From: Acinetobacter towneri DSM 14962 = CIP 107472
GTDB taxonomy: Bacteria; Pseudomonadota; Gammaproteobacteria; Pseudomonadales; Moraxellaceae
Reading direction: 5' to 3'
Length of the DNA stretch: 64,000 nt
Assembly: GCF_000368785.1 (NCBI RefSeq)
Contig: NZ_KB849695.1
Span: 81,982-145,981 of the forward strand
In this document: piece by piece, positions 1 to 64,000 of the stretch
Position numbering within the stretch: the first letter of the stretch is position 1
Layout of the letters: each line of letters begins with the position of its first letter
The notes under the pieces: model-generated
What the model was told of the DNA's origin: nothing
Database searches by the model: none
What the model saw: the letters and a program-made list of their open reading frames with translations, nothing else
Program-made: the position numbers and the translations under genes

Positions 1-63
1 GCGTATTTTCTTCACTATGTGCGTATCAACTTTGCCAAAAGAATAAGCCTAAAATTCATGTGA

Positions 64-315
64 TTAAATCTTTGGCTTATCCGTAACTGGGGTTAATTTA
101 CTCTCTTTAGGTCTATTAAGAAGCATTTCATTCACCGCAACATCATAATACTCACACTGATCTCGATATTCCTTATCAGCCTTGTATTGTCGCTGCCACT
201 CTCTTAAAGCCCAATTATACGACAAACGAGCAACACCACTTGCCTGAGAAAAATGGCTTGCTTGTTTATTATTGGGCATCAATTCAATGATATGCTCTCG
301 TATAAATCGACTCAT
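64..315 (-). pseudogene. Truncated TnpB (IS607-type orfB), N-terminal stub
   Basis: This is an 83-codon reading frame whose first 40 or so residues look like the N-terminal helical domain of IS607/IS605 TnpB (REHIIELMPNN, GVARLSYNWAL). TnpB nucleases are normally about 350-400 residues, so the RuvC catalytic part is missing. A TAA stop ends the frame at 64, and the remaining 63 bases of the window do not continue the protein in any obvious frame. Its ATG overlaps the recombinase stop as ATGA, the usual tnpA-tnpB coupling. It is best read as a decayed remnant. No guide-RNA end can be judged because the element leaves the window. Confidence 0.7.
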
Positions 316-926
316 AGTGCTTCTTTGACCACCTGTATTAGCTTTTGGTTCTTTTTACTTCGGCTTCCATATAATCGTGCTGAAAATACAGTGATAATTT
401 CCAGGACATCTTGAGACAGTTCCTCCTCAAAACTCAAATTTTCACCCTGATTAATAATTACAATTTCAACATTCCGAGCTTCACATAAAGCAAAAACCAA
501 TTCAGCACCAAAACGTAATAATCGATCTTTGTGGGTTAAAACCAATCGACCAATTTCATTATTAATAATTCCATCCAAAAGAGCCTTAAGCCCTTTTTTG
601 TGATAATTCATCCCTGAGCCTAAATCACTAATAATCTCAAATGTCCATCCCTGCTTGGCACAGTACATTTCCAAAACTTGTTTTTGTCGCTCAAGATCAG
701 CCTTTTGATCGTGACTAGATACTCTTGCATAAGCAATAGTTTTTCGGCTGTTCTGAATTGATAGATCATGGATAAGTTCAGGTGTGATCTTGCTTAGATC
801 GTAACGTCTGTGATTTTTTGGGGTTCTATCTGCGACTAAAGTGCCTTCCTCATCCCATCTTCTTAGGGTTTGGATGGAAACACCCAGTGTTTTAGCTGCA
901 ACGCCAATACTAACATATCTACTCAT
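312..926 (-). CDS. tnpA: IS607-family serine recombinase TnpA
   Basis: This 204-residue protein has a MerR-like helix-turn-helix at its N-terminus (residues about 5-35, GVSIQTLRRWDEEGTL). A serine-recombinase catalytic domain follows, with the nucleophile motif YARVSSHDQKADLERQ and the later LVLTHKDRLLRFG. This order is diagnostic of IS607 transposases, which excise and insert circular intermediates with little target specificity. The length is normal and the frame is intact. The downstream tnpB overlaps it by 4 nt but is truncated. The enzyme could still be active. It lies next to chromosomal housekeeping genes, so this is probably an insertion scar. Confidence 0.9.
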   Translation of the reverse strand: MSRYVSIGVAAKTLGVSIQTLRRWDEEGTLVADRTPKNHRRYDLSKITPELIHDLSIQNSRKTIAYARVSSHDQKADLERQKQVLEMYCAKQGWTFEIISDLGSGMNYHKKGLKALLDGIINNEIGRLVLTHKDRLLRFGAELVFALCEARNVEIVIINQGENLSFEEELSQDVLEIITVFSARLYGSRSKKNQKLIQVVKEAL

Positions 927-1292
927 TTGTATATAATAATATAGAAATAGGTAGATTTCAACTAGCAGTTATTAACCCTTTCGGCTTGTAAAATCAGCTC
1001 AAGCTGCCAAACAAGTATCCATCGTCATGCGACCAACAGTTTTGTTCAAGAACTGCGCATTTAAAATAGCAACCAAAACTTATACTAGATAAGCCATCTA
1101 TACTATGTGGGATCAGCATTTTTCAAAAATACATCAGATAAACAGTAAGTTATTTAATTTTTATAGTGAAGATTAAAATAGCCTACAAACACATATCATA
1201 AAAAATATTCATATGACCTATAAAATAAATTAGAAAATCATAGCTCGATCTACTAAAATCGCTTTCTTTTGTTTACATCTTATTTCTCTCCC
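927..1292. other. Intergenic region between IS607 remnant and brnQ
   Basis: No convincing gene is seen. A short minus-strand stretch (about 1080 to 1000) reads as about 26 codons without a start and ends in a stop (VGRMTMDTCLAA near its end). It may be the tail of a gene broken by the insertion, but I cannot identify it. The rest is AT-rich and presumably carries the brnQ promoter. Confidence 0.4.
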
Positions 1293-2585
1293 ATGACGAA
1301 TTTACGCACACGGGATATTATTGCCTTGGGTTTTATGACCTTTGCGCTGTTTATTGGTGCAGGTAATATTATTTTCCCACCTATCGTGGCACAGCAAGCG
1401 GGCGAACACGTCTGGCTTGCTGCGCTCGGTTTTCTCATTACCGCAGTTGGCTTACCCGTGATTACCATTATGGCGTTGTCACGTGTCGAAGGTTCTATAC
1501 AAATTTTAAGTTCGCCTTTAGGCAAAATCGCGAGCTTAATTTTAACAGTCGTCTGTTATTTAGCGGTTGGCCCGCTTTTCGCCACACCACGTACCGCTAC
1601 CGTATCTTATGAAATTGGTTTCTCTGCCTATTTTGGCGATTCCGCGAGCACCTTATTCATTTATAGCGCCATCTATTTTGCCTTGGTGATGTTAGTTTCA
1701 CTGTATCCACACAAAATTTTAGATACAGTGGGCTATGTACTTTCCCCGCTTAAAATTCTGTCATTACTAATTTTAGGCATCACTGCATTTATTATTCCGA
1801 CAGGTACAATTTCACCTGCCATTCACAATTATGTGAACAGTCCTGTATCTGAAGGCTTTATTAACGGTTATCTCACTATGGATACCTTAGGTGCATTGGT
1901 ATTCGGGATTGTGATTATTAATGCGATTCGTTCACGTGGCGTAACTGATAAAAAACTCATCACCCGCTATGCGGTATGGGCAAGTTTAATTTCAGGGATC
2001 GGTTTAACGTTAGTTTATCTAAGCCTATTTAAACTGGGGATGGGCAGTCACGATGTTGCCGCCAATGCCAGTAATGGTGCAGTCATTTTACATGCCTATG
2101 TGCAACATGCTTTTGGCGGATTTGGCTCGGTATTTTTAGCTGCAATGATTTTTATTGCCTGCATGGTTACGGCAATTGGACTGACATGCGCATGTGCTGG
2201 ATATTTTGAGCAAATTACTAAAATTCATTATCGCCGTTGGGTATTTATTTTAGTGGGCTTTGCCTTTGTTATTTCCAATCTTGGACTCACCAAACTCATT
2301 GCAGTTTCAGTGCCTATTTTAAGCGCGATTTATCCACCTGCAATTGTGGTCATTCTACTCAGCTTTTTCTGGGGATTATTCCGTATTCCAACCCGCGTGA
2401 TTGCACCTACTGCCGCAGTTGCATTGCTCTTTGGCATCATTGATGCGATGAAAGCCGCAGACTTAGCCAAATTCTTGCCAACCACACTGACCAATTTACC
2501 GCTGAGTGAACAAAACCTCGCTTGGTTAATCCATGCATTGCTGATCTTTGTATTCGCTGCAATTCGTGATCGAATGAAAAAATAG
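1293..2585 (+). CDS. brnQ: Branched-chain amino acid carrier BrnQ (LIVCS family)
   Basis: This is an integral membrane symporter that imports leucine, isoleucine and valine with a cation. The N-terminal signature [19 protein letters not shown] and about 12 hydrophobic segments identify the LIVCS family, and 430 residues is the normal length. The open frame extends upstream to a TTG at 1269, but family members begin close to the MTNLRTRD methionine, so I place the start at the ATG at 1293. There is no strong ribosome binding site. The gene stands alone and ends inside a strong rho-independent terminator. Confidence 0.93.
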
Positions 2586-2616
2586 CCAGTACGGACTTCG
2601 AGCTCGGCTATTTTTT
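2577..2616 (+). terminator. Rho-independent terminator of brnQ
   Basis: AAAAAATAGCC pairs with GGCTATTTTTT across an 18-nt loop and ends in a T run. The stem overlaps the brnQ stop codon. The A run on the left arm would also let it act in the other direction. Confidence 0.85.
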
Positions 2617-3156
2617 CAAGTCATGCTCTATTTTCGAGCTGTATTGTATTAAAGTCGTGTTTTATCCAAATACGAATTTAAGTTAGACAATAATTGTCAG
2701 GTTTTACCCAAACCCGCACTTATTGTTTCTTGTGCTAAAACTGCCTCTTTTTAAGGCAATTTATCAGTCATGATAGTAGCAACCCAAATAATTATTTGGT
2801 ATAAATAAACAAATGAAATTAAAATATTTTCAATAAAAAACTAAAACAAATAAATCATTCACCCATTTTAAGCAGAGCTCAAATTAACGCTAAAGTCGTA
2901 TAGTCGCCCTCAAAATTAGCTGGCATAAAATATGCAAGTACGATTGAAATCGTATTTAAATGGCTTAAAAAACACACTACTTTTTATTATTTTGTAAATA
3001 AATGATAATAAATAGTGGTATTTCATATGAAAATGATGTTTTTTATCAAAATATGACTATAAGGACTTGAAATAGTTTGCTAAACAAGGTAGAACAATAA
3101 AACCAATCTGACTGAAATGCTCTGATTTTAGTGATTTATAACAAGGAGGGATGGAG
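2617..3156. other. Long AT-rich intergenic region
   Basis: About 540 bases without a convincing gene. It contains a short perfect hairpin, ACGATT-GA-AATCGT, near 2940-2955 and many A/T tracts. It presumably holds the promoter of the small membrane protein gene that follows. I see no RNA-gene-like structure that I can name. Confidence 0.4.
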
Positions 3157-3393
3157 ATGTTTTCACATTTCAATACGCAAGTCTTCATTAACGCTCTGAA
3201 GGCTAACCAAAATCTAGTTACTTTTTTAAGCACCACTTTTGCACTGATGCTGACCCTATTGCTCCAAGGCTCAATTCAAGGCAACTTGAAACCAACCTAT
3301 TTTTTATATGCCTTATTGGTATGTATAGCCTTTGCGATTTGGACATCCATTGACCAAAAGTTTCGTGAACATAAAAACGTAGAAGTTCATTAA
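3157..3393 (+). CDS. Small two-helix membrane protein, unknown function
   Basis: This 78-residue protein has two hydrophobic segments (about residues 24-38 and 47-62), a short polar N-terminus and a charged C-terminal tail (KFREHKNVEVH). I do not recognise a family. A very strong ribosome binding site, AAGGAGGG (3143-3150), lies directly before an ATG at 3151 and 6 nt before an ATG at 3157, so 3157 has the better spacing. The strong site supports a real, well-translated gene. It is monocistronic. Confidence 0.7.
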   Translation: MFSHFNTQVFINALKANQNLVTFLSTTFALMLTLLLQGSIQGNLKPTYFLYALLVCIAFAIWTSIDQKFREHKNVEVH

Positions 3394-3435
3394 TCTTACC
3401 CTAGCACCCACTCATTTTAGCTTTTTCGCTTTCAC

Positions 3436-3469
3436 TTTGCGGCAGATGGATCACTCCTCTGCCGCCAAA
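3436..3469. terminator. Hairpin downstream of the small membrane protein gene
   Basis: GCGGCAGA (3439-3446) pairs perfectly with TCTGCCGC (3458-3465), flanked by TTT and AAA. There is no proper T tract, so termination is uncertain. It sits between two convergent genes. Confidence 0.45.
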
Positions 3470-3566
3470 CTCAAAAAGTAGATTCTAATCATCATTCCTG
3501 ATCTACAGCAAAAATCTCAAAATCTTCTACGGGCTACCAAGAAAAAATTAAACTGAGCAATTAGAA

Positions 3567-4019
3567 TTACAACAATCCATAGATTGCGCCAAGCAATAAC
3601 ACACTAGTCCCACCCAATTCAGCCACAATCAATAACAGCATCGCCAAACTCATGCACCAACTTGGCAATGTCCATGCTGCAATTTGATGCGGTTGTTTAA
3701 ATTGATTAGTGGTATCTTTAAGCAATCCATGCAAGATATAACTCAGAATAGAAAAGCTAAAAAATACTAAATTTAGAATCACACAAATTAAAATTACAGT
3801 GGCATCCCAAATACAAAAATAAGCCAAGACCGCTAAAATTAAACTTGCAGGTGCATATAACAAACTACTGCGATGTGCGATATCCACATAATAATGAGCA
3901 CGCGCTTGGGCAGAAGCACGAATTTGCCAATATTTCCACACGCCTGTAAGCATCCCCACCCACAAAAATATTCCACTGAAAATAATCGCAAGGCGCACTG
4001 CCAAAGATAAACTTTCCAT
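3567..4019 (-). CDS. Four-helix membrane protein, unknown function
   Basis: This 150-residue protein has four hydrophobic segments spread along its length and a short basic stretch after the first (VWKYWQIRASAQARAHYY). I recognise no named family, and nothing visible indicates a substrate. The frame can begin at a GTG (4028), but the ATG at 4019 has an AAGAG ribosome binding site at good spacing. It is a single gene, convergent with the small membrane protein gene and divergent from the hydrolase gene at 4160. Confidence 0.65.
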   Translation of the reverse strand: MESLSLAVRLAIIFSGIFLWVGMLTGVWKYWQIRASAQARAHYYVDIAHRSSLLYAPASLILAVLAYFCIWDATVILICVILNLVFFSFSILSYILHGLLKDTTNQFKQPHQIAAWTLPSWCMSLAMLLLIVAELGGTSVLLLGAIYGLL

Positions 4020-4159
4020 GTTTAACACTCTTTTATTTTTCGTGTGGCTATTTAACTACACTCGCAGACTACTAAGCTTGACTCTAGAGTCAGAATAAAT
4101 ACAAGTTTCTTTTTGGAACTCGTGTAAAGTAACTTTATTCTCATCATCCTTAAAACATT

Positions 4160-5092
4160 ATGAGCACATTTGAAAGCTTAAATATTATATGTGCAGATGG
4201 TTATGCCCTCGCTGCCCGTTATTATCCAAATCAATATACACAAGCACAGCGTCTACCCGTCTTGATTTGTCCCGCGACAGGCATTACCAAGAATTTTTAT
4301 CACGCTTTTGCCACATGGCTAAATGAACAAGGCTATGCTGTGCTGTGTTTTGATTTTCGTGGTATTGGTGATTCGTTACACGAACCATTGAAACAATGTG
4401 AAGCCAGTATTGTTGATTGGGGGCAGTTAGATATTCCTGCAGCAGTAAATACTTTGCTGCAAAAAACGCAAGCTAAACAAGTGGTTTTATTGGGACACAG
4501 CGCAGGCGGACAATTACTGGGGATTAATCCTGAATATCATAAAGTGGCAAAAGTCGTAGCTGTTTCAGGCTCTACAGGCCACACAAAAGGTTTAAAAGGT
4601 CGTACTCGCCTACTTGCCCCTGTGATGTTTAAAGTTATTTTTCCACTTGCCAGAATCACACATGGTTATGGCCCAACCAATGCAATTGGCATGGGCGAAA
4701 ACCTACCTAAAAATGTGGCCCAACAATGGGCACAATTTTGTAGCAAACCCGGCTATGTCATCAATGCTATAGGCAAAACAGTTTCACAGCATTATCACGA
4801 TGAAATTCGTTGCCCGATTACTGCTATTTGGAGTTCGGATGATGAGATTGCCACCGAAGCCAATGTGAAAGATTTACTCCGTCTCTATCCCCATGCATCG
4901 ACTAATATGATTGAACTTAAACCAAAGCGTTATCAGCATAAAGCCATTGGGCATATGGCGATGTTTAAAAAGTCACATCGAAATTTATGGAATGTGATTG
5001 AAAAATCAATTGGCAGTTTAATTTTTAGTGGCGAAGTCACATACAAATTAAACATTTGTTTTAGTTTCTCGCTTTTTCTTTTCCCTGTTTAA
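4160..5092 (+). CDS. Alpha/beta hydrolase
   Basis: This is an alpha/beta-hydrolase-fold enzyme of 310 residues. The nucleophile elbow GHSAGG (near residue 115) gives the catalytic serine. FDFRGIGDS precedes it, an acid sits near IWSSDDEIA, and a candidate histidine is in the AIGHMAMF segment. Members are often annotated as predicted hydrolases or lipases, and the substrate cannot be read from sequence. The last 25 or so residues after WNVIEKSIGS turn hydrophobic and Phe-rich, which is unusual and may reflect readthrough past an ancestral stop. The gene ends at a terminator. Confidence 0.8.
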   Translation: MSTFESLNIICADGYALAARYYPNQYTQAQRLPVLICPATGITKNFYHAFATWLNEQGYAVLCFDFRGIGDSLHEPLKQCEASIVDWGQLDIPAAVNTLLQKTQAKQVVLLGHSAGGQLLGINPEYHKVAKVVAVSGSTGHTKGLKGRTRLLAPVMFKVIFPLARITHGYGPTNAIGMGENLPKNVAQQWAQFCSKPGYVINAIGKTVSQHYHDEIRCPITAIWSSDDEIATEANVKDLLRLYPHASTNMIELKPKRYQHKAIGHMAMFKKSHRNLWNVIEKSIGSLIFSGEVTYKLNICFSFSLFLFPV

Positions 5093-5093
5093 G

Positions 5094-5133
5094 CAACCAA
5101 ATTTGTAATCCTGTTTGGTTGTTTCTTTTTTTC
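5094..5133 (+). terminator. Rho-independent terminator after the hydrolase gene
   Basis: CAACCAAA pairs with TTTGGTTG across a 12-nt loop, followed by a T-rich run, two bases after the hydrolase stop. Confidence 0.8.
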
Positions 5134-5230
5134 TATTCCATGCCACATTTCATGTTCAGCTTTTAAAATCCAGACTTATCGCTGATACACATTTTCAGGA
5201 TGAAACATCACAATCTTTTTATTACACCAT

Positions 5231-5262
5231 AAAAAAGCTCCACCATTTCGGTAGAGCTTTTT
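5231..5262 (-). terminator. Terminator of the TerC-CBS gene (bidirectional)
   Basis: The stem GCTC-ACC / GGT-GAGC has one mismatch and a short loop, flanked by an A6 run on the left and a T5 run on the right. It can therefore terminate on either strand. It lies 26 nt past the stop of the minus-strand TerC-like gene. Confidence 0.75.
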
Positions 5263-5288
5263 GAGTGATTTAATTCAAAGCTTAGTAA

Positions 5289-6812
5289 TTAGCGTAAGCG
5301 AATCATCACAGTTTTAATACGGTTACCATCAAGTTCTGTCACTTCAAAGTGCACACCTTGATAATCCAACTGCGTGCCGACCTGAACTTCACCTTGGGTT
5401 TTATCTAAAATCAAACCTGCAACGCTAATGTAGCCTGCATCTTCTTCAATCAGATCCATCATACCCAGTTCAAGTTCAAGCTGGTATAAATCCAGCATAC
5501 CTGTTGCTTTCCATTCGTTTTCATTGGTTTTAACCAAATCTAACTGTTCGTCTGCATCAGGGAATTCACCTGCAATCGCTTCAAACACATCAAGCGGTGA
5601 AATCAAACCTTGAACATTACCAAACTCATCGCTGACTAAAACCAAAGAACCTTTAGAGGTACGTAACGTATTGATCGCATCAATCACTTTCATTTTTTCA
5701 AAAATGTAAATTGGACGCTGACGTTTAATTAAAGCTTTAAGCTCTTCTTCTTCGTCCAATACATCCAACAACTCTTTGGCACGTACAATACTAATGACTT
5801 TATCTAAACTACCACGACACACTGGGAATAAGCTGTGTGGTACAGATAGAATCTGTTCGCGGATTTGTTCAGGTGAATCTTCAATATCGACCCATGAAAT
5901 TTGGCTACGTGGCGTCATAATTGATGCGACTGAACGCTCTGCCAAGGTCAAGACACCACCAATCATGTAGCGTTCTTCATCTGCAAACGCTTCTTGCGCT
6001 TCGTTATGCAAATCAGGGCTACTGGTTTCAACTCGCCCCCCCATCAATTTTAAAATTGAATCTGCAGTACGGTGACGTAACGGAATTTTTGCTTCATGTT
6101 TTGCAACATTGCGCTGACCAAATTGGTTAAACGCTTCAATAGCAATCGCAACACCAATACCCGAATAGATATAACCTTTAGGGATATGGAAGCCAAAACC
6201 TTCTGCAATCAAGCTGATACCAATTAATAGTAAGAAGCTTAAACACAAAATCACCACTGTTGGATGACGGTTCACAAAAGCAGTTAATGGCTTAGATGCA
6301 AGTAACATCACCAACATTGCAACCACCATGGCAACCATCATCACATAGATGTTGTCGACCATGCCAATTGCGGTAATGACTGAGTCTAAAGAGAAAACTG
6401 CATCTAGAACAACAATTTGTGCTACAACTGCGGCAAAACTTGCATAAACCACATTGGTCGTGACTTTGACTTCGGGTTTGCCTTCCATCTTCTCATGCAA
6501 CTCTCCTACCGCCTTATAGACGAGGAACAAACCGCCACCCAAGAGAATGAGGTCACGCCCTGAAAAGGTTTTTTCAAATAAGGTAATTAACGGTTCGGTT
6601 AAAGTAACCAACCAAGAGATTGCAAATAACAATCCTAAACGCATAAACAACGCTAAAGATAAGCCAATCACACGGGCTTTATCACGCTGTTCTGGGGGTA
6701 ATTTTTCTGCAAGAATTGCAATAAAGACTAGGTTATCAATACCTAATACGATTTCTAGAATAATAAGTGTAATTAAACCAACCCATATTCCCGGATCTAA
6801 TAAAAACTCCAT
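5289..6812 (-). CDS. TerC-family membrane protein with CBS and CorC/HlyC domains
   Basis: This 507-residue inner-membrane protein has the architecture of E. coli YoaE/YegH. An N-terminal TerC domain of about seven helices (residues 1-230, with [20 protein letters not shown] and [15 protein letters not shown] carrying membrane acidic residues) is followed by a CBS pair (about 290-415) and a CorC_HlyC domain at the C-terminus. TerC proteins are linked to metal ion, especially manganese, transport, and the CBS/CorC parts suggest nucleotide or ion sensing. The gene stands alone with its own terminator and an unusual leader. The precise ion is not known. Confidence 0.88.
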
Positions 6813-7380
6813 TAGTTCATAGCTCCGAGATAGTTAGCAGAAATCGAAATATAAAGTAGACCTGCGCACGGCGACGGATCCATAAAAGTAACCTTTTTAG
6901 CAATAGATAGCTTAATTATGCACAATCTTGAACATTTGTAATTAAATTTTTAATTTTTTTGAATAAAACTAAACAGTACGATCTATAAGAAGGTTTTTAC
7001 TTTATTTTTCACATTCTTAATTTTTTTAGAGCGATGACAGCCAAACAAAAGCCGTGAGAATGGATTAAAAATGTCAAATGAATTGTAATGTATTTTTAGA
7101 CGCATTAGTCATAGATTACAACTGTAAGCCAACCCACACTTTAATCTAAACTTAAAATATTGATAAAAAATAACTATTGTTAAAAGATTAGACCAAAGCT
7201 TATAATTTTTTTGCAAAATTCAACGCAATAACCCGCACTTTTACCTAAAAGCCAAGTGTACAAATGTATTTTTTTAACTAAAATGCAGCCTAAGTTGATG
7301 GTTAAATTGATAATTCAACTTATAAAACCAGATAACTCACTACTAATCCAAACTAAAACAATTCTATAGGATTAATTGAT
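6813..7380. other. Long intergenic region with a GC-rich leader segment
   Basis: About 570 very AT-rich bases separate the TerC-CBS gene from a possible small ORF. A short GC-rich patch at about 6857-6880, which reads CGTCGCCGTGCGCAGG on the minus strand, stands out about 50-65 bases upstream of the TerC-CBS start. It may belong to that gene's leader RNA. No known riboswitch core such as GGGGAGUA is visible. Nothing else is recognisable. Confidence 0.4.
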
Positions 7381-7458
7381 ATGACACATGAATATGGATT
7401 GAACTTAAACAAATGCCTACGCGCTTGGAAAAATAGCCATTTCAAAGCCAGCTTCTAA
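7381..7458 (+). CDS. Possible 25-residue small protein or leader peptide
   Basis: A 25-codon frame (starting MTHEYGLNLNK, ending FKASF) has an AGGA ribosome binding site (7368-7371) 9 nt before its ATG. Its codons look normal for this DNA, with charged and aromatic residues. It lies 131 bp upstream of the MarR-type gene on the same strand, so it may be a leader peptide or an independent small protein. No homologue is known to me. Confidence 0.35.
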   Translation: MTHEYGLNLNKCLRAWKNSHFKASF

Positions 7459-7589
7459 ATCGAGATTCATCATATTTCGTCAGATTTCAACCAAATTTTA
7501 GCCACTGAAAGCATCTTGCTAAGCACATGAGTTTTCACATAAAATGTGAAATATCAAAAATACAATTAAAACAATGCAGGGAATATGCA

Positions 7590-8054
7590 ATGTCCAAGAA
7601 ATATTCAAAATTTCTACCATCCGCCGACCAATATGATATTGAACAATTTCCGTATTATTGGGTCACACAAGTACATGCTCAATATGTACAGAATGTCGAT
7701 CAGGCACTTAAAAAGTATGGTTTAGATAATTCTCGCCGTCGTATTTTATTGGCATTAAGGTCAAAAGCACATGCGAGTGTGTCTGATTTGTCAGACATGG
7801 TGGTGTCAAAAATGTCAACTACAACTAAAATTGTTTATCGTTTAAAAGATGAAGGTTTGGTTGAAACTTATTCTTGTGATGATGATGCGCGTATCACTCG
7901 TGTCGTGCTTACTGAAAAAGGTAATGAGATGACCAACAAAATTAATGATCTGACTAGCGTTGTTTTAGAGCAGTCATTTGATGGTTTAACTCCACTACAA
8001 ATTGAAAAAATGATGGAAAGTTTACGTCATATTTTTAATAATTTAGCACGCTAA
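7590..8054 (+). CDS. MarR-family transcriptional regulator
   Basis: This 154-residue winged-helix dimer is of MarR type. The recognition region reads SVSDLSDMVVSKMSTTTKIVYRLKDEGLV, and the wing contains DDDARITRVVLTEKG. The frame is open back to 7527, but the ATG at 7590 has an AGGGA site 8 nt upstream and gives the expected length. MarR proteins usually repress neighbouring genes and respond to small phenolic or hydrophobic ligands. No obvious target gene adjoins it, and the downstream gene is convergent. The ligand and target are unknown. Confidence 0.87.
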   Translation: MSKKYSKFLPSADQYDIEQFPYYWVTQVHAQYVQNVDQALKKYGLDNSRRRILLALRSKAHASVSDLSDMVVSKMSTTTKIVYRLKDEGLVETYSCDDDARITRVVLTEKGNEMTNKINDLTSVVLEQSFDGLTPLQIEKMMESLRHIFNNLAR

Positions 8055-8108
8055 ACATCACGTTATTGTTCCACATCTGTTCTTATCCTATATAAGCACA
8101 AGATGTAC

Positions 8109-8786
8109 TTAAAGATCGAAAAAATTGAGCTGGGGGCTTACTTTTTCGATCTTTGCTTTTGGTACATGTGAACACTCAAACTCGTCTACAGGAAAGCCCT
8201 GCACAAAGCTGTGTATGTTCGGTGTTTTCAAACTTAGCCATTCATCTAAACGTGCATGTGGAATAACAATAACAGAACGTTTGACTGGCCCAGGCTCATG
8301 AAATTCCTTCATCATCGCGTGATCAATTGCGTCCATGGTAATCATACTCGCAGAACGCACAATTTCTTCCGTGCCTTGCCCATCCTTTAAACGGCAAATT
8401 TCATACAGTGCTGCAATAAAAAAGGCCTGTCCATCTTTACGACGTACACCCCAACGCTGCGGTTTACTGTCTATATATTTGGATTCATAAAATTCTGACA
8501 CAACAATCGCGCCAAATGTACACTTATAAGCAGCTTCACTAAAACTTGGTTTTTCTAATAAAGTTTCGTTACGGCAATTATAGGTTTTTTGCGCAATACT
8601 TCTGTCTTCCGCCCATTTGGGAATCAAGCCAAAATTCACCGAGCGCCACTCTAAACCTTGTTCAGACTTAAACAATAGTGGCACACTCGAATTTGGATAC
8701 GCTTCTTCAGCATATTCAAACGGAATTTCAGGCAGACCTAATGCAGATAATTGCGCTATGCTTATTGGTTTAAAATTGGCACACAT
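8109..8786 (-). CDS. SOS response-associated peptidase, YedK/HMCES-like
   Basis: This 225-residue SRAP-domain protein would bind abasic sites in single-stranded DNA through Cys2, forming a thiazolidine DNA-protein crosslink. The start is fixed at 8786 because this places the catalytic cysteine second (Met-Cys-Ala-Asn) once Met is removed; the open frame also offers a TTG two codons earlier. The conserved Asn-Arg-Glu-Thr region (YNCRNETLL), the acidic FYES motif and a His in the FHEPGP segment are present. The motifs deviate from E. coli YedK (MCGRF, FYEW), which suggests a divergent subfamily. It is monocistronic. Confidence 0.85.
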   Translation of the reverse strand: MCANFKPISIAQLSALGLPEIPFEYAEEAYPNSSVPLLFKSEQGLEWRSVNFGLIPKWAEDRSIAQKTYNCRNETLLEKPSFSEAAYKCTFGAIVVSEFYESKYIDSKPQRWGVRRKDGQAFFIAALYEICRLKDGQGTEEIVRSASMITMDAIDHAMMKEFHEPGPVKRSVIVIPHARLDEWLSLKTPNIHSFVQGFPVDEFECSHVPKAKIEKVSPQLNFFDL

Positions 8787-8900
8787 ATACAAATTGGATG
8801 ATTAGACACACGCACTATATTATGCGTTTTGATCATGAACAGTAAGTGCGCACCCACGCATTCCTTCTTACTCAAACAAAACGCAGACAAATAATTACCG

Positions 8901-10343
8901 TTAAGCTGGCAATGTCAGCCAATGCGTGCGGGTAAATTCTTCAAATATCCAGCGCCCATTAAAACGACCTAAGCCTGAGTTTTTCTCACCACCAAACGGT
9001 GCATTGGCATGATCGGCAACGGTAATACCATTAATATGTGTCATTCCAACATCAAACTGTGCTGCAAATTCTGCACCGCGTTCTACATTTGTAGTGCATA
9101 CAGCAGCAGATAAACCATAGCGTGTATCGTTCGCTAACTGTAAGGCATGTGCGGTATCTGCTGCTTTGAGAATCGGTAAAATAGGTCCAAAACTTTCATT
9201 TTGTACAATTTCTGAATCGGCAGCGACATTCACAAAAACATGTGGTGCAACTAAGTTCCCCGTAACCCCGCCCGCATAAACCAATTCTGCACCCTGCGCC
9301 TGTGCTTTTTGAATAATATGCTGATGCTTTTTCACCTGTTCTGCATTAATAATTGGCCCAATCAAGGTGTCATTTTTATTCGGATCACCTACTACTAATT
9401 GCGACACACTTGCTAACAATTTTCCAAGATAGGCTGCATAAATAGACTGATCGACAATGACCCGATTGGTACTCATGCAAATTTGACCTTGATGCAAAAA
9501 GCGCCCCATCACAGTTAGTTCTACGGCCAAATCTATATCTGCATCATCCAAAATGACTAAAGGTGCATTGCCACCGAGTTCTAAGGCGACACGTTTTAAA
9601 TGCTCACCCGCAACGGCCAGTTGCCCTACATGCTGTCCAACTTCTGTAGAGCCTGTAAATGAAATCATTTTAGGAGTTGCATGCTCAACAAAGTAATCAC
9701 CAATTTCACGACTCGCACCCGCCACCACATTGAGTACGCCTGCAGGCAAGTCTGCTTCTTCGAACAGTTTACCGAGTATAGTTCCACCTGTGACTGGCGT
9801 ATCACTGGCAGGTTTGAGCACTACACTATTACCACAAGCAATCGCTGTAACCACTGAACGCATAGACAAATGGAAAGGGAAATTCCACGGACTGATCACA
9901 GCAATAACACCCAAAGGTTTACGCAAAACAACACTACGGACTTTCGGATCTTTGCTTTCCAGTTGCGTCGTGGTCATTTGCTCGGGAAATTGTGCAGCTT
10001 CTTGAATAATCCCTAAAGCAGCATCGACTTCGATATTGGCTTTTAAACGGGTACTGCCCGACTCATCAATCAGCCACTGGATAATTTCTTCGCGTCGTTG
10101 CTGAATGACTTGCTCTAAGTTCTTAATGATGTATTGACGCAGACTTGTGGATTGAATCAATTGTTCATCAAAAGCTTTTTGCGCTGTACTATAGGCACTA
10201 TCAACATCTACCACGCTGGCGCCCTGCATCTCAAAAATTGTAGTTTGATGATATGGATTCAAGTTTGGAATGGTTTTAGTAGATGTCCCAACCGACCACT
10301 TGCCGCCAATAAATTGTTGATTCAAATCTTGATATGCTGGCAT
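8901..10343 (-). CDS. NAD(P)-dependent aldehyde dehydrogenase
   Basis: This 480-residue enzyme of the ALDH superfamily oxidises an aldehyde to the acid. The cofactor region PWNFPFHLSMRSV, the FTGSTEVG loop, the general base in LELGGNAP and the catalytic cysteine in GQICMS are all present in order. It resembles benzaldehyde/vanillin-type dehydrogenases more than the acetaldehyde type found at the far end of this window. It stands alone, downstream of glcB and its terminator, so its substrate is not indicated by context. Confidence 0.88.
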   Translation of the reverse strand: MPAYQDLNQQFIGGKWSVGTSTKTIPNLNPYHQTTIFEMQGASVVDVDSAYSTAQKAFDEQLIQSTSLRQYIIKNLEQVIQQRREEIIQWLIDESGSTRLKANIEVDAALGIIQEAAQFPEQMTTTQLESKDPKVRSVVLRKPLGVIAVISPWNFPFHLSMRSVVTAIACGNSVVLKPASDTPVTGGTILGKLFEEADLPAGVLNVVAGASREIGDYFVEHATPKMISFTGSTEVGQHVGQLAVAGEHLKRVALELGGNAPLVILDDADIDLAVELTVMGRFLHQGQICMSTNRVIVDQSIYAAYLGKLLASVSQLVVGDPNKNDTLIGPIINAEQVKKHQHIIQKAQAQGAELVYAGGVTGNLVAPHVFVNVAADSEIVQNESFGPILPILKAADTAHALQLANDTRYGLSAAVCTTNVERGAEFAAQFDVGMTHINGITVADHANAPFGGEKNSGLGRFNGRWIFEEFTRTHWLTLPA

Positions 10344-10478
10344 GTATTTGTCCTTGCGCTACTTTTTATATATGACTTTCACTCTACTCCGCAGCTTGAT
10401 GTTTTTCTAGCAGCAAGTACATCCTGTAACTATTCAGCTGCAAAATTTTCAAAAAACCATAAGCAAAATACAGGCAAC

Positions 10479-10500
10479 AAAAAAGCCTCCGAAGAGGCTC
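10479..10500 (-). terminator. Rho-independent terminator of glcB
   Basis: GCCTC-CGAA-GAGGC-type stem with an A run on the plus strand, so the T run follows the stem on the minus strand. It lies about 45 nt past the glcB stop. Confidence 0.8.
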
Positions 10501-10542
10501 ATTTGTTTGTATTACACAATCAGTAAATCAAATCCTAAAGGA

Positions 10543-12708
10543 TTAATCACCTGTATAACCTTTTAACTTTAAACGCGCTGCGTGTAAAAGTGGCTCTGTG
10601 TAACCAGAAGGTTGCTCGCCACCTTTGAAGATCAAGTCAGATGCAGCTTGGAATGCAATGTTATTAGCAAAGTCGTTAGACATAGGCGTGTATAGTGGAT
10701 CATCAGCATTTTGTTGATCTACAATTTTCGCCATGCGCTGCATTACTTCTTCAACCTGTTCACGCGTTACAATTCCGTGACGTAACCAGTTGGCAACGTG
10801 CTGAGAAGAAATACGTAAAGTTGCACGGTCTTCCATCAGGCCCACATCATTGATGTCTGGAACTTTAGAACAACCTACACCCAGATCAACCCAACGAACG
10901 ACATAACCCAAGATACCTTGGCAGTTATTTTCCAGTTCTTTTAGTTTCTCTTCTTCAGACCAGTTGGTATCAGTTGCAAGAGGTGGAGTTAACAAATCAT
11001 CTAAAGGCAATGCTTCAGTTGCAAGCAATTCTTGCTGACGGTTTGCTACATTAATTTGATGGTAGTGAATCGCGTGAATCACTGCACCTGTTGGAGACGG
11101 AACCCATGCACAGCTTGCGCCTGCTTCAGGATGTTCAGTCTTGGTTTTGTACATGTCTAACAGCATGTCTGGTTTTGGCCACATGCCTTTACCAATCTGT
11201 GCTTTACCACGTAGACCTGTTTGTAGACCTACCATGACGTTACGGTTTTCGTAAGCTGGGAACCATTTTTGGCCTTTGATTTCGCCTTTACGAACAAATG
11301 GACCTGCTTCCATGAAGGTATGGATTTCATCACCTGTACGATCCATGAAACCGGTGTTAATAAAGATGGTACGGTCTTTCGCCTGAGCAATACAGTTTTT
11401 CAGGTTAACAGAGGTACGACGCTCTTCATCCATGATACCGATTTTCAGGGTTTTAGCAGGTAAGCCAAGCGCTTGTTCAGCACGTTCAAACAGCTCAACC
11501 GCAAATGCTACTTCTTCTGGACCGTGCATTTTTGGCTTAACGATATACATAGAACCGGTACGTGAGTTCTTGATCGTGTTCTCACCACGGATATCAGCCA
11601 CAGAAAGCAATGGAGTGACCAATGCATCCATGATGCCTTCATAAATTTCTTCGCCATCTACAAGGATCGCCGGGTTTGTCATCAAGTGACCCACGTTACG
11701 AAGCAGCATCAATGAACGGCCATGAACCTTGGTCTCACCGCCTTCAACATTTTTGAAGGTGCGGTCAGCATTTAGTTTACGGGTAATGGTCTTGCCATTT
11801 TTCTCGATAGACTCTTCAAGCGTACCTTTCATCAAGCCTAACCAGTTACGGTAGCCTTCAACTTTTTCTTCAGCATCAACTGCTGCAACAGAGTCTTCCA
11901 AGTCTTGAATCGTCGTTACAGCCGCTTCAAGCACAACATCTTTCACGCCAGCTGCATCTGTCTGTCCAATTGGGCTGTTTGCATCAATCTGGATGACTGC
12001 GTGCAGGCCGTTATTTTTCAGTACGATTTCAGTTGGTGCAGAAGCTTCGCCATTGTAACCAACGAATTTAGAGCTATCCGCAACAGTTGTTGTAGAACCA
12101 TCTTTTAGGCGAACAACAAGTTTGTTTGCTTCTACAGCATATTGAGTCGCGTCGGCATGTGAACCTTGCGCCAATGGGAAAGTTTCATTTAAGAAGTTTT
12201 TCGCGAATGCAATTACTTTTTCACCACGAACTGGGTTGTAGCCTTTACCTTTTTCTGCGCCATTTTCTTCAGAAATAACGTCAAAACCGTAAAGTGCGTC
12301 ATATAACGAACCCCAACGTGCGTTTGCTGCGTTCAAGCAATAACGTGCGTTACGTACAGGTACTACGAGCTGTGGACCAGCCAATAATGCGATTTCTTCA
12401 TCAACATTTTCGGTGGTAATTTGAAAATCTTCTACTTCTGGTAATAAGTAGCCAATTTCAGTCAAGAAAGCTTTGTAAGCTTCTAATTCAAATGTATTAT
12501 TGCGGTGCCATTCATCAATTTTAGCCTGAAGCTCATCACGCTTTGCGAGTAATGTTTTGTTCTTAGGGCTAAGATCGACAACGACTTGCTCAAAGTTTTT
12601 CCAGTATGTATCACTGTCCAAACCAGAACCTGGTAATGCTTCATTTTCGATGAAATCGTAAAGTTCTTTAGCAATCGCTAACTTGCCTTTTTGAATACGT
12701 GCAGTCAT
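10543..12708 (-). CDS. glcB: Malate synthase G
   Basis: This 721-residue single-chain enzyme condenses glyoxylate with acetyl-CoA to malate in the glyoxylate pathway. The length and the motifs fit isoform G, for example [36 protein letters not shown] and [17 protein letters not shown]. An AGGAAAG ribosome binding site precedes the ATG, and a TATACT element upstream could be the -10 box. The gene is transcribed alone and has a terminator. Confidence 0.97.
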
Positions 12709-13034
12709 TGTCTTTCCTGATATTGCTACTTTTTATACAAGAGATTCTAGTATACTGATTTATATTTAGCTGAATAGTATTATCACATTTCAAAATAACG
12801 ATCATTTATTACAAGATGAATGACAACAATCATCATAAATCCTGATCAGAAACACGACACTATTACTCATCTAAATACACTTTTACAGTGTATAAAGTTT
12901 TTGAAATGTCGAAATTAGACTTAAGTTCAGATTTTGTTGTAAAAATCGACGTCAGTCTTATTGCAACCCTTCAAGATTAAGCCATGTTTATGACAAAATG
13001 TCGATAAAACCAACAGTCACATCTTTTCTATCAT
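12709..13034. other. Intergenic region upstream of glcB
   Basis: About 330 AT-rich bases with the glcB promoter on the minus strand (possible -10 TATACT near 12750). No gene or strong structure is seen before the zapE terminator. Confidence 0.45.
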
Positions 13035-13062
13035 AAAAAAGCGCCTAGTTCTAGGCGCTTAA
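13035..13062 (-). terminator. Rho-independent terminator of zapE
   Basis: Perfect stem GCGCCTAG / CTAGGCGC with a two-base loop and an A6 run on the left (T run on the minus strand), five bases past the zapE stop. Confidence 0.9.
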
Positions 13063-13066
13063 AAGA

Positions 13067-14227
13067 TCAACTGATTTGATGTTTGGCTTCGGTGGCCTGT
13101 ATCTGTCGATGTTCTTCATTTAAGTAATCATCAGACTGCATTTCCAATAAACGTGAACGTGTGCGTTCAATTTCAAATGCCAGTTTTTCGCCCTGATAAA
13201 TTTCAATAATCGAATCTTCAGAAGTCAGTAATAACTTGACACCACGATCATAAAATTCATCGACCAAATAAATAAAACGACGTGTTCCTTCAGACAAGAA
13301 GTCTGTTAAATGCGGTACATTGCTCACCAAAACCGTGTTGTAGATGTTGGCAATTTCAATAAAGTCTGCAGGACTACGCGGTTTAAAGCACAGTTCTGAA
13401 AATTCACACCACAACACATCTTCAGTATGCGCAATTGTTTCAACAATACGTTGGTTGATAATAATTGGCTCAGAAGAATAATGTTGTGTATTACTCAAAG
13501 CACTGAAACGCTGTGCCATCCAGTTTTGATTATCATGCGTTAAAGGCGATTTAAATAATTGCGCCTGTTTCAAAACACGTAAGCGATAATCTACACCAGC
13601 ATCGACATTTAGCACTTGGCAATGTTTTTTGACCATTTCAATGGTTGGAATAAAACGATCTCGATGGATACCATTTTTATATAAACCGTCTGGGGCGATG
13701 TTAGATGTTGCCACCAAAGTAATGCCACGATGGAATAATTTTTGGAACAAGTCACTCAGAATCATCGCATCAGTCACGTTAGATACGAAAAATTCATCGA
13801 AACAAATCACCACTGCATCTTTATAAATTTGGTCTGCAACAGAATCGAGCGGGTTACGCTGCCCTGAAAGTTTGTTCAGTTCACGATGCACATGCTGCAT
13901 AAAGTGGTGAAAGTGCATACGTGTTTTACGTCTAAATGGAATCGAGTCGTAAAACTGATCCATGAGCCATGTTTTACCACGACCTACACCACCCCACATA
14001 TAAACACCCTGTGGTGCTGTTTGGCGGCGGAAACGGCGGAACGCTTTTTTTGATGCTTTATAGCGTTGAATTAATTCCTGCCACACACGCTCAAGTTCGT
14101 GTACAGCCTGCGCCTGCGCATCATCTGGCATAAATTGTCCAGAGGCTAACGCTTGTGCATAACGCTCCGCAGGCGATAATGGAGTAAAGGCTGTGGTTTG
14201 TGGCGAATTAAAATCAGACATATTCAT
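13067..14227 (-). CDS. zapE: Cell division protein ZapE (AFG1-like ATPase)
   Basis: This 386-residue AAA-type ATPase of the AFG1/LACE1 family is known in E. coli as ZapE, which associates with the Z-ring. Walker A is GGVGRGKTWLMD, followed by the HFHHFMQHVHREL segment, Walker B VICFDEFFV and the sensor region TLVATSNIAPDGLY. All hallmarks are intact. Two in-frame ATGs two codons apart (14227 and 14221) are equally possible. It is a single gene with a strong terminator. Confidence 0.93.
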   Translation of the reverse strand: MNMSDFNSPQTTAFTPLSPAERYAQALASGQFMPDDAQAQAVHELERVWQELIQRYKASKKAFRRFRRQTAPQGVYMWGGVGRGKTWLMDQFYDSIPFRRKTRMHFHHFMQHVHRELNKLSGQRNPLDSVADQIYKDAVVICFDEFFVSNVTDAMILSDLFQKLFHRGITLVATSNIAPDGLYKNGIHRDRFIPTIEMVKKHCQVLNVDAGVDYRLRVLKQAQLFKSPLTHDNQNWMAQRFSALSNTQHYSSEPIIINQRIVETIAHTEDVLWCEFSELCFKPRSPADFIEIANIYNTVLVSNVPHLTDFLSEGTRRFIYLVDEFYDRGVKLLLTSEDSIIEIYQGEKLAFEIERTRSRLLEMQSDDYLNEEHRQIQATEAKHQIS

Positions 14228-14310
14228 CAGTACTTATTTGGGCAAATAGATTATAACGAAGATCGAATCACGAGATATAGCACTTTGGCATAGTTTGCAA
14301 AATACTTAGG

Positions 14311-15366
14311 CTATTTTGTATATTGGCGTGGACTTTGTCCAAACCACCGTTTAAAGGCATGGTTAAATGCCGCAGGCTCTGAATAACCAAGTAACTCTGC
14401 AATCATTTCAATTGAATATTCCTGATATTCAATTAATCGCAATGCTTTATCTTTGATAAGATCTTCACGAATTTGTTTGTAACTAGTGTTCAATTGTTGC
14501 AGTTGATGGCGCAATGTCCGTTCAGGAATTTGCAAAGCATGTGCTGTTTCTGCCATGCTCGGCATACTGCCTTGTTGTAATTCCAAATAATCTTTTACGC
14601 GCTGTACCACCGAAGGCGCATCATCTTCGAGTTTAAGTCGCTCAAACTCAATCACGCATTTGGCTTCATAACTACTAAAAGTGACTGCATCGGCAGATGG
14701 AATACGTGCTGTGAGAACTGCATCATCAAACCAAAACGCTGCTTGGGGTTGAGTAAAAACAATATCTTGACCGTAATAATCATAAAAAGTTTGCAAAACT
14801 TCACTTTGCTGCGGCTGTGCAAATGGCAATTCTATGCGAATACGTGGCGCACTCATCCCCATCATTTTATATAGGTCTTGAATAAATTTGAACGTGCCTG
14901 AAATTTCACACTGCGCACGCAATACACCTAAACTACTATGTAAATCATAGGGTTGATAACACAAGGCAATATGTCGCGTGCTATGTTGCAAACTCAGTTT
15001 CCCGCTTAAATGCGTCAATCCCTGATATTGAATCCCTTTTTCTAATGCAGTGGCAATATCTGGACTGGTCACCAATAACATCAGTAAAGGACCATAACCT
15101 GCCAAAGCATAATGCTGTCCAATAAACAGCCCCATTTCAGGCTCTACATCTTCACCAATGACTTTGAGAATATCCCATTCCAAACTCGGATGAATAATTG
15201 AACTGGTATCCAGCGCATCTGCACGCAAGCCGATACTTTGCAATTTTGCATCGACATCAACGCCTGCTTTACGCATGCCTTGTATTAAATACATTAAGCC
15301 AAGTATGGATCTTTTCATAAAATGAACAGTGCGAAACGGAATATCCTTTTTACCCGATTCATCCAC
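14311..15366 (-). CDS. AraC-family transcriptional regulator
   Basis: This 351-residue regulator has an N-terminal ligand-binding domain of the arabinose-binding-like type (OruR/ArgR group) and a C-terminal AraC helix-turn-helix pair (about residues 255-350). The signature is visible in SIEMIAELLGYSEPAAFNHAFKRWFGQSPRQY. It is divergently transcribed from a flavin monooxygenase gene across 121 bp, which suggests that it controls that gene, probably as an activator responding to the monooxygenase substrate. An internal Met at residue 17 is an alternative start. Confidence 0.9.
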   Translation of the reverse strand: MDESGKKDIPFRTVHFMKRSILGLMYLIQGMRKAGVDVDAKLQSIGLRADALDTSSIIHPSLEWDILKVIGEDVEPEMGLFIGQHYALAGYGPLLMLLVTSPDIATALEKGIQYQGLTHLSGKLSLQHSTRHIALCYQPYDLHSSLGVLRAQCEISGTFKFIQDLYKMMGMSAPRIRIELPFAQPQQSEVLQTFYDYYGQDIVFTQPQAAFWFDDAVLTARIPSADAVTFSSYEAKCVIEFERLKLEDDAPSVVQRVKDYLELQQGSMPSMAETAHALQIPERTLRHQLQQLNTSYKQIREDLIKDKALRLIEYQEYSIEMIAELLGYSEPAAFNHAFKRWFGQSPRQYTK

Positions 15367-15487
15367 AGATAGAAATTGCCGAAAATATCAATTTTTATGT
15401 CAGCACGATCATGTTACCACATGCTGGCTTATTCTATCCTGACTCAAACAAACTCAAGTCAAACAAAATAAATATAAGGATGTCTTC
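15367..15487. promoter_or_regulatory. Divergent promoter region, AraC regulator / monooxygenase
   Basis: This 121-bp region between divergent starts must carry both promoters and, by analogy with other AraC loci, the regulator's operator. The monooxygenase side ends in an AAGGA ribosome binding site about 9 nt before its ATG. I could not pick out a clear direct repeat by eye. Confidence 0.5.
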
Positions 15488-16966
15488 ATGCAGGATGCAG
15501 CAGCTCATTATCAAGTCGCAATTATTGGCGCAGGCTTTGGTGGATTAGCCATGGCGATTCGTTTGCTACAACGCAACATTCATAACTTTGTGATTTTAGA
15601 AAAGTCTAATGAAGTGGGTGGTACTTGGCGTGAAAATCAATACCCTGGCGCGGCTTGTGATGTGCAGTCGCATCTGTATTCATTGTCATTTGCACCCAAA
15701 ACTGACTGGTCAAAACGCTATGCCGAAGCACCAGAAATTTTTCAGTATATTCAAGATGTGGTGCAACAGTTTAATCTGCGCGAATATTGCCAATTTAACA
15801 GCGAAGTGGTGCATACCGAATACCATGAAAAAGACTGTGTATGGCATGTTGCGTTAAAAGATGGCAGACAATTGAGTTGCCAATATTTAGTCTTTGCTTC
15901 TGGCCCACTGCATGTGCCACAAATCCCGCACATTAAAGGCATTGAAAAGTTTCAGGGCAAGGTTTTTCACTCGTCTCAATGGGATCATCAATACAACTTA
16001 AATAGCAAAGTTGTGGCATCTATTGGCACAGGCGGCAGCGCGATTCAATACATTCCTGAAATTGCACCTCAAGTTAAACAGTTGTATGTAATGCAACGTA
16101 CGGCTGCATGGGTCATTCCACGAGATGAACGCAAATATCTGAGTGTTGAGAAAAAACTGTTTAAACAAGCAGACTGGTTTAGAAAGTTGCATCGTGCGCG
16201 TTTGTATTGGTCGAATGAATCACGTGCAATTCCAATCATGCAACCTAGCGTGATGAAATATACTCAAAAACTGGCAGAAGCGTTTATTCGTTTTCAGGTC
16301 AAAGACAAACAATTGGCACAAAAACTCACGCCTGACTACATTATGGGATGTAAACGTATTTTAGTGTCCAATAAATACTTCCCAACTTTTAACCGTGACA
16401 ACGTCGAATTAGTGACTGATGCAATACAGGAATTGACTGCAGACAGCATCATCACCAAAGATGGTAAAATGCGAAAAATTGATTGTCTGATTTATGGCAC
16501 AGGCTTTATTACCGATCCGCGTATCTATCTACAGCCATTTAGCTGCATTGGTGAACATGGCGTTGAATTAAAACAGGCATGGAAAGATGGCGCAGAAAGC
16601 TATTACGGCATTAGCCACAAAGGTTTTCCGAACCTGTTTCAGTTGCTTGGGCCAAATACAGTTTTGGCGCATAACTCGGTTATTTTTATGATCGAATCGC
16701 AAGTCGATTACATTCTGCAAATGATGGATTTGGTGGCACAATCACAGAGCAATGCAATTGTAGTAAAAGATCAAGTACAAGATCAATTTAACCACGATGT
16801 GCAAGACATGCTAAATAACACGGTTTGGCAATCTGGCTGTGTAAGTTGGTATCAACAAGATGGTGGAAAAAACTTTGCACTTTGGCCAACCTATACTTGG
16901 AAATATTGGCTAAAAACCAAGTCGCTGCATCCGAGTGATTTCAGATTAATCAGTAAAGCGGCATAA
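15488..16966 (+). CDS. Flavin-containing (Baeyer-Villiger-type) monooxygenase
   Basis: This 492-residue FAD/NADPH enzyme has an N-terminal Rossmann motif GAGFGG (residues 14-19), the Baeyer-Villiger fingerprint FxGxxxHxxxWD (seen as FQGKVFHSSQWD, about residues 155-167) and the second nucleotide-binding motif GTGGSAIQ. Such enzymes insert oxygen beside a ketone to give an ester, or oxidise heteroatoms. The substrate is unknown. The divergent AraC gene is its likely regulator, and the LysO-type exporter gene follows after 67 bp and may be co-transcribed. Confidence 0.9.
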   Translation: MQDAAAHYQVAIIGAGFGGLAMAIRLLQRNIHNFVILEKSNEVGGTWRENQYPGAACDVQSHLYSLSFAPKTDWSKRYAEAPEIFQYIQDVVQQFNLREYCQFNSEVVHTEYHEKDCVWHVALKDGRQLSCQYLVFASGPLHVPQIPHIKGIEKFQGKVFHSSQWDHQYNLNSKVVASIGTGGSAIQYIPEIAPQVKQLYVMQRTAAWVIPRDERKYLSVEKKLFKQADWFRKLHRARLYWSNESRAIPIMQPSVMKYTQKLAEAFIRFQVKDKQLAQKLTPDYIMGCKRILVSNKYFPTFNRDNVELVTDAIQELTADSIITKDGKMRKIDCLIYGTGFITDPRIYLQPFSCIGEHGVELKQAWKDGAESYYGISHKGFPNLFQLLGPNTVLAHNSVIFMIESQVDYILQMMDLVAQSQSNAIVVKDQVQDQFNHDVQDMLNNTVWQSGCVSWYQQDGGKNFALWPTYTWKYWLKTKSLHPSDFRLISKAA

Positions 16967-17033
16967 ATTTCCGCTTTTAAAAGCAAACTGGCATAATCAA
17001 CAGGTTTTTATCTATCTCCCACCTGTTGATCTC

Positions 17034-17939
17034 ATGCAATCTCTTTGGCTGATTTTCCAATTACTCTGCTGTTTATGTCTAGGCTTTGTACTGGCAAAAC
17101 GCCTCCCTCGAATAATCGAAAAAATTGCGTTTCAACTGCTTCCATATTTTAGCTATATCCTGCTAATTGCAATTGCGATGGAATTTTCACAAACGCTCGG
17201 TTCACTACAGCAGCCATCGCATATTCTATCTACAGCTTTACAGATTGCATTTGCTACATCAATTGGTGCTTTTCTGTGTTGTTATTTGCTTTACAAAGGT
17301 TTGGGGCTGCAAGCAACGCAAGGCAAAGTTTCATTACAGTTGTTGATTCAATCCTGCATCAACATCAGTTATGCCTTTTTTGCACTATTGGCAGGCTACG
17401 TGCTGCATCTACTTTTTAGTGCTATGGATTTCCAAGTTCAGATCAACACTTGGTATTTACTGTTGCTGTTTATGTGGATGATTGGACTCGATCTCGCTTA
17501 TTCGCCTTTAGATCGTTCTTGGCTGAATTGGAAAATTTTAATGGTGCCCGTAGGCTGTATTTTCGGTTCAGTTGCAGGGGTACTACTTTGCGCACTTTGG
17601 CTCCCCATCGCTCTACAAGATTTGCTTATGCTCTCACAAGGTTATGGATTTTATTCCATGAGCGGGATTGTGGTGTCGGAACTTCGCAATGCCGAATTGG
17701 GTAGTATTGCGTTAATGAATGATTTATTCAGAGAGATTTTTGCGATATTGCTGATGTATATTTTGGGATGGCGTTATCCACGTGCTGCAATTTCTGCCGC
17801 AGGCGCAACTGCCATGGACGTCACTTTGCCCATGGTAAAACAAGCCTGTGGCAACGATTTTATTCCACATGCCATGGTCAGTGGATTTGTATTGTCAATC
17901 CTTGCACCCATTGCTGTAAGTGTATTGGCTGCTATTTAA
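17034..17939 (+). CDS. lysO: LysO-family amino acid exporter
   Basis: This 301-residue membrane protein has about eight hydrophobic segments. It matches E. coli LysO (YbjE), an L-lysine exporter, in the region GYGFYSMSGIVVSE, in NDLFREIFAILLMYILG and in GATAMDVTLPMV. The conserved acidic residues in those helices are present. It lies behind the monooxygenase gene on the same strand, but no functional link between them is evident. The substrate assignment rests on family membership. Confidence 0.8.
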   Translation: MQSLWLIFQLLCCLCLGFVLAKRLPRIIEKIAFQLLPYFSYILLIAIAMEFSQTLGSLQQPSHILSTALQIAFATSIGAFLCCYLLYKGLGLQATQGKVSLQLLIQSCINISYAFFALLAGYVLHLLFSAMDFQVQINTWYLLLLFMWMIGLDLAYSPLDRSWLNWKILMVPVGCIFGSVAGVLLCALWLPIALQDLLMLSQGYGFYSMSGIVVSELRNAELGSIALMNDLFREIFAILLMYILGWRYPRAAISAAGATAMDVTLPMVKQACGNDFIPHAMVSGFVLSILAPIAVSVLAAI

Positions 17940-17954
17940 AAAGAATCAACAATT

Positions 17955-18050
17955 GTCCTCTCTCCCTCTGGGAGAGAGTTGGAGAGAGGGTTTGCGCTCT
18001 ATTTAGGCGAGAGTTAGAGAGAGGGCTTATCTCCCTTTTAGAGAGTCAGC
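17955..18050. repeat. Palindromic GA/CT-rich intergenic repeat (two half-copies)
   Basis: CCTCTCTCC (17957-17965) pairs with GGAGAGAGG (17981-17989) around an inner CTCT/AGAG stem. A related unit (GCGAGAGTTAGAGAGAGGG, about 18009-18027) follows. It resembles the widespread CTCTCCC...GGGAGAG repetitive extragenic palindromes found in many proteobacteria. It sits between the convergent lysO and pyrF genes, where it could also act as a terminator. Confidence 0.6.
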
Positions 18051-18060
18051 GATAGTAAAA

Positions 18061-18741
18061 TTAAAGCGTCGCTAAAATATCTTTCAAAGTCTGACGTGGA
18101 TTTCCAGATTTTGTAATTGGACGACCAATCACCAAATGCGTAGAACCATCCAGCATAGCTTGTTTGGGAGTCACAATACGTTTTTGATCATCGGCATTTG
18201 AGCCTTCAGGACGAATCCCTGGAGTTACTAAGGCAAAATCCTGCCCTAAGATTTCACGCAACATTTTGGCTTCTTGCGCAGAACACACCACACCATCTAA
18301 ACCACTTTCTTGAGTGAGTTTAGCTAAACGCTGAACTTGCTCAAAAGGCTCAATATCTAAACCTAAATCTTTTAAATCTTCACGCCCCATAGAGGTTAGT
18401 ACAGTCACTGCAATCAGTTGAGTCTGATAATCCCCTGCTTTTAAACGCTCCACACAGGTTTCCATCATTTTACGACCACCTGAGGCATGCACGTTGACCA
18501 TCCATACGCCTAAATCTGCTGCAGCACATACAGCCTGAGCCGTTGTATTTGGAATATCGTGAAATTTCAAATCTAGAAAAACCTCAAAACCTTTGTCATG
18601 CAAGGCTTTCACGACTGCAGGACCTTCATGGGTAAATAACTCTTTACCAACTTTTACTCGACATAATGCAGGGTCTAATTGTTCTGCAATGGTTAAGGCG
18701 TCATATTGGCTTTTAGCATCGAGGGCAACAATGATACTCAA
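18061..18741 (-). CDS. pyrF: Orotidine 5'-phosphate decarboxylase
   Basis: This 226-residue enzyme makes UMP from OMP, the last step of pyrimidine synthesis. The catalytic motif [10 protein letters not shown], the N-terminal IVALD strand and the phosphate-binding TPGIRP loop are all present. The only start giving a complete protein is a TTG at 18741, preceded by TAGGT, so translation may be modest. It lies downstream of lapA but is separated from it by a terminator. Confidence 0.95.
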
Positions 18742-18864
18742 GAGAATTACCTATGGATTTGACAAAGAGTCGCTATTATAAAGTGATTCGTGCCAAGCAG
18801 ATAGTCAAAAAGACAGCTTATCCCCCATCGCAGCGATAATCAGCCATTCGTCAAAGGCACACAT

Positions 18865-18896
18865 AAAAAAACACCCCAAGATAACCTTGAGGTGTT
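18865..18896 (-). terminator. Rho-independent terminator of the ihfB-lapA unit
   Basis: AACACCCCAAG pairs with CTTGAGGTGTT (one mismatch) around ATAAC, with an A7 run giving the T run on the minus strand, about 28 nt past the lapA stop. Confidence 0.85.
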
Positions 18897-18923
18897 GATG
18901 ATCAATTCGCTCAACAGAGCAAA

Positions 18924-19289
18924 TTAAAGTGCATTAGAAGAACGATCTTCAGTATGCACATCTAATACCGTTTTTTCATGACGAGTATGCGCAGCAGCTT
19001 CAGCAGCAGCCAGTTGAGCTGCATGAATTTGCTCTTTGCGTAGGTATTCAATATCTTTACGTAGTCGCTTAATTTCCCAACTATTTTGGAACACACGGAA
19101 AACCTGCACGCCCAACAATAACCCTAGCACCAAACCAAGTGCCAATGTAATCAGTAGCAATAGACCCAAACGCATTGCAGGCACTTGAGTAAATAACAGG
19201 TCAACTGAAAGTTCAGTGCCGTTTTGCAAAACCAATGCCAGAGAATATCCAAATAGAATAACTAAAATAGCGACTAGAACGTAACGCAT
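18924..19289 (-). CDS. lapA: LapA-domain inner-membrane protein
   Basis: This 121-residue protein has two N-terminal membrane helices (about residues 2-20 and 38-62) and a cytoplasmic coiled-coil tail, the DUF1049/LapA layout. In E. coli LapA works with LapB in lipopolysaccharide regulation, but no lapB follows here. The ATG at 19289 has an AGGGG site at ideal spacing; a GTG two codons upstream is also open. It is 17 bp behind ihfB, so the two are probably co-transcribed, an order common in gammaproteobacteria. Confidence 0.82.
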   Translation of the reverse strand: MRYVLVAILVILFGYSLALVLQNGTELSVDLLFTQVPAMRLGLLLLITLALGLVLGLLLGVQVFRVFQNSWEIKRLRKDIEYLRKEQIHAAQLAAAEAAAHTRHEKTVLDVHTEDRSSNAL

Positions 19290-19306
19290 AAACACCCCTA
19301 GGAATT

Positions 19307-19612
19307 TTATTTATTTACAGACTCGTTTACTGCATCACGTAGTGCTTTACCCGGTTTAAAGTGCGGTACAGCTTTAGCCGCAACTTCTACAGACTTACCT
19401 GTTTTTGGGTTACGACCTACACGTGGTTCACGGTGATGCAATGCAAAACTACCGAATCCACGAATTTCAATTCGGTTATCTGCCGATAGTGATGCAATCA
19501 TTTGATCAATCATGATCTTCACAGCTTCTTCCACCAATGGCTCAGCCAAATGTGGATTTTTCAAAGCAATTCGTTCTATCAAGTCAGACTTATTAAGTGC
19601 TTCAGTAGTCAT
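19307..19612 (-). CDS. ihfB: Integration host factor subunit beta
   Basis: This 101-residue DNA-bending protein partners IhfA. It has the HU/IHF core with [21 protein letters not shown], including the arm that inserts its proline into the minor groove, and ends [10 protein letters not shown]. The length is normal. It lies behind rpsA, as in E. coli, with an intervening hairpin that may uncouple the two. Confidence 0.97.
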
Positions 19613-19673
19613 CTGCGACCTCTTTAATTATCAAGCTACTTTTACCTAAACTGATAATAACCTGTTTAAATAC

Positions 19674-19712
19674 AAAACGGTAGCGTAATAATTGAATACT
19701 ACGCTACCGTTT
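19674..19712 (-). terminator. Hairpin between rpsA and ihfB
   Basis: AAACGGTAGCGTA pairs perfectly with TACGCTACCGTTT, followed on the minus strand by TTTTG. This is a long, stable stem about 60 nt past the rpsA stop. It can end rpsA transcription or attenuate readthrough into ihfB. Confidence 0.8.
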
Positions 19713-19771
19713 ACAGTATTTGTGTAAAAAGTATGTGCTAATTTACATTAACCATACAGTTTACCCGCAAC

Positions 19772-21448
19772 TTAGTTGCCCATTTGAGCTTTGATCAAGT
19801 CACCAATTGTCTTAGGACCATTGTCTTGACCGCTAGTTGCAGTTTTCAAGTTAGCAACTGCTTCTTTCTCTTCAGCTTCGTCTTTCGCTTTGATAGACAA
19901 GTTGATAGAGCGAGATTTACGGTCTACGTTGATGATTTTCGCTTCAACTTCTTGACCAACTTCCAAGAACTTAGTTGCATCTTCAACGCGATCACGGTTG
20001 ATTTCAGATGCTTTAAGTGTTGCTTCAACTTCGTCAGCTAACTTAACAGTTGCGCCACGAGCATCAACAGCAGTTACAGTACCTTTAACCAAAGCACCAC
20101 GTTCGTTAGCAGCTAAGAAATCGTTGAATGGATCGCTGTTCAATTGCTTGATACCAAGGCTGATACGGTTGCCTTCAGCGTCTACAGAAAGGATAACCGC
20201 TTCAACAGTGTCACCTTTCTTGTAACGACGAATAGCTTCTTCGCCTTGCTCGTTCCAAGAAATGTCAGACAAGTGAACTAGGCCATCGATACCGCCTGGT
20301 AAACCGATGAAGATACCGAAGTCAGTGATTGACTTGATTGTACCTGAAACTTTTTCACCTTTGTCGTGGTTCTTAGCAAACTCTTCCCATGGGTTAGCAC
20401 GAGTTTGTTTGATACCAAGAGAAATACGACGACGCTCTTCGTCCACTTCAAGAACCATAACGTCAACTTCGTCACCAATCTGAACAACTTTAGATGGGTG
20501 GATGTTTTTGTTAGTGTGGTCCATTTCTGAAACGTGTACTAAACCTTCAACGCCTTCAGCGATTTCTGCGAAACAGCCGTAGTCAGTTAAGTTTGTTACG
20601 CGAGCTTTAACGATAGAACCTTTAGGATAACGGCTCATGATCGCTAACCATGGATCTTCGCCTAATTGCTTAAGACCTAGAGATACGCGGTTACGCTCTT
20701 TGTCAAATTTAAGTACTTTAACAGTAACTTCTTGACCCACTTCAACCACTTCTGATGGATGCTTGATACGTTTCCAAGCCATGTCAGTGATGTGAAGAAG
20801 ACCGTCAATACCGCCAAGGTCAACGAATGCACCGTAGTCAGTAAGGTTCTTAATCGTACCAGTAACAGTTTGACCTTCTTCAAGCTGAGCAAGAAGCGCT
20901 TCACGGTCAGCTGAAGATTCAGCTTCCATAACTGCACGACGAGATACAACAACGTTGTTACGTTTAGCATCAAGTTTGATAACTTTGAACTCTAACTCTT
21001 TACCTTCAAGGTGAGTTGTGTCACGGATAGGACGAGTGTCTACCAAAGAACCTGGTAAGAACGCACGAACTGGACCGATGTCTACAGTGAAACCGCCTTT
21101 AACTTTACCAGAGATAACACCAGTAACGATTTCGCCGTCTTCAAAGATTTTTTCAAGTTTAGTCCAAGTTTCAGCACGTTTCGCTTTTTCACGTGATAAA
21201 ACAGTTTGGCCCATACCGTTGTCAAGTGCTTCAACAACAACATCAACGGTGTCACCAACTTGAACTTCAAGTTCGCGTTGTTCGTTTAAGAATTCAGCGC
21301 GGTCAACAACGCCTTCTGATTTAAGGCCAGTATCAACTGTTACCCAGTCAGAGTCGATGCTTACTACAACGCCTTGGATGACAGCACCCTTTTCAACGTT
21401 GAGGTTTAATTCGCTTTCTTCAAAGAGGGCTGCAAAAGATTCGGTCAT
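19772..21448 (-). CDS. rpsA: 30S ribosomal protein S1
   Basis: This 558-residue essential ribosomal protein unfolds and recruits mRNA. Six S1 RNA-binding repeats can be followed along the chain, with the recurring pattern G-x-V-x-x-I-T-D-F/Y-G and the ISLGIKQ ends of each repeat. The protein starts [13 protein letters not shown] as expected. The cmk gene lies upstream and ihfB downstream, the classic cmk-rpsA-ihfB order. The 119-bp gap to cmk is the rpsA leader, where S1 autoregulation acts in E. coli. Confidence 0.98.
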
Positions 21449-21567
21449 GATATACCTGATAAAGTCAGCGGTCTTGGATCAGACAAGGCCGGTTTAGTTA
21501 AGCGTCTACATAGTCCGTATAGAACTGATCAAGCTATGCGTTCGCTGAATAGCTTTATTTCACGCGG

Positions 21568-22260
21568 TTAAGCGCGGCAAATAGCAAGCTTCTGATCGAC
21601 ATAAGCTGTCATTAATGCAAATACTTCATCAATGTTCAACTCAGAACTATCAATGATGTAAGCATCTTCTGCAGGCTTGAGCGGAGCAACTGTGCGCTCC
21701 ATGTCTCGTTTGTCGCGAGCCTGTATATTCGGTAAAATGTCGCTTATTTTAGCATCCAGCCCCATACCCTGCAACTGTTTTACACGTCTTTGTGCACGTG
21801 ACTCTGCCGAAGCAGTTAAATAAATTTTAGCCTGCGCATTTGGGAAAATACTGGTCGCCATATCGCGTCCATCTGCAACCAAGCCCGGTGCTTGGGCAAA
21901 GGCATGCTGACGTGCAAGTAATGCTGTGCGCAATTCAGGTACTGCCGCAACTTTTGAGGCATATTCCCCCACACGTTCGGTACGTATGGTTTGCGTGACA
22001 TCTTCACCATCAAGCAACACTTGTGTGCCATCTGGCTGGGTCACAAATTGAATATTGAGCTGTGTTGCAATGGCAACGCATTGACTCAGTTCAGTATCAA
22101 GTTGATCTAGCAAATTCTGCTTATGTAACGCCAAACCCAACAAACGATACAACGCACCAGAGTCGAGCAAATGAAACTGATAATGTGCTGCCAATTTTGC
22201 CGCGAGTGTGCCTTTACCTGAACCGCTAGGGCCATCAATGGTTATAATTTGAACCGTCAT
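21568..22260 (-). CDS. cmk: Cytidylate kinase
   Basis: This 230-residue kinase phosphorylates CMP and dCMP. Walker A GPSGSGKG is at residues 10-17. The CMP-binding segments [19 protein letters not shown] and DGRDMAT follow. The open frame reaches 22308, but the usual N-terminus [13 protein letters not shown] starts at the ATG at 22260. It lies 16 bp behind the SRPBCC gene and upstream of rpsA. Confidence 0.96.
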
Positions 22261-22276
22261 GCTGTTTCCGAAATGA

Positions 22277-22708
22277 TTAAAGAGATTTTGCGAGTTTGGA
22301 TAAACCAATTTTAATTGCAGTTTTCAATTGCGCAAGAATAGCTTTACTCACAAATGGAACACGCGCTTGTAGCTCAATGCGATACGTGACCAAGGTTTTG
22401 TGATCCGCCACTTGCTGAAATTCAATGGTACCCAAATGATGTTTGATCAATGGATTTTTAATGATTTTATATTCAATCCGCTGATTCGGTTCAAGCACGG
22501 TAATTTGCTCTTGCAAAGGTTTAATTGGCCCAATCCCCATACGACGCACCGAACCTACACCATCTGGACGTTCAGGGTCAGCAGAGTCTTTAATGCGCAC
22601 CACTTGCATTGGTGCAAATGCAATATTATAAGTTGCATGTTTAGAAAGTAATTCAAATACTTGCGCAACTGGCGCATTAAATTCTTTTTTAATTTGAATA
22701 GCGTGCAT
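22277..22708 (-). CDS. SRPBCC-superfamily protein
   Basis: This 143-residue protein has the START/polyketide-cyclase fold. It begins with [19 protein letters not shown], the typical first strand and helix, and ends with the long C-terminal helix. Such proteins bind hydrophobic ligands in a deep pocket. Ligand and role are unknown. It lies between tadA and cmk on the same strand, 16 bp from cmk, and may be co-transcribed with it. Confidence 0.75.
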
Positions 22709-22809
22709 GGTTTGCCCTGATGATGAATGCTATGTTGTGTTTGATTTAGTTTAACGCAAATCAAGCCTAAAACTCTGAACTGGTTTTGATCATGGAGGTC
22801 ATTTATCAA

Positions 22810-23301
22810 CTATTGCTGCTTTTGTTGTTTCTTTTGCGCACGGCGCATCTTAAAAAAATCACTCAACTGGGCTGAACATTGCTGCTCTAAACAACCTGAT
22901 TGATACTCAAAAATATGATTGTAATAGCCTGACTCTAAAAGCTTTCTAGCACTGATCAATGAGCCGGCTTTGGGTTCAGTTGCTCCAAATACCACACGTT
23001 TGATTCGCGCATGAATGAGCGCACCCACACACATGGTACAAGGCTCCAGTGTGACATAAAGCGTGGCATCTTCAGGTAAACGATAATTTTGAATATGATC
23101 ACATGCTGCACGGATTGCCACAATTTCGGCATGTGCGGTTGCGTCGTGTAAGGAAATAGGCGCGTTATAACCCGCGCCAATCACTTGATTTTGACTAACG
23201 ATGACAGCCCCCACAGGAATTTCCCCCTGTGCTGCAGCCAAAGCAGCCTGCGCATAGGCAAGCTGCATCCAGTCTTCATCACTATAGTTCTGTTCTGACA
23301 T
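22810..23301 (-). CDS. tadA: tRNA-specific adenosine deaminase
   Basis: This 163-residue zinc deaminase converts A34 to inosine in tRNA-Arg(ACG). The catalytic HAE motif lies at residues 57-59 and the zinc ligands in PCTMC at residues 88-91. The family length and the basic C-terminus (MRRAQKKQQKQQ) match. It follows the hydrolase gene by 27 bp and is probably in the ung operon. Confidence 0.95.
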   Translation of the reverse strand: MSEQNYSDEDWMQLAYAQAALAAAQGEIPVGAVIVSQNQVIGAGYNAPISLHDATAHAEIVAIRAACDHIQNYRLPEDATLYVTLEPCTMCVGALIHARIKRVVFGATEPKAGSLISARKLLESGYYNHIFEYQSGCLEQQCSAQLSDFFKMRRAQKKQQKQQ

Positions 23302-23328
23302 TTAAATATGAGTAAAAATCAATACGAA

Positions 23329-24450
23329 TTAAATAATCTCGTATTGTTTCAATAACTCATTCCAGCTTTCAATGCTCGTCACAGGTGGATTGTCTGCAAA
23401 AATGGTTTTGAGCTGCACTGGCCCATTTTGCTGCCAAGCTGGTGCAAGGTCTTTATCGACCAAACGTGCGCGCACACCTTCGACAAAATCTGCGTGGCGA
23501 ATTTTCCAGTCTGAAATTTGCGTTTCCAGTTCAAACACTTCATTCCAAGCGTGAACCTTCTTACCCCATTGCCATAGTAACCACGTTAAAGCTGCTGTGG
23601 TTGGTGAACCTTTTTGCAAGTTTTCACTGGCTTGACGTAACCAATCGCTACGTGCATCGCTTAGACCAATGATGGATTCATAATCACTTTCAAAACTCAC
23701 ACCACGGCACACGCTTTGAATCACATCCAAAGAATTCTGTAGCGGCCCAGGCCCTACAGGACGGTGCATGCTGTTCAAGGTATCATCAATGGCACGGAAG
23801 TCACCTGCAGGGTAATGATTCCAGTCAATATTAATGACTTTTTCTAATACAGAAGCGCGTTGTGCATCACAAATATGGGTTGCCCAACCAATACCATACG
23901 CACCTGCAGCAGTCATAATTGAACCCGTTAAACCTGTGAACAAGCCAATCGCACCACGGTCAGCCAAGAAACGAGTTGCCCCTACATCTGGGTATAAACC
24001 AATGTTAATTTCTGGCATAGCTAAACGTGAATACGGTGTCACCAAACGGAATGGTGCAGCCATAAATAGACCTAAGCCACCACCCATGACATAACCTTCA
24101 CCCCACACTAAAACAGGCTTGGCATAGTTATGTAGCAACAAGTCCAACGCATATTCTTGCTCAAAGAATTTATTGGCAGTTGCAACCTCATCATTAATGA
24201 CAAGCTGACGTAATTTACGCACATCACCGCCTGCACAAAATGCTTTTGGTGTGGTCGAATCTAGCCAAATTGCTTTTACGCTATCATCGGTATGAAAGTC
24301 TTCAAATACTGCCAATAATGCAGAAACAATAGATTCATCTAAAGCATGCAAAGATTTTGGGCGATTCAAACGTACAATGCGCCAACCGTTATTTGCTTCT
24401 TCGACAATTAAATCCGGATGATATTCTTTAGAAATGGGAGAATGTGTCAT
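23329..24450 (-). CDS. Enoyl-CoA hydratase/isomerase-family, 3-hydroxyisobutyryl-CoA hydrolase-like
   Basis: This 373-residue crotonase-fold protein is longer than plain enoyl-CoA hydratases (about 260). It has [11 protein letters not shown] and [17 protein letters not shown] for the oxyanion hole, and the [17 protein letters not shown] segment typical of 3-hydroxyisobutyryl-CoA hydrolases of valine degradation. It overlaps ung by 4 nt (ATGA), so the two are translationally coupled. This is odd because their functions are unrelated and no other valine-catabolic gene is nearby. Confidence 0.87.
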
Positions 24451-25160
24451 GCGTCCAGCTGCCAGTCTATAGGCTCAATGCCATTTTGTTTAAGATAATT
24501 ATTTGATTTTGAAAATACTTTACATCCAAAAAAACCACCGCGGTTTGCTGCCAATGGGGATGGATGCGCTGCCTTCAAAATCAGATGTTTATTTGGATCT
24601 ATACGTTGTCCTTTACGTTGTGCATACGCGCCCCACAAAATAAACACAATATGCTCACGTTGTTGATTTAACACATCAATCACATGATCTGTAAAATCTT
24701 CCCAACCCTGCTTTTGGTGCGAGGTTGGTTGTCCTGCTTCTACCGTTAACACGCTGTTGAGCAGCAATACCCCTTGCTCTGCCCAATGCGTTAAATCACC
24801 GTGTCTTGGAATAGGCACACCTAAATCTGTATGTAACTCATGGAAAATATTACGCAAAGATGGTGGCAATGCAACCCCTCTTTGTACAGAAAAACTAAGT
24901 CCATGTGCCTGATTAGGTCCATGATAAGGGTCTTGCCCAATAATCACGACTTTCACCTGATTTAAAGGCGTGGTATTTAGAGCATTAAATATCAGTGAAC
25001 TTGGTGGATAAATCACCTTATTCTGTTGTTTTTCCTGCAACAAAAAATCGCGTAGCGCATCCATTTGTGGACTCAATAAAAATTCAGCTAGATTGTATTT
25101 CCAACTCTCATCTAACTGAACTTTATTTAAGCTCGCATATTGCTGCTCAGTAAAAGACAT
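24447..25160 (-). CDS. ung: Uracil-DNA glycosylase (family 1)
   Basis: This 237-residue base-excision enzyme removes uracil from DNA. The water-activating motif GQDPYHGP lies at residues 75-82, with the catalytic Asp77, and the DNA-intercalation motif [11 protein letters not shown] lies near residue 200. The length and sequence are typical. It is first of a run that continues with the hydrolase-like gene and tadA. Confidence 0.97.
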
Positions 25161-25197
25161 ACCGCTATCAATCCTTGTTGATGTCTAATGATGTGAT

Positions 25198-25794
25198 TTA
25201 AAGTTTAACTTGTAACTCGACATTCGGGTTTTGGAATGTCATCCCCTGTTTTAATTTTTCATACATTTGTGGGTCTGACCATTCTGTCTGTACTTGCTCA
25301 GAGAAATGAATTTGATCCAGATTTAGCAATCCCATCTGCGCATTTTCAATATCTTCCAAAAAGCTTTGTGCATAGCCTGTATCAGTTTCATGTACAATCA
25401 CAGAATAGACCTCTACATCACCTTCCCCATTTTGCGTGATGGTCGATGCCAAAACTTGCTGTGCCAAATAAAAGAAAATACGTGAAAACTGCTCTGCCGA
25501 TGGCGATACTGGTAAAGAAACCCAACGTGCGCTGAACGTTTTGCAGGCTTGAATATATGCAGGATCGTCCTGCTCCCAAAAACAAATGGCATGATCAAAA
25601 GCATCAAATAATTCTTTGATTACACCTTTAAGCAAACCAAAGTCATACACCATTTGTCCATGATCGAGTTTTGAAGCTTTCAGTAACAATTCTACTTTAT
25701 AGCTATGACCATGAATCGAGCGCTTACAGCGGTCTGAAGTGCAATTACGCACAATATGCGCATTTTCAAACTTAAATAACTTTCGAATTAACAT
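25198..25794 (-). CDS. 6-pyruvoyl-tetrahydropterin synthase/QueD-family protein, extended
   Basis: This 198-residue protein has the PTPS/QueD signature. The zinc-binding histidines are in FENAHIV and IHGHSYKVEL, a cysteine precedes the HGH (CTSDRCKRS), and an acidic motif sits in the VYSVIVHETDTG region. QueD makes 6-carboxytetrahydropterin for queuosine. Classic QueD is about 120 residues, so this is a longer variant with about 40 extra C-terminal residues. I place the start at the ATG at 25794, where the family pattern begins; earlier TTG and ATG codons (25812, 25809) are open. No other queuosine gene adjoins. Confidence 0.75.
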   Translation of the reverse strand: MLIRKLFKFENAHIVRNCTSDRCKRSIHGHSYKVELLLKASKLDHGQMVYDFGLLKGVIKELFDAFDHAICFWEQDDPAYIQACKTFSARWVSLPVSPSAEQFSRIFFYLAQQVLASTITQNGEGDVEVYSVIVHETDTGYAQSFLEDIENAQMGLLNLDQIHFSEQVQTEWSDPQMYEKLKQGMTFQNPNVELQVKL

Positions 25795-25969
25795 GGGTCT
25801 TAACGTCATCAAAATATTTGGGGGATATTCTTTTTAAGTATAATGCAAAACGTGAACAATAAGCCAATTTTAGCCCACAGATTGCCAGACAAAAATCGTA
25901 ATGATCAGTTTCAGCACAGACATGCAATGCATTTACATCTAAATAGCAGCACAAGGTTAATGATGATAC

Positions 25970-26959
25970 TTAAAATGGCGTCAGACTTCGCCCACTAACA
26001 TTGACAGATTTTTCACTACGCACCAAATCACTGCTAAATTGACGTTTGCGCTCGCCCAATACCACTTCAATTTTGGCTTTAAAATAATGGGATTGTACAC
26101 CCAATAAACCTGTAAATTCATTGCGTATCGCGCTATCGACAGCTTGAAAGCCATCTAACTCCCACAAAGCATTTACATTGCTAAAGTGCTCTAAATTGGC
26201 ATTACGACGATCAAGTAGATTTTGCACAGCAACCACATCCAATTTTTCATCAAAGCTCGCCAAAACTAAAGCAGGTGCTGTATTAATATTGATAGTGGTA
26301 TCTCGTTTTGGCAAGGCACTCACATAAGGTGCAATTTGCTGATACTTCGCACCTTCAAAACCACGGACTTGTTTTAATTCTTCCGCACTATGAAACAAGC
26401 TATTGGGCGGTAAATAAGGAATTGGCAAACCTTGGTAATAACTCGACTCTGCACCCATAGCACCACTCGGTTCATCATCTGCATCTTGCCAATCAATCAC
26501 AGCTTCACTTAATTGCGCAGGTAGCCCAACACGCTGCAACAGCTTTTCAAAATATTTTTTTGCTTTTTCGTTCACTTGATCTTCGGTTGTCAGCAAACTA
26601 TTTAAATTAAATTTCCCCGACTCATCTTGCAATACGCCCGATACATAACCATCTTCGACTGGAAATGGCGGCATCGGTTTTGCCCAGTTCTCTTGTAAAT
26701 GATCAACTTGACCAGCATTTTCAGCATCATCTTGCAGTAATTCTGCAAAAAATACTTCAGCACTTTTGGCATATAACAATGCCTGATTTTGACGCATCAA
26801 ATAGGCGGTATTTTCACTGGTGTACATTTGCCGCTTGGCAATGGTCGCTGCCAAAATCGTAGCTAAGGCAACCAACATCAAAATCGTAATCAAGGCGATG
26901 CCTTGTTGTGATTTGATGATGCTACCTAAGCGCTGAGTCGATTTTGAATACATTGCCAC
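25970..26959 (-). CDS. gspK: Type II secretion minor pseudopilin GspK
   Basis: This 329-residue protein is the large tip pseudopilin of the type II secretion pseudopilus. A prepilin-like N-terminus with the GIALITILMLVALAT helix lacks the Glu5 of other pilins, as is normal for GspK. A long periplasmic domain follows, with a TSENTAYL segment and an NINTAPALVL motif. The start may be the GTG at 26959 or the ATG at 26953. It is last in the gspHIJK cluster, 7 bp behind gspJ. Confidence 0.9.
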   Translation of the reverse strand: MAMYSKSTQRLGSIIKSQQGIALITILMLVALATILAATIAKRQMYTSENTAYLMRQNQALLYAKSAEVFFAELLQDDAENAGQVDHLQENWAKPMPPFPVEDGYVSGVLQDESGKFNLNSLLTTEDQVNEKAKKYFEKLLQRVGLPAQLSEAVIDWQDADDEPSGAMGAESSYYQGLPIPYLPPNSLFHSAEELKQVRGFEGAKYQQIAPYVSALPKRDTTININTAPALVLASFDEKLDVVAVQNLLDRRNANLEHFSNVNALWELDGFQAVDSAIRNEFTGLLGVQSHYFKAKIEVVLGERKRQFSSDLVRSEKSVNVSGRSLTPF

Positions 26960-26966
26960 TGTGCCT

Positions 26967-27590
26967 TTAATTGTCTTTCTTCTTTAAAAAATCAGTCTGC
27001 AATAAGCTAAATATCCATTCATATTGCACGTCACGCACGGTTAAATTTATTTTTATTCCTTTCGGAAGCAGTCTTAATTGTTCAGTTTGTTGCGAATCGA
27101 CACTACTTTCAGGCCAACTACTTAATTCATTTGGATTCAATACCATAATCTCAAAGGCTTCGACTTCATCCAACATCACGCTCGACTCAGGCTGATCATT
27201 GCCCGTTTGATGCAAATTACGATATTTTAAACGATACAATTTTTTTTCATCGGCACGATATTGATATTCTACGCGCTCATGGGGTGAAATACCCTGCTGC
27301 AAGGGATCGGTCACACCAGTTTTACTGAAATTAAAACGTCCATTTTGTAAAACCAAAGCAGGTTGTTGCTGCCCTTTGACATTGGCCGTTAATGGAACAG
27401 CCTGCATCGTGTCACGTAATATTTGTTGATAGCTTTCTTGCAACTGTTCTAGATTGGCTTCATGCATCGCATTGCGATCTTTGACTTTGGCGAGATAATC
27501 AAATACTTTCCAACCCAAAGCAGACAGCACTGCAAAAATTGCAATAGCGACTAGCAACTCAACTAAAGTGAAGCCTTTCTTTGTACTCAT
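26967..27590 (-). CDS. gspJ: Type II secretion minor pseudopilin GspJ
   Basis: This 207-residue minor pseudopilin has a prepilin leader cut before FTLVELLVAIAIF (KKG|FTLVE, Glu5 present). The globular part contains the GspJ-type stretch DRNAMHEANLEQLQ. Its ATG overlaps the gspI stop (ATGA), so translation is coupled. With GspI and GspK it forms the tip complex. Confidence 0.9.
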   Translation of the reverse strand: MSTKKGFTLVELLVAIAIFAVLSALGWKVFDYLAKVKDRNAMHEANLEQLQESYQQILRDTMQAVPLTANVKGQQQPALVLQNGRFNFSKTGVTDPLQQGISPHERVEYQYRADEKKLYRLKYRNLHQTGNDQPESSVMLDEVEAFEIMVLNPNELSSWPESSVDSQQTEQLRLLPKGIKINLTVRDVQYEWIFSLLQTDFLKKKDN

Positions 27591-27967
27591 GATTGCTGCT
27601 CACGGGCATTAAAAAACACTAAAGAAGTCACTCCTGCTTCAACTTGTCCTGTGTCTTGATTATATAAACTGATTTGAAGATCGACACGTTGCACATTCGG
27701 ACTAATGGTTGGCTGTGTGGACTTGTCAATTTGCCATGTTTCGCCCTGTTGTGTCACTTGCTTTGACTCTGTTCCACTTAACCATTGCCGATTCATTTCC
27801 ATCAATGCCACTTCATTCAAAGCCACAAATTGTGCTTTGGTTCTTAAAATTGCATTGGCGGTGGATTGGGTATATTGCATCGCCACTTTGGTCATTGCCA
27901 TAGCTGCTGTTGCAAAAATTGCCAAAGCCACCATAACTTCAAGTAGTGTAAATCCTTTAGCTTTCAT
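27587..27967 (-). CDS. gspI: Type II secretion minor pseudopilin GspI
   Basis: This 126-residue minor pseudopilin has the leader and helix KAKG|FTLLEVMVALAIFATAAMA. The length and the ALNEVALMEMNRQWL segment fit GspI. Its start lies inside gspH (11-nt overlap), and its end overlaps gspJ by 4 nt. Confidence 0.9.
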   Translation of the reverse strand: MKAKGFTLLEVMVALAIFATAAMAMTKVAMQYTQSTANAILRTKAQFVALNEVALMEMNRQWLSGTESKQVTQQGETWQIDKSTQPTISPNVQRVDLQISLYNQDTGQVEAGVTSLVFFNAREQQS

Positions 27968-28508
27968 GGATTTTTCCTAAATGATCGACCTCTATTTCCG
28001 CACCTACAGGACGCTGTTCTAAATAGAACTGAATACGCACAGGTTTGGCTTCACCATTGCCCAGCCAAATCAGTGCGGGTGCATTACCTTGCAGCAACTC
28101 ACTATTGTTAGCATTCGGATAGCTTTGTTCTAAAGATAAAATTTGGATAGAAACTTGTTCAGGCAACGTTCTGCTTTTAAATTCGCCATAGTTTTGCCAT
28201 TTTTGATTATTTTGCAGGCTTAATTGTTGTTCTGTGGCATAAGGCTGATATTCCAACACATCATAACGCGCAGCTGAAACATCGGTTGCTTGATGCAAAT
28301 TGAGTGCAAAAATACGCGCTTGATCATTGGCTTCACGATTCAGTTTACGCAAATCCAATAAAAACACTTCCCGCGCCTGCATGGCTTTACGCTGATCAAC
28401 ACCACCGATATTCATTAAAACCAGCGATGCCATAATCGCCATAATGACTATCACCACCATCAATTCAATGAGCGTAAAACCGCGAACCGAAGATAGTGGT
28501 GTGTTCAT
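27957..28508 (-). CDS. gspH: Type II secretion minor pseudopilin GspH
   Basis: This 183-residue minor pseudopilin has the leader VRG|FTLIELMVVIVIMAIMASL. The following LDLRKLNREANDQARIFAL region matches GspH. It begins 6 bp after the TetR gene, so the TetR regulator and gspHIJK form one likely transcript. Confidence 0.9.
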   Translation of the reverse strand: MNTPLSSVRGFTLIELMVVIVIMAIMASLVLMNIGGVDQRKAMQAREVFLLDLRKLNREANDQARIFALNLHQATDVSAARYDVLEYQPYATEQQLSLQNNQKWQNYGEFKSRTLPEQVSIQILSLEQSYPNANNSELLQGNAPALIWLGNGEAKPVRIQFYLEQRPVGAEIEVDHLGKIHES

Positions 28509-28514
28509 AGCGTA

Positions 28515-29129
28515 TTAATTCAATTGCTCGAAAGATTGTGCTTGTTTGGGCATCGCCAACGCTTGATCGATATAGGCCACACGTAAAGTATCCCGGGAAC
28601 CTAAATAACGCTGATAGAAACTTGAGTTTAAAATGGCTGCCGCACCATGCGTAAGTGCCCAAATTGAAGCCAGATAATCACGCACTTCCATGTGACTATT
28701 AATAGATTCCAAATATTGTTCAGTCATACGGATAATGATGCGTAATCGGCTTTTACGAACCTGATATAGTTCACTAAACAACAAGCCAATGCCAACACCC
28801 GTTGTAGAAAGGCGTTCTTCAATTTGATGAAAAAGCACAGTACGTTCAGGATGATGTAAGTGATGCAGCATAAAAAATGCTAGATGTTCAGGAAACTGTT
28901 TTTCCGCATCTTTAATCATTTCTAGCAACATGCGCTCATTACGAATAATAAGCAACATATATAGTTCATCTTTACTTTGAAAGTGTTTATATAGAGTACC
29001 TTTGGCCAAATCCAGTTCTGCTGCCAAAGCATCAAGGGTCATTCCTGCTTCACCATTTTCCAAAAGCAACTGCTCTGCCACTTGGAAAATTAACGTTTCT
29101 CTTGCTCGAAACTGAGCCTGACGATCCAT
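28515..29129 (-). CDS. TetR/AcrR-family transcriptional regulator
   Basis: This 204-residue TetR-type repressor has its helix-turn-helix in MTLDALAAELDLAKGTLYKHFQSKDELY (residues about 30-57 from the ATG). The frame opens upstream at a TTG (29162), but ATG 29129 gives the usual N-terminus. It sits 6 bp before gspH, so it is probably co-transcribed with, and may regulate, the minor pseudopilin genes. A TetR gene leading gspHIJK is unusual outside Acinetobacter relatives. Confidence 0.87.
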   Translation of the reverse strand: MDRQAQFRARETLIFQVAEQLLLENGEAGMTLDALAAELDLAKGTLYKHFQSKDELYMLLIIRNERMLLEMIKDAEKQFPEHLAFFMLHHLHHPERTVLFHQIEERLSTTGVGIGLLFSELYQVRKSRLRIIIRMTEQYLESINSHMEVRDYLASIWALTHGAAAILNSSFYQRYLGSRDTLRVAYIDQALAMPKQAQSFEQLN

Positions 29130-29222
29130 CTTCACCCGATAAACTCTCTTTTCACTATTCAATCAATGGAAATTTTTAATATCACCAGAACATTAAATTT
29201 TTGCATCATTCCACTATGCAAA

Positions 29223-29996
29223 TTAATGTCCTTTGAGCAGGTTTTCAAAGTTTTGTGTTGTTATGAAAGCCATTTCCTCTAAGGACTTATCATATACATC
29301 ACTTAGGGCTTTGGCTACATACGGAACGTATTTTGGCTCATTTGTCTTACCGCGATATGGCACAGGTGCCAAATATGGACTATCAGTTTCAATTAAGACA
29401 CGGTCTAAAGGTACTTGCTTAGCCACATCACGTAAATCTTGCGCATTTTTAAAGGAAACAATGCCTGAAAACGACACATAATAACCACAATCTAACACCG
29501 CTTTGGCGGTTGCCCAGTCTTCAGTAAAGCAATGTAATACACCATGTGTCGACTTTTCAGCACGGATAATATCTACTGTATCTTGCTTGGCAGCACGGGT
29601 ATGTACCACCACAGGTTTTTTTACAGCTTGTGACGCATGAATATGCCGCGCAAAGCAGGCTTTTTGCTCTGCGACAAAATCGGTACTGTGAAAATAGTCC
29701 AAACCTGTTTCGCCCAAAGCCCAGACTTTGTCTGCTTGTGCTAAAGCAATCAGTTGCTCGGTGGTGGCACGCGCCATATTTTCTGCATTTTCACAAGGAT
29801 GCACACCCACGCTATAACCGACATCGGCATGGCGTGCTGCAATTTTTGACAATGCAATATGATCGTCTAAATCGACAGAGATACCCATAATTTTAGACAC
29901 ACCCGCTAGGCGTGCCTGTGCAATTGCTGCATCTAAGTCACCATCATAAGGGCTTAAATCCAACATCGTTAAATGACAATGTGTATCTACAAACAC
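29223..29996 (-). CDS. TatD-family metal-dependent DNase (YcfH-type)
   Basis: This 257-residue TIM-barrel hydrolase has the metal ligands DTHCHL, GETGLDY, HTRAAKQDT, HCFTED and ETDSPYLAP in the standard order. TatD/YcfH proteins are 3'-exonucleases or deoxyribonucleases. It follows holB and pilZ, an order conserved in Pseudomonas. Confidence 0.93.
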   Translation of the reverse strand: MFVDTHCHLTMLDLSPYDGDLDAAIAQARLAGVSKIMGISVDLDDHIALSKIAARHADVGYSVGVHPCENAENMARATTEQLIALAQADKVWALGETGLDYFHSTDFVAEQKACFARHIHASQAVKKPVVVHTRAAKQDTVDIIRAEKSTHGVLHCFTEDWATAKAVLDCGYYVSFSGIVSFKNAQDLRDVAKQVPLDRVLIETDSPYLAPVPYRGKTNEPKYVPYVAKALSDVYDKSLEEMAFITTQNFENLLKGH

Positions 29997-30020
29997 GATT
30001 TTTTCCTAAAAGCAAACAAC

Positions 30021-30365
30021 CTACATAGTGTAACTGTTACGGTTGTCAGACTTAAGCCCCGCAAGGATTCTTTCGGCTTCAGATTTGTAATAAACGCCTT
30101 TTTCACCGCTCAGTTGAATGCCAAAGCCCTGCAATTTGATGCCGTTTTGCTTTTGCGAAATCCAGATGACTTTTCCTGTAAGTGGAATTTTTTGTGATTG
30201 TTCAGGCAAAGTTGCAAGCACGAAGATTTCTTCACCCATTTTTACAGGTTGTTTTGAGGGTACAAATAAGCCACCGCCCACAACGTATGGCATATAACTT
30301 AAATATAGCGTTTCGACATCAGGAATATTGGCCTGAATAATACCGCCCATACGTGGTTGCATCAT
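30021..30365 (-). CDS. pilZ: Type IV pilus assembly protein PilZ
   Basis: This is a 114-residue single-domain PilZ protein. Canonical PilZ receptors bind c-di-GMP through RxxxR and D/NxSxxG. Here neither motif is visible, as in the founding PilZ of Pseudomonas, which acts in type IV pilus biogenesis without binding c-di-GMP. An AAGGGG site precedes twin ATGs (30365, 30362). The holB-pilZ-tatD order supports the assignment. Confidence 0.88.
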   Translation of the reverse strand: MMQPRMGGIIQANIPDVETLYLSYMPYVVGGGLFVPSKQPVKMGEEIFVLATLPEQSQKIPLTGKVIWISQKQNGIKLQGFGIQLSGEKGVYYKSEAERILAGLKSDNRNSYTM

Positions 30366-30372
30366 GTTCCCC

Positions 30373-31362
30373 TTAAATATTCATCAACTTAATACATAAT
30401 TGATCAAGCACTAGATTACTTTGCACGTTTTGCTCAAGCATTGGCTTGGCTTGCTGTAATTCTGCATATAAACCAAACAGACTTTCTAAGTCATATTGTT
30501 CAGCCAAATGCTGCAAAGCGGTGCTTAAATCCAAATTTTTAATGCTTTGATTTAGCTTGACACAAATTAAATCACACAACAAGTATTCAAACATCTGACT
30601 AAAATCAGTAAAGCTCAGCGCCTTGTTCCACTTGGTTGCGATTGCCATCGGCATATTTTTTTGCGTCACCAGTTTATACCAGTCTTTCAGAAAATCTGTA
30701 CGCTGTTCCAGCCATTCTGCCTGTGCCAACTGCAAAGCCTGCAATGGCATTTGATTAGACAAATTCATCAACAATTGCTGTTTGTTCGCATCTAAATCGG
30801 GCAAATGCTGCTGCAAATATGCCGTAGCCTGTGCAGCATCAATACGGTCTAAAGCAAAATGCTGCAAACGGCTACGAATGGTTGCAGGTAATTTAAGATA
30901 ATGATCTGCCAGCAAAATAATCACGATGCGATCACCCGGTTCTTCGAGGGTTTTCAGCAACGCATTGGAAGATGCAATATTTAAGGCTTCAGCAGGTTCA
31001 ATCACAATCACCCGCCAGCCATCTACCGTTTGCTGGACAAAAGGTAATAAATCACGGATCTTCTCGATCTTAATTTTCGCGTTTTGCTTTTTATTCTCTT
31101 CATCGGTGCTGATATAGACATAATTCGGATGTGTATCTGATTTTAACCACTGACAACTGCTACATTCACCACAAGGCTGTGACTGCACATCACGCTGTTG
31201 GCATAAAATCCAAGCCACAAATTGCTGTGCAAAGGCTTCTTTACCACAACCCTGTTTGCCAAAAAACAATAAACCATGCCCCATTTTGGGAAATCGCCCT
31301 GTCAGGTTTTCCCAAACTTGTTGCTGCCAAGGATATACTTGTCCAATTACATCACGTTGCAT
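30373..31362 (-). CDS. holB: DNA polymerase III delta-prime subunit
   Basis: This 329-residue clamp-loader subunit has a Walker A-like FGKQGCGKEAFA, the zinc cysteines in CGECSSC and the SRC-like segment TIRSRLQHF. It opens the beta clamp with HolA and DnaX. It lies 7 bp before pilZ and 14 bp behind kdsB in the long minus-strand run. Confidence 0.93.
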   Translation of the reverse strand: MQRDVIGQVYPWQQQVWENLTGRFPKMGHGLLFFGKQGCGKEAFAQQFVAWILCQQRDVQSQPCGECSSCQWLKSDTHPNYVYISTDEENKKQNAKIKIEKIRDLLPFVQQTVDGWRVIVIEPAEALNIASSNALLKTLEEPGDRIVIILLADHYLKLPATIRSRLQHFALDRIDAAQATAYLQQHLPDLDANKQQLLMNLSNQMPLQALQLAQAEWLEQRTDFLKDWYKLVTQKNMPMAIATKWNKALSFTDFSQMFEYLLCDLICVKLNQSIKNLDLSTALQHLAEQYDLESLFGLYAELQQAKPMLEQNVQSNLVLDQLCIKLMNI

Positions 31363-31376
31363 GGTCGGTGATTCAC

Positions 31377-32138
31377 TTACTCAAAATGGGCAATATCCAT
31401 TGCATTTAAACGGTCTAAGTCTGCTTGGGTATCTACACCCGGTGGTAAATTGGCTTCTGCAACTGCAATGGCAATACGATGTCCATTTTCCAAGACACGC
31501 AATTGCTCTAGGCTTTCCAGCTTTTCCAATGTTCCCATTTCCCAAGTCACATATTCTTGCAGCAATTCCACACGGTACGCATACAAACCTAAATGGCGAT
31601 ACGCATGTGCATGCAATTGTGGTGTCGCTGCTTTCGCACCATCACGGTCATAAGGAATCGTGGCACGGCTAAAATACAAAGCCTGATTGTGTTTAGACAT
31701 GACCACTTTAACAATGCTGTCGCGAGTAAATTCATCTAGTTGCTGAATCGGCTCACATAGCGTAGACATCGAGCATTCAGGTTGAGCTTCTAACAACTGC
31801 GCCACTTGTTGCACCAATTGCGCAGGCAAAAGTGGCTCATCGCCCTGCACATTGACGATAATATCGTTTTTATCCCAACCTTTAATGCGCGCCACTTCAC
31901 TTAAACGATCTGTACCTGATGGATGGTCTGCCGAAGTCAGCACTACATCTACACCTTCGGCACGGCATAATTCTGCAATACGAGCATCATCGGTCGCCAC
32001 ACACAAGTCATCAAAACCTGCCACTTTTTTTGCCTGATCAACCACACGTAAAATCATGGCACGACCATGAATTTCCAGTAAAGGTTTGCCTGGCAGGCGT
32101 GAACTAGCATAACGTGCAGGGATAACAATGTGCTTCAT
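31377..32138 (-). CDS. kdsB: 3-deoxy-manno-octulosonate cytidylyltransferase
   Basis: This 253-residue enzyme activates KDO as CMP-KDO for lipopolysaccharide core synthesis. The signature [15 protein letters not shown] opens the protein, and [10 protein letters not shown] and HLGLYAYR follow. The ATG at 32138 has an AAGGA site; the open frame also includes an ATG at 32153 overlapping the lpxK stop. It lies behind lpxK, the usual Pseudomonadales order. Confidence 0.96.
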
Positions 32139-32149
32139 AATTTTCCTTA

Positions 32150-33163
32150 TCATGGTCTTTCAGGCAGGTTTAAACCCAATTGTTTCAATTGTTGATGTAA
32201 GGTGACATAGCAGGCCGATGACAATACTGCATCTACAGGTACAACCCAAATTTCGCGCTGAAAATCTGGATATTGCTTTAACAGGGGCAATAACTTGACC
32301 GCATCTTTTTCTGTGGTAATCATCGGTTGCGAGTCTTCAAACTGCAAATCGGTAATTTCATAGTCATGATGGTCTGGAAACTCATGACATTGAAATTGGG
32401 TCACACCCATCGACTCTAAAGTTTTATAAAACCGCTCAGGAAAGCCAATGCCCACGACAGCATAAAAATTTTGGGTCGGATCAAAAATTAATTCTTGTGC
32501 GGGATGCAATAAGTATGGCGCTGCAACGGCCAAATGCATATTTAATTCAGAACTCGGTTGCGCTGCATGTTCAATCACCGTGGCATGCTCTAATCGAGAT
32601 TTTGGTTCACGCAAATAACCTTCGGGCAATATTTTCTCGTTACCCAAACCACGATTATTATCTAAAACAATCCATTCCAATTGACGGTTTAAAGCCAAAT
32701 GCTGCAAACCATCATCACTAATAATTAAATCCAATTCATGCTGTGCAAGTAACAATTCAATACTTTTTTGACGATTTGGCCCCACAGCCATCGGTACGCC
32801 TGTAGATTGCACAATCAAAGTCGGTTCATCGCCCACTACGTCAACATTAGCGTCAATGCTGACATAGGCTGGAAATGGGCCTTTTCCGCCATAACCACGG
32901 CTAATCACGCCAACACGAACATCTAAACTTTGTAGATATTTGACCAAGTGAATCAGCAAAGGGGTTTTGCCGCTGCCACCCACAGTAATATTGCCAATCA
33001 CCATCACAGGTACGGGCGCGGTATAAGCGGTTTTAATACCTGAACGATATAAATTTTGATTGAGCAAACTCACACCACGGTACAATAAAGACAAGGGCCT
33101 AAGCACAACCAGCCATTTGGCTTGTTGCTGCCAAGCGTCCTGAATAAATTGTGCCAAAGACAT
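32150..33163 (-). CDS. lpxK: Tetraacyldisaccharide 4'-kinase
   Basis: This 337-residue membrane-associated kinase phosphorylates the 4' position of the lipid A precursor. Walker A is [14 protein letters not shown], and the [10 protein letters not shown] segment is typical of LpxK. It follows msbA by 3 bp and precedes kdsB by 11 bp. Together these three genes supply and export lipid A-core. Confidence 0.96.
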
Positions 33164-33166
33164 GAA

Positions 33167-34894
33167 TTAATGTTCCTCGAAGTTACGTTGATGCAACTGG
33201 AAGTACGCACCTTTTCGCGCTATGAGTTCCTGATGAGTACCTTGTTCTAAAATACGTCCTTGATCCATCACCACAATACGGTCAGCATTTTCAATGGTAG
33301 ATAAACGGTGTGCAATGACAATGGTGGTACGGTCTTGCATGGCCGCATCAAATGCACGTTGAATAAAGTATTCAGATTCATTGTCTAAAGCACTGGTGGC
33401 TTCATCTAAAATTAAAATCGGTGCATTTTTCAAGATTGCACGTGCAATGGCAATACGCTGTCGCTGACCACCAGACAAATTCAAGCCTTGCGCACCTAAT
33501 GCTGTGTCGTAGCCTTGCGGTAAAGCCATAATAAAGTCATGTGCATAAGCCGCTTTGGCTGCAGCAATCACTGCTTCATCACTCGCACCTTCAAGCTGAC
33601 CATAGGCAATATTTTCACGCACCGTACGGTTAAACAATACCACTTGCTGATTGACCATAGCAATTTGTGAACGCAGGCTATTCAGCTCAATGTCACGAAT
33701 ATCCTGCTGATCAAACAAAATTTGCCCTGAAGATACTTCCTGAAAACGTACCAACAGATTGACCAATGAGGTTTTACCCGCACCTGAACGCCCAACTAAA
33801 GCCACAGTTTCACCTGCTTTGACATCCAGATTAAAATCATGAATGGCATGATGCCCATCGGAATACACCAAATTCACATTCTTAAATTGCAAATTACCTT
33901 TTAAGTCTGGTGTAAGCGTCCCGTGATTATCTTCTTCAGGCATATCGAGCAATTCAAAAACCGAATGCGCTGCTGCCAAACCGCGTTGTAATTTTTCATT
34001 AATATCGGTAAGGGCTTTAATTGGTTTGCTCAACATACCTGCGGCAGTAATGTAGGCTACAAACTCGCCTGCTGAAATATCACGTAGAATTTCTGGGCGT
34101 AAGGCAATCCAGATAATAATTGCCAAAGCAATGGACATAATGAACTGCACCACAGGGCTGTTCAATTGCTGCACTGCCACCATCTTTAAACCACGACGCA
34201 GGTTTTCTAAAGAGTTTTCTTTAAATCGGCTTTGTTCATAGGTCTGACCACCAAAACCTTTGACGACCAAATTACCATTCACCGTTTCTTGCACCACGTG
34301 GTTTACATCCCCCATGGTGTCTTGTACTTGAATAGATAAACGACGCATGCGTTTTGCAGCTTTACGAATCAGCAAGCCAATTAATGGGCCAAATACCAAA
34401 ATACAGAGGGTCAAACGCCAGTTGGTATACAGCAAATAGCCGAGCAAGCCGAGTGTAATCAAACCCTGTTGTACCAATGTACGCAGCGATTCTGTAGATG
34501 CAGCGGTCAACTGCTCTACGTTATACATAATTTTGGCAGTAATGTGCCCACTGGTATTATCTAAGTAATACTGTGCAGGTAAACGCAGCAATTTAGCAAA
34601 GACTTCCTGACGGATATTGAATACCAAATTACGTGAAATCACTGCGGTATAGTAACCGCCAATAAAAGTTCCCAAACCACGGAAAAACATCAGTGCAATG
34701 ACTAATAGCGGAAATAGTGTGGTGAAAGATTGGTCACGCTCCTGAATGGCATTAATAATTTTTTCCAAGAGTTTTGCCACAGATACTTCTGTGGCTGCAT
34801 TAATGGCGAAACCGATAATCACCAAGATTGCCAAGCCCCAAAATGGGAGCAAATATCTCAGAAGACGGCGATAGACCTGTAAATCCTTCTTCAC
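33167..34894 (-). CDS. msbA: Lipid A export ATP-binding/permease MsbA
   Basis: This 575-residue half-size ABC exporter flips lipid A-core across the inner membrane. It has six membrane helices followed by an ATPase with Walker A GRSGAGKTSL, signature LSGGQRQRIAIARA and Walker B ILILDEATSALD. Translation starts at a GTG that overlaps the exbD stop by one base (TAGTG), which suggests coupling. Confidence 0.95.
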   Translation of the reverse strand: MKKDLQVYRRLLRYLLPFWGLAILVIIGFAINAATEVSVAKLLEKIINAIQERDQSFTTLFPLLVIALMFFRGLGTFIGGYYTAVISRNLVFNIRQEVFAKLLRLPAQYYLDNTSGHITAKIMYNVEQLTAASTESLRTLVQQGLITLGLLGYLLYTNWRLTLCILVFGPLIGLLIRKAAKRMRRLSIQVQDTMGDVNHVVQETVNGNLVVKGFGGQTYEQSRFKENSLENLRRGLKMVAVQQLNSPVVQFIMSIALAIIIWIALRPEILRDISAGEFVAYITAAGMLSKPIKALTDINEKLQRGLAAAHSVFELLDMPEEDNHGTLTPDLKGNLQFKNVNLVYSDGHHAIHDFNLDVKAGETVALVGRSGAGKTSLVNLLVRFQEVSSGQILFDQQDIRDIELNSLRSQIAMVNQQVVLFNRTVRENIAYGQLEGASDEAVIAAAKAAYAHDFIMALPQGYDTALGAQGLNLSGGQRQRIAIARAILKNAPILILDEATSALDNESEYFIQRAFDAAMQDRTTIVIAHRLSTIENADRIVVMDQGRILEQGTHQELIARKGAYFQLHQRNFEEH

Positions 34895-35316
34895 TAATAA
34901 CCTCGAGTTGGGACTTTCGTACTGATATTGATGTTGACGAAACCAAGTTGTCCTGCGACATCCATCACTCGAATCACATCTTGATGAGTGGCTTTGGCAT
35001 CTGCAGCAATGATAAACATTAAATCACGTCGATCTTGAGAAATTTGTTTAATTGCTGTGCTTAAATCTGCCACTTCCTTAGTCGAAAGTGCCTGACCATT
35101 GACAGAATAATGCCCTGAAGAATCTACCACGACTTCAATTTTATGTTCATAAGATTTTGGTGGTACGCCTTGCGCATCTGGCAAAGTTAAATTCATACGG
35201 CTAAATTGGTTAAATGTGGTCGAAAGCAACAAAAACACCAAGATGAACAGTAAACAGTCAATCATTGGAGTCAGGTTAATATGAATATCTTCAACTTGCG
35301 AGCGTTTGAATTTCAT
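34894..35316 (-). CDS. exbD: ExbD/TolR-family biopolymer transport protein
   Basis: This 140-residue protein has a short cytoplasmic N-terminus, one membrane helix with the functional aspartate (INLTPMIDCLLFILVFLL) and a periplasmic domain. It is the proton-channel partner of ExbB/TolQ and powers outer-membrane transporters. The pair next to msbA-lpxK is seen in Pseudomonas, apart from the main tonB locus, so the partner receptor system is uncertain. Confidence 0.9.
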   Translation of the reverse strand: MKFKRSQVEDIHINLTPMIDCLLFILVFLLLSTTFNQFSRMNLTLPDAQGVPPKSYEHKIEVVVDSSGHYSVNGQALSTKEVADLSTAIKQISQDRRDLMFIIAADAKATHQDVIRVMDVAGQLGFVNINISTKVPTRGY

Positions 35317-35325
35317 AAACTCACC

Positions 35326-35973
35326 TTAGCTTACTTTTTTCACATCTTGCACATCCGCATCAAGCTGATGAGGTTGACTCTGATGAAATAATCCTGCGTG
35401 AAACAAAGTCGCTTGCTGCTCTAACTCAGCAGTATATTCTTGCACCAAACGCTGAAAATAACGATAGGCAAATAAGGCTGGAATTGCAATTAACATACCT
35501 GCAGCAGTGGTAATTAAGGCTTTAGAAATCCCTGGAATCATTAAGGTTGGATTACTTGCACCCACATCAATCACTAAAAATGATTCAATAATCCCAAGCA
35601 CTGTACCCAATAAACCCAATAATGGCGCAACTGCACTGAGCGTACCCAAGAAGTTGATATTTTTTTCTAAATAACCAATTTCTTGTGAAGCTGTCGCTTC
35701 CATTTGTGCACGCGCATAGTGTTCTGATTGTTGTTTGTTACGCGCACCCGCCTCAAAAATACGGCCTAATGTACTGTTTTTTAAGTTGGCACTTTGATTC
35801 AGTTGTTGCAACACAGTCGCTAAACTTTGCCCGCGGTTGAGCAACAACGCATTGGGCAAAATACCTGCTCTCTTTAAACGCATAAAACGCTCAATGGTAA
35901 TTGCAACGGTAAATACCGAGCACAATACCAACGGCAGCATCAGCCAGCCACCTGCTTTTACCAATTCCCACAT
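35326..35973 (-). CDS. exbB: MotA/TolQ/ExbB-family proton channel protein
   Basis: This 215-residue protein has three membrane helices and the family motif in the ATASQEIGYLEKNINFLGTL and GLLGTVLGIIESF regions. It forms a pentameric channel around ExbD. It is 9 bp upstream of exbD and 31 bp behind parB. Confidence 0.9.
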   Translation of the reverse strand: MWELVKAGGWLMLPLVLCSVFTVAITIERFMRLKRAGILPNALLLNRGQSLATVLQQLNQSANLKNSTLGRIFEAGARNKQQSEHYARAQMEATASQEIGYLEKNINFLGTLSAVAPLLGLLGTVLGIIESFLVIDVGASNPTLMIPGISKALITTAAGMLIAIPALFAYRYFQRLVQEYTAELEQQATLFHAGLFHQSQPHQLDADVQDVKKVS

Positions 35974-36004
35974 TCGCTTTTCCCCAATAAAATACGAATT
36001 AAAA

Positions 36005-36892
36005 TTAATCGGACAGGCAAATATTTAAAATACCATCCAGCTCTTCCAGAGAGTGATAACTGATGGTCAATTTGCCCTTACCTTGCTTGTTATAATCAAT
36101 TTTAACATCTGCACTAAAACGCTCAGAAAGACGTTGCGTGAGTTGTTGAATATCAGGCGCAATAGCCGTTTTCGGCTTTTCTTGTTTTGGCGCATTAAAG
36201 TCACGTACCAACTGTTCGGTTTGACGTACCGATAAATTCTTTTCAATTACATGCTGCGCGACTTTGAGCTGATCTTTAGCTTTCAAAGTTAAAATAGCAC
36301 GTGCATGCCCCATATCTAGCAAGCCTTGCTGCATCAACTCTTTAACAGGCTCAGCCAAAGTGAGTAAACGCAATAAATTACTGACCGTGGTACGTGCTTT
36401 ACCTACTGTTTCGGCAATTTCCTGATGACTCAAGCCAAACTCATCGTGAAAGCGTTGTAACGCCATTGCCTGATCAATTGGGTTAAGGTCTTGGCGCTGG
36501 ATGTTTTCAATTAATGCCAAAGCAATCGCGACCTGATCGGTCAAATCACGCACAATTGCAGGAATTTCAGTTAAACCTGCCAACTGTGCAGCACGCCAGC
36601 GACGTTCACCTGCAATAATTTCATAAGGATGTAGTTCGTCATCAATAGGACGAATCACAATTGGCTGCATTACACCATGTTTTTCAATAGATGCCGCCAG
36701 TTCCTGTAAATCTTGCTCTTGAATAAAGCGACGCGGTTGATATTCACCACGTTTTAATAAACTGACATCAATTTGTTTTAGCTGACCATGATCTAAAGAT
36801 TGCACTTCAAGTTGTAATTTTTCTTTCTGGATTGACCCCAATAAGGCATCCAAACCACGACCTTTGGCTAATCCGCGTTTTTTTGTGGTCAT
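36005..36892 (-). CDS. parB: Chromosome-partitioning protein ParB
   Basis: This 295-residue CTPase binds parS centromeres and spreads along DNA. The CTP-binding box GERRWRAAQ, the helix-turn-helix LSHQEIAETVGKARTTVSNLLRL and a C-terminal dimerisation domain are present. It overlaps parA by 4 nt. No consensus parS site was seen in the window. Confidence 0.96.
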   Translation of the reverse strand: MTTKKRGLAKGRGLDALLGSIQKEKLQLEVQSLDHGQLKQIDVSLLKRGEYQPRRFIQEQDLQELAASIEKHGVMQPIVIRPIDDELHPYEIIAGERRWRAAQLAGLTEIPAIVRDLTDQVAIALALIENIQRQDLNPIDQAMALQRFHDEFGLSHQEIAETVGKARTTVSNLLRLLTLAEPVKELMQQGLLDMGHARAILTLKAKDQLKVAQHVIEKNLSVRQTEQLVRDFNAPKQEKPKTAIAPDIQQLTQRLSERFSADVKIDYNKQGKGKLTISYHSLEELDGILNICLSD

Positions 36893-37671
36893 GCTTTACT
36901 TCCTTTTTTCACTTTGCTTTTTTTCAACATTTCAGCTGCTAAATTCAGGTAGGCAACTGCACCCTTCGAGCTTTTTTCAAAATAAATGACGGGTAAACCG
37001 TGTGCAGGTGCTTCTGCCAAGCGTACATTACGCGGAATCACGGTATCGTATAATTTTTTACCAAAATAGTGTGATAATTCTTCAGACACATCACGGGTTA
37101 GGGCATTACGCGCATCATACATGGTGCGTAATACACCAATAATTTCTAAATCAGGATTGAGTGCTTGTTGAATACGGTCAATGGTTTGCGTCAGGTCAGC
37201 CAAACCTTCAAGTGCGTAATATTCACACTGCATTGGAATGATCACACTTTGCACTGCTGCTAAAGCGTTTACTGTAATTAAGCTTAAACTTGGTGCACAG
37301 TCGACAATAATATAATCAAAGTCTTTGGCAACTTCTTGCAAGGCATTGCGCAAAATAAACTCGCGCCCTTCTTGCTCAGCAATCACCAATTCAACCCCTG
37401 CCAAATCACGATTGGCACCCAAGACTTTATAACCAACTTCTGCCTTGCTAATTGCGGTTTCAATCGGCACTTCGCCCAACAATACATCGGTCACTGAATA
37501 CAGCAAATCATTTTTTTGAATGCCTGAACCCATGGTGGCATTGCCTTGTGAGTCCATATCGACCAATAAAACGCGCTTTTTCAAAACAGCCAAAGATGCT
37601 GCCAAATTTACTGCGGTTGTGGTTTTTCCGACACCACCTTTTTGGTTCGCAATCGCAATAATTTGTGCCAT
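36889..37671 (-). CDS. parA: Chromosome-partitioning ATPase ParA/Soj
   Basis: This 260-residue deviant-Walker ATPase pairs with ParB. Walker A NQKGGVGKTTTAVNLAA is at the N-terminus, with LLVDMDSQGNATMG and the IIVDCAPSLSL motif. The ATG at 37671 has a GGGG site at 5 nt spacing; the earlier GTG (37677) is less likely. It follows rsmG by 21 bp, the usual gidB-parA-parB order. Confidence 0.96.
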   Translation of the reverse strand: MAQIIAIANQKGGVGKTTTAVNLAASLAVLKKRVLLVDMDSQGNATMGSGIQKNDLLYSVTDVLLGEVPIETAISKAEVGYKVLGANRDLAGVELVIAEQEGREFILRNALQEVAKDFDYIIVDCAPSLSLITVNALAAVQSVIIPMQCEYYALEGLADLTQTIDRIQQALNPDLEIIGVLRTMYDARNALTRDVSEELSHYFGKKLYDTVIPRNVRLAEAPAHGLPVIYFEKSSKGAVAYLNLAAEMLKKSKVKKGSKA

Positions 37672-37692
37672 GATCACCCCAGTCCTTGAAAA

Positions 37693-38325
37693 TTAAATAC
37701 GTTTTAATAAAAGTAAATGACGTTGTTCGTCTAAGCGCGGAACTTTAAGCTCGATAATTTCACAGCTAAACTCATCTTTCAATGCTTCCACTTCATCGGC
37801 AGGAACCAAACCTTTCATAGAAGCAATAATACTTTGTTCATGCATAAATGGTTTAGATGCTGCAACAAAGTCAGTTAAAGATGCAAAAGCACGACTGGTA
37901 ATTACATCAAACTGACCTAACTTGCGGATGCTGTCTTCATTTTCAACACGGGTCTGAACTGCCACGACGTTTTTCAGTTTTAAATCGGCAATAAACTGTT
38001 TTAAGAAACGAATCTTTTTCCCATTCGAGTCCAATAACACGCAATCGCGCTCAGGCTGACACAAGGCAATAATCATGCCCGGCATACCGCCACCTGTACC
38101 AATATCTAGTAAACGACCTGCAGGCAAATCTTTGAGGATGCTCAGACTGTCTAGCAAATGCTTCACTAGCATTTCTTTCGGGTCACGAATTGCAGTGAGG
38201 TTATACGCTTTGTTCCATAGCACCAAAGCATCTTGGTATTTGAGTAATAAATTTAAAGCCTCATCACTGAGCTCTAAACCTAAAGCCTGACTACCTTGCT
38301 TGAGTTCCTGAAAAAACGAATGCAT
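37693..38325 (-). CDS. rsmG: 16S rRNA (guanine527-N7)-methyltransferase
   Basis: This 210-residue SAM-dependent methyltransferase (GidB) has the SAM-binding motif LLDIGTGGGMPGM. The family-typical N-terminus HSFFQELKQGSQAL is present. I take the ATG at 38325 over the adjacent GTG at 38328. It leads the long minus-strand run. It is not next to an origin here, because mnmG and atp genes are absent. Confidence 0.94.
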   Translation of the reverse strand: MHSFFQELKQGSQALGLELSDEALNLLLKYQDALVLWNKAYNLTAIRDPKEMLVKHLLDSLSILKDLPAGRLLDIGTGGGMPGMIIALCQPERDCVLLDSNGKKIRFLKQFIADLKLKNVVAVQTRVENEDSIRKLGQFDVITSRAFASLTDFVAASKPFMHEQSIIASMKGLVPADEVEALKDEFSCEIIELKVPRLDEQRHLLLLKRI

Positions 38326-38409
38326 CACAATTCACATCTCGAAAAAGTTAATGGAAGTATACCGATTTATAGTTGCAGTCATAGGGGCGAATGCTTAGTG
38401 AATATGCAC

Positions 38410-39099
38410 TTAAGCGTACACACCCTGCTGAATTTGTTGATCTAGCGCATTTAATCGTTCAGGAGTGCCAACATCCACCCAAACACCTTGCAATTTCTGT
38501 GCAGAAATTTTTTCTTGCTGCATGGCCTGTTTGAGCAATGGCGCAAGCGGACGTTTGCCCGATTCCAAACCGTTAAACATTTGCGGATGCATCACCGCCA
38601 CGCCACTATAAGTTAGATTTTCACCTGAGCGTGCTTGCTCAAAAGTATAGGCTTTATTTGCAGCCAAAGTGAAATCACCTTGTGGATGCTGCACGGGATT
38701 TTCCACCAAAACCAAATGTGCTAAATCGTCTTGAAGCTGCACATTTAATAATGGTGCAAAATCCATAGTGGTCCAGACATCACCATTCACCAATATAAAA
38801 GGTTCATTGCCCAATAATGGCAACGCATTGATGATGCCACCTGCAGTTTCTAAGCCTTCGCCTTCATGCGACCACAAAATTTTCACACCAAACTGAGAAC
38901 CATCGCCCAAAGCATCTGCAAGTTTTTCACCTAGCCATGCGGTATTAATGACAATTTCCTGCACACCAATTTTTTGCAACTTTTCGATGTGCCACACAAT
39001 TAAAGGCTTACCACCGACTTCCAATAAAGGTTTAGGCGTATGCAGTGTTAAAGGACGCATACGATTGCCCATTCCTGCGGCAAGAATCATGGCTTTCAT
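38410..39099 (-). CDS. murU: N-acetylmuramate alpha-1-phosphate uridylyltransferase MurU
   Basis: This 229-residue nucleotidyltransferase has the glycine-rich signature ILAAGMGNRMRPLTLHTPKPLL. In Pseudomonas MurU makes UDP-MurNAc from recycled MurNAc-1-P, which bypasses fosfomycin-sensitive MurA. It abuts amgK with no gap, and the lptD-surA genes diverge from that pair, the same arrangement as in Pseudomonas putida. Confidence 0.9.
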   Translation of the reverse strand: MKAMILAAGMGNRMRPLTLHTPKPLLEVGGKPLIVWHIEKLQKIGVQEIVINTAWLGEKLADALGDGSQFGVKILWSHEGEGLETAGGIINALPLLGNEPFILVNGDVWTTMDFAPLLNVQLQDDLAHLVLVENPVQHPQGDFTLAANKAYTFEQARSGENLTYSGVAVMHPQMFNGLESGKRPLAPLLKQAMQQEKISAQKLQGVWVDVGTPERLNALDQQIQQGVYA

Positions 39100-40113
39100 T
39101 TAGGCAACCACCTCATACTGACCATATTTAGCAGTAAATTTTGGCATTACTGTCGTGTGAATAAAGTGCATAAATGGTTGTAATTCTGAATAAGGCTTAC
39201 TTTCTTCAAGTAAATACCACATCACGCGCGGTAAATCTTTGAGATAACCCGATTTGCCATCACGTTCAAACAGGCGCACAAAAATACCTAAAATTTTGAT
39301 ATGACGCTGAATCGCCATCATATCGGCATCTTTTTTAAATTGTTCAAAATCACGTTCTTGTTTAGATGCTTCTGGCAACAAGTCATAGAACATTTTAAAC
39401 CAACGATACACATGCTCAGCATTCCACTGCACATAAGCATCACGGGTAATCGAAATTAAGTCGTATGTATCTGCACCAATGACCGCATCCTGAAAATCAA
39501 TCACACCAAGTTCCGTGTCATCGCCTACTTTCATTAAGTTACGACTATGAAAATCACGATGCACAATCACTTGCGGCTGTGCCACAGCTGCATTGGCTAA
39601 AATAGCAAAAGTACGTTTAATTAAGGCACTTTCTTCTGCGCTTGGCTGAATCTGTAAGGCAGGCAATAACCAATCGGTGAGCAATTCCATTTCACTGATG
39701 AGTTTGTCATAGGAATACTCAGGGAAATGTGCCGTACCATCAATATCTTGTAATTGAATTAACTGCTTAAAACACTGCGCATAGTAGTCATCTACAGTCT
39801 GATCATTCAGCAAGGTAGATAATAAGACATCACCAAAATCTTCAAGCAACAAAAAGCCTTGTGTCAGGTCTTTGGCTACAATTTTTGGCACGCGCACGCC
39901 ATGGGCAGCAAAAAATTCATCAATCGTCACAAAAGGACCACAATCTTCTTTTTCTGGTGGTGCATCCATGAGCATAAATGTTTTATTATTCAACTTGATT
40001 CGTGCGTAACGACGAAAACTTGCATCGCCTGCTAAAAAATGAGTTTCAAATTGATCTGAACCAAGTACAGATGTTATCCATGTTTGTATCAATTGTTCGC
40101 GTTGTGTATTCAT
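39100..40113 (-). CDS. amgK: Anomeric MurNAc/GlcNAc kinase AmgK
   Basis: This 337-residue kinase of the aminoglycoside phosphotransferase fold makes the alpha-1-phosphate of MurNAc or GlcNAc from cell-wall turnover. The Brenner motif VIVHRDFHSRNLM and the metal-binding IDFQDAV are present. The ATG at 40113 is preferred over an upstream TTG (40119). It is directly followed by murU, and the two genes form the peptidoglycan recycling pathway. Confidence 0.9.
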   Translation of the reverse strand: MNTQREQLIQTWITSVLGSDQFETHFLAGDASFRRYARIKLNNKTFMLMDAPPEKEDCGPFVTIDEFFAAHGVRVPKIVAKDLTQGFLLLEDFGDVLLSTLLNDQTVDDYYAQCFKQLIQLQDIDGTAHFPEYSYDKLISEMELLTDWLLPALQIQPSAEESALIKRTFAILANAAVAQPQVIVHRDFHSRNLMKVGDDTELGVIDFQDAVIGADTYDLISITRDAYVQWNAEHVYRWFKMFYDLLPEASKQERDFEQFKKDADMMAIQRHIKILGIFVRLFERDGKSGYLKDLPRVMWYLLEESKPYSELQPFMHFIHTTVMPKFTAKYGQYEVVA

Positions 40114-40233
40114 TTGCAATAAATTCTAATACAGGCTGAGTTTTTAAAGTGCTAAGTGTAGCTACTTCTGCGCTTTTTCTCTATGATGCGACAATAATTA
40201 ATTGCGATTAAGCATTCTTGGTTGATGAGATAA

Positions 40234-42681
40234 ATGAAGCATCAGTTTAAATTTAATCCTTTAGCGACTGCGGTCTTAACTCTGTTATGTGGTCACTCTG
40301 TTTCCAGCTATGCGCAGACCACAGATCAGACTTCATCTGTCACAAATCTCAATAACCAACAGCTTAAACACACCATTCAGGAAGCTTATCCTGGGCAGCA
40401 GTTCTTTGAGCAATATTATGTTGATAAAGCTGCACCTGAAGCACAACAACAATTTGGTCACAGCCAAAGTTCTGCCTATTGTGAGGGTGCGTGGCTAACG
40501 CCGATCAGCTCAGGTACTGTTGCGGTAGATGCTGCAAATGCCACTTCTACAGTGACTGCCGATTATGGGCACTATGACCCAAATGGTGATTCAGTCTTAG
40601 AAGGCAACGTGGTGATTGACCAAGAAGGTCGTCAAATTCGTGCCGATAAAATTACCATTGATCAAACTCAGACCTTTGCCAAAGCCGAAGGTCGGGTACA
40701 AATGGCGCAAGCGGGTTTACTGGCGCAAAGTGATGAAATTAATTACAACCTAAAAACCCAGCAAGGTGACTTAAACAACAGTTTTTATATTGCCGAAGAA
40801 CAACATGCACACGGCATGGCAGAAAAAATTGCACGCACCTCAACCAATACGATGGTGCTGAATAATGCCACTTACAGTACTTGCCCGCCTGAACAAGCCC
40901 CGACTTGGAAAATTCAAGCCAATGAAATTAAGCTGAATCAGGAAACGGGACGCGGTGAAACACGCGGCACCAAATTGTATGTGAAAAATGTACCAGTTTT
41001 GGCTGTACCCTACTTCAATTTCCCAATTGATGACCGCCGTACCACAGGTATTTTGACGCCTAGTTTTGGCTTTACCAATGATGGTGGTGTCGAGCTATCT
41101 GTGCCTGTGTATTTAAACCTTGCACCGAATTTTGATGCTACCGTTAGCCCACGTTATATTGCAGATCGTGGCGCGATGCTAGAAGGTGAATTCCGTTATT
41201 TAACTGAAAATTTTGGTTCAGGTAAAATTTGGGGCGGTTATTTAGCATCGGATGCCAAATATGATGACCAAGACCGTAAAGACTTACATTTTTTACACGG
41301 TTGGCAAATCAACGAACAATTTTCAACCAACTTGGAATATAACTATGCATCGGACAAAGACTACTTTGCCGATTTAAATAATAATCCTAACTCCAAAACC
41401 GATCTTAATTTACGTCGTGCTTGGGAACTTAACTATCGTAACGGCATTCCGGGTTTAAAAGCACAGCTCAAAGTTGAAGATTTCCAAACCCTGGATAAGA
41501 CGATTCCATCTGTGGATCGCCCTTATGCACGCCTACCACAATTTTTATTGAACTATAAAACGGGCAATCCTCAAGGCTTCCAAGTCGAATTTAATAACGA
41601 CACAGCTTACTTCAAAAAAGATCTAGCTGCGCAAGATGGGGAACCAAGTGGTACGCGTATTTATAATGACTTTGCTGTGCGTTACAACTACCGCAACCCG
41701 TGGTCATTTGTAATTCCTGAAGTATCGTTACGTAACATCAACACCTTCTATGACAAAGAGACCCTAAGTACAGATACGTATAAATCTTCAAGTAAAAGTG
41801 AGTCGGTTACTGTTCCGCAATTCACTTTAGATACAGGGATTACCTTTGAAAAAGATGGTCGCTTCTTGCAAACCATCACCCCGCGTGCGTTCTATGCCTA
41901 TGCACCGTACCGCAATCAAAACGACCACCCGAACTTTGACTCTGCAACAGCTTCGATTAATTATGACCAGTTGTTCAGTCCAAACCGTTTCTATGGTCAT
42001 GACCGTTTAGAAGACAACAACTTTTTGTCTTTGGGTTTAAACTATAGCCTATTTGATGAAATTGGTTTGGAACGCCTTAGAGCAGGAATTGGTCAAAGTT
42101 TTTACTTTGAAGATCGTCGTGTCACGCTGGATAATACCGAAGACGAATTTAATACGGAAAACCGTACTGGGCCAATTGTGAGCTTAACCAGTCAGCTAAG
42201 TCAAAACCTCAGTGTGGGTGCCAATGCTGCATGGATGTCAAATGGCGACAATGCACAGCGCAGTGTCAATATGCTTTACACGGGTGATCAAGGCAACTTA
42301 TATAGCTTTGGTTATATTAACCGTCGTGTTATTCCAAACCGTCAAGATCATTATGATCAAGTTGTGGCATCGTTTATTCAGCCGATTCACAACAACTGGC
42401 GTATTTTAGGTCATGCGCAATACGACCTAGACCATAGCGTCGCCCGTGAATATTTGCTAGGGGTGAATTATGAATCTTGCTGTTGGGGCATTTCAGTCTA
42501 TGGACGCTCTTACTATAACGACTTGGATGATGTGACGGATGCGGGCGTTAAACCCAAACGTGCCATTATGGCAGAGTTAAATTTAAAAGGTTTAGGCAGT
42601 TTCAATAATAAACTTGCATCTTTACTTGAAAACCGTATTTTAGGTTTTAATAAAATTAATCAATCTTGGACACAACGTTAA
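40234..42681 (+). CDS. lptD: LPS-assembly protein LptD
   Basis: This 815-residue outer-membrane beta-barrel inserts lipopolysaccharide with LptE. It has a signal peptide (cut near SSYA|Q), an N-terminal OstA/jellyroll domain (about 100-250, LEGNVVIDQEGRQIRADK) and a barrel of repeated amphipathic strands. Cysteines occur at about residue 83 (CEGAW), in STCP and as the pair SCCWG, matching the disulfide layout needed for maturation. SurA follows with a one-base stop/start overlap. Confidence 0.96.
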   Translation: MKHQFKFNPLATAVLTLLCGHSVSSYAQTTDQTSSVTNLNNQQLKHTIQEAYPGQQFFEQYYVDKAAPEAQQQFGHSQSSAYCEGAWLTPISSGTVAVDAANATSTVTADYGHYDPNGDSVLEGNVVIDQEGRQIRADKITIDQTQTFAKAEGRVQMAQAGLLAQSDEINYNLKTQQGDLNNSFYIAEEQHAHGMAEKIARTSTNTMVLNNATYSTCPPEQAPTWKIQANEIKLNQETGRGETRGTKLYVKNVPVLAVPYFNFPIDDRRTTGILTPSFGFTNDGGVELSVPVYLNLAPNFDATVSPRYIADRGAMLEGEFRYLTENFGSGKIWGGYLASDAKYDDQDRKDLHFLHGWQINEQFSTNLEYNYASDKDYFADLNNNPNSKTDLNLRRAWELNYRNGIPGLKAQLKVEDFQTLDKTIPSVDRPYARLPQFLLNYKTGNPQGFQVEFNNDTAYFKKDLAAQDGEPSGTRIYNDFAVRYNYRNPWSFVIPEVSLRNINTFYDKETLSTDTYKSSSKSESVTVPQFTLDTGITFEKDGRFLQTITPRAFYAYAPYRNQNDHPNFDSATASINYDQLFSPNRFYGHDRLEDNNFLSLGLNYSLFDEIGLERLRAGIGQSFYFEDRRVTLDNTEDEFNTENRTGPIVSLTSQLSQNLSVGANAAWMSNGDNAQRSVNMLYTGDQGNLYSFGYINRRVIPNRQDHYDQVVASFIQPIHNNWRILGHAQYDLDHSVAREYLLGVNYESCCWGISVYGRSYYNDLDDVTDAGVKPKRAIMAELNLKGLGSFNNKLASLLENRILGFNKINQSWTQR

Positions 42682-43979
42682 TGAAAACAGAACAGTTAAA
42701 ACGATTTTTAAAAGCATCAACCTTAGCACTTTGCATGACAGCAGCGCTGCCTGCATTTGCTGCGAATGATCAAATTGTGGCTGTAGTTGACAATAGTGTC
42801 ATTTTAAAAAGTGATTTAGCGCAAAGCGTGGTTGAACTCAAACAACAACTTGAGATGCAAAAGCGCCCTGTTCCACCACAACACATTTTAGAACAACAAG
42901 CTTTAGAACAACTGATTGTACGCCAAGCGCAATTAGAGCAAGTCAAACGCTATAACATTAAAGCTGATGAAAAATCTTTAAATGAAGCAGTTTTAAAAGT
43001 TGCACAGCAAAATGGCGCAAACAGCCTAGAAACTTTTCAGCAAAAATTAGATAAATCTGCACCAGGCAGTTATGCGTTTTTACGTAACCGTATTGCTGAA
43101 GATTTGGCAATGAATCGCTTACGTCAGCAAGTCGTAATGTCACGTATTCAAATTAGCGACCAAGATGTTGATAATTTCCTGAAAACACCACAAGGTCAGG
43201 CTGCCTTAGGCAATCAAGTACATATTTTGCATGTGCGTGTTTCTGGAGCAGAAAACGCCGCACAAGTTGCGCAAAAAGTAAAAGCTGAATTGGCACAAAG
43301 CAACGATATTCAAGCCATTAGTAAAAAATATACAGGCAATGGTGTAACCGTTCAGTCTGCAGACATGGGTTTACGTAACTTGACCGATATTCCCGCGGAA
43401 CTTGCTGCACGTATTACGCCATTAGATGTGGGGCAAACCAGTGAACTGATTGAAGTCCGTGATGGTATTCATGTCGTAAAATTACTGGAGCGCAAAAGTA
43501 CTGAGCAACGTGCACTAGTTCCACAATACCAAACTCGACATATCTTGATTCAGCCAAGTGAAGTCGTAAGCCCTGAAAATGCGAAACACATGATTGACAG
43601 TATTCACAACCGTTTAAAAGCGGGTGAAGACTTTGCAACCTTAGCAGCGACGTTCTCTAATGATGCTGGTTCTGCACGTGATGGTGGCAGTCTAGGCTGG
43701 GTGAATCCTGGCATGATGGTGCCAGAATTTGAAAATCAAATGAAAAACACTGCAAAAGGTGAAATCAGCGCACCATTCCAAACCCAGTTTGGTTGGCATG
43801 TACTACAAGTGACCGATACACGCCAGCAAGATATGACTCGTGAATACCAAGAACGTATGGCACGTCAAATATTAGGTGAACGCCAGTTTGATACTGAATT
43901 GGATAGCTGGTTACGTGAAACACGCAACAATGCTTTTGTAGAAATTAAAGACCCAAGCTTAGACCGTAAGAAAAACTAA
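42681..43979 (+). CDS. surA: Periplasmic chaperone/peptidyl-prolyl isomerase SurA
   Basis: This 432-residue chaperone for outer-membrane proteins, including LptD, has a signal peptide ending PAFAA, an N-terminal chaperone domain and two parvulin domains (QTRHILIQPSE opens the second; GGSLGWVNPGMMVPEFE is in its core). The start is the ATG at 42681, overlapping the lptD stop as TAATG. A terminator follows. Confidence 0.95.
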   Translation: MKTEQLKRFLKASTLALCMTAALPAFAANDQIVAVVDNSVILKSDLAQSVVELKQQLEMQKRPVPPQHILEQQALEQLIVRQAQLEQVKRYNIKADEKSLNEAVLKVAQQNGANSLETFQQKLDKSAPGSYAFLRNRIAEDLAMNRLRQQVVMSRIQISDQDVDNFLKTPQGQAALGNQVHILHVRVSGAENAAQVAQKVKAELAQSNDIQAISKKYTGNGVTVQSADMGLRNLTDIPAELAARITPLDVGQTSELIEVRDGIHVVKLLERKSTEQRALVPQYQTRHILIQPSEVVSPENAKHMIDSIHNRLKAGEDFATLAATFSNDAGSARDGGSLGWVNPGMMVPEFENQMKNTAKGEISAPFQTQFGWHVLQVTDTRQQDMTREYQERMARQILGERQFDTELDSWLRETRNNAFVEIKDPSLDRKKN

Positions 43980-44007
43980 GCTTAAGTTTTATGCTATTTC
44001 TAAGATT

Positions 44008-44034
44008 AAACCAGTGTAGCAACACTGGTTTTTT
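44008..44034 (+). terminator. Rho-independent terminator of lptD-surA
   Basis: Stem CCAGTGT / ACACTGG with a 4-base loop, followed by a T run, about 30 nt past the surA stop. Confidence 0.88.
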
Positions 44035-44104
44035 ATGCTTTTCTAACATGTGCACCGCATCTTATTTACTACTCAAATATGACTTTGATAAAAACCATAG
44101 ACAT

Positions 44105-44137
44105 AAAAAAAACCTCTCGTTTCGAGAGGTTTTTTTA
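44105..44137 (-). terminator. Bidirectional terminator, hfq
   Basis: CCTCTCG-TTT-CGAGAGG stem with A8 before and T8 after, 11 nt past the hfq stop. It works on either strand, so it also backs up surA. Confidence 0.9.
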
Positions 44138-44147
44138 AGAAGATCAA

Positions 44148-44666
44148 TTAACGGTTGTTATCGTCTTCTGAAGATTCTTCAAATTTAGAATCGTTGTCAA
44201 AACCGCCAGTTGCTTGACCACCACCGAAGCCACCTTGACCACCGAAGCCACCTTGACCACCGAAGCCACCTTGACCACCGAAGCCGCCGCCTTGACCACC
44301 AAAGCCACCTTGACTACCGAAACCGCCACCTTGACCACCAAAGCCACCACCTTGACCACCGAAGCCGCCTTGACCACCAAAGCCACCACCTTGACCACCG
44401 AAGCCGCCACCTTGACCACCAAAGCCTGCGCCTTGACCGCCTGCTGGTGCACCCGCTGGACGTGGATTACGTGCAGGAACAACTGTAGAAATTGCATGTT
44501 TGTAAACCATTTGGCTTACCGTGTTTTTCAATAAAACAACATATTGGTCAAAAGATTCAATATGACCTTGTAGCTTGATACCGTTCACAAGGAAGATAGA
44601 AACAGGAATACGTTCTTTACGGAGAGAATTTAAGAACGGATCTTGTAAAGTTTGACCTTTAGACAT
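44148..44666 (-). CDS. hfq: RNA chaperone Hfq with long Gly/Gln-rich tail
   Basis: This 172-residue Sm-like protein forms a hexamer that pairs small RNAs with mRNAs. The core (residues 1-70) has Sm1 and the Sm2 motif YKHAIST at 55-61. The C-terminal tail, about residues 76-158, consists of repeated GGFGGQGG units with a final acidic stretch ([11 protein letters not shown]). E. coli Hfq is 102 residues; the long glycine-rich tail is a known Acinetobacter trait. It follows miaA, the common miaA-hfq order. Confidence 0.97.
44205..44430 (-). repeat. hfq: Tandem 18-24 nt coding repeat of the Hfq tail
   Basis: The DNA repeats units such as CTTGACCACCGAAGCCAC about a dozen times with A/G substitutions at wobble positions. 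It encodes the GGFGGQG array. Such tracts change length by slippage or recombination. Confidence 0.85.
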
Positions 44667-44758
44667 GTTATAACTCCAAAAATAATTAAAAATCAGCGCA
44701 AAAACTATCTTTATTTTTCAATTAAAAATTATAAAAAAGACAGTGTGTAAATTTTGCT

Positions 44759-45703
44759 TTATCCGTAGCAGTTTCGCAAGTCTTCTTGAGCCTGCTTTAT
44801 CGTAAAATATGTGTGAAATTTATGCGATTCTTGCAACGATCTGAGCCAAGTATATTGACGTTTCGCAAGTTGTCGTGTTGCGAATAGCGCCTTATCCTCC
44901 ATTTCCTGCATTTTTCCGCGACTTTCATCACCTTTTTGTAAAAACTCTAAAGCTTGACGATAACCGACAGAGCGCATGGAAGGTAAATTTGCATCTAAAT
45001 CGTATTTTTCAATAAGATGTCGCACCTCATTCAAAAAACCCATTTCCCACATGATCTCTAAGCGTTTTTCAATACGCTGATGTAATTCTACCCGATCAGG
45101 CACTAAGGCGTGGTTATGAAAAGTGTAACGATATGGTACATTTTTAGGTTGTTCTGCTTGCAGTTGGGTAATTGGTGTGCCTGTTAATTTATAAACTTCC
45201 AAAGCACGAATAATACGTTGCTTATCGGACACTTTAAACTTTTGTCCCGCCAATGCATCTACCGCACATAATTCTGCATATACAGCCTCCCAACCTTCAC
45301 GCGCGGCTTTATCTTCAATTTCAGCACGTACTTGGTAATTGGCACTGGGTAAATTTGAAGATAAACCTTCAAGCAATGCCTTAAAATACAGCATGGTTCC
45401 GCCCACTAAAATTGGGGTTTTTCCTATCGCGTGCATATCGTCAATCAAGGCGCAGGCATCTTCGACAAATTGTGCAGCAGAATACACTTCAAGCGGGCTG
45501 ATAATATCAATCAAATGATGCGGATAACGCGCCTGTTCCGCTTTAGTTGGTTTGGCTGTACCAATATCCATATCTCGATAAACTAGCGCAGAATCGACTG
45601 AAATCAGCTCAAAATGCCCCAATTCATACAGCTCACATGCCAAAGCAGTTTTACCGCTTGCAGTTGGTCCCATTAAATTGATGACCGGCAATTGATTTGA
45701 CAT
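44759..45703 (-). CDS. miaA: tRNA dimethylallyltransferase
   Basis: This 314-residue enzyme adds the isopentenyl group to A37 of tRNAs reading UNN codons. The P-loop is [11 protein letters not shown], with [16 protein letters not shown] and the catalytic region [15 protein letters not shown]. It lies 6 bp after mutL and 92 bp before hfq. Confidence 0.96.
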
Positions 45704-45709
45704 GTAACG

Positions 45710-47692
45710 CTACTCTCCTCGAGCAAAAAGTTTATCTAGTTGTGCCAATGGAAAGGCACGCCAAGTCGGGCGACCATGATTACATTGGCTAGCAAATTCG
45801 GTTTGTTCCATTTGACGCAATAAGGCATTCATTTCAGAAAGACTTAACATCCGATGTGCACGTACTGCACTATGACATGCCATTCCCGCCAAAATATGAT
45901 CACGCTTTTGCAACAAGGCTTGCGCCTCATCATTCGGGTCTAAATCATCAAGTAATTCAGGAATTAATTCGGCAAAATCTGCCTTATGCAAAATCGCGGG
46001 CACACCGCGCACAATGACCTGTTCATCGCCATATTGGTCTATTTCCAAGCCCAGTCGTGCCAATTGTTCTTTTAAATCATCCACCCGCATGGCTTGCATG
46101 CGGCTAATGCTGATAACTTTGGGGATCAGCAATTGCTGCGAAGTCCAAAACTCAGGTTTATCCCAAGCGGCTTTCATCTGTTGCAACACAATTCGTTCAT
46201 GGGCGGCATGCATATCTACAATAATCAAGCCTTCACTGTTTTGCGCCAGAATGTAAATACCATGCAATTGCGCAATTGCAATGCCGAGCGGATGCTCATC
46301 CACCGCAGGTGTTGTGTTTGTTTGCGTAAGATTGGCTGAGTCTTGATCTAGATCACGTAAAGGCGCGAGATAGCTTTTTAAAGCATTGTTGAGCTGTTGC
46401 GAACCTTGATAATTACTCTGCACAGGTCGGTTATATTGAACTGTCTGCGGCTGACTCTGATTAAAATCGGTAAGTAACTCACTTCCCGCTTGTGAAGCGG
46501 GCTGCATCGTGTACGCATCTACTGCATCGTCAGCGGAATTGTAAGGATTTGCCTCGGCATGTTTGTGCAGTAAAAATTGTTCCTGATAACGCGGTTGCAC
46601 CACATAAGGCGCAGCTTGTTCGACAGGATCAGCTTTCATAGCAGTGGCTAAATCTGCTGTTGCAGTTTGAAATTGCGCCAAGGTTTCTTTGGCATAATGT
46701 CGTACAAACTCATGCACTTCCCGCTGATTTAAAAAGCGAATTTCATGCTTGGTCGGATGCACATTGACATCAATATTTTCAGGCTCAACCTCTAAAAACA
46801 GTAAATACGCAGCATGCTGATGTCCATGCAAAATACCTTCGTATGCCATACGCAAAGCATGGGAGATGGTCTTGTCTTTTACAATGCGCCCATTCACATA
46901 CACATACTGCAAGTCGGCTTGCGAACGTGCATCGGAAGGATGCCCCAACCAACCCGATAAGTGCATGGTGACACTGTCAGCATCTATCCAATAGGCATTT
47001 TCGACAAAGTTTCGTCCTAAAAGTTGCTGCACGCGCTGAAAACGCAATTCGCCACTGTCTGCAATGGGTAAATTCAGTTTGATGCTGTCGTTGTGTTCCA
47101 AAACAAAACGAATATCGAAATGTGTGAGTGCCAAACGACGCACAATTTCTTCAATATGTCCGAATTCTGTACCCGCTTTTTTCAGGAATTTACGTCGTGC
47201 AGGCACATTAAAAAATAAATCCTGTACCCGAATATGTGTGCCTTTTTGTGCAGCAACGGCCTGAATATCTTGATGGTCAAAGGCAGTGCCATTGACTTCG
47301 ACCTGATAACCAACACCATCTTCAGTTTGGCTGCTGACCAAAGTCAAACGCGATACTGCTGCAATTGATGCCAGTGCTTCTCCACGAAAGCCTAAACTGA
47401 CAATGGCATGTAAATCATCGGCCGTTTGAATTTTACTGGTCGCGTGACGAGTCACCGCCAAAGGCAAGTCTTCGGCATGAATGCCACGACCATTATCAAT
47501 AATTTCAATGAGTGTACTGCCGCCTTGTGCCACACGAATAATCAGCTCGGTTGCACCTGCATCAATGGAGTTTTCTAGTAACTCTTTGACCACAGAGGCA
47601 GGACGCTCAATTACCTCACCCGCAGCAATTTGGTTGGCTAAGGCAGGTTCAAGCGTGTGGATCCGACGTAGATTTAACACATCATTAGGCAT
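45710..47692 (-). CDS. mutL: DNA mismatch repair protein MutL
   Basis: This 660-residue GHKL ATPase connects MutS to strand removal. The N-terminal ATPase has ELLENSIDAGAT, DNGRGI and GFRGEALASIAA. The C-terminal region has most of the endonuclease motifs of MutH-less bacteria: DMHAAHERIVLQ, MACHSAVRA and CNHGRP. The last acidic residue of the first motif (DxHAxxExxxxE) is replaced by Gln, which is worth checking. The stop of tsaE overlaps the mutL start by 8 nt. Confidence 0.95.
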   Translation of the reverse strand: MPNDVLNLRRIHTLEPALANQIAAGEVIERPASVVKELLENSIDAGATELIIRVAQGGSTLIEIIDNGRGIHAEDLPLAVTRHATSKIQTADDLHAIVSLGFRGEALASIAAVSRLTLVSSQTEDGVGYQVEVNGTAFDHQDIQAVAAQKGTHIRVQDLFFNVPARRKFLKKAGTEFGHIEEIVRRLALTHFDIRFVLEHNDSIKLNLPIADSGELRFQRVQQLLGRNFVENAYWIDADSVTMHLSGWLGHPSDARSQADLQYVYVNGRIVKDKTISHALRMAYEGILHGHQHAAYLLFLEVEPENIDVNVHPTKHEIRFLNQREVHEFVRHYAKETLAQFQTATADLATAMKADPVEQAAPYVVQPRYQEQFLLHKHAEANPYNSADDAVDAYTMQPASQAGSELLTDFNQSQPQTVQYNRPVQSNYQGSQQLNNALKSYLAPLRDLDQDSANLTQTNTTPAVDEHPLGIAIAQLHGIYILAQNSEGLIIVDMHAAHERIVLQQMKAAWDKPEFWTSQQLLIPKVISISRMQAMRVDDLKEQLARLGLEIDQYGDEQVIVRGVPAILHKADFAELIPELLDDLDPNDEAQALLQKRDHILAGMACHSAVRAHRMLSLSEMNALLRQMEQTEFASQCNHGRPTWRAFPLAQLDKLFARGE

Positions 47693-48161
47693 GATTAAAT
47701 TGTTGCTCCAAAGCTTGTTGTAATGCAGCCGAAGACGAACTTAGCATTGCTGTACGGCTTAATTCATCTTCCGATTTTTTAATTTCAATGATCAAGTCTG
47801 CGGGCGGAATTTCATCGCCACCTTTTGATGGCCATTCAAATAAAAACAAGGCATTTGGGGTTTCTAAATAATCACGAATGCCCATCAGCTCTAATTCATA
47901 AGGATCATTTAAACGATATAAATCAAAATGAAAAATATCTTGTCCTTGTATTTGATAAGGTTCCACCAAGGTGTAAGTCGGGCTTTTAACCGCGCCCTGA
48001 TGCCCCAAATGCTGTAGAAAATAACGCGATAAAGTGGTTTTTCCTGCGCCTAAATCACCAATTAAATAAATCACACCCGACCGAAAATGCGTTGCCAAAA
48101 CCTGCGCCAGATTTTGGGTATCTTGCTCATTATTTAAAGCCAAATTAAATGAATACTGCAT
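47685..48161 (-). CDS. tsaE: tRNA threonylcarbamoyladenosine biosynthesis ATPase TsaE
   Basis: This 158-residue ATPase supports TsaB/TsaD in making t6A37 in tRNA. The Walker A motif GDLGAGKTTLSRYF, the segment VKSPTYTLVEPY and FHFDLYRL are standard. The ATG at 48161 is preferred to the longer frame start at 48182. It overlaps mutL, as in many gammaproteobacteria. Confidence 0.94.
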   Translation of the reverse strand: MQYSFNLALNNEQDTQNLAQVLATHFRSGVIYLIGDLGAGKTTLSRYFLQHLGHQGAVKSPTYTLVEPYQIQGQDIFHFDLYRLNDPYELELMGIRDYLETPNALFLFEWPSKGGDEIPPADLIIEIKKSEDELSRTAMLSSSSAALQQALEQQFNHA

Positions 48162-48332
48162 AACGCTCACGACATGATTCAAAAGACCAATTATGATAGC
48201 ATCGCACTGCTTTAAAGCCTATGTACTGATGGATAAAACTGTGTAAATGTGGACAATTTATAACAAGTTTAGACAAGGCAATGAATCAATATTGTTAAGC
48301 TTAGCACCCAAACTGCTTAGGCTATTTTCAAT

Positions 48333-49292
48333 ATGATGAAAAAGAAACTCTCCCACCTGAATATGAGCAATTTGCAGATGAAGTCGACTCATCCCAACAC
48401 CTTTGTTCCACCCATGCTAGATGGTGTGAGCGCCAGCAAATTGCATTTACCCAAATTAAGCACACAGCCTGAATCAATTTTTCGTTATTTATGTATCCAG
48501 TTTGCCCATATTTCTGCACAGGAATGGCTGCAACGCTTTGAGGAAGGTCTGGTTTATGATGCCGAAGGCAAGCGTTTAGATTTAGATACACCTTATAGCG
48601 CACATCAGGATATTTTTTATTATCGTTTTTTAGCGCATGAAGTTGCCGTGCCTTTTCAGCATCAAATTTTATTTGAAAATGAACACTTATTGGTTGTAGA
48701 TAAACCACATTTTTTGACCATGAGTCCTACAGGGCAATATGTACAAGAAACCCTATTAGTACGCTTAAAAAAACAAACACAGAATGAGCAGCTCACACCT
48801 ATTCATCGTTTAGACCGCGAAACTGCGGGTGTGGTGCTGTTTTCCAAACAACCAGAAACTCGGGCGGTGTATCAGCAATTATTTGTAGAACGTCAGGTGC
48901 AAAAAACCTACCATGCCATTGCGCCTTATCAAGCTAATTTGTCACTACCATGTACTGTGCAATTACGCATGGAAAAAGGTGAACCTTTTTATTTGATGCA
49001 CGTCGTGGCAGGCACACCTAACAGCGAAACAGAAATTCGTTTGCTTGAACATAATCAAACATGGGCAAAATATGAATTAAAGCCTACAACAGGCAAGCAG
49101 CACCAACTGCGTGTGCATTTAAATAGCTTAGGTATTGCGATTAAGAACGACCCGTTTTATCCCATTTTACAGCACAAACAAGCAGATGATTTTTCTGCAC
49201 CGCTACAATTGCTTGCCAAGCATTTAAGTTTTTTTGACCCGATTAGCCAGCAACAATTCCACTTTAGCGCACAGCAGGAATTGACATTGTAA
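48333..49292 (+). CDS. RluA-family pseudouridine synthase
   Basis: This 319-residue enzyme has the catalytic motif HRLDRETAGVVLFSK (catalytic Asp in the RLD), the upstream LLVVDKPHFLTMSP strand and the KPTTGKQHQLRVHL box, which mark the RluA family. The target RNA (tRNA or 23S rRNA) cannot be decided from sequence. The start is uncertain because several ATGs lie in the first 16 codons with no clear ribosome binding site. Confidence 0.88.
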   Translation: MMKKKLSHLNMSNLQMKSTHPNTFVPPMLDGVSASKLHLPKLSTQPESIFRYLCIQFAHISAQEWLQRFEEGLVYDAEGKRLDLDTPYSAHQDIFYYRFLAHEVAVPFQHQILFENEHLLVVDKPHFLTMSPTGQYVQETLLVRLKKQTQNEQLTPIHRLDRETAGVVLFSKQPETRAVYQQLFVERQVQKTYHAIAPYQANLSLPCTVQLRMEKGEPFYLMHVVAGTPNSETEIRLLEHNQTWAKYELKPTTGKQHQLRVHLNSLGIAIKNDPFYPILQHKQADDFSAPLQLLAKHLSFFDPISQQQFHFSAQQELTL

Positions 49293-49402
49293 TATGTTTG
49301 TCATTACAAAATAGTGGATTTTCGTTGTAGTCATATTGAAATTACAAATGAATTGTTTACAATATTGCTAAAATTTAAATCTATTTCCTTCTATTAAAAA
49401 TT

Positions 49403-49759
49403 ATGAGAAAAACTGAAGTCTATCAAGTACGCTTGGACTCTCAAGAGAAAAAACAAGCCTTTGCTGTGTTTAAACAGTTGGGGATTACGCCTGCGCAAGC
49501 GGTACGTTTGTTTTTTAAGCAAGTCGTGCTGACTAAATCAATTCCCTTTTCAATTGAAAATCAGAATATTAATCTGGAACAATTGATTAAGTTACGCAAA
49601 TTAAAACAAGAGCAAAAAGCAACGCTAGTGGATGCAACCCCAAGCAATGAAGCATCTGTAACTGGCAATAATAGTGTTGAAGATTTTGAACTGGATGATG
49701 AACATCTAGACTTGTTTGATGAACTCAATGCAATTTTGGGTGAAACTGACAAAAATTAA
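49403..49759 (+). CDS. RelB/DinJ-family antitoxin-like protein, orphan
   Basis: This 118-residue protein begins like RelB/DinJ antitoxins, with KTEVYQVRLDSQEKKQAFAVFKQLGITPAQAVRLFFKQVV, a ribbon-helix-helix DNA-binding arm; residues above are listed in parts only for the motif (VRLDSQEKK, LGITPAQAVRLFF). It continues with a long acidic, helical tail instead of the short toxin-binding segment. DinJ is about 86 residues. No RelE/YafQ-type toxin gene lies beside it, so it may be a regulator or a relic. It is single-gene. Confidence 0.75.
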   Translation: MRKTEVYQVRLDSQEKKQAFAVFKQLGITPAQAVRLFFKQVVLTKSIPFSIENQNINLEQLIKLRKLKQEQKATLVDATPSNEASVTGNNSVEDFELDDEHLDLFDELNAILGETDKN

Positions 49760-49852
49760 CAGTGTTGCATTTTTAAACAATTCTTTAAAAATTTACTTTA
49801 AAAACTTAGCTATGCTTCATGCAAGGACAATAAAAAAGCATGGAGTATCGTA

Positions 49853-50296
49853 ATGATTGTAAGACGTGCCACTTTAGAAGACTTAGACCAGCTTGCTGTA
49901 TTGTTCGATGAGTATCGTCAGTTTTATGGTGCATCCTCGAATTTAAGCCTTTCAGCAGCATTCTTAAAACAGCGTTTTGAAAATCAGGAAAGTGTGATTT
50001 TCATTCATATCAAAGATCAAAAAATCACTGGATTTGTATTACTTTATTTAGGCTTTTCTTCGGTTGCCTGCTCGACCTACTATATTTTAGATGACGTTTA
50101 TGTCACCCCTGTTTTTAGACGACAAGGTTCGGCCAAACAGCTCATTGATACTGCAATTTTATTTGCACGACATGAAAATGCGCTACGGATTAGCCTTGAA
50201 ACACAAAAAAGTAATTACCAATCCCACCAATTGTATGAAAAGATGGGCTTTGTCAAAGATGATGAATTCCAGACTTATCACTGCTTTTTAAAATAG
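49853..50296 (+). CDS. GNAT-family N-acetyltransferase
   Basis: This 147-residue acetyl-CoA-dependent acetyltransferase opens IVRRATLEDLDQLAVLFDEY and carries the motif A segment YVTPVFRRQGSAKQLID, then a C-terminal YEKMGFV. It has a GGAG ribosome binding site at 7 nt. The substrate is unknown. It lies 93 bp behind the RelB-like gene with its own leader, so a functional toxin-antitoxin pairing is unlikely. Confidence 0.87.
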   Translation: MIVRRATLEDLDQLAVLFDEYRQFYGASSNLSLSAAFLKQRFENQESVIFIHIKDQKITGFVLLYLGFSSVACSTYYILDDVYVTPVFRRQGSAKQLIDTAILFARHENALRISLETQKSNYQSHQLYEKMGFVKDDEFQTYHCFLK

Positions 50297-50397
50297 TCAC
50301 CTGATCTGACGATTGCAGAGTTAGACAATGGATTTAAATTTAACCTAGCCCAAGCCATTGCTCATAAGCTATTGATGAAAGCTCAGCTAAACTCATG

Positions 50398-51120
50398 TTA
50401 TTCCATACGGCTTTTTGCCAACTCGACATGTTCAGGGCTTAAATACATCCATTCACCCACATCTAAAGCCAAATCAGTCAAGTTTAATGCACCAACTTGC
50501 TGACGATGTAATTGTTCTACTTTATTGCCCACTGCTGCCAGCATACGTTTAACTTGGTGATAAACACCTTGATGAATGGTCATCTGCAATTCATGTTCAG
50601 CAAGCTGTTGTACCTCTGTTGCAGCAAATGTCCCTGATTCATTGCGCAATGCGACACCCTGCTCAAGTTGCTGGATTTGTGTTGCATTAATCGGGTCTGC
50701 GGTGTGCATAGCATACACTTTTGCCACATGCTTTTTAGGATGGGTCAATGCTTGTAAAAACTGTCCATCATCCGTCAGCAATAACAGCCCTGTGGTGTCC
50801 TGATCTAAGCGTCCAACACACTGCAAACCACGATTCAGCAATACATCATCAAACAAGTCAAACACACTAAAATGATGGGTCGCTTGATGCGAACACTCAT
50901 AGCCTTGTGGTTTATGTAAGGCGATATAGACCTTTTCACGATATTGATAATTTTGCCCATACACCGAAAATTGCAAAACCGTTTCAGGCGCAATTTTTAT
51001 CGCGAATTTAGGATTGGTCTGGGTTTCGCCCATAATGGTGACTGCACCATTTTTAATGAGTTGTTGGCAATGTTTACGTGATCCAAAGCCTTGTGATTGC
51101 AACATTTTTTCCAACAACAT
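50398..51120 (-). CDS. rsuA: RsuA-family pseudouridine synthase
   Basis: This 240-residue enzyme has an N-terminal S4-like RNA-binding domain (LLEKMLQSQGFGSRKHCQQL) and the catalytic GRLDQDTTGLLLLTDDG, placing it in the RsuA/RluB/E/F group. RsuA modifies U516 of 16S rRNA; the length and VYHQVKRMLAAVGN motif fit it best. It is a single gene. Confidence 0.88.
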   Translation of the reverse strand: MLLEKMLQSQGFGSRKHCQQLIKNGAVTIMGETQTNPKFAIKIAPETVLQFSVYGQNYQYREKVYIALHKPQGYECSHQATHHFSVFDLFDDVLLNRGLQCVGRLDQDTTGLLLLTDDGQFLQALTHPKKHVAKVYAMHTADPINATQIQQLEQGVALRNESGTFAATEVQQLAEHELQMTIHQGVYHQVKRMLAAVGNKVEQLHRQQVGALNLTDLALDVGEWMYLSPEHVELAKSRME

Positions 51121-51279
51121 GATGAGCGACCTAATGATAAAAAGTATAAATATATTTGCTGCTATTCTAAACCAAATACACCGTAAATTCTGAACACATT
51201 GCGTACCTTGCCCGCTTGTAGTTCAAAACAGTTACAATAACTGCACTTTTCCAATTTATTTCCCCTTTTATGGATCACC

Positions 51280-51735
51280 ATGCTCTCTCAATTAGACCTT
51301 AACCTGATGGTGCTGATCGTTCTACTCGCATGCGGTATTTTTAGCCAAAATACGGCTGTGACCATTGCCGCAGCAGTACTGATTGTTTTTAGAATTACGC
51401 CGCTAAGTGAATTTTTCCCACTATTGCAGCAGCATGGCTTAAATCTGGGCATTATCATTCTCACCATTGGCGTACTGACACCTATTGCCAGTGGCAAACT
51501 TCCAGGCGAAGCAATTCTAAAATCTTTCCTGAGTTGGAAATCTTTACTTGCGATTGCAATTGGTGTTTTTGTGGCATGGTTAGGCGGGCGTGGTGTCAAG
51601 CTCATGACCAATCAGCCTGATGTGGTCGCAGGCTTATTGATTGGTACAGTCGCAGGTGTTGCTGTGCTACGTGGCGTGCCTGTGGGACCACTGATTGCAG
51701 CAGGAATTCTCACCTTGTTTATTGGCTATTCTTAA
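51280..51735 (+). CDS. DUF441-family membrane protein
   Basis: This 151-residue protein has four hydrophobic segments and the family-typical end [28 protein letters not shown], the UPF0756/YeaL type. Function is unknown. It is convergent with the MFS gene across a large inverted repeat. Confidence 0.85.
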
Positions 51736-51750
51736 CATAGATTTAGGGAC

Positions 51751-51826
51751 GCTTGGTTTAGATGGTTTTGCTTGAATTCATCGTCTTGTATCAACCAATT
51801 TCAATAAAAACCATCCAAATCTAAGC
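51751..51826. terminator. Imperfect inverted repeat between convergent genes
   Basis: GCTTGGTTTAGATGGTTTT (51751-51769) and its near-complement at 51806-51826 (ATCCAAATCTAAGC) face each other across a 36-base loop, overlapping the stop of the MFS gene. It may be a shared terminator or a small repeat copy. Confidence 0.45.
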
Positions 51827-52996
51827 CACTTTGCGAAACAAGATAGATGTTAATATCATTCCCATTGCAGATAAAACGGCCATTAAAATACCAACCCAAA
51901 GCCATGTTCCTGTGGCAGATACGATCGCTGCGACCACAGGCGGCAATAAAAATTGTGAAATTGCCGAGCACTGCAACACCAAACCTACGGTGGTACTAAT
52001 CGCAATCGGTTGTGGTGCAAAATTAAGTACTTGCGCAAATACCACAGCTGCGACTAAACCACCAAATAAAGAGAAATGGATGACCAATAAAAACTGCACA
52101 ATGAATGGTAAAACATCACGCAAAATATAAAAACTCAGTGCGCATAGCATCAATACCGCAAAACCCATTTGCATCAACACTTGCGCTCTCAGCCCACGCT
52201 GTAATAACAACCCACATACAAATGTACCCACCGCATTTGCCATTGCAACCATAGCTGTGAGCACACCTGCGGTTTGTAAAGATATTTGATATTGCTGATA
52301 AATGATCGGCAAAAAACCCACCAAACTGAACCACTGCCCTGCATAAACACCAAAAACCAAAGCCAATATCCATGCGGGTGGATGGCTCAAAGTGCTTTTA
52401 ATCAGTTCAAAGATGGCAATGGCTTGCGTGCTGATCTGCACACTCGGTACGGCTTTATAAATGATGATTGCGAGCGCAAAGGATAACAATCCAAAACACA
52501 TCCACACGCCTTGCCAATCCAAGATGGTCAGTAAAAACGGCGTACTTAGTAAACCAATACCCATCCCGCCGCCCATATAGGCACTCCACAGCCCCATTTT
52601 GGCAGGCAACTGCTCCACTGCAACCAGTTGACGAATAAATGCAGGGCCGCTGAGTGTAATCAGTAAAAAGCCAAAACCTTCAATTACACGCAGACTTAAT
52701 AGTGCGGAAAAGCTATGTACAAAACCACCGACAAAACTTGCACCTGCCAATAAAGACAAACCCAAAAGTACACAGCGTTTTAAGCCAATTTTTGCGGTAT
52801 AACTGCCTAGCAACAACGCCAAAGTCATGCCTGCAGCTTGTACTAAAGACAGCAAAAAGCCTGCCTGAACCAGACTAATTCCGAGTTCAGCTTGAAGGAT
52901 AGACACAGTCGGTGGCAACTTGCCAATATGCATTGCTGCCATAAAACCCGCAGCAACAATCCATAAATCCTTGGTCAGCCAACGTACCGAACTCAC
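51821..52996 (-). CDS. MFS transporter (CynX/NimT-like)
   Basis: This 391-residue protein has 12 hydrophobic segments of the major facilitator superfamily. The frame is open to 53020, but a GTG at 52996 has an AGGGAG site 6 nt upstream, so translation most likely starts there (VSSVRWLTKDLW). Its substrate is unknown. It lies 130 bp behind the MetR-type regulator on the same strand. Confidence 0.83.
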   Translation of the reverse strand: MSSVRWLTKDLWIVAAGFMAAMHIGKLPPTVSILQAELGISLVQAGFLLSLVQAAGMTLALLLGSYTAKIGLKRCVLLGLSLLAGASFVGGFVHSFSALLSLRVIEGFGFLLITLSGPAFIRQLVAVEQLPAKMGLWSAYMGGGMGIGLLSTPFLLTILDWQGVWMCFGLLSFALAIIIYKAVPSVQISTQAIAIFELIKSTLSHPPAWILALVFGVYAGQWFSLVGFLPIIYQQYQISLQTAGVLTAMVAMANAVGTFVCGLLLQRGLRAQVLMQMGFAVLMLCALSFYILRDVLPFIVQFLLVIHFSLFGGLVAAVVFAQVLNFAPQPIAISTTVGLVLQCSAISQFLLPPVVAAIVSATGTWLWVGILMAVLSAMGMILTSILFRKVA

Positions 52997-53126
52997 AGCG
53001 CTCTCCCTTAATTTTCGCAAGGCAAGCTTAGCAAGAACATCTCACTGTTTTTAGTGGAGATTTAGATGAGCTTAGTGTTTTTAGCAATTAATCAGCATCC
53101 TCTTTAAAATGCTGATTGTGCAATTT

Positions 53127-54047
53127 TTAACTCGAATAATATTGTGTGCGTTTTTGGGAAAATTTCTCTAATTGCTTCAAAAAGCCTTCAAAATAGCTCT
53201 TTTCTTTTTCTTCGCTACGATAACCCGCATACAAGGTACGGCGTAATCCTCCCGCAGCAACGCAGTCTAAACGACGTGAAGTTACCCAGCCTTTTTGCTC
53301 ATATTCATTCACCACCCAATCTGGCAATGCGCCAATCCCTCGCCCACTCGCCACCAGTTGAATCAACATTTGGGTTAAATCTGTAGTACGAATAGCTTTT
53401 GGCTGAATATTGGCTGGAATGAATAGCTTAGACATAATATCTAAACGGTGTTTATCGACAGGATAGGTAATCAGGGTTTCTTCTGCCAACTCCTGTACGG
53501 TAATGCGCTCGGCACGTACTAAAGGATGAGTATTTGACAACACCAAACGCGATTCATATTCAAAAATTGGAAAATATTCGATACCTTTTAAGGCAATCGG
53601 GTCTGCAGTAATCAATAGGTCAAATTCTGCGTTTTGCAATAATTCATGCGGATTGGCTTCAAAACCTGAAGCAAAATCTAAATCTACATCAGGGTATTGC
53701 TGACGATATTGATTCAGCAGCGGCATCAACCAGTCAAAACAACTGTGACATTCCGAAGAAAAAATAATCCGCCCCGTTTGCCCATGCACAATGCGGGTAA
53801 TATCGGTTTGGGTAATTTGAATTTGTGGCAAGACATCATCCGCCAGTTTCAATAAACGCTGCCCAACATTGGAAAATGTCACAGGACGACTACGGCGATT
53901 CACCACTTCTACGCCATACCAATGATCTAGTTCTTTGAGTTGATGAGAAATGGCAGATGGCGTCAGACATAAATCATTGGCGGCAGCAACCAAAGAACCA
54001 TGTTCACGCAGGGCTGATAGCGTTTTTAAGTGGCGAATTTCAAGCAT
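53127..54047 (-). CDS. metR: LysR-family regulator, MetR-like
   Basis: This 306-residue regulator closely parallels E. coli MetR in its segments: EIRHLKTLSALREHGSL, a helix-turn-helix with LTPSAISHQLKELD, the ECHSC motif in the effector domain and TYPVDKHRLD. MetR senses homocysteine and activates methionine genes. No metE, metH or metF is next to it here. A perfect palindrome lies 40 bp upstream. Confidence 0.87.
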   Translation of the reverse strand: MLEIRHLKTLSALREHGSLVAAANDLCLTPSAISHQLKELDHWYGVEVVNRRSRPVTFSNVGQRLLKLADDVLPQIQITQTDITRIVHGQTGRIIFSSECHSCFDWLMPLLNQYRQQYPDVDLDFASGFEANPHELLQNAEFDLLITADPIALKGIEYFPIFEYESRLVLSNTHPLVRAERITVQELAEETLITYPVDKHRLDIMSKLFIPANIQPKAIRTTDLTQMLIQLVASGRGIGALPDWVVNEYEQKGWVTSRRLDCVAAGGLRRTLYAGYRSEEKEKSYFEGFLKQLEKFSQKRTQYYSS

Positions 54048-54087
54048 TGCTTGTTCCTAGTTTTTCAAGTTATTGACTGCATGTTTA

Positions 54088-54097
54088 GACCTAGGTC
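54088..54097. promoter_or_regulatory. Perfect palindrome upstream of the metR-like gene
   Basis: GACCTAGGTC, a 10-base perfect palindrome, is centred about 45 bases before the metR start codon. Autoregulators often bind here. It does not match the TGAA-N5-TTCA consensus of MetR. Confidence 0.35.
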
Positions 54098-54330
54098 GCA
54101 TTTTTATTTTGCAAAATAAGAGACAAAGCCAAACATGATTCAATTTAATAATGAATTAATTTAATCTTAGCATGTAAATAATGAGTTTTCTTCATCTTAG
54201 TTTTTATTCGATGATATTTACTACGAAATCAATACAATTCCATAAAAATAATATGGCTTTCAGCAAGCATGTTTTAGGCTTCCAACGTGCAGAGCCAAAC
54301 TAGAATTGAAATTCTTAACCCAAGCCTCGC

Positions 54331-55314
54331 TTACTCCGACAACTTCTCTCCACAATGTGGGCAGTATTTATAAGGCTCCTGTTCTAAACGCAGCTCTTCT
54401 TCACGACGCTCACGAATTAACTGCAATAAAATATCTTGGGTTTGCTCAGTGTTTAAACCGACTTGTTTGCGTAAATCTTCAATTTTTTCTTGATCATTTA
54501 ACAGATCAATCTCACTATTTTGCAATAGCTCTCTAAATTTCAACCCTAAATGCTGCTTACGTTGTTCAAGTTCGTTGGCTAAACCTGTGGCTAAAATACC
54601 TGCAGGCAATGCTGCCAAGCCGACACCCAATACCGTAATTAACGCACCTAAAATTCTGCCCCAAGGGGTAATTGGTGTGACATCGCCATAACCGACTGTG
54701 GTTAAAGTCACCACTGCCCACCACATCGAAGCGGGAATTGAGCTAAAGGCTTCAGGCTGTGCCTTGCTTTCCACCACATACACACCTGCGGCAGACATCA
54801 CAATCATAATAGAGAGAATAAAAATGACTGCCTGAAATGATCCTTTTTCCCGTTCGATCACTCTTAATAAAATTTGCAATGATACAAAGTAACGTGTCAG
54901 TTTTAACAAACGCAGCAAACGTAAAATTCTTAGGAACCGTAAATCTAGATGCACAAAGAAGTTAATATAAGCAGGTAGAATCGCCAACAAATCTATAATT
55001 GCCCCACCGCTGGTAAGCCATTTTACACGCTGTTTCCACGGCGAAATAAACGGGTCTTTTTCGGCAATACTCCAAATCCGCAGCAAATATTCAAGCGTAA
55101 ACACTGCAATGGAAAAATTTTCAAAATGGTCAAAAAATACCTGATAGGCAAGATAGACATCATTCACCGACTCTAAAATAACCGCACTGGCATTGCCTAA
55201 AATCAGTAAAATTAAAAAATAGTTAATGCAACGACTAAACCATGTTTCATAGTCATCGTCGTGTAAGTTGTTATAGACAAATTTTCGAAATGTGTACCAC
55301 GGTGTAAATGCCAT
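54331..55314 (-). CDS. Voltage-gated-type potassium channel with C-terminal CxxC
   Basis: This 327-residue six-helix channel has an arginine/lysine-rich S4-like helix (LRFLRILRLLRLLKLTRYF), the pore loop with selectivity filter TVGYGD and an S6 segment. After a cytoplasmic coiled coil (REELQNSEIDLL, EERRE pattern) the protein ends YCPHCGEKLSE, a single CxxC like half of a zinc ribbon. The ion specificity is well supported; the role of the tail is not known. Confidence 0.9.
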   Translation of the reverse strand: MAFTPWYTFRKFVYNNLHDDDYETWFSRCINYFLILLILGNASAVILESVNDVYLAYQVFFDHFENFSIAVFTLEYLLRIWSIAEKDPFISPWKQRVKWLTSGGAIIDLLAILPAYINFFVHLDLRFLRILRLLRLLKLTRYFVSLQILLRVIEREKGSFQAVIFILSIMIVMSAAGVYVVESKAQPEAFSSIPASMWWAVVTLTTVGYGDVTPITPWGRILGALITVLGVGLAALPAGILATGLANELEQRKQHLGLKFRELLQNSEIDLLNDQEKIEDLRKQVGLNTEQTQDILLQLIRERREEELRLEQEPYKYCPHCGEKLSE

Positions 55315-55454
55315 ACCGAATATTATATTTTAAAGCTTACAGTGATGGCAGTTTAACCGAAGTTTTTCTCAAAACGATAGTATTTTATGTGACGTTAAGC
55401 GGGCATTTTTAATGCAGAATTGCAGTATAAGTCATCATTATCCAAATGACTAAA

Positions 55455-57167
55455 CTACTGAATAAACAGTAATGCTAAACGCACCTGATCATAGCCCATG
55501 CGTGGACTAGTCGCTTCAACAATCGGGCGCAGTTTAATTGCGCCATCATCGCTGAAGTGCTCTGCATTTTGACGCTTCATTAATCGCTTATAAATTTTAC
55601 GGACCTCTTCCACCACTTCTTCACCTGGATGTGCCACTGAAATATCCAGATTTTGTTCTTTTTGCAAACGTGCCAAATGGTTGATAATAGTTGCAGGAGT
55701 TAAACCTCGCTCTACTGCAATATCCTGAATATCATAACCTTCTTCAAATAAAGCGCGGGTTTCATCTAACGTGGCAGTCGCATAATTGGTTTTTCCACCT
55801 TTGGCAATTTTCTTTTCATTGCGCAAAATTTCGGTTTCGTTCAACGTGCCACCACAGTGACGAATAAATGCATTATGTTGTGGTGTTAAATCCATCAGCT
55901 CATAGTGCGTTTCAGCTTCTTCAGACAATTCCTGAAAACGGCGGTCAGCCTTAATCGCTAAACTGTCGAGTTCCAAAGCTTGGCTATTAAATCCCAATAA
56001 ACGCAAACCGCTTAACGATTTTAATCGTGACAACGCCACATAACCCTGCCCTTTTTCAAAAGTATGGCTAAGATTGATTTCTGCCGCTTCTAAGGTCATA
56101 CCTTGTGATTTGTGGATGGTAATTGCCCATGCCAAACGCAGCGGAATTTGCTGGAAACTGGCAATGGTTTTGCCTGCATCATTATCCACCGACCAAGTTT
56201 CAGGCTCGACCAGTAATACTGTGCCATCGGTCAATTTTACTTTAGGCAAAATGCCGTGATCATCATCTTCTTCAAAGCCAATCACTTCGCCCAAACTGCC
56301 GTTGATATAGCCCATATCGAAGTTGTTTTTAACAAACATCACTTTGGCATGTTTTTTTAGATTTAAAATTTCAGGCGCACGTACGGATGATTTCAGCGTT
56401 TCAATCAACTTTTCATTGCCATCACACACGGCATCAAACTGCTTGCTCTCAGTTTCAATTTCATTCAAATGCTTAAAGTTGATATTGTCCACATCCATAT
56501 TGTGCGTATATAAACGCGTGAAAGTGTCGCCAATATCTTGATGACGGGTGTGTTCCAAAGCCTGAATATGTTGATGATCAATACTTTGTACACGAATCGC
56601 ATTGAGAATGTCATTTAAGTAGTCATCGCCCTGACGGTGCTGCTCGGTTAAATAACAGACCCGAAATTTAGCTTCGACCCACGCATCTGACATAAAACAG
56701 AACTTGTCACGATTGCGCTCATCGTTTTTTCCCACAGGCGGTAACTGGAAAAAATCTCCCGCGACAATCACCTGAATACCACCAAAAGCGTCATCACTGT
56801 CTTTGAAATATTTTAAAACCTGATTGACCAAATTCAGTTGCTTAGCATGCAACATCGAAATTTCATCAATAATCAGCACTTGCGCATTTTCTAAATGTTC
56901 TTTGAGATATTTGCGCTCTTTCATATTTTTCAGGTCGGCATCGGACAAAAAATCTTTAATACCAATGCCTGCCCATGTATGAATGGTCATGCCATTCATG
57001 TGCGTTGCAGCAATGCCTGTAGATGCCGTAATTGCCACTGGCACTTTGCGCGCTTTTAAATAATTGATGTATTGATTCAGGGTATAGGTTTTACCCGCAC
57101 CAGCCGAGCCTGTTAAAAAGACATTTTCGCCTGCTTTTAAAAGTTTAAGTGCAGTTTCCTGTTTCAT
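55455..57167 (-). CDS. Pif1-like superfamily 1B helicase with C-terminal helix-turn-helix
   Basis: This 570-residue protein has Walker A TGSAGAGKT (residues 20-28), Walker B LIIDEISM, QLPPVG and the late motif TIHKSQGMTLE, in the order of Pif1/RecD2-type DNA helicases. Beyond about residue 470 it has a helix-turn-helix (YDIQDIAVERGLTPATIINHL). It likely unwinds DNA 5' to 3'. Bacterial Pif1 proteins are linked to G-quadruplex and stalled-fork processing. The next gene is 103 bp away, on the same strand. Confidence 0.9.
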   Translation of the reverse strand: MKQETALKLLKAGENVFLTGSAGAGKTYTLNQYINYLKARKVPVAITASTGIAATHMNGMTIHTWAGIGIKDFLSDADLKNMKERKYLKEHLENAQVLIIDEISMLHAKQLNLVNQVLKYFKDSDDAFGGIQVIVAGDFFQLPPVGKNDERNRDKFCFMSDAWVEAKFRVCYLTEQHRQGDDYLNDILNAIRVQSIDHQHIQALEHTRHQDIGDTFTRLYTHNMDVDNINFKHLNEIETESKQFDAVCDGNEKLIETLKSSVRAPEILNLKKHAKVMFVKNNFDMGYINGSLGEVIGFEEDDDHGILPKVKLTDGTVLLVEPETWSVDNDAGKTIASFQQIPLRLAWAITIHKSQGMTLEAAEINLSHTFEKGQGYVALSRLKSLSGLRLLGFNSQALELDSLAIKADRRFQELSEEAETHYELMDLTPQHNAFIRHCGGTLNETEILRNEKKIAKGGKTNYATATLDETRALFEEGYDIQDIAVERGLTPATIINHLARLQKEQNLDISVAHPGEEVVEEVRKIYKRLMKRQNAEHFSDDGAIKLRPIVEATSPRMGYDQVRLALLFIQ

Positions 57168-57270
57168 AAGACCTATACCATGATTGAACGGCTATAGCCT
57201 AACGAGTTTTGAGCCAAAAGTTAAGGCTCAAGTCCGTGAATACGACAACAGTTGTCTTATGACTTGTAAC

Positions 57271-59274
57271 TTATGACTTTGATGGTAATTGTGGATTCAG
57301 CCATGCAATAAACTGCGCTGCGATAGTAACCAACAATTGTTCCGCTTTTTGATTATTAGGATATTCCAATTGATCAAACACAAGTTGCCCATTCCTAAAG
57401 TGACAGCCCAAGGTCAATTGCTGCACATAATGTGGTGATGCCATGTGAAACGCCACATATTGTCCTTCACTCATGGCTTTGGCATAGCTCAGTGCCAAAC
57501 AGTGTTTAAAGTTTTTCGATTCTTCAATAATACGGTCTAAATCGGTCAGTTCTTCAAAACACCAACCTGAAAAGTACAATATTTGCTGCGGGCTTTTCGC
57601 CTGCCATGTGCTACATGGAATTTCTTTTTTCAGTTTGGCAAATAGCTCTGCTTTATACACTTGTTGATGCCAATGCACCGCTTGATGAAACAACCCCAAC
57701 CAACTCAAACTTTTTGGAATATGCGTATGCGCTGCAAAATACTCCAGTAAATAGTCACGCACATAACTGTCAAATACCGAAATACGTGTATTGTGCGCAC
57801 GTAAATAAAAACGCTGCCGAAAATCATCAGGCTGAATCTGATAACGCTGCAATACCGTATAAAAGTCACGTTGCTGCTGACTATCAGACTGAATATAGTC
57901 CAACAAAGCTGTCGGTAAATCTTGGGTGATCTGCTGTAAATACAACATATAACTTTGCATGACACGACTTAAACGCCGAAATACATGCTTGACCAAATGC
58001 TCATCGTGTTGCGCCACGGTTTTCAGCAAAGTCATCCATTCATCCAAATACAAAATAGAAGGACTAATGGCAACCCGCGGATCATCCAACGATTGTTTTT
58101 CGCCATGCGGCATTAAACTGACATTATGCGCATGTGCGAACCACGCTTGCTGTGTCGCATATACATTACAGCTTTGAATGAACATACGTGCGGCTGAATA
58201 TTGAAAATATTGCAAAGTTGCCAAAATAATCCGTGGATGTGCCTGACTACAATCGACAAAACTGAGCGCAGTCACTGCCACCCGCACACTGGTATGATGA
58301 ATATTTAAACTAAGCCAATCCAACACTTGTGCAGACTGTTTAAACAGCCAATTCACCGCACGTGGATAATCAAATAACGGCAGTTTGGCGACTTTCTTTT
58401 GCCAAATTAAAGGGCAAGATTTTAAAAAATGCGGTTTCGCCAAAGCATCGGAACGCTGCCACACCTCACGGTGCATTAAACGCGCAAAACCCAATAAATG
58501 CCCATGTTCTTCGGCATGTCGATACAACAACCGAATATCATCCTGATGATCGATTAAATCCTGCAAATTAAATCGTTCAGGAAATGAAATACTTAAAATA
58601 CGATGCATGGCTTTAGGTAGAAATTCTGCCGCACTAAAACAAAAATCATCATAACTTTGCATCAGTGCTTGCACTGGCAAAAAGGTTTCACCCTCTACAA
58701 ATTCCAAAGCACACAGTGTCGATAAAGTAGTTAAAACATCTTCAGGAATGTGCTGCCCTTGCTGCACAAATTTGGTCAATACTGGTTGATACTGATCGTC
58801 TGCCTGCATTAATGCCTGATCTAAAATTTGTGCCTGCATTGCATCTAAATGCAATAACAATTGCTTAACCCGTGCTGCACCATCTACCCACAGGTAAACT
58901 TGCTGCAGAATCAATTGTCGCAATTGCTGCGCCTGATTACGCAAAAATAAAGAATGCTGCGGTTTTAAATCCCCAGTCAAAAAATGCAGATCATGTAAGA
59001 AAAAATCTTCAAATGCTTCTTGCTGTTTCCCCGCAAATTCAAAGTGAGTTTCTATTAAATTTGTATGCGATTTTGGCGGATAAAATTCAAGACTAAACAG
59101 ACCATTCAGCAATTCGACCCGATGCTGCAAAGGATCGATCCGAAACAAATTTTGTGCTGTAAAATGTCCAACCAAATCCATTTGATCTTGATAGATTTCT
59201 GCGGCCACACTGGAAATACGAACCAATTGCTGTGCAACGGCATGCAACTGGCTATGCTGGCAAATTGGCTGCAT
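57271..59274 (-). CDS. Large uncharacterised protein with PcfJ-like C-terminus
   Basis: This 667-residue protein has no signal peptide or membrane helix. The long N-terminal part (about 1-560) is helical and rich in Gln, His and Leu, and I recognise no domain. The C-terminus (about 585-640) has the pattern IEESKNFKHCLALSYAKAM followed by a YVAFHM strand, TLGCHF and QLEYPNN, which resembles PcfJ-family proteins of conjugative plasmids and phages. Its biochemical role is unknown. It is the gene upstream of the Pif1-like helicase and may share its transcript. Confidence 0.6.
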   Translation of the reverse strand: MQPICQHSQLHAVAQQLVRISSVAAEIYQDQMDLVGHFTAQNLFRIDPLQHRVELLNGLFSLEFYPPKSHTNLIETHFEFAGKQQEAFEDFFLHDLHFLTGDLKPQHSLFLRNQAQQLRQLILQQVYLWVDGAARVKQLLLHLDAMQAQILDQALMQADDQYQPVLTKFVQQGQHIPEDVLTTLSTLCALEFVEGETFLPVQALMQSYDDFCFSAAEFLPKAMHRILSISFPERFNLQDLIDHQDDIRLLYRHAEEHGHLLGFARLMHREVWQRSDALAKPHFLKSCPLIWQKKVAKLPLFDYPRAVNWLFKQSAQVLDWLSLNIHHTSVRVAVTALSFVDCSQAHPRIILATLQYFQYSAARMFIQSCNVYATQQAWFAHAHNVSLMPHGEKQSLDDPRVAISPSILYLDEWMTLLKTVAQHDEHLVKHVFRRLSRVMQSYMLYLQQITQDLPTALLDYIQSDSQQQRDFYTVLQRYQIQPDDFRQRFYLRAHNTRISVFDSYVRDYLLEYFAAHTHIPKSLSWLGLFHQAVHWHQQVYKAELFAKLKKEIPCSTWQAKSPQQILYFSGWCFEELTDLDRIIEESKNFKHCLALSYAKAMSEGQYVAFHMASPHYVQQLTLGCHFRNGQLVFDQLEYPNNQKAEQLLVTIAAQFIAWLNPQLPSKS

Positions 59275-59730
59275 ATACGCTCCTCATGCTTAAGTGCGGT
59301 CTATCTAAGTGTCATCTTATTTTTATTTGATTGCACCGACTAGACCCATCACGTGATACATCCCTATTTTTTGTTTTTTATTTCCATCTGCAAAAAGTGG
59401 ACAATTCTTCAATCGAGCTTAAGCCACTTATTAATTGAATTACACCTGAAATTTATGTGAACGGTATCTACACCTTAAAATTAGAGATACAAAAACACTA
59501 TAAACAAGATTTAAGCCCTTGCCTATAGCCTGCGCACAACTTCAGAAAAAATAAAAACCCATTAAAAAACAAATAAATTTCAATTGATTAGTTTGCATTA
59601 TTTACTCAGAAAATAGGGTTGGTGTTTGGTAGGTAGGATTTCACCACAAAGCATTGAATACTCAAATCACGGTTCAACACCGCGATAACAACACATTATT
59701 CCAATACCCAATGCAAGAAGGAATCTGAGC
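59275..59730. promoter_or_regulatory. Divergent intergenic region before the alcohol dehydrogenase gene
   Basis: About 456 bases separate the PcfJ-like and alcohol dehydrogenase genes and hold both promoters. A 10-base palindrome ATCACGTGAT lies at 59348-59357. The alcohol dehydrogenase start has an AAGGA site. I see no sigma-54 promoter pattern. Confidence 0.45.
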
Positions 59731-60903
59731 ATGGCTTTTAAAAATATTGCAGATCAAACCAACGGTTTTTATATTCCTTGTGTGTCTCTCTTCGGCCCTG
59801 GTTGTGCCAAAGAAATTGGCGTAAGAGCGCAAAATTTAGGTGCTAAAAAAGCCCTGATTGTGACAGATGAAGGACTGTTTAAATTTGGCGTAGCCGATAC
59901 CATTGCAGGCTATCTCACCGAAGCAGGCGTTGCTAGCCATATCTTTGCAGGTGCTGAGCCAAACCCAACCGACATTAACGTACATAAAGGTGTCGATGCC
60001 TACAATGCCAATCAATGCGACTTTATTGTGTCTTTAGGTGGTGGTTCTTCACATGACTGCGCCAAAGGCATTGGCTTAGTTACCGCAGGTGGTGGGCATA
60101 TTCGTGATTATGAAGGCATTGATAAAAGTACCGTGCCAATGACCCCGCTAATTGCCATTAACACCACAGCAGGTACAGCATCGGAAATGACCCGTTTCTG
60201 TATCATTACCAACACTGACACGCACGTTAAAATGGCAATTGTCGATTGGCGCTGCACACCACTCATCGCCATTGATGATCCAAAACTCATGATTGCCAAA
60301 CCTGCAGGTTTAACCGCAGCAACAGGCATGGATGCTTTAACTCACGCTGTAGAAGCCTACGTTTCAACTGCAGCCAATCCTATTACCGATGCCTGCGCTG
60401 AAAAAGCTATTCGTATGATTAGCCAGTGGCTTAGCCCTGCCGTGGCAAATGGTGAAAATATTGAAGCACGTGATGCCATGAGCTATGCGCAATATTTGGC
60501 TGGTATGGCATTTAATAATGCCTCATTGGGTTATGTGCATGCCATGGCGCATCAACTCGGTGGTTTCTACAACTTGCCGCACGGCGTCTGTAATGCAATT
60601 TTACTGCCGCATGTTTGCGAATTTAACCTGATTGCCTGCCCTGAGCGTTATGCAGATATTGCAGAATTGATGGGAGTCAATACTGACGGATTAACCACCA
60701 CAGAAGCCGCCTATGCCGCGATTGATGCTATTCGTGAACTATCTAGCTCGATTGGTATTCCAACAGGTTTAGCAGAGTTAGGCGTGAAAGAAGATGACTT
60801 GGCGATTATGGCTGAAAATGCACAAAAAGATGCCTGCATGCTCACCAACCCACGTAAAGCCAATCATGCACAAGTGGTCGAAATTTTTAAAGCCGCGATG
60901 TAA
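59731..60903 (+). CDS. Iron-containing alcohol dehydrogenase
   Basis: This 390-residue group III alcohol dehydrogenase (AdhB/YiaY-type) has the NAD-binding GGGSSHDCAKG, the metal ligands in the segments DALTHAVEAY and GYVHAMAHQLGGFYNLPHG. It interconverts alcohols such as ethanol or 1-butanol with aldehydes. A ribosome binding site AAGGA sits 8 nt before the ATG. It is followed by a strong terminator, so the downstream hydrolase gene is separately expressed. Confidence 0.92.
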   Translation: MAFKNIADQTNGFYIPCVSLFGPGCAKEIGVRAQNLGAKKALIVTDEGLFKFGVADTIAGYLTEAGVASHIFAGAEPNPTDINVHKGVDAYNANQCDFIVSLGGGSSHDCAKGIGLVTAGGGHIRDYEGIDKSTVPMTPLIAINTTAGTASEMTRFCIITNTDTHVKMAIVDWRCTPLIAIDDPKLMIAKPAGLTAATGMDALTHAVEAYVSTAANPITDACAEKAIRMISQWLSPAVANGENIEARDAMSYAQYLAGMAFNNASLGYVHAMAHQLGGFYNLPHGVCNAILLPHVCEFNLIACPERYADIAELMGVNTDGLTTTEAAYAAIDAIRELSSSIGIPTGLAELGVKEDDLAIMAENAQKDACMLTNPRKANHAQVVEIFKAAM

Positions 60904-61001
60904 TTTGAATCTCCTGCTGAGTGAATCAAGATTTGCTCAGCATCTCCCATCCTTTTTTTCAATTTTCCTCTTTTGCTGTTTTATTTTTATCCTTCCCTTT
61001 G

Positions 61002-61034
61002 GCAGAACCATCTCAGATGCGTTCTGCTTTTTTT
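61002..61034 (+). terminator. Rho-independent terminator of the alcohol dehydrogenase gene
   Basis: Perfect stem GCAGAAC / GTTCTGC with a 12-base loop followed by T7, about 100 nt past the stop. A second hairpin TGCTGAG/CTCAGCA lies at 60915-60942 but its T run is too far away. Confidence 0.88.
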
Positions 61035-61114
61035 GCTGTTCAGAACAAAATGAACTCGCAGCATAAAACTAAAGCGATTTAGATGCAGAGGGTTTGCATA
61101 ATTCAATTTGACAA

Positions 61115-62146
61115 ATGCGCACAGCTCATCAAGGATATAGTCAAAATAAAATGGATGACGAACACCTTATGCTGTTAAGTAAAAAACAAAAAACAACACC
61201 AAGCTATCAACCCGATATTTTGGGTGCCGATTACCAACAAATGACGCTGGATTTTCCTTCGGATTATGAAGGCAAAGTGATTGCTACCTTGGTACGCAAA
61301 AAAGCCGAACAGGAAACCCGTAAAGCCGTACTTTATATTCATGGTTTTATTGACTATTTTTTTCAAACAGAAATGGCAGACCAGTTTAATCAGCATGGTT
61401 ATGACTTTTATGCCCTAGATTTACGTAAATATGGGCGTTCGCATTTGTCACATCAAAATTGGTACAATGTGCGCAGCTTGTCTGAATATGATGCAGAAAT
61501 TTCCGCTGCACTTGAGCAAATTGCCACAGAAGAACATGACTCAGTAATTTTGGCAGGACATTCAACAGGTGGATTAATCACCACGTTATATGTGGCACAT
61601 CATCCCAATCATCCACTGATTCGTGGTTTATGGTGCAACAGCCCTTTTTATGATTTCAATATGAGCGAGATTGAGAAAAAATTCGGCATTCCTCGTTTAA
61701 GCCAATTGGGCAAATTGCTGCCAGAAATGAAATTTCCAAGCCGCCTTAATCCATTTTATGTACCAAGTCTACACAAACAATATCATGGTGAATGGTTATT
61801 TAATTTGGAATGGAAGAAACCGCGCTATCCTAAAGTGCGATTAAGTTTTGTACGTGCAATTCATGAAGCACAAAAAGAAATTCATGCTAGCGTACATTTG
61901 GGTGTACCAACCTTAATTATGCATGCGAGTCAAAGTAGTTATCCACGCCAATGGAATGAGATTGCGCAACGCACTGACGTAATTTTGGATGTTGCAGATA
62001 TGCAAAAATATGGGCATCACATGCATGGTGATATTCAGCTTTGCCAAATTGAAGATGGCGTGCATGATTTGGTGCTTTCTGCGCCAGAAGTCCGCGCGGA
62101 AGTGTATCAGTCCTTGTTTGACTGGTTAAACCGCAAAGGGCTGTAA
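61115..62146 (+). CDS. Alpha/beta hydrolase (S33/lysophospholipase-like)
   Basis: This 343-residue hydrolase has the nucleophile elbow LAGHSTGGL (catalytic Ser), an upstream LYIHGFIDYFF oxyanion region and a C-terminal IEDGVHDL with a candidate catalytic His. The frame begins at 61115; a start at Met13 (61151, AAGGA 15 nt upstream) is an alternative. The substrate is unknown. It lies between the alcohol dehydrogenase and the regulator gene, convergent with the latter. Confidence 0.8.
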   Translation: MRTAHQGYSQNKMDDEHLMLLSKKQKTTPSYQPDILGADYQQMTLDFPSDYEGKVIATLVRKKAEQETRKAVLYIHGFIDYFFQTEMADQFNQHGYDFYALDLRKYGRSHLSHQNWYNVRSLSEYDAEISAALEQIATEEHDSVILAGHSTGGLITTLYVAHHPNHPLIRGLWCNSPFYDFNMSEIEKKFGIPRLSQLGKLLPEMKFPSRLNPFYVPSLHKQYHGEWLFNLEWKKPRYPKVRLSFVRAIHEAQKEIHASVHLGVPTLIMHASQSSYPRQWNEIAQRTDVILDVADMQKYGHHMHGDIQLCQIEDGVHDLVLSAPEVRAEVYQSLFDWLNRKGL

Positions 62147-62210
62147 AAACTAAAAAAAACAGTAAGACTAAAGGACAGTGAAATGAAAGCCTAAAGACTT
62201 GATTCGTCAT

Positions 62211-63392
62211 TTAGGCTTTGTATTTTAATAAAATTTGATGTGCAGGATGATGCTTTGGCATCAGTTCAATTAAACGCTCTACCGCATCAATCGCTTCAGG
62301 GCTATGCGCCAAATGTTTCAGCAATACATCGGTATCTTGTGCATTAAAAATGGCATCACTCAGGCGTGATTCTAAACAATCTCGCCATGCGCATAAAAAT
62401 GGACTTTCAGTTTTCGCCAAAAATACCCCTGCACACGTTTGCAAGGCAGACTGCACATAACCTGCATCTAAAGCCTGCTCAGCTTGTAAAAAATCGGCTT
62501 CAATATGCGCCAAAACTCGGTAAGGACGCGAGCCGAGCATCCCCCCTAAAATATCGCGTAATTGCGACATTTCAGCTTTTAGCGTTCCCATGCTGACTTT
62601 ACGCTCACCATATAGTGCTTGGTGTAAAGTGTCTAAACTCATGCCTTGTGGGCAAAGTGCCAAAATCACCAATATTTCAATTTGACGCGGTGTCATCACC
62701 ACCACTTTGCCATTAAATAACACCTGTGGCACACGAAACGCGCGAATATAAAGCTGCTGTTTTTGCTGTTCCAGCAACGCATTTTGAATTAAAGAAGCAC
62801 AGCGCTCTGCTGCCAACAAACCCAAACTGTTATGATTTTTCCAAGTGGTCGATAAATCAATCACGCCCAACACTTGTTTGGAATGTGGGTCTAAAATTGG
62901 TGCGGCATAACAAACCCAGTCATGTAACGATGACATATAATGTTCACTGGAAAACACACAACTGGCTTGCTGAGTTTTGAGTGACAAAGCCAAAGCATTG
63001 GTACCCACCAACTCTTCACGCCACTGTCCACCCTCTACAAAATGTACTCGTTCCGCCACATTACGCATTTGAGCGCTCGCTGCCGTCCAAATAATCGTAC
63101 TGCCCACATCGCCCACGGCTGCCACCATGTCGGACTGCTGCGCGATATGTTTTAAATCTTCTGCGCAATTTTGCACAGCTCTCTGTAAAGCCGAACCGCC
63201 TTGCGGATGCGATAAACTGGAATTTAACGGAGCAGCCTGCCGATCTACAGGAATTTCTGCAATTTCAGAGCGTTGCCAAGAATTTAAAATACTCTGCTGA
63301 ATTTGCTGCGCATGCAGCGGCGATAAACTACTGCTTTGTCTAAACCGTTCAATATGCAGTTTTTTTTCCAATAGATCTTGTTTTTTCATCAT
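62211..63392 (-). CDS. GAF-domain regulator with winged-helix output, AcoR-like sensor
   Basis: This 393-residue protein starts like AcoR-type sigma-54 activators: a GAF sensor (residues about 60-210, with GNALALSL-like VGTNALALS and HYMSSLHDWVCYAAPILD). Instead of an AAA+ sigma-54 domain it continues with a winged-helix DNA-binding segment (MTPRQIEILVILALCPQGMSL) and a helical BTAD-like tail. It is divergent from the aldehyde dehydrogenase gene and likely senses an aldehyde or alcohol metabolite to control it. The fusion of sensor and output is unusual for this context. Confidence 0.8.
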   Translation of the reverse strand: MMKKQDLLEKKLHIERFRQSSSLSPLHAQQIQQSILNSWQRSEIAEIPVDRQAAPLNSSLSHPQGGSALQRAVQNCAEDLKHIAQQSDMVAAVGDVGSTIIWTAASAQMRNVAERVHFVEGGQWREELVGTNALALSLKTQQASCVFSSEHYMSSLHDWVCYAAPILDPHSKQVLGVIDLSTTWKNHNSLGLLAAERCASLIQNALLEQQKQQLYIRAFRVPQVLFNGKVVVMTPRQIEILVILALCPQGMSLDTLHQALYGERKVSMGTLKAEMSQLRDILGGMLGSRPYRVLAHIEADFLQAEQALDAGYVQSALQTCAGVFLAKTESPFLCAWRDCLESRLSDAIFNAQDTDVLLKHLAHSPEAIDAVERLIELMPKHHPAHQILLKYKA

Positions 63393-63637
63393 GACTGATT
63401 CTCACAATCCTGTGGGCATTACATCCATTGTACTGCTTACTTTTGTAAGGATTTGTTCGCTGCTTGTAAACCTGCAACTTTCCAACCTTTTTCCAACCTT
63501 ATATTGGTATGCTAATCAAATAACGTACTAAAGTACCTTATACCTTAGCCGTAAATTTAACCTGATTTTAGACACAGGATTGTGATAAAAGGTAAAGATG
63601 ACGGCAGATTATAAAAAACCATCAAAGGAAGAGAATT
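63393..63637. promoter_or_regulatory. Divergent promoter region, GAF regulator / aldehyde dehydrogenase
   Basis: This 245-bp region holds both promoters and presumably the regulator's operator. An AAGGAAGAG ribosome binding site serves the aldehyde dehydrogenase. The TGGCAC-N5-TTGCA sigma-54 pattern was not found, consistent with a regulator that has no AAA+ domain. Confidence 0.5.
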
Positions 63638-64000
63638 ATGCGTTACGTAGATCCCAATCAACCCGGTTCAAAAGTTCAATTTAAAGCACAATACGAAAAC
63701 TTTATTGGTGGCGAGTGGGTCGCCCCTGTAAAAGGCGAATACTTTGAAAATATCTCTCCTGTAGATGGCAAAGTATTTACCAAAGTCCCACGCTCATCGG
63801 CAGAAGACATTGAACTGGCTTTAGATGCAGCCCATAAAGCCAAAGCACAATGGAACAGCTCATCTCCAACCACACGCTCCAACATTCTGCTTAAAATTGC
63901 AGATCGTTTAGAACAAAATCTAGAATTATTGGCAGTGGCAGAAACATGGGATAATGGTAAGCCTGTTCGGGAAACATTGGCTGCCGACATTCCATTGGCG
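63638..64000 (+). CDS. Aldehyde dehydrogenase (ExaC/AldA type), partial
   Basis: An open frame from the ATG at 63638 reads to the window edge. It begins MRYVDPNQPGSKVQFKAQYE (20 residues), then has FIGGEWVAPVKG, ISPVDGKVFTKVPRS and WDNGKPVRETLAADIP. This N-terminus is typical of the NAD-linked acetaldehyde dehydrogenases that work with alcohol dehydrogenases. The catalytic part lies outside the window. A strong ribosome binding site precedes it. With the iron-type alcohol dehydrogenase it could form an alcohol to acid pathway under the GAF regulator. Confidence 0.9.
   Translation, partial: MRYVDPNQPGSKVQFKAQYENFIGGEWVAPVKGEYFENISPVDGKVFTKVPRSSAEDIELALDAAHKAKAQWNSSSPTTRSNILLKIADRLEQNLELLAVAETWDNGKPVRETLAADIPLA

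Follow-up and report, generated by a model that had tools for sequence, protein, structure and literature searches.

PcfJ proteins are known from plasmids, phages and scattered bacterial genomes. The PcfJ of the conjugative Enterococcus plasmid pCF10 (WP_011109626.1) has 447 residues, matches the Pfam family PF14284 at 1.1e-43 and adjoins a gene annotated as belonging to the AcrIIA9 family. Used as a query, it retrieved one viral contig, while another PcfJ protein, L177, retrieved three plasmid records and no phage record. Of two other PcfJ genes (L206:7657-8775 and L183:3149-4771), one lies directly beside GmrSD and the other, on a Marinomonas plasmid, is separated from HsdR by three genes. 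In the Acinetobacter genome G071, a PcfJ protein (L204:9526-11229) adjoins a protein with the polyvalent-protein domain LPD1, and this copy therefore resembles a gene of a mobile element. The literature searched, in which most subscription journals were lacking, yielded neither a function for any PcfJ protein nor a paper on PF14284 or on PcfJ in Acinetobacter; the name does not occur in the available part of a paper on polyvalent proteins (PMC5512222). For this reason the functional steps proposed below are all inferences.

The window considered here, a stretch of 64,000 nucleotides from Acinetobacter towneri, contains a chromosomal gene whose product ends in a PcfJ domain and whose downstream neighbour encodes a Pif1-like helicase. 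The features referred to in the text are as follows.

57271..59274, minus strand: PcfJ-domain gene encoding 667 aa (open reading frame; a single 100% match in its own genome, no internal stop)
57730..59274, minus strand: residues 1-515, the N-terminal and central part, largely helical and without a convincing sequence relative outside the family
57274..57714, minus strand: PcfJ homology region, residues 521-667 (hhalign)
57352..57522, minus strand: codons E585 to N641, spanning the PcfJ signature E585, H591, C592, Y597, Q635, N641 (alignment)
57274..57603, minus strand: predicted GNAT-like arrangement, residues 558-667 (AlphaFold2 prediction and VIA-align)
57194..57225, minus strand: promoter-like element of the helicase, between the two genes (conservation)
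55455..57167, minus strand: Pif1-like helicase with a C-terminal HTH_40 domain (PIF1 PF05970, 3.7e-37; HTH_40 PF14493, 5.7e-15)
59275..59730, no strand: intergenic stretch of 456 bp from the PcfJ-domain gene to a divergent gene (open reading frame positions)

The 667-residue frame reported in the initial annotation proves to be an intact gene maintained by purifying selection. It begins with ATG and lies on the minus strand, which that annotation left unstated; the plus strand of the same interval contains 34 stops. In 19 of 19 pairs of relatives, hand-picked as close and with a PcfJ dS above 1 in three of them, dN/dS was 0.032-0.142 for the PcfJ-domain gene and 0.006-0.039 for the helicase gene. 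The frame is thus no chance open reading frame. Its G+C content is that of the host (41.1%, against 41.0% for the window), and its nearest named relative is from A. towneri, at 92%. The promoter of the gene is presumed to lie within the 456 bp that separate it from the divergent gene, which we take from its sequence to encode an iron-containing alcohol dehydrogenase. A consensus promoter scan of this stretch did no better than shuffles, and promoter and terminator scans at the locus were near chance.

Comparison of the window protein with the A. indicus orthologue (L139) gives 94-98% identity in each 50-residue block of residues 1-250 and 46-86% over the remainder, so that a recombination tract seems, from these alignments, to end inside the gene. 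In L003, taken as the same species as L139, identity is 99% for the dehydrogenase next to the gene and 90% for the helicase. The orthologue of genome G022 (L063:4002-6281) is a single open frame of 759 aa, 92 residues longer than that of the window, mostly through one insertion.

On the evidence of profile comparison, the C-terminus of the protein is a true but divergent PcfJ domain covering approximately residues 521-667. The window copy taken alone falls under the Pfam threshold, matching PF14284 over residues 570-641 with an E-value of 0.009 and 16.3 bits (cut-off 25), and family alignments were therefore built. These were A1, of 25 members, and A2, of 47, the latter made up of the window protein and the proteins of 46 named loci out of 59. 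The loci not included in A2 were L098 (stop inside the gene), L144 (partial) and 11 near relatives (L097, L101, L105, L107, L111, L113, L114, L115, L118, L121 and L127). PF14284 matched 27 of the 47 members at E<=1 (best 2.3e-6), and in a search of the genus it matched 23 of 119 genomes at E<=0.001. Ten of these were above the curated cut-off, eight of them by virtue of the orthologue at the helicase locus. With hhalign, the family aligned over residues 521-666 to eight PcfJ proteins (P 96.5, E 8e-10) and matched a set of 18 at P 97.1 and E 5.1e-11; an HMM of the family's C-terminal part recovered 15 of these 18 at E below 0.02, the E-values being for the set of 18. Across the 18 other PcfJ proteins and 12 of the 47 family members, the signature residues, which were derived in this analysis and from no publication, are near-invariant: E and C are kept in 30/30, N in 29/30, Q in 28/30, Y in 27/30 and H in 25/30. 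The window protein retains all six, as E585, H591, C592, Y597, Q635 and N641. The PcfJ-like C-terminus of the initial annotation is in this way upheld.

The same comparisons bear on whether the protein is merely an Acinetobacter orphan whose likeness to PcfJ is convergent or spurious. Such a reading can point to the window copy, below the Pfam cut-off and, with the whole of its genome, short of E 0.001 in the search of the 119 genomes. It can point also to the pCF10 protein, which alone matches the family profile weakly (P 7.0), and to the PHROG families, none of which matches the 667-residue protein. A full-length profile of the 18 PcfJ proteins found no match in the window's genome either, although such an empty answer is uninformative. 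Against it stand the positive profile comparisons, the orthologues over the cut-off, the six signature residues in register and 15 viral fold matches at E<=0.001, of which 10 are named PcfJ and five are unnamed. We regard an orphan as very improbable. No solved structure matched the protein in sequence.

The remainder of the protein presents a different picture. The initial annotation spoke of a long unrecognised N-terminus, and residues 1-515 indeed have no convincing Pfam or PcfJ match, a Pfam scan of the 47 family members, the window protein among them, returning no convincing family there. HMMs of residues 1-230, 225-515 and 1-515 failed to recover any of the 18 PcfJ proteins, the best E-value being 0.027 (residues 225-515). 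DUF6165, seen in 4/47 members with a best E of 0.0051, was set aside as weak, as was an NCBIfam hit of the protein to PRK06761 with an E of 0.027; a resemblance of residues 291-313 to one other PcfJ, noticed by eye, was abandoned when HMM and profile tests of residues 1-515 were negative. The region is modelled at high pLDDT within the AlphaFold2 model of the whole protein.

This model has a mean pLDDT of 90.5, and a separate model of residues 520-667 has one of 89.0; the C-terminal elements follow the order strand-strand-helix-helix-strand-strand-strand-helix. In the predicted structure the PcfJ domain corresponds in layout to the initial two thirds of the GNAT acetyltransferase fold, a likeness that is likely but unproven since the best Z-scores of 7 to 8 are not distinctive, Foldseek gives weak results and hhalign finds no homology. 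With the domain alone as the query, VIA-align reached at best Z 7.4 (rmsd 4.0, 104 residues aligned), where models lacking a clear match typically reach Z 7 to 8. Acetyltransferases by title accounted for 45 of the best 50 matches; the other five we take to be GNAT-fold proteins. The whole protein gave a best Z of 7.1, and nearly all the matches listed were GNATs, the exceptions being YceB, which is clearly unrelated, and one protein of unknown function. The best Foldseek E-values were 2.0 when the whole protein was the query and 0.13 with the domain, the latter with unrelated folds interspersed.

At the level of sequence, hhalign against GNAT profiles gave probabilities of at most 0.3% in nine comparisons, with a GNAT-versus-GNAT positive control at 99.5%. 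The GNAT side of this test comprised 31 proteins from two genome searches, and column-shuffled controls scored as high in 19/60 cases for the family profile, 1/60 for the other PcfJ domains and 3/60 for both together. Homology to GNATs is accordingly not claimed. The CoA-binding loop of GNATs carries the motif R/Q-x-x-G-x-G/A. At this position the window protein has Q635-L-E-Y-P-N-N641, in which the glycine is missing; counted by eye, the glycine is absent from 12/12 family rows and present in 14/18 rows of other PcfJ proteins.

The distribution of the gene is narrow. Among 119 Acinetobacter genomes 61 match the protein, 60 through an orthologue and the 61st through a different PcfJ protein. 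A pattern-based scan of a collection holding one genome per species (84,980 species) yielded 59 loci, all from Acinetobacter save one from an unclassified Moraxellaceae MAG, and in a search of the family Moraxellaceae the 39 matching genomes of 249 were confined to one of 16 genera. Relatives were found in none of the viral contigs, 50,697 phage records and 72,556 plasmid records searched, and the gene is therefore not mobile now. The initial annotation saw no other mobile-element signs in the region, which agrees with the absence of any integrase or transposase recognisable by eye among the open reading frames of the 50-64 kb part of the window, and of any tRNA in the window.

Where the helicase site was inspected in non-carriers (29 of 59 genomes) it contained no PcfJ gene, although one of these stretches is cut off by the end of its contig immediately short of the helicase. 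A helicase tree of 88/119 genomes (59/60 carriers and 29/59 non-carriers) is divided by a branch with an SH-aLRT of 96, on one side of which 58/61 rows are carriers and on the other 1/27. The minimum number of gains and losses on this tree, by a quick method, is five. A single early gain with mainly vertical descent thereafter, about three losses and one outlier would account for the pattern. The three losses seen within the carrier clade are too few for testing a link with the rate of the helicase. Between the tree distances of PcfJ and those of the helicase, taken over 57 of 59 named loci, the correlation is 0.84, a value reached in 0/1000 permutations, with PcfJ diverging 4.06 times faster. 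The helicase of genome G029 is 99% identical to that of the window.

The two genes are separated by a gap of 103 bp (57168-57270). The helicase gene also lies on the minus strand, which places the PcfJ-domain gene upstream of it, as the initial annotation had it. That annotation had also proposed beforehand, as a refutation test, a count of how often the pair stays adjacent across Acinetobacter. The helicase adjoins on the same strand in 60/60 carrier genomes, that is 60 of the 61 genus hits, and in 59/59 named loci, two samples of largely the same species. Across the 57 named loci used for counting neighbour changes, a different gene came to lie upstream of the PcfJ-domain gene at least eight times (seven if counted on the helicase tree). 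On the far side of the helicase at least 15 such changes took place, and the link between the two was never broken. The next gap, beyond the helicase, is of comparable length, with a median of 103 bp. Equal constancy is found in control pairs, DUF441-RSU (20/20) and c2-c3 (34/34) being always adjacent where both were seen; by Pfam, c2-c3 is a helicase with DUF3418 together with an ACP-synthase-III-like protein. Other control pairs were less stable, KCH-LysR at 8/19 and ADH-LIP at 15/19.

Between the two genes lies an element, CTTAAC-(N)-TAGGCTAT, whose position and conservation suggest that it is the helicase's own promoter. The full element, its patterns having been defined after inspection of the same sequences, is present in 59/59 carrier loci and nowhere else in them (1,618,752 bases counted over both strands), and in 7/29 loci without the PcfJ gene. 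In 26/29 of the latter a looser core occurs no more than 60 bp from where the helicase gene starts, against a background of 0.005 per 60 bp. In the window the 3' end of the element runs into a short palindrome, GGCTATAGCC, possibly the site of a regulator. A hairpin between the two genes in the window is, by eye, not kept in relatives and was discarded. An operon with the helicase is weakened by the intervening promoter-like element and by the equally stable control pairs, though read-through between the genes may occur. Thus the adjacency reported initially holds, whilst the coupling to the helicase that it implied is weakened by that element, by the presence of the helicase in 119/119 genomes as against 60 for the PcfJ-domain gene, and by the equally constant pairs. 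In two loci, L130 and L153, the helicase gene is in two pieces, possibly through an assembly fault, and on a second contig of G070 (L065) there is a second Pif1-like helicase copy, 45% identical and without an adjoining PcfJ gene. Near other PcfJ genes no relative of this helicase was found in the 17 regions examined, 15 of them with a labelled PcfJ gene.

We favour, with about an even chance of being right, the reading that Acinetobacter has domesticated this member of the PcfJ superfamily as a resident gene, encoding an enzyme or a binding module, for which a link to the helicase is possible. About one gain in the genus and mainly vertical inheritance thereafter fit the distribution of the gene, which is under purifying selection. 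Its C-terminal PcfJ domain may be built on a GNAT-like half fold and serve as a small module for catalysis or ligand binding, the site being made up of E585, H591, C592, Q635 and N641, and the mostly helical N-terminal part of 515 residues could act as a lineage-specific scaffold which selects the target. Expression would be independent of the helicase. Least certain is the role: the protein might take part in nucleic-acid metabolism or help to limit foreign DNA, perhaps within the helicase's pathway; for the DNA-processing or nucleic-acid-protection role suggested in the initial annotation, the present evidence speaks neither for nor against.

A more specific version joins all these parts. 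Here a GNAT-derived half fold, in which a cysteine-asparagine active site has replaced the CoA loop, was domesticated once, acquired a new targeting region of some 500 residues and became a modifier or loader for the genus-wide Pif1-like helicase. We think this improbable. If true, it would mean a chromosomal DNA-maintenance function for a family previously tied to mobile elements.

Two narrower functional readings, each rather unlikely as it stands and about equally likely when set against one another, divide over what the helicase neighbourhood means. It may mark a single DNA-processing unit, in which the PcfJ protein serves to load, guide or modify the helicase's substrate and the genes are co-inherited or co-expressed by need. 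The pair has never separated in 60 genomes and 59 named loci despite at least seven to eight upstream and at least 15 downstream changes of neighbour, the helicase is present in all 60 carriers and the distances of the two proteins co-vary (r 0.84). Vertical descent alone predicts such co-variation, however, and other pairs without an obvious common role are equally constant. The helicase is also found in 59 genomes without the PcfJ-domain gene and has its own promoter-like element.

Alternatively the neighbourhood may be an accident of insertion, the gene having been caught from a phage or plasmid and now opposing such elements as a chromosomal exclusion or defence factor, with its fast divergence reflecting the contest. 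PcfJ proteins do occur on plasmids and in phages, and two other PcfJ genes lie near the restriction genes HsdR and GmrSD. The PcfJ-domain protein is less conserved than the helicase in 19/19 pairs, one allele is mosaic, and the gene is absent from 59/119 genomes. Its mainly vertical inheritance with few losses is nevertheless unlike that of most defence genes, dN/dS never exceeds 0.142, and a PADLOC search gave only Cas5d, at a chance-level E of 0.026.

Under the favoured reading of a resident, domesticated gene, a family best known from plasmids and phages has become an ordinary part of the chromosome in roughly half of the sampled Acinetobacter species, in every case immediately upstream of the helicase gene. 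The chromosomal gene can be removed in non-clinical bacteria, its alignment is deep, the model is confident and the candidate residues are few, and the question of PcfJ function is thereby made testable. The promoter-like element that the helicase has for itself, in spite of the gene just upstream, cautions against inferring an operon from adjacency alone.

A number of parallels can be drawn with known proteins. For about 104 residues the strands and helices are predicted to succeed one another as in GNAT acetyltransferases such as PA3270 and RimL; these possess the full fold, whereas the PcfJ domain is without its last third, the window protein lacks the CoA-loop glycine, and hhalign found no sequence homology to them. 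Phage PcfJ-like proteins, for example those of Listeria phage LP-064 and Bacillus phage Shbh1, are the best viral fold matches of the full model. The likeness is local, as the query-normalised TM-scores are at most 0.23 among the best 50 matches, and phage and viral records hold no close relative of the window protein.

Closer in taxonomy is a second Acinetobacter PcfJ, found at a different locus in 3/119 genomes (G046, G112 and G084) as frames of 511-525 aa. It belongs to the same genus and has a PcfJ domain, above the Pfam cut-off in G046, but the N-terminal part of the G046 protein is unlike that of the window protein. Identity to the G046 copy is 41% for the one in G112 and 38% for the one in G084. 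The gene (L202:5971-7533, L203:5661-7193) converges on a RapA gene in G046 (L202) and, in G112 (L203), on a neighbour of the same length.

Compared with pCF10 PcfJ, the window protein is longer, at 667 aa, is chromosomal and has no AcrIIA9-type partner; the N-terminal part of pCF10 PcfJ is unlike residues 1-515, and direct profile comparison between the two is weak. Both share a C-terminal domain with the signature E...HC...Y...Q...N, and the C-terminal HMM of the Acinetobacter family matches pCF10 PcfJ with an E-value of 4.9e-5 (for the set of 18).
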